64,000 nucleotides of DNA, taken from contig JAODTK010005522.1 of the NCBI GenBank assembly GCA_026419785.1, positions 1 through 64,000 of the forward strand, in the 5' to 3' direction. Position numbers and translations under genes: made by a program. Positions 1 through 64,000 of the stretch are shown one piece after another. The notes below the pieces were generated by a model. It searched no databases. It had not been told where the DNA came from and saw nothing but the letters and a program-made list of their open reading frames with translations. This DNA is from Sclerodactyla briareus (lineage: Eukaryota > Echinodermata > Holothuroidea > Dendrochirotida > Sclerodactylidae). Position 1 is the first letter of the stretch, and each line of letters starts with the position of its first letter.

Positions 1-1440
1 CTGGATCAGTTAAACAGGGTTTTGAAACATGCATAAGGGAGCGATCGCCCGCAGGCCGAAGTTGGCATGCGTGGCTATTTTCCTTGCCAATGGATGCTTC
101 ACAAAACATGGAAACTCCAGCCCATGGTCCTTACGTCACAACCACAAACAAGCCATTTCAAACATTCTGGCTATAGCTATAATCATCGCTACTTTATCCC
201 AGCCAACATGAGGGTTGAAAGATGTATTTGACTCCGAGAACCACTGATCCAGGCTAACGAAGACATGTATGATGACAATTTAACCTTATCTGTGGGAAGA
301 ACAGTAACAGGGCTGCTTTTTCAGCACTGAAGGCTACTTATTATACAGCTGCTTGGGTGTCAACTGCCCCAACTGGATGATTGCAAATTGATTGTCAAAA
401 TTGATGAATTGTGTTCCAGTGAAGAAGGTTGTGAAAGTGGGAAATTCGAAAATGGCACCCCATGGACAAAATTTTAAAACACTACACTACCACATTATTC
501 AAACATCAAAATAGAGGGGATGCTATATCCCTTTTTTATTCGTCATTGAAAATATATTTTATCACCGACAACAGAATCGAAGAATGGTAGGCTTTCGGAA
601 TGGAATTTGTACTCTTGAAGTCAACTTTCGAATGGTAAACAGTGACATTACTGCAACTGGATTTGGTTATGTACACCCCTGATTGCTATGTTCAAAGCGG
701 TCAGCCTGGAATATCCTTCACTATAGAACAGGTTTATGACTTTATTACTTAATATTTAAGTGGCAAATGGAATGCTAATTCCCAGTCGTAATAACGGGTC
801 ATTAAATCAGCAAACAGAATGAACAGAAGGAATACTCACCCTGTCAATCTGTTGACATCATTTGAGAGTAGTGACGGATCTGACCAACGGTTTGTCTCCT
901 GGAATCTGTATTGCCAGCGTCCCATGCCTGCAGGGACGAAAAGGGTGGTCAGACAAACAGACTGGTAGTGCTTGTCACGCCATTGACAGCAATGTGTGGA
1001 ATATAAGCCTAAGAATCTATGGAACAACCCAATTGCAATCGAGAGAGCTTCTCTCTACTGAGCGATGTGATATCAGATTCATTGTAGAATGCGTTAGGAT
1101 CGTACGACTAATATCAACAACAGAGTAATCGGACCGAGGAAACATGTCTTCCATGCATGCACACAATGGTTTCTGTTAAGAGGAAGCGCTGATGATTAAA
1201 GCACATGGTTAGAAGAATAGGCTAGGCTGGATGGAGGAGACAGACCTTCATACATCCTCAGAAGAAAAAAAAAAGAGTTTAATGCACAGCCAAAATTAGT
1301 GCCCACAAGGTATGGTGAGTACAGTAGGAAGTCTCTCAAACTACTTCAAAAAAGATCTAATAGTTTCAAAGAGCTCTACCTCAACCGCACAATTTCAATT
1401 GAAGTAGTAAAACAGAGATAGGACTATCACATTAGTAGTA
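1..1440. other. no gene or element recognised
   Basis: I see no coding segment, RNA gene or repeat structure that I can support in this stretch. Open frames are short, on both strands, and without clear splice signals. The sequence is AT-leaning and unique within the window. Confidence 0.5.
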
Positions 1441-1680
1441 CCGTGGTGTACTGGGAAGGCGGGGGGGGTGGGGGCAGACCACCCGGACCAGTGATCAATA
1501 AATTTTTATCACCAAAACTGAGTTTTTGCAGGGGTTATAGGCAAATTTGCACAGCAGTTTCTAGGGCCTATAATTGGTACTTTAGTTCCAATATGTGGTG
1601 AGGCCATTTATGAGGCGCCACTACCCTTGGTTCTACCTCCACCCCCCCCCCCCCCCAACAAATCTCTGCATACGCTACTG
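1441..1680. mobile_element. short non-autonomous DNA element, copy 1, with internal C15 tract
   Basis: This 240-bp segment shares its layout and much of its sequence with 53117-53378. Both have a left end resembling CAGTGGTGTA, a middle with TCTAGGGSCCATAA-like and GGCCATTTATG words, a run of C at the same place, then AAATCTCT and a right end that is roughly the reverse complement of the left (here TACGCTACTG). The left end here is decayed to CCGTGGTGTACTGG. No transposase is visible. Such ends are seen in hAT-type and similar non-autonomous elements, but no clear target-site duplication is visible, so the superfamily is open. The G-run at 1461-1468 near the left end mirrors the C-run near the right end. 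Confidence 0.5.
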
Positions 1681-1718
1681 ATGTATACCTGCCATTTTTA
1701 ATACTTTTCCGATATTAC

Positions 1719-1940
1719 GATAAAAGGATTGAAAGAAACACGAATGATTTTAGGACCAACAATCTCCGCCAATTTGGCAGAGCCTTGAACGAAAAAATAA
1801 TGGAAAAAGGAATTGCTAGATGCTTAAGGCCAGATTCTTTTGACTTCAAGGAAATGGAACACAAAAGAATTAGCCTTTCGTTCTCAGGGTTTACAACTGT
1901 GACGCCCTTCAGGATCCTCATGCTAGTTCAACATGCTTGA
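1719..1940 (+). other. unassigned open segment ending in TGA
   Basis: One plus-strand frame is open from at least 1719 to a TGA at 1938-1940 (about 73 codons). It holds an in-frame ATG at 1800 that opens a 46-codon ORF. Residues are mixed and charged (for example RQFGRALNEKIMEKG), and composition is more protein-like than most background frames. I do not recognise a family. No convincing acceptor or donor borders it. It could be a decayed transposon fragment, an exon, or chance. The opposite strand is also open here, which weakens the case. Confidence 0.15.
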
Positions 1941-2577
1941 CAAGTCGCCAACTGGGAAGAGAAGCTTGAGCTGTGAAGCCTTGTTGGCAAGACAAAGCCA
2001 ACAGATTAAATTAATGAGACACATTCATGCATATCCTTTAATGTATTCTTTACGCAACTGGTTCACAAACATGATAAGATAACAGAATCTGAACCCCCCC
2101 CCCCCGCTTCATACACAAGGGGCTACCAGATTTTGGGAAATCGTTCACCACACTTCATTGGATCATGATTATGACTACTGGCTATTATCGTCCCACAAGA
2201 ACTTACTTTTTTATAACCACAACGCTGTGTGGGAGACCCTCTGTGCAATCCCAGTCCGACTAAGACGACGCAACAGGCATGGGCAGAGTGGTCAGGCACG
2301 ACGGAACAATGGCCAATCCTGCGGCGGCACAGGTAGGGCCTGTTTCTGTTTATGCCCTGTCATCACCGAATTTGCACAAGAACCGCCAACAAATTGGCTA
2401 GCGATCTTGAAGATGCACTCCTGTGGGTATTGGAATATGAGAAAAAGTCAAAGAACAACGACTTATCCCAGCTGTATACAACAGGCTGTGCCTGACGCTA
2501 ACGCATAGACTCGTTTCAAAAACATATTATATAGAGTATGAGCTAAGATTTTCACACTGATGATCTCCATACCAAAA
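1941..2577. other. no feature recognised
   Basis: Apart from a C-run at about 2094-2105, nothing here is recognisable on either strand. Confidence 0.4.
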
Positions 2578-3275
2578 CGACCCTGTCAGAAAATAATAGG
2601 CGGGTTGCTCGACACCTCATAAGGAAGTTTATTAATACCCAGATTTCAACTGGGGACAATCCAAGGTGTGGCTGAATCATGTTTTACAATGTTTTATACT
2701 TTCTGGTCAGAAACAACCTGGAGGTTGTACTACACTGATAATGAAATTTTTACCCATACCAATACCAACAGACTGGAAAAATCCAAATATTGTGGCCTCA
2801 TCATGATACAATTTTAATACAGCCCAGGTCGGATAAAATATGGGGCTGTTCTACACCTTGAAGATACAAAGTTATACTACTAGTCAAATTTAACGGGAAT
2901 CAATCCTAATGTATCCTGGCTCATCCATGTTTACAATTTTTCAACTGACCTGGTCGGAGAAAATATGGGACTATTCTACACTTATAACAAACTTATTTAA
3001 CCAGATTTCCACTGAAACAATCAGGTTTCAAAAACATCATAAGGTTTACAATGTTTTCATACTGACCCAGGTGGGATGAAATATGGGCAGTTCCACACCT
3101 TTAAACAATTTTATACTACCAGCTTTCCACCATAACAACCCTAGTTGTATAACTGCCCTCTGGTCTGGATACAATTGGGTCTGTTCTAACACCTTACAAC
3201 AAAATTTATACATACCAGATTTCCACTGTAACAACTTGATATCTAGCGTCATCATATTTACCATTTTTCATACGA
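2578..3275. repeat. degenerate tandem repeat, about 121-bp unit, six copies
   Basis: A degenerate block recurs at about 2580, 2702, 2823, 2947, 3064 and 3160. Its landmarks are a CCTGGTCGGA-like word, AAAATATGGG, TTCTACACCTT, CAGATTTCCACTG and TTTACAATTTTTC. Spacings are about 122, 121, 124, 117 and 97 bp. Copies have diverged by substitutions and indels, so this is an old minisatellite or small satellite rather than a recent expansion. The open frames in it are not conserved between copies and are not genes. Confidence 0.75.
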
Positions 3276-4593
3276 GGCACAAATTAGCCCTGATCAAAAA
3301 ACAATGGGAACAGAGGGCATTCCCGAGTTGCAGGATCTCAATTTTCAAACTGACTACAATATATAGCTCATTTGGCCCTTCATGTCCAACAAGCTATTAT
3401 GATGGACTCATCCATGCAGGATAGCTCCCCGTATGAGCTTCCAAATTCAGGTATGTTGACCAAAAGATGTTCATCAATCTCAACAGGGTGAGTAAACTGC
3501 GGAGGCTATATCAGGTCAGTTAGATTGCCTGTCGGGTTCGCGTCGAAGCTGAAGACCACTCGATGCATCCATCTACTATGGTCCGCCAGAATCAAAGGCA
3601 ACAGCGGCAAGCGTCACAAAGACCCTGTATAGGGCTCTCCCAAGACTGGGGGATTCCCCTGTTCTTGACTGCTTCTGAGTTCCAATCCCACTCCTAAAAA
3701 AATAAATAGGTTTGATTGGATTCATTGGTTGATAAACGGTTACCAATAAATTCCCAACAGGTGTTACAGATTAAGGTAGACAGGGCAACAAAATTCAAGG
3801 AGACAATACCATCCTGTCACCTCTGTTTAGGGCAGAGAATGCCCCCTCCTCCTGTGCATTTGTTCCCACAGAGATTTGGGGCTCTCTGGAACGATTGGGG
3901 GACCATGGAAGCAATTCCTTACCACTCAATTCTTGAAGGCAATTCCTATGAATGGATCCTGGGGTTCATACAGCCTTACAAGCATCATTTTGCACGGCAA
4001 ACTCCACTTTCCTGTTATTCACGATGTGTATGCTTAAAGATGATGGCAACTGTTGGTTGGTACGCCATTTAACCATCCCCCCTGCCCAAGCTAGCAAGCA
4101 CTGTCTCGCTGTCTGGGGGTCCCCCAAACACTTGGTTATTAGAAGGGGTCTGTGGATAGGAAGAGGTTTGGGATTCGGGAACCTAGGCCCTAGTATGAGT
4201 TGCATCTCTACAACATACTGTACCTTTCCTACCATACCTACAGTATTTAGGACTGGGCTACCCATATGCTAAAACAAGATGGTTCTTAAGCCCCTCATTA
4301 GGCTCATTAGTCATTCCTTCAGCCAACAACACCTGATTATGTCAGTTGTCTGACATTCACGCGGTGGACTCAGGCGGGTGTAGGCCCATCTGCTGCCCCT
4401 CTGCTGCCCTTCCCCGCCCCCTCCTCCCGCAGCTGGGCCTGTTCCCAACTCGTGTGCTCCATCTTTTAGGATCAATCAATAATTACATTATATACCTACA
4501 TTATTGTCACTCTCCTGGATCCCTAGCTTCATTTATACCTCACATTTTTAGCCACAATTTTCTGTGTCGTTGTTGATAGGTACTAAGACGACT
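3276..4593. other. no gene recognised
   Basis: Two overlapping plus-strand ORFs of 106-118 codons lie at 3716-4272 with a 99-codon minus-strand ORF over the same bases. Codon use is unremarkable, nothing resembles a known family, and no splice signals stand out. I treat them as chance. Confidence 0.4.
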
Positions 4594-4780
4594 GGGAGGC
4601 GTATAGCTCAGTTGGTAGAGCTCCGGACTTGAGAATCATAGATTGCGAGTCGAATCCCAATGAAGCCTGAGGTCTTTTCTGCAAGTGCTGTTGCACAAGC
4701 ATGTCTCCTCTCCTCGAATGTCCACCTACCCCTTTTACAAGTTGGTACCTGCGAGGTTAACGAAGTAGTCGCCGCTGCGT
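4594..4780 (+). mobile_element. tRNA-derived SINE, family A, truncated copy
   Basis: The head carries RNA polymerase III promoter elements: an A box TAGCTCAGTTGGTAGAG at 4604-4620 and a B box GAGTCGAATCCC at about 4648-4659. It continues into a body with GCATGTCTCCT and a GTTGGTACCTG word. The same head and body recur at 62769-62930, which identifies a dispersed SINE rather than a tRNA gene. The cloverleaf cannot close as an intact tRNA. The 3' tail seen in the 62.8-kb copy is missing, so this copy is 3'-truncated or has a different tail. Confidence 0.7.
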
Positions 4781-5261
4781 TCGCTGCCAGGGGTGTAGTA
4801 GATCTGAGCTACGTGCACCCTGGTGGGTGCGGGGAGCCAATTTCTTTCATCAGGTTAGTCCTGTGAAGAGGCGCTTGCCTTGATACAAACTATAAACCCA
4901 AATCTTGATCTACTGTGTTTGACCTGATTTAGACTGAAAACACTACTTTTCCTGCTTTTTAGATGTCAAGTTCTACTCTATTCTGCTTTCCTCCCAATTT
5001 ACCAATTGGTTTTGTTCATGAGGAAAAAGCCATACATGCTTTTTGAAATATTAAGCAGAAAACACTTGACACAATTCAATAGCCATATGAATTCAAAGAA
5101 ACTGCAACACTCCTTCACCAAAAAAAAAAAAGTAATGCCCAGAAAACATTTTTCCCCTCCTCAGAAGGCAGTATGGCGTGCCCTTGAATGAAATGGGGGA
5201 AGCTTCCCTACCCTATGAAACTTGAAAGGAAACTGCAGGATGAATTATAAAGAGGTTAATA

Positions 5262-5420
5262 TATATCAGCTGAGAAAAACTGAATGCGCCAGTCCAACCC
5301 AAAGTTCATATGACTCCCCGTTACAGAGTTACAGTCCTTTGAAGTTGGTGGCATGTTTTTTGCGCAGATTGAAAAGCTGCCCATCAAGCAATAATAAATG
5401 ATATCATACTTGCACAGCCT
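5262..5420. repeat. dispersed repeat, copy 1 of 2
   Basis: This stretch matches 34985-35140 in the same orientation. Shared words include TAATATATATCAGCT, AAAAACTGAAT, AAGTTCATA, CCGTTACRGAGTTACAGTCC, GAAGTT and TTGCGCAGAT. The two copies differ by scattered substitutions and indels. No coding content or terminal repeats are visible. It is a member of an unidentified interspersed family. Confidence 0.65.
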
Positions 5421-6900
5421 GCAAAACATCTTTGTTTTCTAATGAAATTCACACATTATTTTCACTTTGAGAAGCATTTAGTCTATGGGAGAAGATCGCT
5501 GTAGTGGGTTGGTAGGTGTTGAATGTTGATGGTTACTTTGTTGAGAGGAAGACACATCACAAATGTTGACTTATGCAACAAAATGAAACAATGAAATACA
5601 TGACAACTTCCCGGGTTGTCTAGGTGTGACGTCGTGCATTATTGCACAATTAGGATTCTCCCCCAATTTCTCTGCATATTGGACCAAATCTGAAGGCTAA
5701 CATTCCACATGGGAACATCATATTGAAATGGAGTTCGGACTTTGAGCTACAGTTTCCCATTCTCCGCAATACATAACCTCTAATGTATCCAATCCTGTAG
5801 AATCTACTTTGTCCTTTAAGCATTCTTATTCAGGCCTAATGACACCATGTATCTGTTTTTAAGCTTCACCTCACCAAACCATATCCATCAAAGCGTTGGA
5901 ATTTCTTTGAGGCATTTCCTTGAACAAATCAGGCAGGAAAGATAGCAAGAGTTTTCAACCTTCAAAATTTCCTGTGAAACGTTTGAGAATCCTGCTAACC
6001 ATGCCAGAGCTTTCGATCCACTGCCTGCTAATGTTTGGCAAGCTTCCAGACTTTGGAATGCCATTCAAGCACTTCCTGACAATTGCATCTCTCAAAGTAT
6101 TTGCATAAGATAGCACTTCACATATAGGCCTAAATGTTGATGCACTGTCACATATTGTGTTATTATCCACAGTTCTGCATTCACCTTCTACTCTTGATAC
6201 ATCACAGATACCTCTAGGGGCTGCCATCCTTCCGCTGAATGACCACAGCAATACCTCTGTGGTATATACTCTAGTGTCTTCTTTAATACTGGTACAAAAC
6301 AACTTCAGGAAGAACAAATACAACCATAAGAAGCATGTTTCCTTTCAATATGCTTCCCAGGGACCTTTAAAACTGCCCTGAGCACTGGTTTGGAAACTGC
6401 TGGAATATAGGTTCATGGAAGGTTCACTTCCTCAATGTATCTAGTTGCAATAGACTTAGACCTTCGGCATGATCTATCAATTACGTACATCCTAACCTGT
6501 ACTCAATTATGTACTGATTACACAGAGTAATGGAGCATGCCTCACACAAAAGGAAAGGCCTGCTTCAAAAACCTACCCTGGATACTCATGGAAGGGGTCA
6601 CGACCTCTGACCTTTACCGTTACTGACCATTGTGTAATAATGCATTAATATATGGAGCAAACATGCAAGCTGGGGTCTCCCTGAGTTTTGAGACTGATCA
6701 CGTCCTAGGGGAGGGATCTAAAGGGGAAAATGTGTACTGCTTGTCTTTGATGATCGGACAACCAAAAATTGAGCCCGATTGAATTTTTCTTTAGTGAATT
6801 TTTTTGGTATACATGCCGAACAGAGGATCGATCCTATTGTAAGGCCCAGCAAGGGTGCAGACCTGGATACTGCACAAATTGTCAGCTGCGAATTTTTCAC
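5421..6900. other. no feature recognised
   Basis: I see nothing supportable. A minus-strand ORF of 122 codons at 5955-6323 overlaps plus-strand ORFs and resembles no family I know. Confidence 0.4.
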
Positions 6901-7144
6901 AAGGTACACGGAATAAGGCAATGCCTCTTTGGCGGTACCTTGACTGTGGGGTGGGGGTAATCACACGCAGACGGCAACTTGCAAATTGCCTACCCCTCGT
7001 TTGTACCTGCTCCAATCCCTTGTGCTGAGCGCCCAGCGAGAAGGCAACAGGTTCCATTTTTAAAGTCTTTGGTATGACCCGCCCGAGCAATCCAACCCGG
7101 TCTCCCGGGTGGAAGGCCGACGCTCTACCAATCGTGCCAACCAC
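6901..7144 (-). mobile_element. tRNA-derived SINE, family B, copy 1
   Basis: Read on the minus strand, this begins with a tRNA-like head (GGTTGGCACGATTGGTAGAG, then CGTCGGCCTTCCACCCGGG). It continues through TTCTCGCTGGGCGCTC and GGCAATTTGCAAGTTGC and ends near CCGTGTACC. Copies lie at 55625-55835 (plus) and 56188-56436 (minus). The B box here is decayed (GGGTTGGATTGC), while the 56-kb copy keeps GGTTCGAATCC. This is an RNA polymerase III-type SINE that encodes no protein and relies on a LINE for movement. Confidence 0.7.
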
Positions 7145-7660
7145 TGGGGTGTCCTTTCAAATTTCTGTGTAGGTGCTTCTCTTTCAGATTCATGCATGGT
7201 ACAATGCGCCTTAGACAGTTATGTTTTTTGTTCATCCATAGTCCTCCAGGACCAGTGTTCTAATTCGGCGCATACTCACATGTTTGCATTCCACAGTGCC
7301 CTTCTACTGTATTATAATGAATACCTCCCTATGAATTTGGTTGGTTTTCGATATCAATTGTGTCTTATCAACAGGATCATCCACTCCTAAATGAGGAGAG
7401 CGCCCTCATGTTACCCGGGTAATGGATGATCCTGTAGGGAGACGTGCATATATGGGTACTAGCATGCTCTTGTGATCAGAGTCAACATACCCTATGCATC
7501 AACAGCATTAACCAAGGTCAAGGAATCCTAGATCGTCTATAGGGAACCATGCGTGCCGTAGGGTCGGGTACCAGAATAACAAGTTCAGCATTCCGTTCAA
7601 TCTTTGGTCGCTTCACATTTTAGCTGCGGGAAGGAGCAGCTCTACAAGTCATCATGTCTA
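7145..7660. other. no feature recognised
   Basis: Nothing supportable on either strand. Confidence 0.4.
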
Positions 7661-7715
7661 TCCGTCTGTTCGTTCTTTCGTTCGTTCGTTCGTCAGTCCT
7701 TCTGTTCGTTCTCGT
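7661..7715. repeat. TTCG-rich microsatellite
   Basis: An imperfect (TTCG)n tract with TCTG and TCAG interruptions. The uninterrupted core is about 7677-7692. Confidence 0.8.
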
Positions 7716-8389
7716 GCATTCATAACTTCTAAACCATAAATGCGATCAGAATGAAATGGTGGGTTGATGGAGCATGCTACTCGCTAGCCTTAGCTACATT
7801 TATGTTCGATAGTGTTTCCAGATTTGAATTATGTCCAATTAATTACCCCAATTTCCAACTATATTTTGAGCTCTACTTACTGCCAGACAAGTTTGTTTAC
7901 ATTACTCCATCTCTGCATGAGCAGTGTTTACTTATCTGTCAGCAAGGTCGTTTTCAAAGTAATAGTTGACAATAAAAACTATTGTCCAGGGGGAGGGAAT
8001 TTGTCTTTCATCACATCGTGCCCTAGTTATGCATGACAGCGGGGCGGTATTGTTACTGTTGCATTGTTCGTGTTCATACCGACCTGACAGTCCTTTCCAT
8101 TTAGCATATTTACACAAATATTACTATTCACTGCACAATGCATTGTAAGCTGGATTGCCTATTGAATTGAATGACTCTCAGAATGACTTTCCCAGGGGCT
8201 TGTTGACACTGCTCTGGTGGGGCCTATTTATTTGCACATGAGTTTGGAAAACTCCAGTATGGCGGCAGCAGCTGCAAACACGGTCAGCGGTGACTGTGAA
8301 TATAAAATTGCCATGAACCCTCTCAAGTCCTATAAACTAGGCTAGGTTACAGCCACTAGTCAACAATTTTATGGTAGCTGGTGGAAAGC
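7716..8389. other. no feature recognised
   Basis: Overlapping short ORFs on both strands show no coherent coding signal. Confidence 0.4.
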
Positions 8390-8670
8390 TTCTGGTGGCA
8401 CATGCATTTCATATGCGATTTCAAAGGCATGTGCCTAAATTGCCCCCCCCCTTCTTATCGAAGGTTGTCAGCAGCACCCTCCGTCTTTCTATCGGTGCGT
8501 GACTTTTTAAGCCCGTATGGGTTGTTTCGGTGGCACATGCAATTCATATGCGATTCACAGGAATGAGGCCCGTAAATTGCCCCCCCCCTTCTTATCGAAT
8601 GTTAGTCAGCAGCCACCCCATGTCTTTCTATTCGGTGGTGACTTTTTAAGCCCGTATGTGGTTGTTAAGG
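8390..8670. repeat. tandem duplication of about 135 bp
   Basis: GGTGGCACATGCA(T/A)TTCATATGCGATT occurs at about 8394 and 8529. Both copies continue through a C-run, CTTCTTATCGAA, GTCTTTCTAT and GACTTTTTAAGCCCGTATG. A third start (GTATGTGGTTGTTAAGGCGCATGC) follows at about 8654 but then diverges. The two full copies differ at several sites and indels. Upstream and downstream sequence is not part of the unit. Confidence 0.75.
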
Positions 8671-10365
8671 CGCATGCTAGCACTGAACAGTCGGGAAAAC
8701 AGGGACCAGATTCCCCCATAGCACTCTCGTTACGGGCAAGGGTCAATAATCGGGCGCCGGCGCACAAACAGAGCCCGGCAGGAGTGAGCGCCCGTAGAGT
8801 TCCAATTCAAATTCCACGGCGCTACCTTTTCCTGCAACCTAGCGCCCGTCAAACTTGTAGATCATCTTTACTTTGCCCAAACATCTAAAGTGAGCTACAC
8901 GAGTGTTCAAACGATTATGCCAATATCCGATGTTACCGATGATTTTTTCCTAAGCGGTCCGAGTCCGATTACGGCTTATTCAAGTCCATTACACGTTCAC
9001 ATGTAATTGCATTACGTGTAAGGCATGTACTTCCCTGAGTTAAATCCCATCAAGACCTACAGGGGTAGTCATAATTCAGCTTTAGTTTCAAGTAATTACT
9101 TATCAGATTCACTTTTTACGCATGCATGTTTGGTTCCCGGTGAAGGAAACAAAATAATATACGCAGCTTAGAATGATTCGGGAAGCTCCATACGTCTTGT
9201 GAAATCATAAAGTCGATAAGAGCGGCCAGTGGCACGGATCGAGAAGCTGAATTAGACTTTCCGTGAATACACCGTACACAAAAACGTGTGTACGTGTTAC
9301 ACATTGTAGCGGTAAACATCAACGTTCGATCATCGCTCCACACACCACTAAAGCTATAACGAGTTTTCCCATGGCCCCTGTGGTTAAGCTGAATAACTAC
9401 GAGCGTAGCGGTCGCGATTCACAAAAAGGTTGCTGGGCTGTGCACTAGCGTAGACCTACATACTCAAAGCATGAATGAATGGTTTTATTCACCAATTCTC
9501 AAATGGGTTCAACGATGATCGTGTTGACTCCGTGGCCGTCCTAATGTGCACTGTAGTTTGTTTTCCAATAACAGTTACAGAACAACGCTCATACACACCG
9601 CGACATGGGCTTACGCACGTGGGAGATTCTCATGTTCATGACTAAGTCTTGGTGCGACCGTGTGTTCATACTCGTAAGAGACTATCAAATGAATGTCTCT
9701 GCGTGAAGTAGTATTGGTTGACGTGATAACCCCCAGATGAGTCCCCGACATAATGTACTCACGAGATATGGAAGCATAGAAAATTTGAGATTGGTAAGTG
9801 TCCAATGAAGCTTCCTTCCAAAGGTGGCAAAACAAAACTAATCACTACTGTAAACCATCGTGTGTGCTGTATTGCCCCATTGCCTGTGTGGCATATTGTT
9901 TTGGTCACGACGAGCACATACATATTTTGCGATAAAAACTGTTTTTGCTTCCAAAACTCGTGTCACTTTAGTGGCCCCTGGTAAATAGAAAGTAGCCCAT
10001 GGTACCAATGAAATGCCCGTGAACCAGGGGCCACTTTTCTGAAAAAGTGGCCTGGTGCACACTTTCCTTACTTTACCCTTGGTTACGGGTATTTTTAAAT
10101 TTTCACCACTATTGAAAACCAACCCGTCATACCCACGTTTTTGGATGTTACTGTTGATACGCATGGGGAAATCTGTGAAGTTCTGTGTGGCAGGATTTGT
10201 GATGTTCGGCAGGGGAGTTGCGACAGATCGTCTGCATGCTGTTACGTTTTCAACATTGAAGTGCAATTGCCACATATAATCATTATATCTCATTAGACTG
10301 TAACAGCAAACAGGAATATAGCCACATACCTGCCAAACTCCACCCTGCCCTATATGGACCAACTT
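8671..10365. other. no gene recognised; overlaps the longest ORF of the window
   Basis: The longest open frame in the window, 211 codons on the minus strand, covers 9838-10473. It resembles no family I recognise, has no clear splice context, and its upstream end runs into a sequence that recurs at 10915-11000, so I do not call it a gene. The rest of the stretch is featureless. Confidence 0.4.
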
Positions 10366-10445
10366 ATCTATTTTTGTTGCTTGCTTCTCTGTCCTGTCAT
10401 GGTTGAGGACAGGTACATGTCCTTCTTCAGTTTGATCCAGGTATG
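10366..10445. repeat. short dispersed repeat, copy 1 of 2
   Basis: A segment with GCTTGCTTCTC, GTCCTGTC, GTTGAGGA and TGTCCTTCT recurs about 550 bp downstream at 10915-11000 in the same orientation. Both lie next to C-rich text about a ...CTATAYGG... word. The family is not identified. Confidence 0.5.
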
Positions 10446-10914
10446 TGCTTGAAAATGGGCTGGGCAGATTCACCCCACTATTGCAGCACTGCCATTGTGA
10501 GAATTTGTTGGAGCAGAATTTCCACAGAAAACTGCCCCTTGCTTACCACCTATCCCCCCCAACCTATTCTAGTTCTCAGACACATTAGTTTCTAGATATG
10601 AGTGATCCCGAAATCTAGGTCTCTCCCAGAATTTCGAAAATGCGGTACGAACACCTTTGATAAAGAATAGGCAAACTGCAAGGCAGGCGCTTTCAGATAG
10701 TAGAGATTCCCGCCCAAGGACTAAGATGGGGGCCTGAAAGCCATGCATACCAGATTCCAGCTCCCACTGGTCTCAGGTAATCAAGTCTCTCGTTGTAAAT
10801 CAGATCTTGTAAAGACCTGCCTGAACCATCTTTTGTTTAATAGTTTTTGAGCCACAGGGGGGGAAACGCCTATCCCCACTGACCCCACTACACCCCGGAC
10901 CTATAGGGAACCGC
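10446..10914. other. no feature recognised
   Basis: Spacer between two copies of a short direct repeat. Nothing else is visible. Confidence 0.4.
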
Positions 10915-11000
10915 TACCTTTCCAGTTTGGTCACTTGCTTCTCCGGTCCTGTCTGTTGAGGATCTGTAACTGTCCTTCTGTTCGAGGGGTGCTTGTAGCC
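10915..11000. repeat. short dispersed repeat, copy 2 of 2
   Basis: Direct-repeat partner of 10366-10445. It shares ACTTGCTTCTCCGGTCCTGTC and TGTCCTTCTGTTCGAG-like text, with indels relative to copy 1. Confidence 0.5.
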
Positions 11001-13020
11001 ATGCTTCAGGAAGGGGAGCAGCCGCTTGGAGGGAGAAAAACTGAGGGTTTCAATTATTCTACTTCACTCAAGCGTTTTCCACATCTTTCAACATTCCCTC
11101 ATGCCTAACCCAGCCCATCGCAACCCTAATGGACGACTGACACAATCAACAAACTTTCACTGGTTTTCGCGAATCTGTGAAGTATGTTACACCACCTCAT
11201 ACTGGACCAATGCCCCCCCCATCCCCGCCGCACCATTGAACATCTGGCAATAACACAATAGTCCCGATTGGTCACCCCATAGCCCTTCCTCATTTTCCAG
11301 GAAAAGGGTCTTGGGGTGCATGGTTCCAATATGGGGTAAGCTGACTATTTTGACATAGATTGCTCTATCTGGGCCACCCAATCAGCTAGACTCCCTGACA
11401 GACCCCTCATTCCCTCAGCCGTCATAGATTTGCTCACAACACAGCGCCTACTACCCAACTCATTTCTTTCCACGAGACTATTGTCTTTTTCCCTTGGTTT
11501 TCCATATTTTCTATATATTGGGCCTACCTGCAGTCAGTGCAGTGTCATCAAAACCCCCACTCAAGTCTCTGCTCGGATAGGTTTTGTGCTCCTATATATA
11601 ACAGCAAAACTGCATAATCCCTAATGGTGAGCTGCCCACCCGACCGCCCCACCCCCTTCACTTCACTTTTTGTAACTGAAACCATCTACGGGACATTCCC
11701 ATGGAGAGTCTGTTCAAAAGTAAATTGACACAGAAAAAATTAGGGCCTTCCCCTGTTACTAGTACACAACAAAACAAAGTACACACAGCCCCCGCCCCCT
11801 CCCATTTTTTTTTTTTTGGGGGGGGGGGCTGTTTTTTCCACATGACTGAAAGTTTCACAATATGTTTTCATGGAAGCCACTGGTGCGGCTTGGTATATAG
11901 GTTGGTTTCAAGAGGTATATATATTTATCGAATAGACATCCCCCATCAAAAGGAGGGAGATTCCCCATGACAACACATCTTAATACAACAGATTCAAGGA
12001 GGCTTCAGGGCTTTTAGAGCTGGTGATTGAAATAATACTGCAGAGAAACTTCCATATTGGGCAGCAGATGGGCTTTTGAACGCAGCCCCACCCCCCCTTC
12101 CATTACTTTGCCAGTTGGGGAGAGATAATAATGCTTCTTTCAAAGTAAAATGGTATATGAATATGACACTGGGTCCTATCCATTCATGTACATTACATAA
12201 CTCCAGACCCCTTGGGCCGAATTTCAGCTGATTCCGAATGCCATGCGGCACAAACATAAAGCCTTGCAACTTTGCGAAATTACTTGTGTGTGTCACAAAG
12301 GAGGCAGGACCCCATGTTACACAATGTAAAAACTGTCTTTCAGAACCCTGTAACAAAACAAAAGGGATTGAGGGATCCGAATGAAAATTGGAATTGTTTA
12401 CAAATAAACAAGTCGATCGCCAAAAAGGGTCTCGCCTGGTGGTTTGTATTATTCACTACACCAAACCAACTGGTTCATCGCAGACCATCGTCATGTCAAA
12501 CGAACATCACATATTTTCACATATAAGACATAAAAATTCCTAAAATAACTGGACCAATAATAAGTTTACTCTTAATCCAAAGCCCAACAACTTTAAAAGA
12601 ATGAAGTTTTTCGAAACCAAGCACTTCCGGGGAAGGAGGGGGGGGGGGGGCATGCATCCCCAGGTGGCCAGAGAGGAAAAAATGTCAGTACTTTTGTAGT
12701 TTTCATCACTAATCAAATTGGTTGGGGTAAGAAGTCGCTTGTGGGCGGCTTTTAACATGAGTAAAATTGTCACAGGAGCTATGGTTAACTCGTCCCTCAG
12801 TGCTTTATCCTAAAGAGCTTAATTGATATGATGGAAATCAACGAATTGATGAACATCAAACACAACAATTCAGAAATGCTAACAGACCATACCTACTGAG
12901 TTTGGCGAAATTCTTACCAAGTTGGAAATTGTGGGAAAAAACAAAAGAAAATACTGCAATCAGCACATACAATTAACCTCTATGACCCCGGGCTGTACGC
13001 TTTAAAATGAATCAGGATCA
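11001..13020. other. no gene recognised; homopolymer-rich
   Basis: Contains T/G homopolymers at about 11807-11828 and a G-run at about 12639-12650. Open frames on both strands overlap one another and resemble nothing known. Confidence 0.4.
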
Positions 13021-13500
13021 AAGGTGGATCACATCTACTGTAGCTAAGTTTTGGGAATCTACAAACTTTCAAAAATTACATAAATTATGCAAATTGACCA
13101 TTGAATGACCTCCAGTGACCCGACTATCATTCACTTTTAAATTTCTCGGAACCTGGTGAACCACAATCCACCAGTTTCGTGAAAATCTGACAAACCTGAA
13201 AAATTCCATAATTATGCAAATTAGACACTTAATTAGCTAATTTAGCTGAAAATCTAATCAGAGGTGTCAGCTATCTGTCTCCTAAATATGCCAACTACAT
13301 CATGTAGTACATACCATTCTGCGTAATCCTGCTAATGAGCAATTATAATTTACATAAAATTGGCTAATTAACCCAACTTAATTGATGACAATGCTGCCAA
13401 AATCTAAGTCAATCGTGTACACGCTAACCCCTGGTGCTCACACAAAATTTTGTCATAGTCGGCCTCACGGTTTTTGAGAAATCCGTGCTAACCAGAAAGT
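13021..13500. repeat. AT-rich repeat-like stretch with ATGCAAAT words
   Basis: Related phrases recur within this stretch: AATTATGCAAATT at about 13083 and 13211, and TTAATTAGC/GCTAATTAA near 13230 and 13363. ATGACCTCCAGTGACCC adds TGACC words. The look is that of a decayed interspersed or tandem repeat of the TGACC type seen elsewhere in the window, but no second copy aligns fully. ATGCAAAT happens to match the POU octamer. Confidence 0.35.
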
Positions 13501-14347
13501 GTGACACCACACGCCATAGTGACCACTCTGTCTCTTCCTCATTCATTCAGACGAACAAAAAGCAGGCCTCATTTCAGTTATAATAGCAAATTTGAATTTC
13601 TGTGATACTCATGTGGAGTAGAATGCCACATATCATGACTCTGTGGGAATGACAGTGAATGAGTAGCCTCTGATATCACAATTTCCGCCGGTTATAGCTC
13701 CATTGTTGACACAAAGTGCCCCTTGGAAAGAGTTTCGCACATTGCCTATCATATGGTAGCACAATTAAACTATACAGACTCCTATATAATGAAAAATATC
13801 TGGTTGTCCAGGACAACCTTTTTCTAACTTCTGGTTTGTCAGTCACGCACATTTGTTTGTCTGAATCCTCGCCTTGTATAAAAATTATAAAATAGAGTGA
13901 TTGATAAACATACACTTGTTACAAAGAAAACTGACAGAGTCACTCCCACAGTACTCCAGTAGGCCCCATATAGAAGTAATTGTTTGTTTCAGTGAAATGA
14001 CACTGGGAACTTCCAAATCATGAGTAACACACCGAAAAGTTCTTCCATCACCCAAAAGCACATTTTGTTCAGATTTTTTTTTATGATCCATAAATTATTT
14101 TCTCTTGGGGCAATGGTGAATGATTTGTAGGAAAAAAATATGAAACAGGGGCCTAGGAGACCTTAAACTATTAATTTTCTGTCACAGGTGAAACCAAGCC
14201 TAAAACTGTGAATTGCAATCAAATACAGGAAACCAGTTTAGCCTAAAAAATGGATGGGACACAGTCTGGAGACAGATCGCAAAATATGTGCTTCGAACTT
14301 GTTCTGCTTTGCTCTTGTTCTTTTTTGGCTCTGGTTATTTTTGCATC
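13501..14347. other. no feature recognised
   Basis: Nothing supportable. Confidence 0.4.
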
Positions 14348-14411
14348 TGTAAAGCACTCTAGAGGCATTTGCCATTGGCACTCTATCAAGTCCTCATTAT
14401 TATTATTATTT
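14348..14411 (+). mobile_element. L2/CR1-type 3' tail (truncated LINE or SINE)
   Basis: GTAAAGCACTCTAGAGGC, then CACTCTATCAAGTCC and (ATT)n, resembles the conserved 3' terminus of L2/CR1-like LINEs and the SINEs they mobilise. That terminus has paired AAAGCGC and GCGCTATATAA words before a short (ATT)n. An intact version of the same tail ends the SINE at 62769-63160. Here only the last 60 bp or so can be seen; the upstream part is unrecognisable. Confidence 0.55.
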
Positions 14412-16085
14412 AGTTTTTGGTGAAAAAAAGGTAGACATTAACCCATTTAAACATGTCAGTTTCATCATTACTATTTATGAAAGAATTCAGATTGTTGTTT
14501 TAACATTTTACAGTGAATTAGCTACCAGAACATGTTTATAAGTTCTGCGAAGGTCAAGGTTGAGAACATTTGGTAAAATTGTGACTGCTTAGATGTTGTG
14601 CATGAACTGTGTAGTGACAGTTGTTATCCATGCCCTGTAGTGGAATGATTTATGTAAACATGACATGGTTCCATGATCGATATCAACAATAACATATTCA
14701 GACCACGTGTTTTCAATACACAGCACAGTAAAATTCCACTGCATTCGGGTTGGGTGATATGGAATGCAGCAAGCCCGCTAGCCCTAGCAAATGTCATTAC
14801 ATACATGTCTATGTCACTGATTTAGGAGGTATTGTGCAATCTGTCAGCAGCAATCATCAGGGCTAAAAAAATTATGACGATGGGAACAAAAAAGTTCAGA
14901 ATGAATATTGACTGAGGAGATTTAACATTTAGAAGCAGGATCATGAACAGAAATATTATAGCAGGAGAAAGTTGTTCGTCGGCATCCAAATGTGTCAGAA
15001 AGAAATTAGGGTTCATCTCGGACGACCAGATACAACTCAGAGCCCTGGCTAGGGACATTAAAGCACAGGCTCTTCAGAGAATTGAATACCCTCCCCACCA
15101 ATCAACATCTCTCTTTTCAACTTTGCTGAAAGGTCTCTCCAATCTGGATACTGCTTTGCTAAAAAGGTTTCTGAATACTGCTTACCAAAAAATTCTGGAC
15201 TGCTTTGCAAAACGTTTCTGGATACTTCTTAGTTGCCTGGCTCGTTAAATCACATGCAATAAACTGAACTCACCAGAATTATACTTTCAAAAGATATTGT
15301 CATGCGCATAGGGACTTTCCCCCACCTCTTGGTCGACGTACTCTCTGACCTTGAGCCTCGTCTGTTGTGGTGCAGGCCCCAGAAGATATGGCTGTTAATT
15401 TGTGTGAACTCACATCTGGCAGCAGCTAGCCTGTCACCCCCCCAATTCAAATATTCAACCATCTATGAACCCACAAACAATCCTCCAGTGAGTATGCCTG
15501 GGATCCATATGCACGGAAATTGTTTTTCTTAAGTACGTTTGTTGGCCCCTTTTGTAATTTAACTAGAGCATCAAATGGTGGCAGTTTCATGTTACCTCAG
15601 AAACCAGAAGTAAGGCCCAATATGTTGCGGAACTCCCAGATCATTCCTCTTGTATGACCGATTTTTCAAAAAAATTCATTAGTTTTTCACAACTGTCCCT
15701 GTAGGTGACCCCTTGACTTGCTGGAAAACCCCCAAATATCTCTTTACTATTGATCAGTGAAGGGCATTTTTTCCACAATTTTTTTCTGGAGTCTGTCTAA
15801 TTGCCATTTTTCCCTCTATTTTGAAATCGTGGTGCGTTGAATCCAATAGTGTGCAACACCGAATGGCAGTACAAAAAACTCTTTTCGGAACTTCTTGCTC
15901 TTACAAGTTATGCATCAATTAGTTGGAGGCCTGTGTCAAAACGTGTCATACAGGCCTTAGAGGAACCCTGGTGGGAGCCTGGGAGGAGGGGAACCCTTTT
16001 TTCATTCCAAAAACTTCCAAACTGTCCATACCCAACCAACCCCCGTTTTGCAATTTGAGCAATAGTAATACTTTTAAATTTTTCC
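14412..16085. other. no gene recognised
   Basis: A 101-codon plus-strand ORF at 14943-15248 repeats short phrases (for example AAAGGTYTCT and TTTCTGGATACT) and opposes a 78-codon minus-strand ORF. Neither resembles a known protein. Confidence 0.4.
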
Positions 16086-16139
16086 CAACTTACGTTTGCA
16101 TAAATGGTAGGCGGGTTAACTAACTGCAAACGTAAGTTG
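16086..16139. repeat. 15-bp perfect inverted repeat
   Basis: CAACTTACGTTTGCA at 16086-16100 is followed by its exact reverse complement at 16125-16139, with 24 bases between. Pairing stops at the next base on both sides. It could be a hairpin in RNA, a protein-binding dyad, or the remnant of a foldback element. Confidence 0.8.
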
Positions 16140-16726
16140 TAATAGGGGTATCTTTTCGCAATAACAACTGACCATTCCTGCCATGACCACGATGACATCA
16201 AATACCTGTACAACCCGATATCAGCATTAGTAATCATACTTAGACTTGCTTAATTCCCCGCAATATAACAATTTTATAATTTTCCAAGAATGAAATCGCC
16301 AATGACTAACCCCGAAATGATGTTTTTGAATTCCTGAACAACTCGTCTAGTACTACATGTATTGATCATCACTAGTATGAAAATTCGTTGAAGGATGAAG
16401 AAGCTTTTTATTCCACTGGGCCCTATTGATTATATATTTCAAGCCAAAGCATTGCCTAGATAACCTCTGGCCTCGATAGTGAGCCTTTTCAACGTTGTAA
16501 TTGCGGTGGCATGGTCACCACTGAACAAACACCCGAGAAGCATAGACACGATTCTCCTCATGCGCTACATTACCTTGACACACTTGACCGAATTGAACAT
16601 TGTGTATGACATTGAATTCCAAGTTCTGGTTCACCATGCACCCTCTCAAAAAAGTCGATGTTTTCCCAATTGTTGGTCTGTCCTATTCTTAGAAAGTCAC
16701 ATTCGACGTGAGTTAAATAGTTAAAT
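16140..16726. other. no feature recognised
   Basis: Nothing supportable apart from short ORFs. Confidence 0.4.
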
Positions 16727-16800
16727 CAGTGTTTCTCAAAGTGGTCTCAACCGTCCCCTAGTGGTCACTGGGAAGGTTTTTTAGGGGGGCACTAAAGAAT
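16727..16800 (+). mobile_element. hAT-like terminal fragment
   Basis: CAGTGTTTCTCAAAGTGG, followed closely by CCCCTAGTGG and GGGGGGCACT, is the kind of terminus found on hAT (Charlie-like) DNA transposons. A matching right end with reverse-complement sequence was not found nearby, so this is one end only. The call rests on recognition of the terminal motif. Confidence 0.4.
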
Positions 16801-18858
16801 CAATATAGGAGTTTATAGGTGCGACTGAGACTGGGTTAGGGGGGTCCCCCGATAAACGATCGGGGTAACCACATTCCTTTTAAACCCCACAATTCCCTCG
16901 TTGGGTTGGGAACCGATCTCGATATTCCCGTATTTCTTTTCTTGAGTTCCGGCCTTCAGGAGTCGGTCAAGTAGCTGCCCTGGGTCAAATACGACCGGTC
17001 CGCTTGCTTTTGTACGTTCATACACACTCCCCCGATCGGGGCTTTGCATTCAATACACTTCCATTGGCTGCAGCTGTTTCCATTCCTTTATTGTAAGTGT
17101 AGTCACCACAGACATGTTCCATAACCCCGGTTAAATCCCACAATGAGAACTGTTAGAATTGTCGATTGTTGAATTCTACAGTAATCCCATGAATGTCCCA
17201 AATCCCTTCTTCACCTTAAACTTCGTTTTATGGCTCTCGAAATTACTTTATAATTTTCATATCACACAGAACAATAAAAGTAATTGCGCATTCATAAGCA
17301 AGGTAGTACAGAACATGCTCAGAAAACTCGAATGAAATATGTACCACTTCCCAAGTTGGCAAAGGAAGCCAACCTTTCTGAATGACCAAACTGCAAACGG
17401 GTCCTAAATATTGGTGGAATAGACTGGAAAAATGTTCTTGCTTTCATCCTAGGTTCATCCCCAATAAGTTTGCATGGCAAATCGCTGGTGTTTTGGTTTC
17501 ATCAAGGTATGCTGCACCGAATTGGTTCATATGGATTATACAGGAGCAGCCATAAACAAGAGCACCATCCCTGCGGAACTAACAAGGGAGTCCAGTCGAA
17601 GCAAGTGCTTCAAGTTTAGGACCTAGACTCAATGTGGATTTCAAGTTAGTAAGTTTTTCCACATTCGAATTGGGGCTTCATTTTTGTCCCTGTGCCCAAT
17701 AATTCATGAGGCACTACACCCACCCCTCGTTTGAGGTTTTGGCTGACAGGCTTTTGGGACAATAATTGCTTCTTGCATAGAATTACACTATTCAGGATTC
17801 GCCCGTACGTCAAAGCAGTTAACTCACTGTGACCTACGTTATTCATTGCCAAAACACTTGAGGCTTAGCCTAACTTTATTGTCGGAATAACTCACTTTCG
17901 TACTGCAACATGGATTCAAAAATTTAATGTCACAGCTACAAAATATTGATGAAAAACATCGCAGCTGTTATGTGAACGGAAGGAGACGAATACATAAAAG
18001 TTGTGTAAAGTGTGAAAAATGCAGTAAGTCCTACTGACTTTGTACAGAGATTTACAGCCAGTCACAGGTGCTCGTAACGTTAGGCTCCCACTTTATCTCC
18101 AATAATGACAAGGTGGCTACAAACCCAAACGACCTTTGAACCCAACAACTTTCAAATCTAATAACGAGAATCGATGGCCGGCTGTACAGAATACAAATGA
18201 ACCGCTTCATACAAACCACTAAAGATCATTTTTACCTGTACCTACTTGATATCTGCATTTGACAAGCTGCGTGGCCACTCGCAAGATATCGTGTTGCCGA
18301 TTAAGGCTTGGACCAATGTCTCACTTTCTGAGTCTTACTACATTGGAAAATGATTTTTCCTTAAAACCAGAATATATGCATTGATTAACAGAGAATCACT
18401 ATGTTCGAGTTCAAACAAAGTATTTATTCAATTCTGCTGCTCAATGGTCCTGAATTATATGAACGCAAATGTATTTCTTTTCTTCTCTTCACGTTCACTC
18501 AATCGACCAAAGCAGTAAATTGGTTCCGTTTGAGTGCCAATGGGTCCGTTTGAGTGCCGATTGCTCATTTTTTCACCTGCCATGTCTGGAATAACGACAT
18601 TCTGACCCTCCCTTCCCAGTAAGCAAAATGCAATACTTGAATTGATGCTACATTGCTTACCATCATCTATATATAGTTGTAGTTTTAACTCCCTAAATTC
18701 TACACTATTACAATTATGCATCGTCTTATTCCGCGTGTAGTCAGCTCCCAACCTTAAGGTCCAAGGCGCTAATCCGCAACCCGATATCCGAGTGGCCAAG
18801 CCAGTCCTGTCCCCAAGCGGCACTGAGAGCCTCAGTGCAACCTAAATAAATATTCTGG
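16801..18858. other. no gene recognised
   Basis: Nothing supportable. A 122-codon minus-strand ORF at 18455-18823 contains an internal short direct repeat (TGGGTCCGTTTGAGTGCC, with a similar GGTTCCGTTTGAGTGCC) but resembles no family. Confidence 0.4.
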
Positions 18859-18887
18859 CGGCACCTTGGCAAAGATGGAAGGTGCCG
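18859..18887. repeat. 9-bp hairpin
   Basis: CGGCACCTT and AAGGTGCCG form a perfect 9-bp stem around an 11-base loop. No T-run follows on either side, so I do not call it a terminator. A related GCGGCACTG word occurs on both sides (18818-18826 approx. and 18892-18900). Confidence 0.55.
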
Positions 18888-20297
18888 TTTTGCGGCACTG
18901 AAAACCTTTTTCGTGAACACAATTCAATTTTTTGGGGGATCTCCAATTTTTAGAAGGCTGAGTATCAGAGGCCTAGGCTACCTCTTTGGGTAGAAGATGT
19001 TTTCTAGCTATCTAGGGGGATTTTGTACGATTAGGCCCCTACCTAATCCAAATCCCTTCTCGCCTGCATGCGCTACTTCTCACCATCCACACTCCCTTAG
19101 TGCACTTCACTTGCATTACAGTAAGCGACACATCGGATATACACTACATGGTAGTTGGCCGAAATCGATTTAGCATAAGTTAGCCGTTGCGTTAGTAGGC
19201 CTACCTTGGGTCTTGCTGTCTCAAGTCCAGAGTCCAGAACGAATGTTCGAGATCAATGAGAGGGTAATTCAAAACTGCTTGGGGGACTTCTGCTGGTCTT
19301 GTGGAAATAGTCGTCGGCGGCCACTTTCCAAACAAGGTTAGATCCAGAAGAGCAGATGTGATTTAAGACCTGCTGACCAGCGATATGAAAACACACAGAG
19401 ACAACTAGACAGCAGATCTACCGTACCAGCTGCCAGCGCGAGATAGATCAGAGGTATCATTCAAGGATTAATGTAGTATAATGGTCCTGGCAGAGTGACG
19501 GACACTTGAGGGTATTCGTCAATTTTTTTTGAAGATTCCAAATCGCAAAACACAGAGGAAAGGCACTCAATAGTCAGTAGGGTGGGTACAACATATAATA
19601 GATCGATGTCGACTTTTCAAAATGATGATTCAAGGTGGGATTCAGATTTCCAAGGCCGTTCCGTCGCATGACATCCGATCCAAGGAACCTGGCTAGAAAG
19701 CGGACCTACTAATGCAGTACGGTCCAACTAACTAATGTATGCATCCAATGCAGTTTACCTACTAACAGCGCTATTATGAACCTTGAAACAACAAAATGCT
19801 ACGATGAAGGTCACTGGAAAAGAGGAGTCTGAAGCCTCCATCGGCCATTTGTGTGAGTTCTCACTCGTAATCGGCCCATTTCGCTGGCTGGAAATAAGTC
19901 TACCCTGATTAGTCCGCGAAACTGTTTACATCGTGTTGCCAAGTAACGTTCGATCGAAAAAAACCAGTTGTCGCTTGTTAACCCAGGTGTCCGGAATACC
20001 AGGTATACTAGAAGACCACACGGTCGTGTATACTACTGGCTGGCTATGTAGTATACTGCATAGTCCCGACACCTGCATTAGTTGCCGCGATCGACATGCC
20101 TCTCTTCGATCATGTATCAGTCACCATAGCAACACATATAATGGGATAGTTTCGTGGAAGTAGATAAGTAAAGGGGGGAATCACAACCTGCAAAATGTGG
20201 GCCGATAACTAGTGAGTACTTATACGAAACATGGCCGACTGAGAGGTCTCCTCCTTAAGGCCCTGAATCCCCATCTGGAGGTCTACGCCTGCACATG
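18888..20297. other. no feature recognised
   Basis: Nothing supportable. Confidence 0.4.
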
Positions 20298-20326
20298 CAG
20301 TTATTTAAGGGATAACTGCAACTGGG

Positions 20327-20460
20327 AGACTTTTCAACTGGTGAATAAACCAGTCAGACTGTGAATTTATGTAAATAACGGACGAAAAAAGGGGGGCTCA
20401 GCCGAGTTCGTTATTATACTAAATTCAGAGTCGAGACGATTTATTCACCGTAAAAGTCGA
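20327..20460. repeat. foldback hairpin, unit 1
   Basis: The left arm starts near ACTTTTCAACTGGTGAATAA, and the right arm ends near TTTATTCACCGTAAAAGT. The arms pair imperfectly over roughly 45-50 bases, through a TGAATTTA/TAAATTCA centre, around a short spacer rich in G. The same structure stands at 21601-21719 in unit 2. Confidence 0.7.
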
Positions 20461-20768
20461 CCTGCTGTAGATTATTCCAATTCTACAACCCCAAAATCAG
20501 AGTATCCAAAAACATATAGAGATCATGTCCTCATATCTATCTCTAACAGGGAATAAGCAGCTAGGGTAACTTATTGCGTTGGTTCAATCGAAGTAATTGC
20601 ATTGCGTACCATACACAAAAGAATTAGCATTCCTTCTGTGCGTACCTCCACGGAGACGCAATACAACCACGCGTGCCACAACCGGAGGGTTCTTCTCGCG
20701 TGTGAACTGGCGATGTCTTTCTCGCAATTGCACAGTCACAACGCGTCGTTTCGCTCGTTCCGTTGAGG

Positions 20769-21312
20769 CCATAATCATCATTCAGAAAGAACTTGGGGGC
20801 GGACTGTTCGGCACCCGCGCGTCAAGAAAGAGCCCTACCCACACACAAACATATATTACAACTTCCTAGTTAACTGGTCAGCATACCGCGCGTATAAAAC
20901 GATCATCAATTGCGCCGGTTTTAGTACAGAATTCCGCATCATCAGGAACACGCGCAAATATAGCTCGCTCCGAGCATCTTTGAACGCGCTTTCTTTAGTA
21001 AAGACGCGCGTAATCCTATCGTTCGGGGCTACGGAAATTGTGATTTCATGGAGATTGGGTGCTGCCGCGTCCTAAAAAAGATAGTTATGCTGCGTCTGGC
21101 CAAGCTAGGGATTTTTGTACATATATAAGCGCGTTAAAACAACGCCGGTTCTCACGCAGACGCAACCAGCTCCGGGCAAATTTCAATTTTGCCCTGACCG
21201 GCAATGGCGGGCAATGCAAGCAAATTTGTACATAGCTTAGCCCTCCATGCGATAATGCGCGTCTAAAATAAGTGCGCACTCTAGCATTAATATTATACTC
21301 TATGGTTTGAGG
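20769..21312. other. segment present only in unit 1, flanked by TTGAGG
   Basis: This 544-bp segment interrupts the alignment of the two duplicated units exactly at the word TTGAGG. The word stands once in unit 2 (22046-22051) and twice in unit 1. This is what an insertion with a 6-bp target duplication would leave. It is also what a deletion between 6-bp microhomologies in unit 2 would leave. The segment is rich in CGCG words, has no evident terminal inverted repeats and no gene I recognise. Confidence 0.6.
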
Positions 21313-21569
21313 GGGCAGTACGCCTCTGAAGAGCCGCGTATACTGAAAGCCGGATCTGCGCGTTTAAACATAAACTTCTAAAAGCTCACGCAACCTTGCA
21401 TTCGCGTTCAAAAAGTAATGCGGTTACTTAAAAACCGTCAGCGAATCGATCAAGTATTCGATTGTTATGTGGTTACTCTGAAACACTGACTTTTATTGCA
21501 AAAATAGCCCGCTACGTAATTGGTATTAACCAATCATAATCCTGTTTGTCACTAACGGATGGCTTGGGG

Positions 21570-22306
21570 TTGTAGAAATTAGGGATAAACTCAACTGGAG
21601 CTTTTACTGTGAATAAAAGTCGAGACTCTGAATTGTAGGTAAATCACGGACAGCGCGCCGAGTTCCCCCGTTATTAAGCTAAATTCAGGTTCGAGACTGT
21701 TGATTCCAGTAAAGTCGACTTGCTGTAGATTTTTCCTATTCTACAACCGCAAATCAAGAATTATCCAAACGATTTAGAGATTATCGTATCTCTAATCTAT
21801 GCTTTCTATCTTTAAACAGTTAATAACCATAGGTACCTATTTGGCGCGTTTGGTTGCAATCGTAATAAATTGCATTGGCGTACCATACCAAAAAGATTGT
21901 CAGTGCGTGCTATGCGTGCTGTGCGTAGCTTCCCACGGAACGCAAAACAAACCACGCGTGCCAAACCGGAGGTTTCTGCGCGTGTGAACTGGATGGCGTT
22001 TCTCCCCAATTCACAGGACGCGTCGTTTCGTCGGTTTGGTATTCGTTGAGGCAGTACGCCCCTGAATAGCGCGTATCCTGGAAACCCAGCCCTCGCGTGT
22101 AACATAAACTTCCAAAGGCCTCACGCAACCTTACTTCGCGTTCAAAAAGTACTTGCGTTTTACTTAGAACCCACAAATCGAGCAAGTATTCGATTGTTGT
22201 GGTTACTCTGACCAGCTGACTGTTATTCAAAAATTATAGTCCGCTACGTGATGGGGATTGAGCCATCAGAATCCGTATTTGCATAACGATGGCTGGTGTT
22301 TGTAGA
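21570..22306. repeat. direct duplication, unit 2
   Basis: Second unit of the duplication that begins at 20298. It aligns along its whole length to unit 1 minus 20769-21312. It ends at a GTTTGTAGAAT word equivalent to the GGTTGTAGAAAT that ends unit 1. Differences are scattered substitutions and indels. Confidence 0.8.
21601..21719. repeat. foldback hairpin, unit 2
   Basis: CTTTTACTGTGAATAAAAGT... pairs with ...GTTGATTCCAGTAAAGTC across a GAATTG/TAAATTC centre. Arms are about 45-50 bases, imperfect, with a short CG-rich spacer. Counterpart of 20327-20460. Confidence 0.7.
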
Positions 22307-22578
22307 ATAGTATCTTCAGTGTGGAAAAAGTGCCCGAGCAAGAGGCTGGTTCTAATTCGTGATATCACCGACGTGACGGGCCTGGGAAAACTTGGAAACG
22401 TTGTTTCTAATCTCATCATCCTGGTAAGTCCGATCATTCTATAATCTAACTTTTACACACCCCTGTGTACCATTAGGGTTATTTAAGATGTGTGCTATTA
22501 TGTTGGAACGTTGAACACCTTTGAAAATTGGACAATTTCTCGTTAGTATTCTGTTATTACCAGGGGATCATGTACTAT

Positions 22579-23213
22579 GCTGCGTTCCATTTACCAACTC
22601 GTGAATTTCGTGATCACGACTTTCCCCCTCGAGAATTGCGTTTCCAGTAAACAAGTCGTGAAAATGGGCATACAATATGGCGGCCTCATGAGGAAATTGA
22701 AAACACCCGTACTGTACAAATCTTCGAAATGAAGAAGATCTAATACTATGTTTTTATTAGTCCCCTCTAGAATAGTAATCAATATCAACGAGAACTGAAG
22801 GGTATTATTGAAATTTTGAGCATTACAGCAACTTTCGGAAATCGAATTGACGATAAACGTTACTACACTTGGATTGGTTCGCGAAAGCCTCGAATCCCGA
22901 CGTTCGCGAAAAGCCTTTTGTCCGAAATTTTGCTATTTATATAGAATTGGTTCGCATTAACTGCAGTGATTGTTTCCAGACACATGTTCTCATCTCGAGA
23001 ATATTGACCTTATTATTCAGTTTTACATGGGATATTCTCTATTTGGCTTCGACTTTTCAACTCAGTTTGGTCGAAGTCCGCCATCTTGGATACAAGTCGT
23101 GAAGTCGGTTGCTATTCGAAATTCCCCTTCACAACCACTAGTGATCACGACTTGGTACAATGGAACGGTCGTGAAGTCGTTCCACCGTGTTTCACGAGGA
23201 ACATGAACGCAGC
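22579..23213. mobile_element. 635-bp element with long terminal inverted repeats
   Basis: The left end GCTGCGTTC and the right end GAACGCAGC are exact reverse complements. The inverted repeat continues inward for about 110-130 bp with gaps: CTCGTGAA, GTGATCACGACTT / AAGTCGTGATCAC, then ACAAGTCGTGAA / TTCACGACTTGT, and TGGCGGC / GTCCGCCA. The interior (about 22690-23080) encodes nothing recognisable. It is probably a MITE-like non-autonomous DNA element or an inverted duplication of a CGTGA-rich unit. I could not fix a target-site duplication, so the superfamily is unknown. Confidence 0.65.
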
Positions 23214-23689
23214 AGCTACTACCCGATAGTATACCTGTGGCAGAGTCCCGAAGGACACCTGTATGTATTCTGGATATCGAATGTCACCGAGGAACAATTT
23301 CGTGGAACTGATGAAGGGATCAAACGGGGGGGGGGGGTATAATTCTCTTTGGTACACCTACAATCTTGGACAAAATAGTTTTGGACACTGGCAAGCATTT
23401 CGAGCAGAGAACACCTATGTCGATGGTGTGCATGAGTACGGTACGTGCCCCTGAAACACTCGGTCCCAGGCTCCCACCCCCTGAACAAAGTTGACTTTGT
23501 TAACTTCTCCGCTTCAGACACAACATTGAACGGGGGAAGCGGGGTGTCCCGAGTATTCTTCCAAGATTGCTTCTTTGGTATAATCACCTAGGTCGCCTGA
23601 CATCTACACACCTCACCGGCAACATTATTATGAACGGGTACGCGGCGCAACAATGTCAAACGCCTGGGTTTCAGAAAGCTAGTATCCCC
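23214..23689. other. no feature recognised
   Basis: A G-run at about 23327-23337 is the only notable detail. Open frames on both strands are short and overlapping. Confidence 0.4.
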
Positions 23690-24530
23690 TAGCAAGAGCG
23701 GCGATTTGTGTGGCGATTGGGGGGACGAACAAGCGAATACTATCTAAGCGGAGCTCCACAGGTTCGCGCGTAGCGTACGACGAACAATTAACGTTTGACA
23801 GACCCCCTGATTTGCAGGAAACGGCACTTCCCCGTGCCATATGGTACAAGTAAGCGCATTCCTAACATTGGATTTAAAAAAGTTATTTCAGGAAAGGTTC
23901 TCCAAAACTTAATCGCCTTAGGGATCAATTCAAGGTTTTTTGCGTTGGGTACTCTGACCTCCTAAAGTTTCATGCAGTGAGGTTCAGTACGGGCCCATAA
24001 AAGGAGCATGAAGGGCAATGGCAACAACCAGTAGTTCGCGCGAGCGCGGATTTGCAGCATCCAATTTGGACCAATCGACATGCACTGAATCCTCTTTGGC
24101 CTTTCACTTAGATATGATGCCGGCGTTTTTTACTCGAAGATTAAACAACCCCATTTTTAACCTATTTGCGGACCACAGGCGCATTGGAGTGACCTTCCGA
24201 TCAGGGAACCATACGGTGTTCCAAAATGAAGTATAACACAGAATAAAGCGCAGCTGTCGTCGCGAAGCACCACGATTTTTTTTCACCTTTTGACATCCAT
24301 CGTAAGTCAGCAATCTTTGGAGAACTTCTCCTCACCTAATTTGAATCATGTCTTTGCACGATGTGGTGGCGTTCCTGGCCGAATAGGTCGACTGGCTATT
24401 TTATTGCTTTAGTAGTGCCCGCGCATTGCACCCAATTTCCAGCGACAGTTTCCAGTGATAAACTGATTGCTTAAGACTCTAATTTAAATTTGCAAATAGC
24501 AATGGCGTCACCCGACTTTTCCCATTCACA
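23690..24530. repeat. CpG-rich dispersed repeat, unit 1
   Basis: This aligns with 28587-29400 in the same orientation over about 800 bp. Landmarks in order are GGCGATTTGTGT, GCAGGAAAC, AGGAAAGGTTCTCC, GCCTTAGGGATCAATTC, GTGAGGTT, AAAGGAGCA, TTCGCGCGA(G/A)GCGC, GCGGAC(C)A..AGGCGCAT, TTTGAATCATGT, TGGCGTTCCTGGCCG and AATTTGCAAAT. Its second half (from about 24255) is also the basis of the shorter units at 25200-25500 and 29470-29700. No conserved reading frame, no terminal repeats seen. Unidentified family. Confidence 0.7.
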
Positions 24531-24539
24531 CATGAGGGG

Positions 24540-25510
24540 GGCACAGACTTTTTCTGGGGGGGGGGGGGCGGGCCCAAGAACACTATCTAAGCGGAGCGCA
24601 CCACTGGTGGAATTTTGCGCAGCCCCTCAGATGGGCCGAATTCCCTCTCCCGGACGTTTCCGGCTGCATGTAACCAAGCTTCGAATCTGAGTTTTTTGTG
24701 ATCACAAATTCTGATCGGTGGAAAATTTTCACATTTTGGTCAGACCTCGGTCTAATTATTCTCTGCCCCGACTTTAATTTTTTGGCCAGAATATCCAACC
24801 AATTGTGCTCCATATAGAAAAACAGGATCTCACCCGAAAAATTTGGGACATTTAGTTTGCGTTAGCTCTACTGTGACAACACCATGATATGACGTCATCC
24901 CGAAAGAGCAGGAACTTCCGATAGCAGTATTTGAGAAACCATGCCGTTTGGAAAATCCAAGCCGGCTGATAGCCTAGGGCTAACTGCAGTTCAAATCGCG
25001 CGTGGTTCGAGGGAGGAGGAAACGGACCGAGGCTAAAGGGTTTGTACTCAAAAAAGAAGGTTGATTGTGTTTTTCAAGGTCAATGAGAAGGTTTGTGTAT
25101 GATTTCCACCTCACAAATATGATAAGTAGGTGGCCAGGAGGCGGAAATTTCCCATAGAGTGGTGCGGAGATGACGGTAAAGCAATGGGACAAAATCCACC
25201 CCTAGTTCGCGCGAAACACAAATTTGTTCACTTTTAGTGTTTCCGAGGCGAGGCTGAATTGTCCCTTTTTCGTCACTTTGGGGCGTGATTCCGTCGAAAA
25301 TAATTCAGGCAAATTTGGACTTAGCTTTTTCCCCACTTGAATTTTGAATCATTCATTCTTGACAACGCAATTTTGTGGCGTTTCCTGGCCGCATTTCCAA
25401 TGCCCCACCTTGTGCTTCTCTCTTCTTGCTAGTATGTGACTGTGCACTCACTTTCATCGGAAGTGGGGGTTCGCACCCATGATGGAATTTAAAAATCAAC
25501 ATATCCCTCC
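24540..25510. repeat. CpG-rich dispersed repeat, unit 2 (partial, rearranged)
   Basis: Starts with a G-run and ACTATCTAAGCGGAGC, a word also present in unit 1 (about 23739). After about 600 bp of unrelated text it resumes at 25204 with TTCGCGCGAA, CGTCGAAAATAATTCAGGCAA, TTGAATCATTC, TTGTGGCGTTTCCTGGCCGC and a GCACCCATGATGGAATT end. The last part matches 29480-29690 closely. Confidence 0.55.
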
Positions 25511-27239
25511 AATCTTATGCAAACTATATTGATTGAAGGAGAACCCTTCTTTCATTGATTTAGAACAACCCGGAGTAATTTCAGGCATTTTTTTGTAAGG
25601 AACATCATATGGTTCTGCACAAGGCATCAATGTCTGAACAACTACTACGGGCCCAATATATACCCGCTGGCGTAAGCGCGCAAGAAATTGATATGAAGCA
25701 GCAGAATTCCACTCACTTGATCATTAGGTAATTTCATTTGTGTTAAAACCAACGGTTGCTGATGGAATGTGTATACATTGTCAGCGCATAGTAGTCGAGC
25801 TCAATATGGGGGGAGGGGGGGGGGACAAATGCATTGCGGTCCCCCTCAACCAAAATATTGGGGGGGACGCCGTTCCCCCCCGTCCCCCCATGATCGCCAC
25901 TCTTGTGCCCATAGCCGGATGCAAGCGGCTTGCCGCATAGCCGGTTTTTGCTTCTTATTTCTTGAAATAATTATTTGAATTGGTTACTACTCCCAATTTT
26001 GAATCCAGAACGAACATAGGCCCATACGAGGCGCGAGGCAGTGGGGGGGGGGGGGGGGGGGGGGGGCGACTTCTCCCCAAACAATTTTCTGATATGAAAA
26101 ATTCTATCTAATCGAAATGACAACAAAATCGAAGAAAATGGGCAGATAGAAGGCAAAAGTGCCGAGGGATGCTCGAAATATCTGCTGACTGGGGCCCCGA
26201 TTTTTCTATCAAATCCCGAAACGTACGCGGAACTCTTCGCGCGCCTGCAGTGTTCTTCCTTCATGAGTTACGTTAACATTTCGGGTGAAATTAAAATTTC
26301 CACCCCTCTAAATCTGAAGGGCCCCGTACGCCTATGATCCAAATCGAGATATGAGGCCAGCCATACATATTCGTTCAGGGAACCCCTCAACGCCACCCCC
26401 CCCCCCAAAAAAAACAGATATATATTTGTATAGTATATCGGGAATTGTCCGTGCACGTCTATCCGCATAGGCGTTCTTCCGTGGGCGTATAGACCACTAG
26501 CCCGGCCGTACCCAGAGTTCTGTCGACCGAATATATGGGAAGAGGACCAAGGCGTGAGAGGCAAGGGGCCGCAGGCTGCCCGAAACAAATATCTGAGATG
26601 GAGAATCCCGGGGGCGAAACTTTTGAGAAAATATGCCAGAAATTCTGCGGAAGTTTTTCGCGAGCTTTCCCGCGCAGCAGTGCATTCTCCACGTGACTGT
26701 AAAATTCGGGCAACATGTTTTCTGCCCAACCTAAATGGAAGAGTCCCCGTACCGTTACGTACGAAGCCTAATGAGAACGAATGACCACCAGCGGTTCTGA
26801 ATTCATCATAACTATACAGACACATCTGGCGGGTGAACGTTACGTGTATATTCCCCACCTCGCTATCAGTTTGGTGAAGATGGTTCTATATTTGCTATGT
26901 GGATGGCTTATTGAATGATAATGCCGAGCTTTCATATAGTGCAATTTTTCAATTCACCGCGAATGTAGCCAAAGCGCCTTACATGTCATTTCCTCCCTGG
27001 TCATTGAACACGGGGTACCCACTCGCACTCCCCGGAGAGTAAATGGCTGCCCAAGGGTGCCGGTTGTGCTCGGTTCCGCTCGCAGGTTCCCCAATGAACC
27101 CTACCGTCTTTGGGATTATTGGGAGTGTGCCCCTCTCGGGCGGGGCCACTTCGACCGCATCTGCCTAAAATTATAGAGACACTTTTTTTTAGACCCCCAA
27201 TAGTCCCCACAACCTACCAAGTTCCGTTAAATCTGACAC
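25511..27239. other. no gene recognised; contains a G24 homopolymer
   Basis: G24 lies at 26043-26066 and G/C-runs at about 25806-25823, 25860-25887 and 26397-26406. A 196-codon minus-strand ORF at 26268-26858 overlaps two further minus-strand ORFs and a plus-strand ORF over the same bases, resembles no family and lacks a clear splice context. I leave it uncalled. Confidence 0.4.
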
Positions 27240-28030
27240 TTTTGATATCCTCGGTAAATTTTCCCTCTGGGACCTTGAAATAACCTTCCCTTCTTTCGGA
27301 TAATTATCGTCCCCACCTCTCATTTCGGGAATTCAGACCAACTTTCGAAAAGTGCGCAAATTGGGCAAATAAGCCTGACTTTGACGCTCCTGATGGACCC
27401 CGAATGTTCCTCCACGCACTTTTTTCGGGACCAAACATCGTCCACACCTCCAAGTTCGTTGAATCCGACAAACTTCGATAATAGAGAGTAATTGGACCTA
27501 TGGGGTGACGCTGAAATGACCTTCACTTCTTTCAGGACCAATTATAGTCGCCACCTTCAAAGTTCGTGGAAGGTCAAACCAACTTTCGAAAAAAATGCGG
27601 CAATTATGCGAATTAGCGTGACTTTGACTCTGATTGCCCCCGAAATGTCCTCACTTTTTTCGGGACCAACATCGCTCCACCCTACTCAGTTTCATGAAAT
27701 CCGACCAACTTTTGTTCAACTCGCAGTACATTTGACCTATGGTGACCTTGGGAAATGACTTAAATTTTGACCAAAAATAGTCCCCAATTACGGAAAAAAT
27801 CTTTCAATCGTGAAACTATGCAAAAAATTAAGCGGACCCGTCATGTGGCGACGCCCAGTTCTGAACCCATCCAAGATTTCCCTATGGCGGACATGTGTGC
27901 CAGTTTCGGCTCAATCGGACAAGGTGTTGGAGAGTTATTGTGTTAACAAGAAACGCGGCGGACGCGGCGGCGGCGGAGACGGCGAAGCTAAAACATATAT
28001 CCCGAAGTGGGATATAATTATACGACCCGT
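27240..28030 (+). repeat. TGACC-type composite repeat with CGG-rich end, copy 1
   Basis: A tandem section at 27271-27780 repeats TTTCGGGACCAA, ATCGTCCAC, AAGTTC, GAATCCGACCAACTT and TGACCTATGG landmarks. It is followed by CCCTATGGCGGACATGTGTG, a CAATCGGACAA word, TTATTGTGTTAAC, a CGG-rich block at 27955-27983 and TATCCCGAAGTGGGATA. The same order occurs at 46450-46930, and in reverse complement at 57095-57680. The tandem landmarks are spaced about 128, 108, 128 and 109 bp, giving a 236-bp higher-order period. Repeat copies do not share an open frame. Confidence 0.7.
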
Positions 28031-28179
28031 TATTAGTCATGGTTGGACGCAGCTCCGCGAGTGCCTTGGGAAAGTAAGAAGGAGAATTTGTCAGGCCCTG
28101 TCCGTCGTTTGTCGCGGGAGAGACCAGGTGATTGGAAGCGGTGGTAGCTGCTCTAGGTGCCTTCCAGACACGTGCTCCC

Positions 28180-28245
28180 CTGAGGAGGGCCGGGGGAGTG
28201 AGTGGGTTAGTCAGGTGAGTTTTGAGGTGAGTGAGTGAGTACACA
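28180..28245. repeat. GTGAGT-rich simple repeat
   Basis: GGGAGTGAGTGGGTTAG, then GGTGAGTTTTGAGGTGAG and GTGAGTGAG. It is a short imperfect simple repeat. The GTGAGT words mimic splice donors and should not be over-read. Confidence 0.5.
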
Positions 28246-28586
28246 GGAGGGTAAGCATTTTCCATGAACGGTCATTTCAAAGTCATCCAAGGTCATCCAA
28301 GATCAATTAGGAGTCAAGAACCTTTTTCTACAAACCTCAATGCTCTGAAGGACTGTCATATTTTGAAGGATGGCTTAGCACAAGAGTGGATCTGGGGCCC
28401 ATGTCAAGGATCAGCGGCAGCGAGAACGAGATGACAACACCGAAGTTGGAATCAAGACAATAACATTACGATCAAACGGTTTCAGTAGTATATGACTCCC
28501 AACAATCGAAACTGGTACCTTTGATTATTTTGTTGATACCAAGGTATCTCCGGAACGAGACGCGGGTTTGATTCGAATGCATCCAA

Positions 28587-29400
28587 GGTCGGCGATTTGT
28601 GTTGGCGCTTGAGGGGGACAGACAAGAGTATACTATCGAAGAAGATCGCCACCACCGATTGGACGCGTAGAGTACAAGAAAAAAATTCGTTCGACAGACC
28701 TAGATGCCAGGAAACAACACTCCCGGTTGCCTCTATGAAGGACAGTAAGCAGCATCTAAAATTGATACAAAATTTTTATTTTAGGAAAGGTTCTCCCAAC
28801 AAACTTGCGCCTTAGGGATCAATTCCAGTTGCGTTGGTGCTATGACATCTAAAATACGATGCAAGTGAGGTTACGGTCATGAAAGGAGCAATGGTAATGG
28901 CAATCGCAAAACACCACGTTCGCGCGAAGCGCGCAGATGTTGCAGGATCCAATTCGACCAACGGACATTGCACTGACCCCTTACTGACCTATCAATAAAT
29001 AGGGCCGAGTTTTTACTCCATATTATCTCTTGGCGGACAACAAGCGCATGGGAGGGACACTTCCAATTGGGGACGACTGGTGGCCAAATGAGTTTAAAAC
29101 AGAAGTCAAACACTAAGTGCGCGCGGCGCGCTCGCGAAAATTTTACCCTTTCGGACATTTCATCGAAAACTCAGGCAATCTTTTGATATAAAATTATCTT
29201 CACATGAATTTGAATCATGTTTTTTCACGAATGGCGTTCCTTGGCCGTATCTTCGATGGCTTTTTTAAGGGTTTTAATTCGCATTCGTGGGGCCCCCTTA
29301 GTCAGTTAAGTACGGGCGTGCACCGTGCAAATTTCAACAAGTGGGTCACAACCCAAAAATTGATTGCTGAATACTCTATCTGAAATTTGCAAATTACCAT
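28587..29400. repeat. CpG-rich dispersed repeat, unit 3
   Basis: Full-length partner of 23690-24530, same orientation, about 4.9 kb apart. Shared landmarks include GGCGATTTGTGTTGGCG, AGGAAAGGTTCTCCC, GCCTTAGGGATCAATTCC, TTCGCGCGAAGCGCGC, GCGGACAACAAGCGCATGG, TTTGAATCATGTTTTT and GGCGTTCCTTGGCCG. The pair has diverged by many small indels. No gene is seen in either. Confidence 0.7.
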
Positions 29401-29439
29401 ATATGCCGAAAAAGTCACGGGCCCGACAGGTGGTAGACT

Positions 29440-29700
29440 TATCCCGTCGCCTCAACCCCCTTCCCCTAAAAACAACAACGTTTACACTTTTCGGCATTCC
29501 ATCGAAAATCAGGCAATATTTGGAATTAGCTTTCCTTCCCTGAATTTTATTTCATAGTTTTTTTGACAAACGCGATTTGTGGCGTTCCTGGCCACATTTT
29601 CGATGCGCCCACCGTGCGCCCGCATAGTGATAGTATGTGCACCGTGTACCCAACTCTTAACAAGTGGTAGCACCCATGAATTAGAAAACAAAAAAAACAT
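29440..29700. repeat. CpG-rich dispersed repeat, unit 4 (3' part only)
   Basis: CTTTTCGGCATTCCATCGAA, ATCAGGCAATATTTGGAATTAGC, GCGATTTGTGGCGTTCCTGG, TATGTGCACCGTG, ACAAGTGGTAGCACCCATG. It repeats the 3' half of unit 3 immediately downstream of it and matches 25240-25495. Confidence 0.6.
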
Positions 29701-31403
29701 GGCGTGGAATCGCTAAAGCCCAGTCTCGGGGTAGGCCTAGTGCCACAAAAAAACATTTGTTGAACGCCACACCTGTGAAAGCTGCGCATAATACAACATA
29801 CGTACATGATTCCTGGTGTCGGGGAAGGTTGTTGTTGTGTTTTGTACCATGGATTATCATATTTCGTGGTTATTCTGAGCCTCGTGAGGCCAAAAGGAAA
29901 GTCTGAGCATGCTGACAACAACGTGGGGAGGGTGTTAAGGCCCTATTTTGCTGTTAAGGTCACACGAAAGTGCTTGACACGATTTTGTTTGACCAGGCAT
30001 TCATGACGACCCAGTTAACAGGAATTGTATCACTGACATTAATACCCTGAAGAAACGTTTTGGAAAGTGACAGTGAAACAAGAACGCAACTCTGCGTAGT
30101 GGATTCCTGCTTTTCCTGACAGGTTCCCTTACTCAGCTATATCAAACCCTGCAATATGTGTGTTGCCCAACTCTCAAACCAAAATTGACACAAAACGACC
30201 CACTCACCTGCAATATTTACTCAGCGCATGGATGAGATACTGTTGCTTTTGACCAAGGGTCAAAAAGTCATCTGAGGGCAATGAAATGAAATACGAAAAA
30301 TAACCTGGTAAGTGAGTATATAATTGAGAGTGAAGGTAAAGTAATGAGTCATAACCAGCGAGGGCCAATGTTTTCCATTCAGTGTGGGAAGTCAGCGACC
30401 GTAACACTACGGCAGCAGACTGCAGGCAAGGCCAATGATGAGGATCACTTAGCAAAATTCATTACTCATGAGTGACTGGTGTGTCAAAGCAGATAGATTG
30501 AATGAAGTGGCAGATAGTCTGTGAATCGGACGACCAACACATTAACAAATGGGAAAAAATAGCTTTTAGGGGATGGGTATATGTGTGGGGAAAGCGAAGT
30601 AAGAGAAGTGAATTACAGGCCGATATATTATTCAATGCATCCCTCCACTACCATGGACAAGGCGAGTCTTGTAGTACCAGTCAGGTCCAATTAGCATGGT
30701 GTCACACATGTTGGTCATTGTACCATAGGTCGTTAATCAATAATGTGACGGAGGGGTAAGTCATTGCCAGTCAATCCTTACAATTTGTACAGCAGAGTAA
30801 GTCTGTGGTCTCTTTCAAAGTGACTGTGGGTGTATCCAATTTCATATTTTTCAGGCACAGGACTGAGGGGTGATTCATTTTTGTGAAGTGCAATGACTCA
30901 CCTGGTCTGGGGTACAAGGGGGGGTCATGCAATTGACCAAGTGCAGAAATGTTCAGAACACTTGTATCAACACTTGTAGCCATTTTACCAGTCCATCAAT
31001 GTCTCTGCTATTTTTAGGGTTCAAACTTTTACAAGGCTTTCAAATCACATATCTCTCCTACATTGTTTGGGTTGAGAATGTCTATCTATGACCCACCCCA
31101 TGCTGCACCTCACATAACAAATGTATCTGGCTGCACGATAATTATACAAATAGAAATAGAAACAGACAAGATCTTTGTAATTTTATAGATATATAAGCCC
31201 TGTTGAGACATTCTGAATATGTGGGCCAGTTAATTGTTGATCCAGTATTGACTTCTGGCCAATTTGTTCAAAAACATGTTATTATACTGGCAATCACTTT
31301 TCCCAAATAGTCCACATCATGGACAGGCAAACACCAGATAGAGAGGCAAATGGGGAAGAAGAAGAGAGATACTTTATGGACTTAAACCCTGCCCATTTCT
31401 GCC
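29701..31403. other. no feature recognised
   Basis: Nothing supportable on either strand. Confidence 0.4.
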
Positions 31404-31461
31404 TGGGGTACAGGGTATGCCCTCACTTTTTGCTATGGGTACAGGTACTGCCTCACTTTTT
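31404..31461. repeat. tandem duplication of about 29 bp
   Basis: GGGTACAGG, TGCC and CTCACTTTTTGC occur twice in a row with small differences. Confidence 0.7.
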
Positions 31462-32215
31462 GCGCAAAGCACATTCCTTACGTTCAGAAGTTTCCTGACC
31501 TTCTTTATTCTTCCTCCCAACTCACTGCTTCTACACACACCACAGTAATCCCCTCATAGGGGTGTCTATAATCACAGGTAATATTACCCAATGGTCAGTC
31601 CTGCCTGTCAAGTCATACACAAACCTGGTAAGTGTGCTTTAGCGTTCCCAGTAGGGAAGTGTAAACATAAGATAAGCAGTAGATGAGTGCATACAGAGAA
31701 TAATTGGATTACCCCTCTCAATCTTGAGCATTGCCAGTGCAGGTACCATTTCCACCACTGAATGTCGACAGGCAGTCTAAAGTAGTATGGTTTGTTACTT
31801 CTCACTTCTTGCAGTCTCAACACACAGCTTGGAGATTTTAAAAAAATCCCCCCCTTTTTTTGAGGATTGGGATGTTGACCAGTCAAATTGAAGGCCTTAT
31901 TATAGTATTACACACACAATGCAGGACCAGTGGTTGAAACGGGATAATGGGGGCTACATAAGGTGTTCAAAATGAATTCAGCGGACATTTCCTGGTGTTG
32001 CATTTCTGGCTTGGGTAATAACTAGTTAAATGGGAAATTGAAATATTATACCGTTTCAATAAGTAAAGAAACAAACTGGACATTCTCCCTAGAGTAGATA
32101 TAATATACGCCTATGGAAGAATTGCCAGTCTGTCTTTACCCTTCCATCGATATCCAATATCGTATAGAAGTCTACGCAAGAAGAAACGATCTGCCTTGCC
32201 AATTAGGAATTGTAA
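31462..32215. other. no feature recognised
   Basis: Nothing supportable. Confidence 0.4.
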
Positions 32216-32955
32216 TGAATGCATTGATGCAGGCTTCAAATAGGGCTACATTTTTCAATTTTCATTAGGTGCCTATGAAACCTGGGGGGGGGGGTGCATG
32301 TAAGAAAGAGGCTACGGCCTTGCAATCCCACGACACCCTAGCAACACTGACCACTATATGTCAGGAGGTACATACTACATGAATAGGTGGTCCTGGTGCT
32401 AGTCCAAATTCAGAATAATCAAGGAATAATAAAATGACAATGGGAAGAATTTGTACTGTCTTCACGGGGGAATACTTGTATGGGGGAAGGGGAGGGGGAG
32501 GGGGGAATGAAGCAACCCAGATTCTCTGAAGAGGGCAACACAACCTTTGGTGGTCGAAAATGTAACACGAAATGAGAGGAGGTTTAAAGCAAGAAGAGGC
32601 GTTTATGCTTTGCAATTAGGAAATTTGGTCGATAAATGCATTGATGCAGGCTTCAAAACAGGCTAACATTTTTAAATTTCATAAGCTGCCTATGAAAACT
32701 GGGGGGGGGGGCGCGTGCAGACCAAAAGTGCCACCCCCACCCGTAGCAACACCACTACTGGTCAGAGGTACATATAGGCTGGTCCACTGGGGCTAATAAT
32801 AAAATACAATTCAAGAATTTGTACGGTCTTGTCTAGGGGAAATTTTTGGTGCTATCAATCTCAACATATCAGGACTAACAATAAAATTGACAATTCCAGA
32901 ATTTGTACTGTCTTCCCCAACTGGGGGAAATATTTGTTTGGTTGCTATATTCTTG
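32216..32955. repeat. direct duplication with G-runs, two copies plus a partial third
   Basis: GCATTGATGCAGGCTTCAAA occurs at about 32220 and 32639. Each copy continues through ACATTTTT, TGCCTATGAAA, a G-run (32284-32293 and 32701-32710), TAGCAACAC, GGTACATA, an AATAATAAAAT/AATTTGTAC word, TGTCTTC and GGGGGAA. A third partial copy at 32856-32950 repeats only the CAGGACTAACAATAAAAT to GGGGGAAATATTTG part. The first copy is about 200 bp longer than the second. No coding content. Confidence 0.7.
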
Positions 32956-33166
32956 TTCTCACTCTGTTACAATGAATCGTTGCAGAGATTATCGATTGTC
33001 CTAGGTGACCTGGAATGACCTTGACCTGAATACCAAAACCCTAGGGTTATTCTTCATCATGTTTACAATCCACACACTTAATGTGAACTTGATGATACTG
33101 CATTCATTAGATATCATGCTGAGGAGCAGATGTCAAATGCCACTTCATCCCATTCCAGTGTTTTAG

Positions 33167-33745
33167 CTGTCCTTGACCTTCCACATTCAATTGAGATGCT
33201 TTGTGATAAGAGTAGTAGTAATGGTAGTGTCAATTGACTTTTCTTTTTGTCTTACAAGGACGCTTCCGCCACACATAAAAAGCAGGCAAATCACCAGGTC
33301 CAAAAGGTCAAATGAGGTCAAAAGTCAAATGTCAAATGAGTCAAATTGTCACAGATGTATTCCCCCAGACGAACGAAACTTCCATTAAGACAGTCCTCCA
33401 AAAGTTTCGTTACCCCACACCCCCCCCCCCGAGATATATGACGATTTTTAGCTTGTCTTGACCTTCCACATTCATTACGATAGCTTGTGATAGAGTATCG
33501 GGTAAGTATGGTTGTTTCATTACTTTTTTTGTTTTGTCCTTAACAAGACGCTTCCGCCATACCAAAACTGCAGGCAAAATCCCTGGTCGAGGTCAAGTGA
33601 GGTCAGAAGGTCAAAAGTCAAATGAGGTCCAAGTCGGTCACCCGATGTATTTCAACCAGACGAACGGAACTTACCATTACGACATCACTCTAAATGTTTC
33701 GTTGCCAATATATAGATTGCCATATGATTACCCTAAATGACCTCT
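33167..33745. repeat. tandem duplication, about 290-bp unit, AGGTCA-rich
   Basis: CTTGACCTTCCACATTCA occurs at about 33171 and 33461. Both copies continue through CTTGTGATA/TTTGTGATA, GACGCTTCCGCCA, GCAGGCAAA, runs of GGTCAAA, GATGTATT, CAGACGAACG and AAGTTTCGTT/AATGTTTCGTT. This is TGACC-type repetitive DNA, as in the 27-, 48- and 57-kb arrays. Confidence 0.75.
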
Positions 33746-33752
33746 ACCCTCA

Positions 33753-34000
33753 CACAAAACAATAGGGGTCATCCCGCCCATGGTTACACTACCTATCAAA
33801 TATGAATTTCATACCTGCTTTCGCTCTTAATACGGTGCGGAAACACTTTCAAAGTTTGACCTCGCTGATCTGACGACCGTCGATTGGTACCAAAAACAAT
33901 AGGGGTCCATCCCTTCCATGGGTGACACCTACCTACCTGATATGAACATAATACTTGCTTGCGTTTGTTAGATATCGCGTGGAACGTAAGTGGTCACACC
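33753..34000. repeat. tandem duplication, about 138-bp unit
   Basis: ACAATAGGGGTC, CCCATGG/CCATGGG, ACACTACCTA, ATATGAA and ATACTTGCTT-like words occur at 33758 and again at 33896. Adjacent to, and probably part of, the same array as 33167-33745. Confidence 0.65.
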
Positions 34001-34058
34001 CACACACACACACACACATACCACACACATCACCACACACACCACCACAACCACACAC
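33996..34058. repeat. imperfect (CA)n microsatellite
   Basis: CACACA repeats interrupted by TACC, ATCACC and CACCACAACC. Confidence 0.85.
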
Positions 34059-34984
34059 GCCACGCTGACTGATATATTCCTTTTGGCTTCGCCATTAATC
34101 AAAACGAGCGTAACCACCCTGTCCATATGTGTTCCAGCAGTGAGAATTCGTCAATGTTGGAACTATTAACGTACAATATGATCAAGTGCTTGAGGTTGAA
34201 TCATTACTCGGAACATCCAAAGCCTTGAAGTGAGACTACTGTTATTTTGTCCATTGCGGGGTGCTCTCATCAACCTTAAGAGTAGGAAAATAATCCACTT
34301 GTCCCACAACCCATGAAAAGCCGCGGCTCTGGCTAGCCAACCCAATTCAATTAATTTAGCCACCGTTTTAGGACGCCAAACCGTTTTGTAATCCGAAAAC
34401 ACGGTTCGAGTACGTGTTAATCATTCCAATTCATGATTAATTTACTACTTTTCTGAAAAGAAGGCGAAAGGTGACAGGGAAAACGACTTCTTCATTTGAA
34501 TCATATTTTATTCTTCCAACATGATTGCTCATTAAACGAACGATTCAGAATTCTGAATGAGTCACGTGTTTTGTGTTGCAATCAGTCCAAATTGCTCAAT
34601 TAATTTTTTTTCGCCTTTAAATACTCAACGGCTGTTTTTTGTAAACATTCAACAAAATCAAAATACTTTTAACAGAACTGACCACCCCTGGTAGGACTAC
34701 TTTTTCTTCAAACAGTACACTGGCGCTGTGCAATCTTTGCGTATTACCTATTGGCCTACATACGCGTGGCCAACGACACCGTTCTCGCTTATGGGCTGGC
34801 ACGAGCTGGATATATGTACGACGAAGTAAGTTATAATTTAAAAGACCCGATTTCCGCAGGTAAAATACCTAGTTGGACTCTCATGTGAGATTATTATCCA
34901 TTCAAAATCTTCTCAATGCATATCCAATAATGAAATAGTTTAAGTGTACTTCCTGCCTAAATCGCTTTCCTAAAGGACAAAAGA
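34059..34984. other. no gene recognised
   Basis: A TGAGTCACGTG word at about 34557 overlaps AP-1 and E-box consensus sequences, but without a gene this has no weight. Otherwise featureless. Confidence 0.4.
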
Positions 34985-35140
34985 GGCTAATATATCAGCT
35001 TCTGGCGGAAAAACTGAATCCGTCCGTCCAAACCTGAAGTTCATACGATTTCCGTTACGGAGTTACAGTCCTCGAAGTTTTTGCATGTGTATTGCGCAGA
35101 TCGGAAAGCATGCATCATGCAATCATCTATGAAAGTCTTA
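34985..35140. repeat. dispersed repeat, copy 2 of 2
   Basis: Same-orientation partner of 5262-5420. GGAAAAACTGAAT, AAGTTCATACGATTTCCG, TTACGGAGTTACAGTCC, GAAGTTTTTGCATG and TTGCGCAGAT are the main shared words. Confidence 0.65.
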
Positions 35141-37299
35141 TCTACTTGCCCTAATTGGGATTAGCTGCAGTGCAGTTAGCCCTACCGCTCCTGTCAAGAG
35201 CAAGTTGTTGAAGGACAGTGGAAGTGTTTCCTTTTGATTATCTAGTGGAAGGAAATCCCTAAACTGACCGAGTCAGTGAAAATGGATTCAAACCCACTAT
35301 TACGCAATGTCGTTATGACATCACGAGGGGGTGGGGGATTATATGCTCAATGCAAAGCCTCTCATCTCTGTTTACGACGATCATGGTGAGCCTGAATTTG
35401 GATTGTGGATGCACACGCATTCATAGCCTTCATTTCATCGAAAAAAAAAACTCCGCAATATGTCAATTTCACGGAATTAAACAACAGCATAGTGGGAGCG
35501 CATCAAGTGTGACATCTGTTTGTTCCCTCGTGACGGGTCATTGGACTCGAACTAATTATTGTAGATATACAGAAAACATAATGCGAAAACGAGTTATCGG
35601 GGAGCATTTTTTCTCTATCTAGTTTCAGTCAATCCGATTCCAGTGCTCAAAAGGTGAGTTTTCAACTTCCTCTGAGTTTAACGATAGTCAGCATTCATGC
35701 CCTATTGCTTGATAACAATATAGTGGATTCCTCGGATTTGCATTGTATATACATTCAACCGTGGTGTATATGATGCTCGGAACAATATGAGCCTGTTCAA
35801 TCATACCATAGTTGTTAGGGTCGGATTAAGACAACTCTCAAGCAAAGTTTTCATCCAACCTTCAGTTCATATCCCCTTTCCGCCACGAGCAACCCATAAC
35901 TGTCGAACTGTAGTAATCTAATTGTATTTACTTTACTGTGTAAGAACTGTAATTGAAGAAAAAAAGCTGTTGAAACGATTTTATTTGGTCAAAATTTGTA
36001 TTTTCGTGGAATAGGGTTCTTGTGGAAACGATAATTTTGTTACGGCCAGCATTTTTTTTATTCACGAACTGATCACCCAAATTTTCTAAAAGAAAAAACA
36101 ACAGGAACAATTTTTGAGTGCTGTAATATTGCTGAATTTCTTTCCGGGCATGTGAGGTATCGGACGATGGCATTATTTTCCATATCATTCATGCTCATTT
36201 TTCTCGGAATTTTAGGGCGAAGGCTGACCTGGAACTTGGAAAAAAAAAAAAAAAAAAAACCGTAAGAAGTGCTGTTCATAGGGTCAGCTATAACTATAGG
36301 TAAATCCGGGCATTTAAAATAATGCATCGATCTAAAAAACAAAATGTTGGCTCATCTGCAACAACCATCAACCATCTCGCCAAAACAAAAATATGAGAGA
36401 TGAAGGTACAGTGTAACTGGACGTGACATGACATGTATTATGTCGCCTGTAGTGGTGGGTGACTCATACTGGTTACAAACTTCTCCTTGGGCTCAGCAGC
36501 CCGCGCAGGCACTATCGGAAGGAAGTCAATTTAGCGCGTAGCCAATGGACCGGCTAATTGTGGGGAAGGCACCACTGCAATTCCAGCTAGAAATGCCCTT
36601 AATTCAGTGTCCTATAACAAGTTTATTTGCGATAATTAGGGCCTATGCCTATTCCCAGGCAGGTGAAGTTTAGTGGATTTGAATTATTTCAGACATTTGA
36701 AAACGTAAGTGAACCCATGAAAGCCAGACGCCCTGGGCGCAGAAAATTTTTCGTCAAATTCCATTCCGACATTTGTCAGTTTCATTGTATTTCGCAGGCG
36801 AAAGCTAATCCCACGCCCAGGTCGATGCGTCAAATTCAAGTTGGAATCTAAGGCTATAAAGAATTATAATACTTAATTAATAGGAATGAAATAAATATCG
36901 ATTTTTTCTCAGTTTAAATAAACGAATATTACTTTGTGAAACAAAGTTATTTTTTTTCCTCGAAATGAAATAATGAATATTTTAATGAAAACACCCCCAA
37001 AGAAATCAAATCGTGTTGAACTAGACATTGTTCATATATTGCCGATCGAGAACAGTACTTTGTTTTTTCCTATACAACCCCCATTGTACATCCTTTGGAA
37101 ATAAATACGAAAGTGAAAACTGCGACACGACCCTGGCACGTGATACAATCCTGCAAAAGAGAAAATGAGTTGTTTAATTGAAATATCACAACTATAATCT
37201 AGCCTTCGTCCTCTGTTTCAACCTGGGATTAAAAGTAAGAAAACGTGCTGTCATTCCAATCGATTCGAGACCCAGGCCATCGCGTGTTTATGCATTCCC
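35141..37299. other. no gene recognised; A20 at 36240-36259
   Basis: A run of 20 A at 36240-36259 breaks an otherwise ordinary AT-rich stretch. On the minus strand this reads as T20. No retroposed gene is recognisable upstream of it. At 36640-36850 two acceptor-like words and a GTAAGT donor-like word flank short open segments, but no product can be named. Confidence 0.4.
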
Positions 37300-37440
37300 G
37301 ACGATCGGGACCGATTTGGTCTGCGGGTCGGCTCCTCGTCGTTGATTGGTTGCCTCCTTTGATGACCCTGGAATCTGATTGGGGAAACAGAGAATAAATA
37401 AATTAGCGTTTGTAAATTTACGTCATAATTTACATGGGAG
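37300..37440 (-). promoter_or_regulatory. promoter-like cluster (CCAAT boxes, CRE-like site)
   Basis: On the minus strand, going downstream, a TGACGTAA (ATF/CREB-like) word, two CCAAT words (at about 37379 and 37348) and a CpG-rich stretch with CGACGAGGAGCC and ACCGATCG-like text follow one another within 140 bp. This is the arrangement of a CCAAT/CRE promoter. No first exon can be named downstream, so this is a suggestion from motif clustering only. Confidence 0.2.
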
Positions 37441-37529
37441 AAAAGGACAATTTAGGGCGAGGGTGGGTCACTTGCTGTCCAGTATTAGATATACGAATTA
37501 GTATTGTAACAACCCCCATACCCTTAATA

Positions 37530-37549
37530 CCCCCCCCCCCCCCCCCCCC
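37530..37549. repeat. C20 homopolymer followed by CA/CT-rich tract
   Basis: Twenty consecutive C, followed by ACACACACC and a CT-rich stretch. Confidence 0.9.
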
Positions 37550-37728
37550 ACACACACCCCCTCTCTCACCCGCCTAACTTTTCCTGGATTCCGACTGGGA
37601 ATATAGCGCCTCTCCAAAGCTGCATCCCCCCCTTCGCACATAACAGGCACTCAATTGCCCCTTTGCCGCCTTGTCGCTGAACTCATGCTCGTCACAATGC
37701 CAATTATCATAACAAACTGACTATTCCA

Positions 37729-37949
37729 TTAGCAACATATCCGCGTGGCTTCCCCTGTGCTTGAGTTGACATTGAGGTAGTAGATACCGAACTTCGAACT
37801 TCCATTTCGCTTCCTCCATTCACGATGAGATTGATTTGTTGGTGGAAGAGAACGGAGACGTGGTGGTTTAGTGACGTCACCCAGACTGGAACCTCGGATC
37901 TTCAGCATACTGCCGATCTTTTGCAGGACATTAAAGGAGAAATGAAACA
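37729..37949 (-). CDS. candidate 3'-terminal coding exon, product unknown
   Basis: On the minus strand an acceptor-like TTTTACTTTCAG ends at 37950, and the frame then stays open for 73 codons to a TAA at 37729-37731. Codon choice is coding-like (GTC, CTG, AAG, ATC, GAC, TAC, CTC). The peptide is basic, with EWRKRNGSSKFGIYYLNVN near its end and a double cysteine just before the stop. WRKR could be a dibasic/furin-like site, but no precursor can be seen. I do not recognise a family. The promoter-like cluster at 37300-37440 lies downstream on the same strand and would belong to another transcript. No polyadenylation signal AATAAA was seen close by. It could be chance. Confidence 0.25.
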
Positions 37950-39145
37950 CTGAAAGTAAAATCTACCTATATATGAAGCAGCAGTGTATATGAACCTTTT
38001 ACCAGAAAATATATTCCAATATATTCTCCCTTTTCCAAGTTAGGTGCATTTAAAAACTTGGAGATGGGTGACGCCATTTTCCTCTCAAATGAATGGCAAG
38101 GGACTTGAACGAGTCTAATTATGATATCACACAACCCCTACTAGCAGGGATTAAATGTAGTTCTTTATTTTTCATTACCTATCATATAGCAAGAATGAGC
38201 AATCCGAATTCACGCTTTTCAAATTAATTACTGAAGTATATACTGTGAAGATAACATTTATGCTAAATTGGCTTAAAATTATGTACACTAATTTGCAATA
38301 TTTGACAACAAATTATACAAAGAACAGAATCTTTAAACTCAAGGGGTTGAGTGACAACAGAATCCTTAGCAAACAATGGCCGGACCCTGCTGAACAATCA
38401 AACTGGCATTCTCGAAGTAAACATATTTTTCGATCAAATTTGAGGAGGATGTTCATTGCATGTGGGTCTTTTATTTGACACATCGTTAGTTCCCTTCAAA
38501 AAATCAGGACTTTACATTCTCTTTTGACGACAATGTAAGAACCATGCATAGACCTACTGCGTTCTCTCGATGCAGTTGTGTTTACTGTAAATACGACTTC
38601 ACCACTTCATACAGTGATCTAATACAATGTTGACGCTGTGTAAACCAACCTTAATGTGATTTATTGGTGTACAATTTCAGCGTGAATTAGTCAAGTACGT
38701 GCTCAAAGTATATTCCGGTCATGTACTTCAGCCCTACCCCCCTCCACTTCTACCCTGTACTTCAACCTCATACACCTAAAAACCCGAGTTTTTTTTTTTT
38801 GAAAGTTTCAATGTCAAACGTGGCGACAGACTACAAGGGCTGCTCACCGGCAGTTGAACAAAATGACATACCTTTTCGTGGGATCGCCTTTTTCTCGGCT
38901 TTTCCCGATCGCCTGACAAGAAGTCCTATTTCAGCCCTGTTCGCTATAAACCGATAATTGGTGTCTCCTATATAGTGATTGTTGGAACGAATTGGAGAAA
39001 TTGAAGAAAACTCCCGCCTCCCGGCTCCTAGAAAACTCTTCTGTCCTCACCTATCCTTCTTTATTCACAATACCACTTTTCAGTTTTATCACTCTCTGGT
39101 TTCGTGTGATTTTATATTTCTATACTGGGTGTCAGCAATTATGAA
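37950..39145. other. no feature recognised
   Basis: Nothing supportable. Confidence 0.4.
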
Positions 39146-39727
39146 TTTCTATCTATAGAGGATGTAAGTTTGTGCATCTCCCCGATCGCTTTCATGCGAC
39201 ACATACACGAGTACACAAATGCACCTACAGACAGACAGAACATACGACAACACACGACACTCACGCGCACACACACGCGCGCACACACACGCACCCCACA
39301 CATTCCCCATGCAGACTACTTAAAGCAAATACCAATCGTCGGGTCCCATCGGTAGGGGGGGGGTGTGGGAGGTTAGAGCGTAAGTCCCCCAACCTGTTTA
39401 TTCAATATAATTCTTTCCAATTTCCGTGTTTTGGGTGACTTAATAAAATGTGCACCTTGCAAGGGCTTCAAGTATTTCCTAAGAGCGTGCGTGCGTGTGT
39501 GTGTGTGTGTGGTGTGTTGTGTGTGTGTGTGGTGTGTGGGTTGTGTGTTGTGTGTGTGTGTGTGTGGTGCGGTTTGTGGTGTGTGTGGGTGTGTTAGTGT
39601 GAGTTTGTGTGTGGTCCGGTGTGTGCGTGTGTGGCGGTGCGTATGTTGCCACACGTGCTTGCGTGTGTTCTGCCGTAGGCCACACTCACGATCAAGATGC
39701 ACAAATTGCATCCTCTATAGGTAGAAA
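39146..39727. mobile_element. 582-bp foldback element with (CA)n/(GT)n arms
   Basis: The left end (TTTCTATCTATAGAGGATG, then TTTGTGCATCT and CGATCG) at 39146-39188 is matched in reverse complement at 39689-39727 (CGATCAAGATGCACAAATTG, CATCCTCTATAGGTAGAAA), with only a few mismatches over about 40 bp. Inside the left arm is a (CA)n/(CGCACA)n tract (39265-39303), and inside the right arm a (GT)n tract (39487-39650). The whole element can therefore fold back on itself with the microsatellites pairing. A related AAGAGCGTG(T/C)G.. GTGTGTGT stretch follows at 39838-39920 outside the element. No transposase is visible. ORFs in the GT tract are artefacts. Confidence 0.7.
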
Positions 39728-40984
39728 GATATTGTTGCATCATAACCTTTTAGTTGATAAGCATCGCACAAACGGTCGGTGATGAATTGCAATAGAGGTT
39801 ATTTCCGCACGAGTTTTGGTTAGAGGCAGGTGTTTCTAAGAGCGTGTGAGTTGTTGCGTGTGGAGTCTGGGTGTTCGTGTGCGTGTGTACGTGTGCGGGC
39901 GTGTGTGTACATGTGTATAGGGACGTTTCGATGGAATTTACACGAGTGAGGAGTCACCGTCACGGGGGAATATGTCGGCTTTTAACAGATATCTTCGAAC
40001 ATCCATGACAGGTACCCCCGTTTCCATTTTTGTGTATATTTCGAACCCTGCTACGCTTATGTGAAATGCCTCCTTGCAATGCTCACCTAACCGTAACAAA
40101 CCACCTCACCAGAGGTCTCCTTCTCATCGTCAGTAATTTTACCGTTGAGAGACTGTGGGTCGCTCGTCCAGTATTGGATCAGGTTTAGTAGAGAGATGCA
40201 CGAACCGTTTCCTTGCTCGTGAGACATTCACCCTGAGATCGGTCCTGTAACTATACGATATTAATCCGCACACGTCACGTTTAGCGTGATATAGTGTTAT
40301 CACTTTAAAACGTACAATGGTCATGCATGCAACAGACTTTCTGTAAACTTGCAGGTGGGGAAATATGTCAATAACGCAGACCCAAAATGAGGAGACCCGC
40401 ACGTTTCCTTGTCCGACTATGCTAATTTTTACCTTCAACGATTTCACCCAGATTTTTAAATGCCCTCGCGGAGTGGGGGGAGGGTGGGCGGGGAGGCATA
40501 CCATAGACGCATTATGTGTGGCGGCCAAAGTCGTGAAACATACAGGCAAACGCCTTCTTTAAATATAAACGTAGTTCCTTCACCGACAATGCTACCTATG
40601 GTGGGATGACCCAGTCGCAGTCCGAGAACTGGGGTTCGAATACTGGCGGCGCGATTATCATCACCCCTGGTGGTTGGGAGCAAAGACCAACAATACTTCC
40701 TTTCCTGTTCAATGTGACTATTTTCGAAGGAAAACACTTTCTGGACCTTATGTGTGCTGCATGACCCTCAGAATGTAGTTCCTCCACCCCCTCCCTCTCC
40801 GACACGTCCCCACTCGTACTTTTTAACCATAATCCTCGTTTCCATTACATGTCAGTTGCTCAAATCATTTTGGTAAATTAAGCAACTAATGCCCCTGGGC
40901 CGGGGTTGGGTCTATAAAGCGTTTTTGTTTTCCAACCCATCAACGTACACACGTGTATTGCAAACAACATATTTTCCAGGGAGC
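39728..40984. other. no gene recognised; possible SINE fragment at about 40600-40800
   Basis: GGGGTTCGAATACTGGCGGCGCGATTA at 40635 holds a B-box-like GGTTCGAATAC, with ATGACCCAGTCGCAGTCC upstream that might be a decayed A-box region. A body with GGTTGGGAGCAAAGACCAA follows. This could be a third tRNA-derived SINE, but no second copy is in the window. A 136-codon minus-strand ORF (40139-40549) resembles nothing known. Confidence 0.3.
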
Positions 40985-41423
40985 CCTCATAAACGCTGTT
41001 CACACTTGTGCGATCGATACGAATACGGATACATACATTACGATAAATTTATATCGGATGATTGTTCACACTTGTGCGCTAAAAATATCGTACGATAATT
41101 GTTTATCGACGTTCGGCCCTACATAAACTGAGAAAAGTAGTGGGAGTTTGTTGAAAGAAGCACAAGTTTTCCCCTTTTGTCGCTTTCAATCGGGGGAATA
41201 GCCTGTTCGGCAGGAGTTTCTGATACCAAAATTGTAATTTCAAGCATTCTAAGCTTGTGTCTTCTCATTACTTGTAGGCAGGCGTGGAGAAGCGCAAGTG
41301 ACGATCACGAATCAGACAGCTGCCTCACCCTCCACCCACCCCCGCCTACCTCCCTTTCGGTAAACACCCAGTCTTAATTAGGCATCGGTATCCAATAATT
41401 CGGCGAAGTGAGTAGCCAGGAAG

Positions 41424-41457
41424 AATTCAGTCAATTCAGTCAATTCAGTCAATTGAG
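41424..41457. repeat. 9-bp tandem repeat
   Basis: AATTCAGTC occurs three times in direct succession, with a fourth partial copy (AATTGAG). It lies inside the 1.37-kb inverted-repeat element. Confidence 0.85.
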
Positions 41458-42166
41458 CGAAATTGATCTTGGATTGGATCTTGCCCAGAACATACATGTA
41501 ACAATGATGCCTACGGCTTCACCGTGTACCTACTACTTCCTCCTGGTTCTACAAGACTACATTAACTTGGCGTGAAATCGACATGTACACCTCCCCCCCC
41601 CCCCCCCTATAGCTTATTTCCGTTCCTTCTACCCGTATTATTCCCGCCTCTTCTTCACATTGGGTAGGCGAAGTTTTCGTCCGTCAATACTCCCTACGGA
41701 TCGAGAACCCTCTGGAAATAACCCTCTAACACCCTGCTCCTCTCAAACAGCCGTCAACACCACCCCCGGCCACACACTACCAACCGCATATCCCTGCTTT
41801 GAATGCCACAAGATATTTGGTGGACGCCGACGGAACATGACTCTCCCCAATACCTCACTGATCACACTAAAACACTTTAAAAAATCCCGTATGTGGTAGG
41901 CTTCATGGATTCGAACTGAAATCATGGTTTCGTAGTCACGTTGCAGTGCTCGAATAGGGCCGCGACTCATCGAAGGCCAATGTCTTTTCCCCCGGAACGT
42001 CACTACCAAAACATTCAACAAACCGTCCGATTTTGATCACTAAACCCACTTTCACACTAACTCCCCTAATAGCCTTTTTGGCGTTCGACATACTCTTTGC
42101 CTAATTGCGCAAGTTTATCACGGCATTGCGCGATTTATCGCATCGATAAATTTATCGTACGATAAA

Positions 42167-42185
42167 CGTTGAAATATTTTCAACG
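42167..42185. repeat. 8-bp hairpin in the right arm of the DNA element
   Basis: CGTTGAAA and TTTCAACG are separated by three bases (TAT), giving a compact perfect dyad next to the TATCGTACGATAA repeats. Confidence 0.7.
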
Positions 42186-42617
42186 CGACGTCCGATAAAT
42201 GTTATCGTATCGTAGCGTATTAGTATTGATCGCACAGGGTGTGAATTTGTGGTGTGTGAACGCTACTATTGTGAAAATAACACTTTTTAACGGACTTCCG
42301 AGAAGTTATCGTATCGTATAGTAACGTATCGTATCGTATCGATCTGTCGCACAAGTGTGAACAGCCCTTAAACAGGTGAGAGGGTACCCGCCACCCGACA
42401 CTGCTAGTGTTGCCGTCATGGTGCCACAAAAGGTGCCGCAAAATGGTATTACCAATTCACCCATAGTATTACACCCAGGCAGGGCACAACGTCTGCGGAT
42501 GCTGAAACGGATATCGACCGTCTACATTCCTCAACTGGCGCGGTAGTTGCTTGCATCAGACCGAAACATATTAACAGTCATGTATTGACAAAAGAAGGCA
42601 GGAGTATAACACAATAG

Positions 42618-42785
42618 CTACAGAAAACAAAAGTCGAGGAATTCTGTTTGGAACAGACTGTCGAAGTTGAGGGGTATGCCAGTTATGGTATTCTCACTAT
42701 TTTGCAACAGTCTGCGAATACTGACCTCACTCGAGTCCTCATAAGAGAAGACTGTACAGGAAACAAAGAACGCCGCCGCCGTCAT
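42618..42785 (-). CDS. short ORF of 55 codons with GCG-rich start, product unknown
   Basis: On the minus strand ATGACGGCGGCGGCG opens a 55-codon frame to TAG. A pyrimidine-rich TTTCATTTCAG stands about 14 bases upstream of the ATG, so this could begin an internal exon carrying the initiator. GAG|GTCAGT at codon 20 would be a usable donor. The N-terminus is MTAAAFFVSCTVFSYED. I recognise no family. It lies downstream of the 43135-43496 candidate on the same strand, and the two are not in a demonstrated relationship. Chance is a real alternative. Confidence 0.18.
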   Translation of the reverse strand: MTAAAFFVSCTVFSYEDSSEVSIRRLLQNSENTITGIPLNFDSLFQTEFLDFCFL

Positions 42786-43134
42786 GGATCCTGAAACTGA
42801 AATGAAATGATATCGTACAATTTATTAAGGAGAATATTGTCTTTTCCCAGTGTCGGGTTCCCGTAGACACTGTTTCAATAAACACGGTGGACCATAGCTG
42901 TTATTATTCTATAGCGAAACGCAGTGTGAAACCCAGTGTCACGCGAAGAAATTAAAGGCATTCTTCGATGAACATTATTTTTTCAAAATTAGTCTGTGTC
43001 ATAATATGACGGCGTGTATTATTATGTAGTCAAGCAAAAGTGTTTTTTAACGTTACCGAGAAAAGTAAGAGGTCACAAGCGAATTTGATTGATCATTGTA
43101 GAGGGGTGCATCCCTGCAGGAAAGAAGATATCGA

Positions 43135-43496
43135 TCAGTCGGCTCCGTGAATAACACACCATTCTCCGCAGTTATTTATCTTTGAAGTGATGCAAATGCA
43201 GAACAGGGTTCCATGAAGTTTTCCGGTTAAGATTCGATAACATTGCCCGCAGTTTTGCCAACCTTTCTGCATGACTTTCTGGGTTATGTTTCGGGATATC
43301 CGCAGAGCCTCGTCGTGTCGTATTGAGCAAGTCGATCCCGTTGGCATGATCTCCCCTCCCTCCGGGTTCAAAGAAAGTGTCAGATCCGGGAATTCACTGA
43401 TCGTCCTTCCGAGGAGGACGTAAGTGTGTTTCCCGGGAGCAGCGCAGGCTGACAGGTCGGGATTGTGTACACCCCTGCGGTCGAGATCATCTGGCA
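43135..43496 (-). CDS. candidate cysteine-rich 3'-terminal exon, product unknown
   Basis: On the minus strand CGCCTTCTCATCTCTGATAG makes a good acceptor ending at 43497. From there a frame stays open for 120 codons to a TGA at 43135-43137. Base composition is GC-richer than the flanks and codon choice looks used (GAC, CTG, ATC, AAG, TGC). The peptide has nine cysteines, seven of them in the C-terminal half: QNCGQC, FCIC and NNCGEWC. This suggests a disulphide-rich or metal-binding end, but the pattern matches no family I can name. AATAAA on the minus strand occurs at about 42819-42824 and could serve as a polyadenylation signal. The opposite strand has a shorter ORF at 43424-43618. Confidence 0.3.
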
Positions 43497-44408
43497 CTAT
43501 CAGAGATGAGAAGGCGATGTTCGCCGATGCTCATCTACGATCAATACTGGCAGGGTCCCGGATGCAGCTTCAAAAACACATCCTGTTTCTGGTGCCCTTT
43601 GCCAGCTCAAATTCCTGAATGATTCCTTGCCCAAGGCAAAAGGAATCAAATCAAGCAGTCATGTCTGCGGCGAATGTGTGTTGTGTTGTGTGTGTGTGGG
43701 TGTCTGTATTGTGCTGTGGTGGGGGGGACACCTCTTGTCAGCACGATATCTAACGCACCCAAACAGGCATCAGGTTCAAATCATGTACGTGGTTGCTCAT
43801 GGGGAGAGGATGACCCCATTGTTTCTAGTGCCAAGTTCGAGGTCATGCAAGGCACTGATAGGCGAATTCAAAACTTTGTCAGCACGATATCTAATTAAGG
43901 CAAGTATCTATTGAGTTCTTATTAGGTATGCGGGTTGTACATATATTGATAATGAACCTGTTTATTTTTGGTGTCAGGTCAAAGGCATTGAAGGTCCCTA
44001 GGACCATCTTATTCTTGCAACGAAACATTTCAAGAGGAATGTTGTATTGGAAAGTCTGTTCGTCTAGGGTAAACTTAATCTGATGACCTACGTTTAACCT
44101 CATTCAACCCTTTACCTCATTTGAACTTATGACAAGTATTATTTGCATGTCGTTAATGACCAAGTACAGACGTCCTACTTGAAACCATTTGACAGCACAA
44201 TCCGGAGTGGTTGGTGTGCGGCAATTTAATTATTCTACTACTTGCCGTGTACTCCTATGGCCATTACGGGCTACCATAATGTCCAATGGTTATAAATGAT
44301 GATTTCCACTTTTTGGGCTCCCTGTTTGGATAATCCAACCGATCCCCTCAGCAATTTTTTGTTCATCTCAGCACCTCAGGGTTGTTGTTTCCCTATCACT
44401 TGCCCTAG
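43497..44408. other. no gene recognised; GT-rich tract and short dispersed words
   Basis: 43672-43725 is an imperfect GT-rich tract followed by a G-run. TGTCAGCACGATATCTAA occurs at 43737 and again at 43877, about 140 bp apart, with AGGTCA-type text between. This is probably one more TGACC-type repeat fragment. Confidence 0.45.
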
Positions 44409-44529
44409 GCTTTTGCTAAGTTGCATTATATTAGAGATCTAACAAATACTTGAGCTCTTGTCCAAATTGGGCTTTGCTAATTGCATTATCATTAGAGCGC
44501 TAACAACTATTGACTCTTGTCCAATTTGC
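44409..44529. repeat. tandem duplication of about 61 bp
   Basis: GCTTT(T)GCTAA, TTGCATTAT, ATTAGAG, CTAACAA, ACTATTG/ATACTTG and CTCTTGTCCAA recur in the same order in two adjacent units (44409-44470 and 44471-44529). Confidence 0.8.
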
Positions 44530-45107
44530 AACCCCCTGTCCCACCTCGCTGCACTGGTGACTATGGATATTGACCAGGTTGATTGGTAGCCAGGATTATA
44601 ATAATGACAATCTGCTCTTCACCCAATGGAGCCCATACTTTTGACTTGTGCTTTCCATGCAAGCAATGTATTTTCCCCAGACATGAAATCAGCGTCTGGT
44701 TGATTAATAAATATTCATAGTTTATTCTACACTAGATTGGTCGTTTTTCGAAAGTTTTAGAAACTGCCATCTCACTTAGATTTTTTGGGCATTTCCCCTA
44801 CCTGTCATCAGAATTATGTGCTTTAGATTTTCTGCAGAGTTTAACAGATATCCTGGTTGGGGGGAAGGAAAGTTTGTCAGGGCCTAGGAGTACCCAAGCC
44901 TTGCAACCATGTTTAGGTCCCTCCCCCTTTTGAACATGGGATGCTTTCAAAGATGCAACTTAGTAATTTGATGGGATAGAATTTTCCATGACAAAACCAG
45001 CTGCCAGCTCGAGTTAGGACATTATTATCTTATTATTCGTATCCATCCGAGTGCCACACTCGCCTGGAGTCGGTCTACTTGTTTTTTGCACCCATCGCGA
45101 GACTTTG

Positions 45108-45741
45108 TATAAAGATAATATATAATATATTTTAAATTAATTTAGTTATTCAGGAGACATATATACTTTCACGATCTTTAATCGTTTTACCGTTAAAGTC
45201 AATTCAGTGTCTAGGTCGTCCCGCTTAAGTCAGCTGACACTTGTTTTTTGTGTAACCTGAACTTAGGCTACAGTATATTCACTTATACTGTCACGTTTTT
45301 TAAGTTATCCTTGAAAGTTCTGGACCGAGCCTTTGTTAATCGACTAAATTGGATTCCATGGAGCATTAACTTGATTGCCTATGTAACTTATTCGCCCGTG
45401 TATCGGAACATTGTTTTCCACAAGTACACCTCCCCTTAGCTGTGATGTCCTACGCCTGAGTCCTGGCCACCAACCCTACCCGGACCGTTGAGCCGAGTTC
45501 TTGGCCCCGACCATCAACGTGTCAACGCAGTCCAGCCTGGAGCCGGTGACGAGGCTGAACTGAACTTTCTGTCAATCATTTTAAGTGGATCCACCGCGAC
45601 ATTATTTTGCACATATTCGCGCCCGATTCGTGACAATGACCAAGGCCCAGCTCAGAAGTCAAGCTGATGTTCAAGGAGTCTAGCTCTGATCACTGAGTAC
45701 CAGTTTATATTTTCATTAATTATGTCAACTGGCCATTGACA
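45108..45741 (+). mobile_element. 3' part of a probable long terminal repeat
   Basis: A TATAAAG word at 45108-45114 could be the LTR promoter. The stretch ends with TTGACA at 45741, four bases before a primer-binding site, in the position expected for the 3' edge of a 5' LTR. The left boundary of the LTR was not found because no second LTR is present in the window to align. Start given is therefore only the promoter-like word. The interior is featureless. Confidence 0.35.
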
Positions 45742-45745
45742 GGAT

Positions 45746-45763
45746 TGGCGCCCCACGTGGGGC
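45746..45763 (+). other. retroelement primer-binding site, tRNA-Lys type
   Basis: TGGCGCCCCACGTGGGGC matches the reverse complement of the 3' end of metazoan tRNA-Lys(CTT) at 17 of 18 positions, as recalled from known retroelement primer sites. It begins with the TGG that pairs with the tRNA CCA end. It directly follows the putative LTR edge. The inner 14 bases happen to be a perfect palindrome, so coincidence is not excluded, but the Gag-like text starting 66 bases downstream supports the call. Confidence 0.55.
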
Positions 45764-45828
45764 GAAAGATTCGACCTATTTGTATGGTGGCATATTGAGA
45801 TACATTCAGGATTAGAATTGATTAGTAG

Positions 45829-46290
45829 ATGTTAGATTATTGCAAACTCGCAATCTATCAGTCTGATACTAACACCATTATTATTGAGGGCATACCTCTT
45901 GAATGTTCGGGGTCTGATCTTAAGAAACATCTGGAGAAGGCAGGGGAGATAGATAAATTGAAATAGGGGCAGATCCTATAACAGGAAAGTCCACTGGGAC
46001 AGCTTCATGCGTGTATAAGGAAGCATATGCTGCTGACAGAGCACTAACACAGCTTGGAAATTTCAGGAGAAAGAGCTAACAATTGCCCTTGACCCGCCAG
46101 CCCACCAAAAGAAACTCCTAAACCTGACGAATCACCTAAAAGTGAAAATATTATTTTGTGCGAAGTCCCTCAGAGTAGACGAGGGCTACACTTGCTTAGA
46201 ATAAATCTCTAGATTTTAGGTGATCTTGAACGCGTCCTTTTGTTACAGAGGTTGGATATTGCGGCAAGAATAACTTAGCCATAGTTGCGT
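45829..46290 (+). pseudogene. frameshifted Gag remnant with RRM-like (PNMA-type) N-terminus
   Basis: An ATG at 45829 opens 45 codons to a TAG at 45964. The protein-like text then continues in a second frame (from 45969 to a stop at 46077) and in further frames to about 46290, so at least two frameshifts are present. The first segment contains NTIIIEGIPLEC, followed by a helix-like LKKHLEKAGEI. The second has GKSTGTASCVYKEAYAADRA. Together these follow the beta-alpha-beta order of an RRM, with an RNP1-like strand. The start, with Cys-5 and a GIP motif, recalls the N-terminal RRM-like domain of PNMA proteins, which derive from Ty3/Gypsy Gag. A lysine/proline-rich linker follows. No capsid, protease, RT or integrase text was found before an unrelated repeat begins near 46330. 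Gag would bind RNA and assemble particles; this copy is dead. Confidence 0.5.
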
Positions 46291-46329
46291 TCCATCAATT
46301 TTCCTCGAGAAGAAAGAAACGACCAATCA

Positions 46330-46930
46330 GATTCCCCGGAAAAAAAAAGCGTTCTATTAAACATTTTTTCAGGAGCCCAGACTTGCCTTAATTTGAAACA
46401 TTATAGCAATTGTCCGAAAAATAATCCACATCCACCACAGTTTTGTTTCAGTTCTTTTTATTACCAACAATTAGGAAACTACACAAAATGACTACGGGTG
46501 ACCCTAAAATGACCTTATGCAGTTCAGGACCAAACTGTAGGCCACATCCACCATGTTCGTTCACATTCGACAAAAGTTGAGGCGAAAATGGTGATGAAAA
46601 TTGACTTGAAAAGTGACCTTGAAATCACCGCCATGTTTTACAGACCAGCTGAATTCCCCACCCGCTGAGTTTCGTCCAATCGGTTAAACTTTATATTTTC
46701 GTGAAAAAGAAATGCGAAATAGTGGACAGCATTCATCCATGCATGCAATAACGCTCACTTTCGAGCCCATCTGAGATTTTTCTACGACAGACATGTGTAC
46801 CAAATTTCGCAGTTTTAGATGGTTATTGCGCTAATGCTAAGTTCCGACGGCGGTGGAGGCTACCCCCCTCCACCATAATATAAACATAAATCCCGACCAC
46901 TTAAAAGTGTGGTGTGCGGGGATATAAATC
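46330..46930 (+). repeat. TGACC-type composite repeat, copy 2
   Basis: Holds AGGACCAAACTGTAGG.., GTTCACATTCGACAAA, TGACCTTGAAATCACC, TTTCGTCCAATCGG, then GAGCCCATCTGAGATTTTTC, GACAGACATGTGTACCAA, TTATTGCGCTAA, a CGGCGGTGGAGG block and ATAAATCCCGA.. GGGGATATAA. The order equals that of 27240-28030. The tandem part is shorter and more decayed. Confidence 0.6.
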
Positions 46931-47595
46931 ACACACTTCATTGCATGTTTCGTGCCTACCAGCTAAAAATTTTCTTGTAGCGTCTTCGTCAGCTCCTTGA
47001 AAGACGTGCATTCGAAATATCGTAACTGTGAGTGTAAGAAAAGAACACGTGATGAATACATCGATCAATTGGAACAGAAAGCGAACAAAATAACTTATAC
47101 GATCAGTTCATATATGAAGATATTCCGTTAAAGGGGCACTGTCGTCGGGAAGTCAATATTATTACTATACCGGTCATTTTTAGGAAGAGTTTCTCCTCTG
47201 TGTCAACAAACTTTCCAGTGGGTTGGGGAATCGTGACGGAAGATTACATGTATTGCGAAATGACGAAACGTTTATTTATTACTACTCTGAGGTGGCATCA
47301 TGCATTTCTCAACCCCGCCGAACAATGGACGGTGCTGGATATAATGAAGTCACAACAAAAATCGTTCGCGGGGTACGCAACTCATTTTACAATGACATAC
47401 CATCGTGATGATATACCATATCCATGAATGTGATCCTCACACAAACGTTGTCGTCGCTTCCTCGACAGTCGTCTTGTTACCAGTCTTATGCATTAGCGAA
47501 CATCGAACGAATTGAATGATAGCAAAATGAGGTATTCGTTATAAAATATGATACTCTGCATCTCAGCATGCAATTGGCTGATACCAATATAACCA
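46931..47595. other. no gene recognised
   Basis: A 75-codon plus-strand ORF at 47200-47427 follows a GTTAAAGGGGCACTGTCG word of the kind often seen at the edge of invertebrate repeats. Nothing supportable. Confidence 0.35.
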
Positions 47596-48050
47596 GTGTT
47601 GTAGTCGGGGCCGGCCTTGGCCTCACATTCGCCTGGTCTCGGCCTCGAATGCGCCCGGCCTCGGACTTGAATCGTGCTCTGAGGTCTCCATATATTCAGT
47701 GTAGAGATTCAATATCCGAGACCGGCCTCGGCCTCGAATTGGCTCGGAGGCCTCCATATATTCAGTGTAGAGATTCAATATCCGAGACCGGCCTCGAATT
47801 GGCTCGGAGGCCTCCATATATTCAGTGTAGAGATTCAATATCCGAGACCGGCCTCGAATTGGCTCCGAGTCCTCCATATATTCAGTGTAGAGATTCAATA
47901 TCCGAGACCGGCCTCGGCCTCGAATTGGCTCCGAGGCCTCCATTTTTCAGTGTAGAGATTCAATATCCGAGACCGGCCTCGAATTGGCTCCGAGGCCTCC
48001 ATTCATTCAGTGTAGATATTCAATATCCGAGTCCGGCCTCGACTTTGGAC
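47596..48050. repeat. minisatellite with 60/66-bp unit, about six copies
   Basis: The unit (GGCCTCCATATATTCAGTG, TAGAGATTCAATATCCGAG, ACCGGCCTCGAATTGGCTC) starts at 47683, 47749, 47809, 47869, 47935 and 47994. Spacings are 66, 60, 60, 66 and 59. The 66-bp units hold one extra GGCCTC. A GGCCTCG-rich degenerate prelude lies at 47600-47680. The first four spacings divide by three, so an open frame survives on both strands (47568-48167 plus, 47623-47943 minus), with a peptide repeat such as YIQCRDSISETGLELA. The frame is a by-product of the period. The 59-bp step shifts it, which argues against selection for coding. Confidence 0.9.
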
Positions 48051-48559
48051 TGTCCGGGTTCGACTACATCTCATAACAAGTCGAGAGAGGGAAAAGACTC
48101 ACACAGTCACTCAAGATTTTCCAGCCTTCGTTCGCTTGTAAGGAGGCCCCGGTTGGACCTGATGTAAGAGCGTCCACCATCAGCCTGCTCCCCGCTCCAG
48201 CACGCCCCAGTATACTCGACATAAGCGCCCGCCACACCGAGCGGCGTCTTGTCTCTACGTCTGTGGCGCGGGGAGCTTCTTGCTGATGGTAAGATGGACG
48301 TTTCCGCAACATAAACATATTCCTCACTAAAAAGGCCGTCATGGATAATATTTGCCGGAATTTTGGTATCCAGGTTTTCGAGATCAGCTGGCTGCGTAAG
48401 TTTTTATTTAATGTGCTTGAGCACTAAATGGGAGACATTAAAATTGACCCCAAATTCACCTAATTATTTTGATGATTGACCTGAAGTACTTGGGAAAAGA
48501 TTTCTTTGTCAGTTTTCTTTTATTGTGATTCTGACGAAGTCAGAGGATCTATGCATTAA
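48051..48559. other. no feature recognised
   Basis: Nothing supportable between the minisatellite and the satellite. Confidence 0.4.
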
Positions 48560-50370
48560 ACGTCGTGTGTGTGGTGATTGACGCCCGCTTTTAAACACGA
48601 TAACTTATCAGGTCTGAGTAGGTCAGGCTCATACTTGTTATGTGTGTTCCCCCTGATGAGTACATGAACCCTATGTTTCTGGGTCAGGTCAAGGTCATTC
48701 TGCGGTGTCACCACGGTCAAGTCCTGAAAACTTGTAAACACGATAAGTCCAGAATGTTGGTCCGAATTCAAGTTGAATTTGGTGTACCGCTTCTTATGGG
48801 GATACAGGACCCTATTATTTTGGTTTCAATCAGAAGTGAATTTTGGTCGAAAAAAAAAAAATTGGGAATATTTGATATTTTAGCCAATTTTGACCTGTAA
48901 CACGATAACTCACCCCACCTGGATTGATAAAGCTCTACTTGGTATGTGTGTTCCCCATGATTAGTCTGAACCTATTGTTTCTGGTCATGTCAGAGGTCAT
49001 CTGGGGTCACCAGAGGTCAAAGTCTGAAAACCTTGTAAACACGATAAGTCAGAATTGTTGGTCTCCCTCAATTGAAATTTGGTGTACAAGCTTTCCTATT
49101 ATGGGGGAGGGTACAAAGGAACCCTATTAATTTTTTTGGTTCAAGAAGAAGTCAGGAGTAATTTCGTTCGAAAAAAAAAATTGGGAATATTTGATATTTT
49201 AGAAGGCCATGTTGACCTGTAAACACGATAACCTCAACCCCACCTGGATGATGCCTCATACCTTGGTATGTGTGTTCCCCATAGTGAGTACTGCACCCTA
49301 TTGTTTCTTCTGGGTCAGGTCAGAGGTCATCTTAGTCAACCAGAGGTCAAAGTCTGTAAACCTTGTAACACGATATTCCAGAATGGTTGGTCCGATCAAG
49401 TTGAAATTTGGTGTCACGCTTTCTTATGGGGAGTACAGGAACCCTATTATTTGGTTCAAGTCAGAGTGAATTTCGGTCGAAAAAAAGAAAATTTGGTGAT
49501 ATTTGCTATTTTAGAGCCATTTTGACCTGTAAACACGATAACTAACCCCACCTGGAGGATGAATCTCATACTTGGTTGTGTGTTCCCCATAGTGAGTACA
49601 TGAACCCTATGGTTTCGGTCGGTCAGAGGTCCATCTGAGGTCACCAGAGGTCAAAGTCTGGAAACCCTTGTAACACGATAAGTCCAGAATATTTGGTTTA
49701 GATCACGTTGAATGGGGTATAGCTAGCTTTCTTAACTGGGAGTACAGGAACCCTAGAGTTTTTGGTTCAGGTCGGAGGTTGAATTTTGGTCGAAAATAGA
49801 AAACTTTGTGAAAATTCGTCATTTGTCCATTTTTGGCTTGTAAACACGATAACTCGACCCCACCTTGATGGATACGCTCATACTTGGTATGGTGTGTTCC
49901 CCATGATGACTACATGAACCCTATTGTTTTGGGTCCGTTTAGAGGTCCATCTGGGGTCACCAAGTCCAAGTCCTGGAAACCTTGTAAACACGATAAGTCC
50001 AGATGGTTTGGTCTGATCAATGAAATTAGGTGTATATCGTTTCTTATGGGAGTACAGGAACCCTATGTTTTTTGGTTTCAGGTTCGGGGTGAATTTTGGT
50101 CGAAATAGGAAATATTGTGAAATTCGATATTTTTGGCCATTTTTGGCTTTGTAAACCGTTAACTCGACCCCACCTGGTGGATTGAAGCTCATACTTAGTA
50201 TGTGTGGTTTCCCCCCTGATGAGTACATGAACCCTATTGTTTTGGGCAGGTCCAGAGGTCCTCTGACGTGAGCAGAGTTCAAATCTGAAAACTTTGAACT
50301 TTATAGTGTGTACTTTCTACCAAGGGTACAGACCCATTAGTTTTTGGCTCGGAAAGATAGGCCATTTGTC
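48560..50370 (+). repeat. two-level satellite, about 310-bp unit made of two 155-bp halves
   Basis: TGTGTGTTCC marks six units at 48641, 48945, 49269, 49577, 49891 and (degenerate) 50201. Spacings are 304, 324, 308, 314 and 310 bp. Each unit has two related halves. Half one reads GTGTTCCCCATGATGAGTAC..AACCCTAT..GGTC and ends CTTGTAAACACGATAAGTCC. Half two reads GTGTA..CTTTCTTATGGGGAGTACAGG..AACCCTAT..GGTT and ends CCTGTAAACACGATAACTC. The array therefore grew by duplication of an A-B dimer. AGGTCA words recur in half one. A decayed half-unit follows to about 50370. ORFs of 60-130 codons within it are not conserved. Confidence 0.9.
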
Positions 50371-51831
50371 AGACTTTATGTTGCCCCATAATGAGCTGAT
50401 AAAATCCCCCCATGTGTCCGTGTGTCTGGCTTATAGGTTACAGAAACAGTCAATAAATCACTTAAGCCTTTTGGCTTCTGGTTTATAAATCTTCAGGGCC
50501 CTAACAGTCCTATAAAATACCGCTAGTTGAATTTGTTTCAAGAATGGTGAGCTAAACTGGTACCAGAATTAGCCAGCACCGCTGCAGGCATGAGTAAGAC
50601 ACCAAACATACTTTCGAAAAAATTCGAGGCTTCAATTGAAATAAAGACAAAAATTATTTGAATTCGTTAATGATTTGGCTCGAATTTCACTAATTTAGCT
50701 TTAGAACATATCTTTGAATTGATTTTCTGGTAGGCGTCCCAGTTCGCCTCAATCCCGAATAGAAGACTGCTCGATTGCGCAATATTTTTAACGTTCGTAT
50801 TGGCAGAGAAATCATCACCTTCGTGGTATTCGGTAAATTATTCCATTTCGTGTGTTGATTAGTGTGGTTCCCCTATAGACGCTCTGACTCTGTCTCACAA
50901 GGTCAACTAATAGTTCACGTTATCGGTACCCTGCGTTACTTCAGATATTCCTCCATGACCACCTTTAAGGATATAAGTCACTCAATTTGGCGGGTTCAGA
51001 TAGTTTGGCCGCTCTTCTCGACCGGAAGGTTCTGTTACCCTCTTTATGGTGGGAACTGAACGCTGGGAGTGCGGGATGCCAGATGGCCTACATACTTACA
51101 GGGAAACAAGAATCTTTTAATTAAATTTGCAATTATTAGGCTTGTTGGGGGTGGAGCAAGATGTATTTTTGTTTCGGGCCCCCCCCCCCTTCTCCGCTCC
51201 CCACCCCACTATCAGACTGACGCGCTAGCGCAGCTCCTTAGTCCTTTACTACCCCACTGTGCCCACAGCCTAGTAGGGTTAAGTCCGAGCCGTCCGACTC
51301 AATTCACGGTCGACCTAATGTAACCTGGCCCGACTGACTATTTGTTTCGCTCTTTAATAACCCACTGATAGAAAGTCATCGGGCACCACTTAGAGGAGAG
51401 CCGAACCCTAATTTTATCAAGGCTCACCAATCCTGTGTCTGGGAGTCCACCGGCTCTGAAACATTACATTCTAGCACCACCCGTGAAGCGGTAACCGAGT
51501 CCATGGCATTGGGACAGACCACCGTCGTTATAATCATCACGGTGTACCGAGAAACAGTCTCAAAGTGTGTGTGTGTGTGGGGGGGGGGGGGGTTCTTTAT
51601 AGCCTCACTTTCCCTTTTTGGCAAAAATAGCAATTTATGGTACCCTTCCAATTTGTGTGCAAATTTGATCAACAACAGATTAGAACGTCCTACGAACACG
51701 GGAACGCGGTGAATTTTTGCGTGAAAATGTATCATCACATGGCTCATCTCCCCAGCTCCTCACCCCCCCCCTCCCACCTGCGCGTCACTGATAATCTCAT
51801 ACAATCACCACCAGTCCACCACTTCTTTCAG
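50371..51831. other. no gene recognised; GT/G tract at 51566-51592
   Basis: (GT)n and G14 lie at 51566-51592, and a C-run at 51179-51189. No coding segment can be supported. Confidence 0.4.
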
Positions 51832-52071
51832 GTTAATTGCCAAACAACGATCAAGAATACCCTCGCGAATATATCAAAGCTCCCCCAATTCAGCCAACAA
51901 CGGTCCAATCGACCCATCCCGAGTTCAGACCCGACTAGCCGCTCCGCCCATACCATCTCTCATAGGGTTGAGATTGTGGCGTCAGTAGGATACCACCACG
52001 CGGGTCAGTCGTCCGCTCCCTCGTTCACAGCTGTGGAGCAGCAACTCACTCAATCAGCCCTGCAGATATGA
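51832..52071 (+). CDS. candidate 3'-terminal coding exon, product unknown
   Basis: A pyrimidine-rich acceptor (CCACCACTTCTTTCAG) ends at 51831, and the frame then stays open for 79 codons to TGA at 52069-52071. Third positions are GC-biased (ATC, AAG, CTC, TTC, CAG, GTG, GCC) compared with the AT-rich surroundings. The peptide is Ser/Gln-rich (QFSQQRSNRP, SAPSFTAVEQQLTQSALQI) and looks disordered. I recognise no domain. The frame is also open upstream of the acceptor to 51637. No AATAAA occurs before the tRNA gene at 52223. This remains a guess from splice signal and composition. Confidence 0.25.
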   Translation, partial: VNCQTTIKNTLANISKLPQFSQQRSNRPIPSSDPTSRSAHTISHRVEIVASVGYHHAGQSSAPSFTAVEQQLTQSALQI

Positions 52072-52222
52072 GCATACTATCTATGCCATCACTTGACACC
52101 TGTTTGATTCGAACCACCCAGGGAGAGATTTCCGGTGAGCGCGAGTAGGTATTCATAGGTCACCAAGGTTAGAGAATAACTACTTGGTCAAATAATGGAA
52201 ACGAAGCTTCTGTTCTTAAGAA

Positions 52223-52294
52223 GCGTCGGTGGTGTAGTGGTTAGCATTGATGCCTTCCAAGCATTAGGCCTGGGTTCAATTCCCGGCCGACGCA
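52223..52294 (+). tRNA. tRNA-Gly (anticodon TCC)
   Basis: The 72-base sequence folds as a complete tRNA. The acceptor stem GCGTCGG pairs perfectly with CCGACGC (52287-52293) and is followed by discriminator A. The D arm GTGT/GCAT closes with two wobble pairs. The anticodon stem GATGC/GCATT has one wobble, with loop CTTCCAA and anticodon TCC at 52256-52258. The T stem CTGGG/CCCGG has one wobble, with loop TTCAATT. Internal RNA polymerase III A box (GTGTAGTGGTTAGCA) and B box (GGTTCAATTCC) are in place. There is no intron. It has no SINE body downstream, unlike the other tRNA-like sequences in the window. It decodes GGA and related glycine codons. Confidence 0.93.
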
Positions 52295-52301
52295 GTTACA
52301 C

Positions 52302-52305
52302 TTTT
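52302..52305 (+). terminator. RNA polymerase III T-run terminator
   Basis: TTTT eight bases after the discriminator base of tRNA-Gly, within CACTTTTCTTCC, is the expected minimal terminator for this gene. Confidence 0.75.
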
Positions 52306-52376
52306 CTTCCTTAATTTGTTTCATCGAATCCCGTCGCAATTTTGTTATCTATAAAGGTTTGTCAGTCATTTTATTG

Positions 52377-52500
52377 ACACTGCGTTATCGGGCTGTCAGA
52401 CTCTGGAATGCCCTCACGGACTTCTTCAAAGTGGCGACGAGTGCATAGACTTTTCGACGTAATATGAGAAGACACTATGGGACGTAGCCCCCTTAAACTA
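52377..52500 (+). pseudogene. C-terminal tail of a LINE reverse transcriptase
   Basis: In one plus-strand frame the text LRYRAVRLWNALTDFF runs into a stop, then TFRRNMRRHYG. This fits the conserved end of non-LTR retrotransposon ORF2 proteins, which carry an RAxRLWNxLPxx motif, then Ser-rich text, then FRRxLRxHL. The in-frame TAG after ATSA stands where the family has a leucine, so the copy is dead. Only the last 40 codons or so are present. Upstream is ordinary sequence and then the tRNA-Gly gene. Confidence 0.5.
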
Positions 52501-52831
52501 TTCCTGGAGTTTCCCTCCTCAAAACCGGGGGGGGGGGGGGGGGATCATGGGGCTGGGTCAATTACTGCAAAACTTATTATTTTCGGTTTTGTTGTGTTTT
52601 TTGGTTGTTATTGTGGCAAGGAGTGTGCCTCGGACAAGCCCACTAGGGGTTTTAGCTTCCGACTTCCTTTCTGTTTTGCCTCAATTTCGATTTTGTGGTT
52701 ATATACTTATCATTGGTATATGTTGCTGTAAGAGATGAGACAAATAAACCAAACGAAAACGAAACTTATGTAATGTTGATAGTTCCATTGATTTGCAACG
52801 GTTTCACAAATTTGTCTGAGACACAGGTCAT
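52501..52831. other. no gene; G17 at 52527-52543
   Basis: A run of 17 G, then AT-rich text with no recognisable content. Confidence 0.5.
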
Positions 52832-52864
52832 CCCCCCCCCCCCAAAAAAAAAAAAAAAAAAAAA
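52832..52864. repeat. C12A21 homopolymer pair
   Basis: Twelve C directly followed by 21 A. The adjacent 91-codon minus-strand ORF (poly-Phe) is an artefact of it. Confidence 0.9.
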
Positions 52865-53116
52865 CAACATATAATAGAAATCTTAGGAAATTTGCGCATA
52901 AAGCCAAATTCAAATTGGCTAAAATCAACATTTTCCGTAATTTTCGACCGATTGCATGGAAAAAGAATGTGTTCTGGGACAACACAGCCTCATAGGTTAT
53001 CCATGCAGGTTACTGAGTGTACAATGGTATATGGATTCGGGCCATCAATCTTCCATGGGCCTGTGAATAAATACAGTTGCAAAAAATTTACGTCCTAAAA
53101 ACGTCCAAAACAGTGA

Positions 53117-53378
53117 CAGTGGTGTATCCACCGTTGTAGTAGTCAATAAATTTTAACACAAAAACATTTTTTTTTTGGCAGTTCATAGAGGTTTGCAGTC
53201 GGATGTTATTTAACAACTATTGCAGCAGCATGTCTCTAGGGGCCCATAAATTGAACTTATTCGCCAATCTGCCAATAGGGAGGTTAAGGCCATTTATGGG
53301 GGCGCACTTCCCTTGGGTTCCGACCTCAACCCCCCCCCCCCCCGCACCCTCAGACAAATCTCTCGGTACGCGGCCCTG
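53117..53378. mobile_element. short non-autonomous DNA element, copy 2, with internal C-tract
   Basis: Partner of 1441-1680. Left end CAGTGGTGTATCCA; middle TCTAGGGGCCCATAAATTG and GGCCATTTATGGGGGCGC; C14 at 53330-53343; AAATCTCTCGGTACGC; right end GGCCCTG. The C-tract is at the same relative position as in copy 1, so it belongs to the element. No target-site duplication is evident. Confidence 0.5.
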
Positions 53379-53826
53379 GGAAAAACGACAACTCCGGGAA
53401 TACCCCCGTCATATGATGAAGCTGTTATCAAATATCTCGACGATGACTATATTATTTGAGCCTTCTGTGACCACCTGAATCCGCTTGAGACGGAACCGGC
53501 TGCCAACCCTTTCCTGGGGACGTGTAGCTCCCTGTCTTAACACTGGCGTCGGCATCTTCGGACCTTGAAGTTCATAGGACATGTCTCCTTGCCTGGGAGC
53601 AACTCTCCTATTATATAGGCGGGAACAGGAGGTATAGATGCAACAGATCTGAGTGCTGTTCTGTGTATGCGAGTGAGTGGGAGGGTGGGGTCGGGCGAGT
53701 CGAAAGTGATGACAGGCAGCAGGGGCGCGACAGGGCATGCGGGAAGTGGTTGGCTGGTGGTGGGGTGGGGGGTGGGATTAGTGGACGAGTTAGACAGTGA
53801 TGAACATTTCTCTCTAGAAATAATTG
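53379..53826. other. no gene recognised
   Basis: Minus-strand ORFs of 94-129 codons are proline-rich because of a G-rich plus strand (53680-53775). They resemble nothing known. Confidence 0.4.
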
Positions 53827-53995
53827 GGTCATTTTGACCCAAAATTGGGTCAGGATGCGACCAAACCAAATTTGGGGTGAAACATTTTGACCCACATCGA
53901 GTTGAATTCAACTCAACGTGAATCACAGAGTCTTTGACTAGTAATCCGGTTAATCCTACGGTCCCAAATATGGGTCAATTTGACCCACACGATTT
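53821..53995. repeat. cluster of TGACCCA/TGGGTCA inverted words
   Basis: TTGGGTCA and TGACCCAA occur in alternating orientation at 53824-53851, again at 53887-53893 and 53971-53984, with a perfect 16-base palindrome GAGTTGAATTCAACTC at 53899-53914. It looks like a decayed foldback element. The outer boundaries are not clear. Confidence 0.5.
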
Positions 53996-54777
53996 GGAAG
54001 TGTTGAAACACGGATCTAATATATATACACACACTATCATGAACCGTATAATTCAAGACAGGGCCGAGTTATACACTTACATGTTCGAATCTTGGTCGAA
54101 CAGATCCGCATCTTGGAACATCCAGTTGCTTCAGAATGTGAGCCTGAAAACACCGCTATAATGTCCACGGGAACCATCCTATAGAGCGAACAACAATAAT
54201 TTTATTTATGATAATAATTGTAATCCACTAGACTAAACGGCAAACACCACGGCGTGATAAGGATGCCATTTTAGAGGGTCCGGGAATAATTATGGTGATC
54301 AAGTGGAACCAAACATCTTGCTATACCTATAAATATATAATCGGCCTCGCTTCATAAGTACTCGTTTAAACATTTCAATTGTTATATAATAAACCGTAAC
54401 TTAAGTCACTCTATTATTTGCTCCCAGGGGAGCCGCCAAAGAGGAAATAGGAGGCGGAGGGGGTTGCGAGTAGATATATTTCCCCCCAAATTTGTCCGTC
54501 CCTAGAACCCCCTCTAGAGTCCTGGCAAACCCTGGCACAATCCTGGCACAATCCTGGGACACTTTTTTTTCTGAGAAGGATAACAAACGTGCGTCATGTG
54601 GCACCATTAATTTTTCACAAGCTTCACAGAACCCGGCCACTGACCGCGACGCCACCATCACTTGCCCAAAATGTTCTATTAATTAGGCACATTCGTCATC
54701 ACTATGGCCGTGAAATGGTATAAAACATTCACGTATTTAATCCAAATTGCCTTCCTTTTACTATACCAGTCTACATG
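53996..54777. other. no feature recognised
   Basis: CCTGGCAAACCCTGGCACAA, with CCTGGCACAATCCTGG after it, is a short 11-bp tandem repeat at about 54522-54558. Nothing else supportable. Confidence 0.4.
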
Positions 54778-54936
54778 CACTCTGAAAAATGTAGGATACA
54801 AATGCCACCTGGGCAATTTGTTTCATCAAACCCATCGGGTAGTGGTGTATTTCACCCATTTTGAGTAAATGTATATCCATGTTGGGTGAAGCAAATTGCC
54901 AGGTGGTATTTGTACCCAACATTTTTTTTTAGAGTG
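54778..54936. mobile_element. 159-bp MITE with 60-bp terminal inverted repeats
   Basis: The left end CACTCTGAAAAATGTAGG, then TACAAATGCCACCTGGGC, AATTTGTTTCA, pairs with the right end TGAAGCAAATTGCCAGGTGG, TATTTGTACCCAACAT, T-run, AGAGTG. The arms are about 60 bp and the element is nearly all inverted repeat. A second, partial copy lies at 61004-61062. No coding capacity. The target-site duplication is not clear. Confidence 0.75.
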
Positions 54937-55373
54937 AATTACATTTTGTTCAATCATCCACTCGACTTTCATTGCTACTACAACGCTCACTGTGTTTCAC
55001 TCTAGTTTGAGCACGAATATGAGCATGACTATAATTTATATATAGTGTTCGTTAATAAATTAGTTGTACATGCTTTCGGACCTGATTGTTCTGATCAGAT
55101 TGTTCATTCCTGTAATTAATTCAATGTCATTGAACTTTGACATATTCCCAACATCGGCTGAATACGGGTTGATACTATACACACCTCACAATGGGAGACA
55201 AGATGTCTAACCCTCTCTTTCTCCTTCCTGGCCGGCTTTGCAACCCGACTTTACCGATTTATGAGAAAAACAAGCAGAAGCAGTAAACTGTATACTGGGT
55301 TCAGAGAGGGCGTTTGAGGGTATAGAATTCCCCTTTCCCCCTCTCATAACAGTCTTTTCTTTGTTAACAGTAC
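54937..55373. other. no feature recognised
   Basis: Nothing supportable. Confidence 0.4.
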
Positions 55374-55492
55374 CTCTGGTGCTAGCAGTCCGTAAGGGCT
55401 CTTTGACTGTGGAGACTGGAAGGTGAAGGCAGCCTTCGTCCAGTCGTCGTGAACCGAAACGTCCGGTCCCCGAGGAGACACTGTTTGAAGGC
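55374..55492 (-). CDS. candidate internal coding exon, product unknown
   Basis: On the minus strand TCATTCTCTTACCTATAG is a strong acceptor ending at 55493. A 119-bp segment follows that is open in one frame and ends CCAGAG before GTACTG at 55373. Codon use is strikingly coding-like (GTG, CTG, TTC, ACC, AAG, GCC, GAC, CAG), giving text such as VSPRGPDVSVHDDWTKAAFT and FQSPQSKSPYGLLAPE. I recognise no family. On the plus strand the same borders also look like an acceptor (TTGTTAACAG) and a donor (AGGTAAGA), but all three plus frames contain stops, so the minus strand is preferred. No partner exons were found. Confidence 0.35.
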
Positions 55493-55624
55493 CTATAGGT
55501 AAGAGAATGATATGAGTCAGAGATGAGTTAATGGGCACCTCCTTCCCCGTCGGCCTAGCACATGGGCGGCGATTGATTCAAACATCATTGGCCTGGTCCC
55601 TAACTCTAGAAATTACTGACAAAG

Positions 55625-55835
55625 GTTGGCACAGTTGTTAAAGCGTCGGCCTTCCACCCGGAAAAACGGGGTTCGACTCCGAGTCGGGTTATTTATACCA
55701 AAGCTTAAAAATTGTACATGGTTGACCCACGAGAGCTAGGTAGGGTGTCCTCTGCGTGTGATTACCCCCATTCCTAGTCGCAGCCGACAATAGGTGCAGT
55801 ATCCAGGTCTGCACCCTGGCTGGGCCTTGAATAGT
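55625..55835 (+). mobile_element. tRNA-derived SINE, family B, copy 2
   Basis: Head GGTTGGCACAGTTGTTAAAG, CGTCGGCCTTCCACCCGG, B box GGGTTCGACTCCG. Body includes GGGTGTCCTCTGCGTGTG and ATTACCCCCATTCC, matching the minus-strand copy at 6901-7144. The 3' end is not sharply defined. Confidence 0.65.
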
Positions 55836-56187
55836 CAACAAACGAGTTATACCTATGGCACAAAATTTGGTGCCATTATCCGATTATGCCTCGAGTAAGA
55901 TGTGCATATTAATTAATTAATGTATGAATACTGTTATGCATCACATGTTTTCTGTTTTATTTCATTTACATTAATTTATCCACATTTATGCCTATTGATT
56001 CGAGCCAATCATATCCTGGGTACAGTCGTTTTTTTTTCTAATGGTGGCACAAATGGCGTGCATTATTGTTTCCCTTAGGTTTCCATATATTTCATTTTGT
56101 GTGTGATATAATTGCCGATCAGAGAAACGGAATATCAAGGCATTCAGGCATGGAAACTGCACGATTCCGTCAGTTGCGAATCGGCAC
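55836..56187. other. no feature recognised
   Basis: Nothing supportable between two SINE copies in opposite orientation. Confidence 0.4.
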
Positions 56188-56436
56188 GGTACACGGATAA
56201 ATAAGACCAGCTTCTTGGCGGTACTATTATGTGGGTCGGGCAGTTGGGGATGATCACTCGGAGACAGCAACTTGCAAATTGCCCATCCCTCGTTTATCCC
56301 TGATCCAATCCCTTTTGCAGAGCGTCCAGCGAGAAGTCAACAGGTTATTCTTGAAGTCTCTGGTTTATGACCCGACCAGGATTCGAACCCCGGGTGGACG
56401 GCCGGCCCTCTATACCAAGTGTGCTTACCAATCGGT
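56188..56436 (-). mobile_element. tRNA-derived SINE, family B, copy 3
   Basis: Minus strand: CCGATTGGTAAGCACACTTG, CGTCCACCCGG, B box GGGTTCGAATCCTGG, then TTCTCGCTGGACGCTC, GGGCAATTTGCAAGTTGC and CCGTGTACC. It aligns over its whole length with 6901-7144. The region corresponding to the A box is disturbed. Confidence 0.7.
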
Positions 56437-57094
56437 ATTGTATTCATCCAAGCGTCCGTATCACTTGTAATCCCTATCAAAGAGAAACATTTGGAGGTAT
56501 CGATATGGTGGGGAGAAGGGGGAGGGGGGGGGGGGGGGGTTGCGGCCAACCACTCACCTTGATGTCATCCATCCCTAGTCTCTTTCCGGGAAGTTCAGGC
56601 TCCGGTTTTCCTGGGCCGCTGACTCCATGTTGATCGTACCAGGGGAGTTGTCAGCCTAAGGTAGGAAGAGTTTTCCGGAAATATTCTTAATTCAGTTTCG
56701 TATCTCGGAGTCGAAGGAGCTCCTAGCTCCAGATTACATTTTGTAGAATTTTTTTGAACACTTGGTACATTTAAAACACATTTAATTGCTAAACACCATT
56801 TCAATCAAATCCATCGTTGTTCCAGTGCCAATTATATCTGTATATAGTGCTGTCAAGTGTTCAATTCACAAACATTGTGTTAACACTCTAAGAATACCTC
56901 ATCAGACGCTAAATTGAATTTAAAATTTGATTCGGTGTGGGTGAAAATTTGACCAGTGCCCTCTTGACTCAGTCCTAGGTCGGATTGACCAAGACGCTAT
57001 TAGGAGCCATTTGAAATCGCATTTATTCAGAAATTATCTCCGAATTTTGTCATCTCTGTATATAATTGTTTTGTTTGTATTGTCCGGTTTCGGG
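56437..57094. other. no gene; G16 tract and a weak LINE-like phrase
   Basis: A G-run of 16 lies at 56524-56539. At about 56995-57045 the frame AIRSHLKSHLFRNYL resembles the last residues of LINE reverse transcriptases, but the tryptophan motif expected upstream is not readable, so it is only a hint. Confidence 0.35.
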
Positions 57095-57680
57095 GATATC
57101 ATGGTTCTGCCTTCGCCGCAACCGCCGTGTCCGCGTCCGCCGCCGGAATATGTTCGCGTTACCGCAATAGCTCTTTAACGCTTTATCCGATTGATCTGAA
57201 ACTTGGCTCACATGGTCACCCAAGGTAAATCTCGGATGGATTCGAAAGTGAGCCCCGTTCCTGATTGCTGCCCTCTATTATGCAGTTTTACGCGGAAAAC
57301 ATAAGTTCGTCTGATTTACACGGAACTTGGTGGGTGTAGACTTTAGATGGTTGAGAAAAAAAAAAAAAAAAAAAAAACATGACGATGATTTTAAGGTCAA
57401 ATTTGCGAAAGATTAACTTTTCCCGATGTACACGAAACTCGGTGGGTGTATGGACTTTTTTGTTGGTTCCAAAAAACACGGCAATGATGTCAAGGTTACC
57501 GGAGGTCAAATTCGCGGAATATTTACGATTCTCCTTACTTTGTCGGATTCACACGAACCTTGGTGAGAGTGGACTTTAGTTGGTCACCCCCAAAAACATG
57601 GCAATGATTTGAAAGTCATCAGAGGTCAAGTTTGCGAAATTTTGCAATTTTACAAACATTGCTACATTTGTGCATTCAGG
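57095..57680 (-). repeat. TGACC-type composite repeat, copy 3 (reverse orientation)
   Basis: Begins with a CGG-type block on the opposite strand (CCGCGTCCGCCGCCGG), GTTACCGCAATAGC, CCGATTGATCTGAAACTTGG and CACATGGTCACC. It then has tandem units marked by GAACTTGGTGGGTGTAGAC at 57319, 57434 and 57555 (spacings 115 and 121 bp). Read as reverse complement, the order equals 27240-28030. A22 at 57356-57377 interrupts the first unit. Confidence 0.65.
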
Positions 57681-60482
57681 AGCGTAGCAGTTCATTGGAA
57701 TAAACCTGCTCCTTATTTTGGTCATGGATTTGTCCTTTTGATCAGGTTGATATAAAAATCCTTAATAACCACCATCGCCTCCATTGTTCAAAAGTCGGGA
57801 TATACATGTTGGCGGTTTACTCGCGAGGCGATGTCTAGTTACTCAGGGGTTTCAAGGTTTCAACGTTCATGAGCTCCCTGAGGTTTTTGTTGTTTTCCTA
57901 TTACTGTTTGAACATTATGTTTGTCATTGTATCTGTTTTGCATATAATGCTGAAATCGATATGACATTGCCACGAGAAGAACAAAATTAAAATGTCGTAA
58001 GGCTAGTTCACTGCAAGACCATACGAAGGATGTTCACGAACAACACTAGACTATACACCAGTGTTACATTCACATTCATTAGCGGTTTCCTCCAGGAATA
58101 ACAAAATTGAAGGAAACAATCACATAAATACAGAATTTGATGTGGAAGGAAAGTGAAACTCCGACACCTCGAGAACTCGAAACGATATCAAGAAGTGAAA
58201 AAGTTATTCAGTTTGCATGAAATATATAATAACCACACGCCTCTAAACAACGGAAACAAGGACTACACCCCTCCTCTGCCCCCCCCCCCTCCCCCCACGC
58301 ACACCGAGCACAACGTAAATCGGAAGGTTAGGAGATCATGTTGAACATGTCTTCCGAATGTCGTGATTTCCGTATAAGAGTGACTTGAACTGTAAACAGT
58401 TTTCCGCCGTGGTGTGAAGTTGTTGGGGATCGTCTAATCATTGGCTTGCTCTATCTCTGGGTAATTACGAGTGCACCACGTTGAAATAATGGTGATGAAA
58501 CGACGAGGGTCCTTCCTTAGGCCATTTACAGGCTAATTTCAGTCATTAACTTTCTGGCGATGGTGAGAAGCAATACCCAGCCTGCTCAGGAAGTTTCATT
58601 GGTCCTCGTTCTTATTATTCCTGGAGAAGAAAACCACGCATGCATGCGGACTGTTTGTGGTAGAACAGGACAACAGTTTCTAGTCACCTTCCGTAGACGC
58701 GATTGTGAAAGGAAAGAACCATGTTTCCGTTGACTTGGCAATTTCCGCATAGTAACATTTATGATAATGAGACTGTCCTCGAATGTTTTTCAATATTTTC
58801 TCTCTTTAGCAAATAAGCTATCGCGAGTTTGAGTGACCGAACTCTCCCAAATTCCACACACTCACATACGCACACAGAACAACACACACACACACAAAAG
58901 AAATGTTGTAAATAAAAATTGTTCTCTCAAATTTGGCCAACTTGTAATTTAGAGGGAAACACCATATTTTGTGCCATTGATCATGTTTGCTCATTGTCAA
59001 CATTTTCTTTTCAATTGGCTTATATTCAGTGGTCAACATGGCCGGATGATTTGGAATTTTCAATACTGTGAAAAGTCACAAAATAAACTTTTCCTACGAA
59101 ATCACAATCATTGAATATTATGGGGCTATGGGCTAAATGTTGGAACTTGGACGAATTATTTGGAGATTGGAATAACCGCATAGTTTTGAAGGTATAGGAA
59201 GTCACAAAACATAGAATTGTCCCTCCCAATTGTAAGAAAATTAAGAAAACAAAACTGGAATTTCGTTCAAAAGAGGTTTATGTTCAGCTACGTTTTCACT
59301 ATTTTTCACATTATTGATTGACTGAATGGATTTATATTTGAAATTAGGTAAGGAGACATTCCTTTCCAATGGGTCGAAAGTGCGAGGTAGGAAAAAATTA
59401 TGGAAAACAAATATTTTCACTAATTTTTCAAAAAACTGTTATTTAGTCACAAACATATAGTTCCCGCTCGTGGTTGTGTAAACCTCCGAGTAGATGGAAA
59501 ATAACCGTTATCAATTTCCTCCAGAAATGTTCCAGTTCGGCCCGAATCTAATTCTTTGGAATTTTTTCAATTATCCAATTATGTGACTTTTTGAATAGCC
59601 TAGTGGTTTCAAATTTTTGAAACAGGTACCGTAAAGAGTTGAAAAATATTGTCTCTTTCCTGAAAGGCGGGGTGGTATTTACATGAGAATATGGATTTTC
59701 GAAGGAATGCACTAGTCTTGCATTTAACCAGATGTTCACGATATTCGCCAATGGAAATAGTAGAGCTGTTTGAATTTAGGTGGAACAACAACAAAAAAAT
59801 GAAAAGAGTTCAAATACCACTGAGTCGACAATGGATGCATTATTCAACTATATACGACACGTTTCCCATTCGTTAGCCCACGAGATTTGCTATACCGCTG
59901 CTCGTAGTATCTTCAATTCTTCTTTTCATCAGACTATAACATACTTCGCGTTCAGTATACTATACACTTGCCTTCGGGTATACATTCTGCCGATTTCGGA
60001 AAGTATTCTTCAATTCCAGGACCGCCGCTAGTCGTTCTAAATGAGCCACGCGTGTGGGATCCGCGATACTCGCCATGATAGTTTTGAGAAGAGATCGGCT
60101 TCTTCTCTGAAAATGTGTCAACTGAAATCCATTAGATTGGGTTAGTGTTAGCTTCTTCTTGGCTAATCCCGTGCACTACAGGTGAACATTAGTTTCTAAC
60201 AAGTGCAAAATTACAATAATACGGGTTTAACAGCAGTTTGCTCGTTATGTATAGGCTATACGACAGGTATAAGATCACCCTTGGGGTTGGGGCCGAGTGG
60301 AGACTGTTGACCCTTTCCGTGACTTTGACGCAGCACAGGATAAAATGATCGATACAATTATCGACCAACGTACAGCTCCCAAAGATCCATCGAATTGCAC
60401 AATTATCCTATCGATTTTGTGAAGTTTATCAATATAGTACGACGAAGTTAGCCATAGACGAAAATTGGATGCGGGTAGAACT
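57681..60482. other. no gene recognised; (CA)n at 58856-58896
   Basis: An imperfect (CA)n tract is at 58856-58896 and a C-run at 58280-58297. Several overlapping 60-80-codon ORFs show nothing recognisable. Confidence 0.4.
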
Positions 60483-60510
60483 CAGCAGCAGCAACAACAA
60501 CAACAGCAGA
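60483..60510. repeat. CAG/CAA trinucleotide repeat
   Basis: CAGCAGCAGCAACAACAACA, then ACAGCAG. Nine or so CAR triplets. No surrounding frame suggests a polyglutamine protein. Confidence 0.85.
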
Positions 60511-61122
60511 CTGATGAACTAATAAAGGTCGAAAATGAGGGGAGATTACCCGAATTACACGCTGCATGCGCGCGGATTTTCGATCGAACACTCGAAAATG
60601 TGCAAAATGCATATCGGGTTGCGCGGGCATGTGTAGAGTAATCGTATAGCCTAATGTTATCATGCAATCGAATTGCGATAAATCGGAGTCACTACGGGCA
60701 AGTTACAATGGTAAATACAGTTCAAGTGCACATCACGGTATGGTCTACTCGAGACTATCAGCCTAAAGTATTGTCCTGACTATACAGTCAAGGCTCTGCA
60801 AGACTACTGCGTACAGGTACTTGTAAAGGGTAGCATACCGTGTCCTAGCAACATTTCCGCGTCAGTTTGATTTTCAGAGGCAGATGAGAACATTGGGCAA
60901 TTAAAATGATGCTGACCCTACGAGTCATTGAGAAACATATCGCCATTTCTTGGCAATTTTGGCAACCCCCGCATTCCTCTGAGAGTGGTGCCGACATTCT
61001 AACTTGAAAATGTTGGTTGGCAAATACCACCTGGGCAATATGTTTTACCTAACCTGGGTGAACATTTACTCGAAATGAGTAAAATTGTGTTTGTTTACAT
61101 GAACTAAAGCATATACACCATA
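60511..61122. other. no gene; partial MITE copy at 61004-61062
   Basis: AATGTTGGTTGGCAAATACC, ACCTGGGCAATATGTTTTACC matches the left arm of the 54778-54936 MITE, but no right arm follows. The rest is featureless. Confidence 0.5.
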
Positions 61123-61330
61123 AGTATAGGAAGACCGATTACATTGCTCGTGCAGGGTCCTCTTATTCTTTACTCCGGAGCTCAATTCAACCGCCCATAA
61201 ATGAATATTCAATGTTTTTCGGTCTCAGCTAGATACAGGTACAGGAAAATCTCTCATATTGTTCGTGCGGGGTCCTCCTATCATATACTCTCTGGAGCTC
61301 AATTCAACCGCCTACATCTTCACACAAATC
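61123..61330. repeat. tandem duplication of about 112 bp
   Basis: TAYAGGAA, ATTG(C/T)TCGTGC, GGGTCCTC, CTC(T)GGAGCTCAATTCAACCGCC occur twice in the same order, with spacing of about 112 bp. Confidence 0.75.
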
Positions 61331-61830
61331 TCCGCTCCTGTCAGTTGTTGAGTGAAACCCTCAACTGCCAACAAATGGCTGCGCCCTTGTCACAATAGCC
61401 CACAATGGGGTTCGTTTTAGTCGAGTGATAGTGTACTGATAGTTTTCATATATGGGCATGAACGTACCATATATGGTATATCAATGTCCATATTTGTAAA
61501 CTGACAGAGATCTAACCGACGGCAAAAACCCCATTATAATTCCAATGGCGGGTTGATCGGTTGAATGATTATGTTGTTACGAATAGTAATCAATAGCGTC
61601 AAATATTGTCGGTAATCAGGTCATCGTTTGATCATATTATTTCTTGGGCGATATATGTATTGAAAGGGCCTATCCCTATACGAAAAGACAATAACAAATA
61701 ATTACAGTCAATATGGATCCAAATTCTATTACTACTAGCATACATGTACCGTTCCATTCAGTGGCACCGGGTTTGCCTCTAATTTTCCAGAAACATATGT
61801 TACTTCTCTATACGTGTGCAACACTGATAC
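61331..61830. other. no gene; perfect 14-base palindrome at 61465-61478
   Basis: TACCATATATGGTA is a perfect palindrome containing a consensus CArG box (CCATATATGG). Without a neighbouring gene its role is unknown. Confidence 0.45.
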
Positions 61831-61910
61831 TAAACTAAACTAAACTAAACCAAAATAAACTAAATTAAACTAAAATAAAATAAGCTAAAATAAGCTAAAA
61901 ATAAACTAAC
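61831..61910. repeat. (TAAAC)n-type microsatellite
   Basis: Perfect TAAAC pentamers at 61831-61850 grade into TAAAATAAAC, TAAATTAAAC and TAAGCTAAAA variants, ending at 61910. Confidence 0.9.
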
Positions 61911-62768
61911 GCGAAGATCCCCCTTGTGACGTTGTCAGGATCCGCGTAACATGCGACTTGAACATAATCATAAAAACACCAGATCATAAAGAACAATATG
62001 GACAATGTGCATAATCATAAGATGAGCCGATATCGGCTACGTATGACACTATGAATGTCTTTGTCAAATCAGTTTTATTATTTCGTGTTTTGTCTGGGGA
62101 AGAAGAAAACCGATGGATTGAAAAAAAAAGGGGATCCACTTCCCTGTACATGGACCTCAAACTTGGACGAGTTCCCCCCCCCCCCCACACCACCTCTGTC
62201 GTGCAATTTGAGAATGGAAATGAGGTCTAAGTAAATAATGTCAAGAATTCACGATCGGAGCGCATTATAATATCAAGGTTCTCCATACAAGGTGATTCGT
62301 GTTAGAGAAACAAACACATTAGGGTTACTCTATCGGTGTGGTATAGACTCGGATGTTTGTATACCGATGCCAAATCGACCCTCAGCCAGCTTCACGGTCG
62401 AAAAAAACCTTACGTGATGAAATTCGAAAGTAAAATGGAACGAATTACTCGAAGGAAAGAAAATTTGCGGTTCAAAAAATGAAATCATCACTGTAAGTAT
62501 GGTGGAGGTACTCTCTGGTATAGGCGAGAATTTTGTTTCCTAGTTTACCTCAATTAAGTGCAGAAGTGACTATTTCTTCGTACAAAAGAAGAATCATCCT
62601 AATCTGTGACCTGTTACTTCTTCCAAGAAAATAAACCGCTGCTGGCCATCCGCTACATACTATCAACTATGAGCTAATGTATTGACCACGCACCCATTTT
62701 CCGTGGGCTATAGGGTGGACCGGAGGCGATTGCCGAAGGTATACAGGTCCGTGGGTCATTCCTATAGG
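61911..62768. other. no feature recognised
   Basis: C13 at 62174-62186 is the only notable detail. Confidence 0.4.
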
Positions 62769-63160
62769 GAGGGATTTCGCTCAGTCGGTAGAGGCTCCAG
62801 CCTGAAAAACATTGATTGCGAGTCGGGCCCATTGGAAGACCCGAGAGGATTTCCGCAGTCTGTTGGACAAGGCATGTCTCCTGAACTGTTCCACCGCAAC
62901 CCACGTGGAAAAGTGGGTACCTTGTGTAGGTGACTGTAAAGAGTAGAGTGAGCGTGTATGGGACTGCCCTATTGAGACACGAGGAAGTGATCGTACTGAA
63001 ATCGTGCGTCGGGAGTAAACACGCCAGAAAGGGTGCTCATATAGTACGGGCTGTGGCAAGTCATATGATCAGGGGGTAATATTCTGATAAAGCGCTTTGA
63101 GCAGTCTTCAACTGGAAAAGCGCTATATAAGCACGGATATTATTATCATTATTATTATAC
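62769..63160 (+). mobile_element. tRNA-derived SINE, family A, with L2/CR1-type tail
   Basis: Head with A box TTCGCTCAGTCGGTAGAGG (62775-62793) and B box GCGAGTCGGGCCC (62819-62831). The body shares GCATGTCTCCT and GTGGGTACCTTG with the 4594-4780 copy. The 3' end is AAAGCGCTTTGAGCAG, GAAAAGCGCTATATAAGC, then (ATT)n with one ATC. This tail is the signature recognised by L2/CR1-type reverse transcriptases, so it indicates the likely LINE partner. The B box is degraded, so this copy may be inactive. Full length about 390 bp, making it the most complete SINE here. Confidence 0.8.
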
Positions 63161-64000
63161 AAGATTGACGGATGAAAAAGACATCGCAGCAGACCAGCAT
63201 GAATATAAATATCTCCGAGAATTAAACAGCAGTTTTCACTTTCTCCCTATATAAAACTTTCTGTTCTGAAAGCTATAGGATACGTCGCAGTTACAGGTCC
63301 TTCGTCCGCCGTATTAATAAGACCAGCTGCCAGGTCGAACACCGATAGAATGTCCTCTCGCCTCGTGATATATGGTCATGCGCAAGCGATCCAACTCGTG
63401 ACCGGATGGTTACTCAATTGCTTGAAAGAAAGAAACAATGTTGAGACCGGATACTTACTGCAATCATATTCCCACTTGTACGCGTATACCAGACGTCAGA
63501 CTGGCGAAAGAGTGTGTCGCCCACCTATTCTTACTCTTATCTCGGGAGTCTGAAGAGGGAACCCGGAGCTTGCCTTTCGTCTGCTCGGACCGTCACTTGG
63601 TCCTAGTTTGAATGATATGCTCGAAATTCTACTATAGTCCCGCTTTCGTAGTATTTTTTTTCACTGATTAATACACGTAGCACCTAAACGAGGAGACGTG
63701 ATGGATGTAAGAGAAGAAATATTTCACGAATTTTGCGCCTAACCATTCGTTTTCGAGTCTGCTCAGGGGGGACCCTGGAGTTGCGCGTGTATTGTCGACC
63801 ACCTCTGTAACGATCTATTATATAGTTCACCATCCCTGCGGGGAATACTTGCCACGACACTCTAGTAGATCGAGTAGCGAAGGGGCACGCTGTGCCTGGA
63901 TCCATCATGGACATTTTCAGCCATATACTTTATTTCACTTTCTATCACTAACGGCGTAATTGAATAATCGGTATCGAGTGTCTAGAGAATAGCCTCTGCA
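63161..64000. other. no feature recognised
   Basis: Nothing supportable up to the window edge. Confidence 0.4.

What the first reader, a model, noticed from the sequence alone, without database searches (positions are those of the whole stretch)
45746..46290. PNMA-like RRM domain in the Gag remnant of an LTR element
Seen: a tRNA-Lys-type primer-binding site, then an ATG and a decayed protein with beta-alpha-beta RRM order (NTIIIEGIPLEC, a helix, GKSTGTASCVYK). Known: PNMA proteins of vertebrates come from Ty3/Gypsy Gag and begin with an RRM-like domain. Inference: a non-vertebrate Gypsy lineage carries the same N-terminal fold, which would place the RRM-Gag fusion before the domestication of PNMA.
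Basis: partly seen in the sequence, partly recalled or inferred. Interest (0 to 1): 0.7.

Follow-up and report, generated by a model that had tools for sequence, protein, structure and literature searches.

The report
Broken retrotransposon Gag with RNA-binding domain
A dead fragment of an LTR retrotransposon, in what is probably an echinoderm genome, begins its capsid-type protein with an RNA-binding (RRM) domain like that of vertebrate PNMA proteins, which would extend a retrotransposon design described so far in vertebrates to a non-vertebrate animal.

Summary
At 45746-45763 lies a tRNA-Lys-type primer-binding site (1 mismatch). An ATG at 45829 opens two frame-shifted pieces (45829-45963, 45957-46076) matching consecutive parts of Pfam RRM_1. 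The stated 3' end is wrong: 46141-46190 is an LTR end, and a foreign repeat begins near 46193. The window copy has no capsid or pol.

Relatives lie at four other places in the genome, none intact. One ORF passes the RRM_1 cut-off (24.2 bits). A decayed full-length copy (contig C3134, about 199.8-208.9 kb) reads LTR, RRM, capsid pieces, CCHC, RT, integrase, LTR. A second Gag family passes Pfam's PNMA capsid cut-off; its only PDB matches (E<=1) are PNMA2 and MOAP1. Between window copy and relatives third codon positions vary most: past constraint.

The host looks non-vertebrate: its phosphagen kinase is closest to 3ju5, recalled as sea cucumber arginine kinase.

RRM-capsid-nucleocapsid Gags were described in vertebrate Metaviridae in 2024 (PMC11011659); that the fusion predates PNMA domestication is published. 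New here is the non-vertebrate host. PNMA-specific descent of the RRM is plausible, not proved: PNMA_N stays below cut-off, and independent RRM capture remains open.

The parts
44241..44245 (+). possible 5' target-site duplicate CTTGC, repeated at 46191-46195 (tentative)
   Evidence: read from the sequence printed; two bases lie between it and the TG; the C3134 element shows no exact duplicate
44248..45741 (+). remnant of the 5' LTR (begins TGTACTCCTATGGCC); its last part (~330 bp in L021) is missing, and about 85-107 bp before the PBS match no LTR
   Evidence: collinear blastn hits to LTRs of L021, L022, L019 and L032, e.g. 227 bp at 88%, 172 bp at 81%, 89 bp at 90% to L021; last LTR match ends at 45634 (L021) or 45658 (L019)
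45746..45763 (+). primer-binding site of tRNA-Lys1,2 type, 1 mismatch of 18
   Evidence: same site before Gag in L019 and L020
45829..45963 (+). Gag N terminus piece 1: ATG, DYC motif, RRM beta1 (NTIIIEGIPL), alpha1 (SDLKKHLEKAGE); strand and helix assigned from the profile match
   Evidence: RRM_1 1-27 12.7 bits, PNMA_N 8-42 13.8 bits (below cut-offs); 71% over 17 aa and 73% over 15 aa to L022, 64% over 22 aa to L019
45957..46076 (+). Gag RRM piece 2 after a frameshift: beta2, loop DPITG, beta3/RNP1, alpha2; assigned from the profile match
   Evidence: RRM_1 33-61 14.5 bits; 56% identity over 39 aa to L020
46141..46190 (+). last ~50 bp of an LTR (ends CTACA), taken as the remains of the 3' LTR; capsid, nucleocapsid, pol and most of the 3' LTR are missing
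   Evidence: 98% to C3121:262433-262483; 79% over 53 bp to the L021 3' LTR end; best window matches of CA, CCHC and RT pieces are E 0.29, 0.15 and 0.35, and E 0.076 for the second family's CCHC, far away at 10030-10242
46191..46195 (+). possible 3' target-site duplicate CTTGC (tentative)
   Evidence: read from the sequence printed
46193..46290 (.). foreign interspersed repeat, not Gag
   Evidence: 38 of the 40 listed genome matches (40 of 127 candidates were scored) cover only this part of the query, 78-88% identity

Best explanation
The stretch is what is left of an old Ty3/Gypsy (Metaviridae) LTR retrotransposon insertion whose Gag began with an RRM domain, followed in its ancestors by a PNMA-like capsid, a CCHC nucleocapsid, protease, RT and integrase. 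A deletion from the end of the RRM to the last ~50 bp of the 3' LTR removed the rest (inferred from anatomy). Most likely mode of action when alive (inferred, not shown): Gag assembled a capsid, and the N-terminal RRM, in the place of a retroviral matrix domain, bound RNA together with the CCHC knuckle, helping to select or condense the element's own RNA for reverse transcription primed by tRNA-Lys. The RRM is more likely than not (about 0.6) homologous to the RBD of vertebrate PNMA genes and their parent metaviruses; the stated confidence is for the RRM-Gag element reading. The window copy itself is broken and makes no Gag.
For: RRM. Element anatomy in the copy at C3134 ~199.8-208.9 kb (minus strand): LTRs of ~1.8 kb, 80.6% identical over 1707 aligned bases, K2P 0.225; RRM and CA pieces; CCHC 30.3 bits, above cut-off 20.8; RVT_1 in three ordered pieces of 19-22 bits, each below cut-off 29.6, and Integrase_H2C2 29.5 bits, above cut-off 25.5. 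Protease-like pieces in L020 (48% over 31 aa) and L019 (55% over 22 aa), each E 1.5e-4 to the second family's protease. PNMA link: the C441 CA piece of the RRM family gives Pfam PNMA positions 1-27 as its only hit, 12.8 bits; it matches the CA of a second Gag family (59% over 27 aa, E 3e-7), whose CA passes PNMA (29.1 bits, cut-off 25) and has 3 PDB matches at E<=1: PNMA2 twice (E 0.0036, 0.0069) and MOAP1 (E 0.52). The PNMA_N match of window piece 1 starts at the D of DYC; PNMA proteins carry DWC there (recalled). Constraint: dN/dS 0.26 and 0.16 for window against L019 and L020 over 39 codons, with dS above 1 and so rough. Host.
Against: PNMA_N is below cut-off for the window, has no genome hit and is not listed for the best RRM ORF. 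The direct PNMA capsid score of the RRM family is weak (12.8 bits, cut-off 25), and the genome search with PNMA found only the second family (1 match). RRM_1 passes its cut-off in one of the relatives only; L020 17.5 bits, L022 pieces no hit. The L019 protease-like ORF and the C3134 integrase-core and RNase H-like pieces have no fitting Pfam hit. None of the five copies examined has the whole RRM in one frame, so no fold was predicted. The C3134 locus is rearranged, so pol pieces near the other copies may belong to other elements. RNA binding is untested.
Confidence: 0.85

Rival explanations
1. Independent capture: this Gypsy lineage took up a canonical RRM from a host gene on its own, so the likeness to PNMA is convergence of domain order, not descent.
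For: The 96-aa ORF scores with the general RRM_1 and not with PNMA_N; its best-scoring solved relatives are canonical RRMs such as hnRNP D-like, HuD and PUF60; the loop DPITG is of the canonical kind (recalled).
Against: The capsid that follows is PNMA-like, directly weak and through the second family stronger; window piece 1 scores slightly better with PNMA_N than with RRM_1, and its match covers the DYC stretch N-terminal to the RRM; PNMA RBDs may simply have lost the canonical loop (inference).
Confidence: 0.3
2. The stretch is a processed copy of a host RRM gene that happens to lie behind an LTR.
For: Only the RRM part is left in the window.
Against: Two relatives keep the PBS in the same place, relatives align across leader and RRM, and one goes on into CA, CCHC and pol. 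Poly-A and introns were not searched for.
Confidence: 0.03
3. Chance reading of noise in decayed DNA.
For: Single-piece Pfam scores are below cut-off; the top PDB match of piece 1 is not an RRM.
Against: Relatives, third-position excess and a significant RRM score in a relative.
Confidence: 0.01

Closest known systems
RBD-CA-NC Metaviridae of vertebrates (e.g. Gypsy-30_Ami and relatives), PMC11011659
   Same: Ty3/Gypsy element; Gag with an N-terminal RRM-like RNA-binding domain, PNMA-like capsid, CCHC nucleocapsid
   Different: That paper searched vertebrate genomes and elements (reptiles, amphibians, fish); here the host is probably an echinoderm, and the RRM scores better with the general RRM_1 profile
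PNMA family genes (PNMA1, PNMA2, MOAP1/PNMA4)
   Same: Order RRM-like domain then capsid; capsid similarity of the genome's second Gag family to PNMA2 and, weakly, MOAP1
   Different: PNMA are domesticated host genes of mammals (PMC11011659); here it is a broken mobile element with LTR and PBS
Canonical RRM proteins (HuD, hnRNP D-like, PUF60, SRSF1)
   Same: sequence similarity over the RRM
   Different: They are host genes without capsid or pol

Membership tests
Ty3/Gypsy (Metaviridae) LTR retrotransposon | LTRs in pair with TG...CA ends | tested here: met
   C3134 copy: two LTRs ~1.8 kb, 80.6% identical, ends TGT...CTACA as printed; window keeps most of the 5' LTR and ~50 bp of a 3' LTR end
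Ty3/Gypsy (Metaviridae) LTR retrotransposon | tRNA primer-binding site behind the 5' LTR | tested here: met
   window 1 mismatch, L020 1, L019 2 of 18; none within 4 mismatches in L022. The tRNA pattern is recalled and was not checked against the host's own tRNA-Lys genes
Ty3/Gypsy (Metaviridae) LTR retrotransposon | gag then pol with RT before integrase | tested here: met
   in the C3134 copy only: RVT_1 pieces (below cut-off) then Integrase_H2C2 (above cut-off) downstream; absent from the window copy
RBD-CA-NC metavirus (PNMA parent type) | N-terminal RRM-like domain in Gag | tested here: met
   RRM_1 24.2 bits over cut-off in the L019 ORF, window pieces homologous
RBD-CA-NC metavirus (PNMA parent type) | the domain matches the PNMA-specific N-terminal profile | tested here: inconclusive
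   PNMA_N 13.8 bits on window piece 1, cut-off 27; no genome hit at E<=0.1, and no control genome rang; no PNMA_N hit listed for the 96-aa ORF
RBD-CA-NC metavirus (PNMA parent type) | PNMA-type capsid behind the RBD | tested here: inconclusive
   12.8 bits, cut-off 25, as only Pfam hit; supported through the second family
RBD-CA-NC metavirus (PNMA parent type) | CCHC nucleocapsid | tested here: met
   30.3 bits, cut-off 20.8, in the C3134 copy
RBD-CA-NC metavirus (PNMA parent type) | predicted RRM fold of the N-terminal domain | not tested
   none of the copies examined has the whole domain in one frame; a joined frame was not made
PNMA host gene | domesticated, intact ORF without LTR and pol | tested here: not met
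   frameshifted, with LTR and PBS

The most novel reading that the evidence does not exclude
The RRM-capsid-nucleocapsid Gag is older than the split of echinoderms and chordates; the canonical RRM loop kept in this lineage shows the ancestral state, and the odd RNA-binding domain of vertebrate PNMA genes is a derived RRM that Gypsy elements have carried since before vertebrates arose.
Probability: 0.4. Interest if true: 0.65.

Novelty: new member of a known kind. Interest (0 to 1): 0.45.

Why it matters
Mammalian PNMA proteins carry an RNA-binding domain that the paper I read (PMC11011659) traces to vertebrate retrotransposons. A non-vertebrate lineage with the same order of domains, whose RRM can still be recognised by sequence, gives an outgroup. 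With intact relatives it would let one date the fusion and test whether the domain binds element RNA.

Tried and rejected
DNA search for copies: for 45746-46140 only the window copy itself was found; protein search was needed. PNMA_N as a genome query: no hit, and no control genome rang, so this is not proof of absence. Viral contigs searched for relatives of the L020 RRM ORF and of the second family's capsid: none confirmed. N-terminal pieces of the second Gag family (L026, L028) look like a beta1 strand (LVQGSPKQ, LVQGIPKQ) but have no RRM hit in Pfam; left open. Mollusc haemocyanin, COX1 and Ig C1-set gave no hit in the genome; for haemocyanin and C1-set no control rang, while COX1 rang in 8 of 14 controls. 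So the host call rests on two phosphagen kinase exons. A processed host gene and chance were rejected (see rivals).

Papers: PMC11011659, section 10 whole and passages; PMC11261967, passages; PMC11840787, passages; all others only as search listings (one search listed none). Lists were capped: 20 of 44, 15 of 328, 20 of 904. In what was listed I saw no report of the domain in a non-vertebrate element; subscription papers and Repbase were not searched.

Full report
Observation. Three-frame reading shows the ATG at 45829 and a piece to 45963, then a shift into another frame for 45957-46076. Pfam matches the two pieces to consecutive parts of RRM_1 (positions 1-27 and 33-61) at 12.7 and 14.5 bits, both below the cut-off of 20.7; piece 1 also matches PNMA_N at 13.8 bits, cut-off 27. 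The primer-binding site at 45746 has one mismatch to the recalled tRNA-Lys1,2 pattern.

Relatives. The DNA of 45746-46140 has no other copy in the 319-Mb genome by nucleotide search. Protein searches found relatives at four other places: C3134 near 180.4, 190.4 and 206.7 kb, and C441 near 88.1 kb (two rows). The 96-aa ORF at C3134:180427-180714 passes RRM_1 (24.2 bits, E 3e-5), and 34 of its 34 PDB matches at E<=1 are RRM proteins by name. tblastn joins it to both window pieces (E 6e-11). The ORF at C3134:190.4 kb has RRM_1 at 17.5 bits, below cut-off, and two pieces of the 206.7-kb copy have no Pfam hit.

What follows the RRM. The copy on C3134 between about 199.8 and 208.9 kb (minus strand) is bounded by two LTRs of ~1.8 kb, 80.6% identical over 1707 aligned bases, K2P 0.225: an old insertion. 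Between them, in order, stand the RRM (NSIIIEGIPSG), capsid pieces (44% over 43 aa to the C441 capsid piece, E 9e-5), a CCHC knuckle (30.3 bits), three ordered RVT_1 pieces of 19-22 bits, each below the cut-off of 29.6, and an integrase zinc-binding domain above cut-off. The integrase-core and RNase H-like pieces had no fitting Pfam hit. Protease-like pieces lie in L019 and L020 (E 1.5e-4 to the second family's protease), though the L019 ORF has no Pfam hit. The C3134 locus is rearranged and holds further elements, so only this copy is used for the order of domains.

Capsid kinship. The C441 capsid piece gives PNMA as its only Pfam hit, at 12.8 bits and below cut-off. A second Gag family in the genome (L026, L028, L030/L031) matches it (59% over 27 aa, E 3e-7, composition correction off). 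That family's capsid passes the PNMA cut-off (29.1 bits; 27.8 bits and the only match by genome search). Its PDB matches at E<=1 are PNMA2 (two sequences, E 0.0036 and 0.0069) and MOAP1 (E 0.52).

Constraint. Between the window copy and L019 the two pieces differ at 22, 14 and 34 of 61 codons at positions 1, 2 and 3 (one-sided Fisher 5.5e-4). dN/dS is 0.26 (L019) and 0.16 (L020) over 39 codons, with dS of 1.4 and 1.7, so rough; L019 against L020 gives 0.84 over the same 39 codons and 1.4 over 87. I read this as protein-level constraint on the RRM while the lineages diverged and decay after insertion.

The window copy. Collinear LTR hits run from 44242 to 45634, or to 45658 by L019. The last ~330 bp of the L021-type LTR are missing before the PBS. 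The final ~50 bp of an LTR reappear at 46141-46190 (98% to C3121), and a foreign repeat begins near 46193. The best window matches of CA, CCHC and RT pieces are E 0.29, 0.15 and 0.35, and E 0.076 for the second family's CCHC piece, 36 kb away; I take these as chance. I infer one large internal deletion; a 5-bp duplicate CTTGC on both sides is tentative.

Host. The genome has phosphagen kinase exons at C2544. The two that I searched have 3ju5 arginine kinase as best PDB match: 102.6 bits against 91.4 for the next, and 66.7 against 55.1. Creatine kinases reach at most 87.4 and 51.6. That 3ju5 is the sea cucumber enzyme is recalled; a paper passage mentions a dimeric arginine kinase of the sea cucumber Stichopus japonicus. 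Apostichopus is an echinoderm. No Ig C1-set was found, but no control rang. I put non-vertebrate at about 0.93 and echinoderm at about 0.8.

Comparison with what is known. PMC11011659 (section 10 read whole) describes this RBD-CA-NC Gag in 12 Repbase consensus elements of reptiles, fish and amphibians and in 217 ORFs of seven vertebrate genomes, and concludes that the domain was in the metavirus before domestication in mammals. The addition here is a non-vertebrate carrier. Whether its RRM descends from the same fusion is not settled: PNMA_N scores are marginal and the RRM looks canonical, while the capsid behind it looks PNMA-like.

Mechanism. Shown: anatomy and a signal of past constraint. 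Inferred: Gag assembly, RNA binding by the RRM together with the CCHC knuckle, and tRNA-Lys priming.

Noticed in passing
window 48627-50296: Tandem array of a ~310-bp unit, 5.4 copies; a related array (69% over 1.95 kb) lies at L023 3649-5491, next to another RRM-Gag copy.
   Followed up: partly
window 46193-46290: Interspersed repeat of about 100 bp with at least 38 other copies, 78-88% identical; identity unknown.
   Followed up: no
window 52223-52294: tRNA-Gly (TCC) gene.
   Followed up: no
window 47676-48042: 60-bp tandem repeat, 5.9 copies, inside open frames on both strands.
   Followed up: no
L026, L028, L030/L031: Second Gag family with a capsid over the PNMA cut-off; its N-terminal pieces (NLVQGSPKQ, ILVQGIPKQL) may be a second, diverged RRM-like domain, without Pfam support.
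   Followed up: partly
L020 807-1163: RT of another or the same element (RVT_1 59.7 bits), more than 2 kb from the RRM-Gag remnant and its protease-like piece; the stretch between was not identified.
   Followed up: no
C3134 180-209 kb: Three RRM-Gag copies and several LTR pieces of this family are clustered within 30 kb, with local rearrangement.
   Followed up: partly
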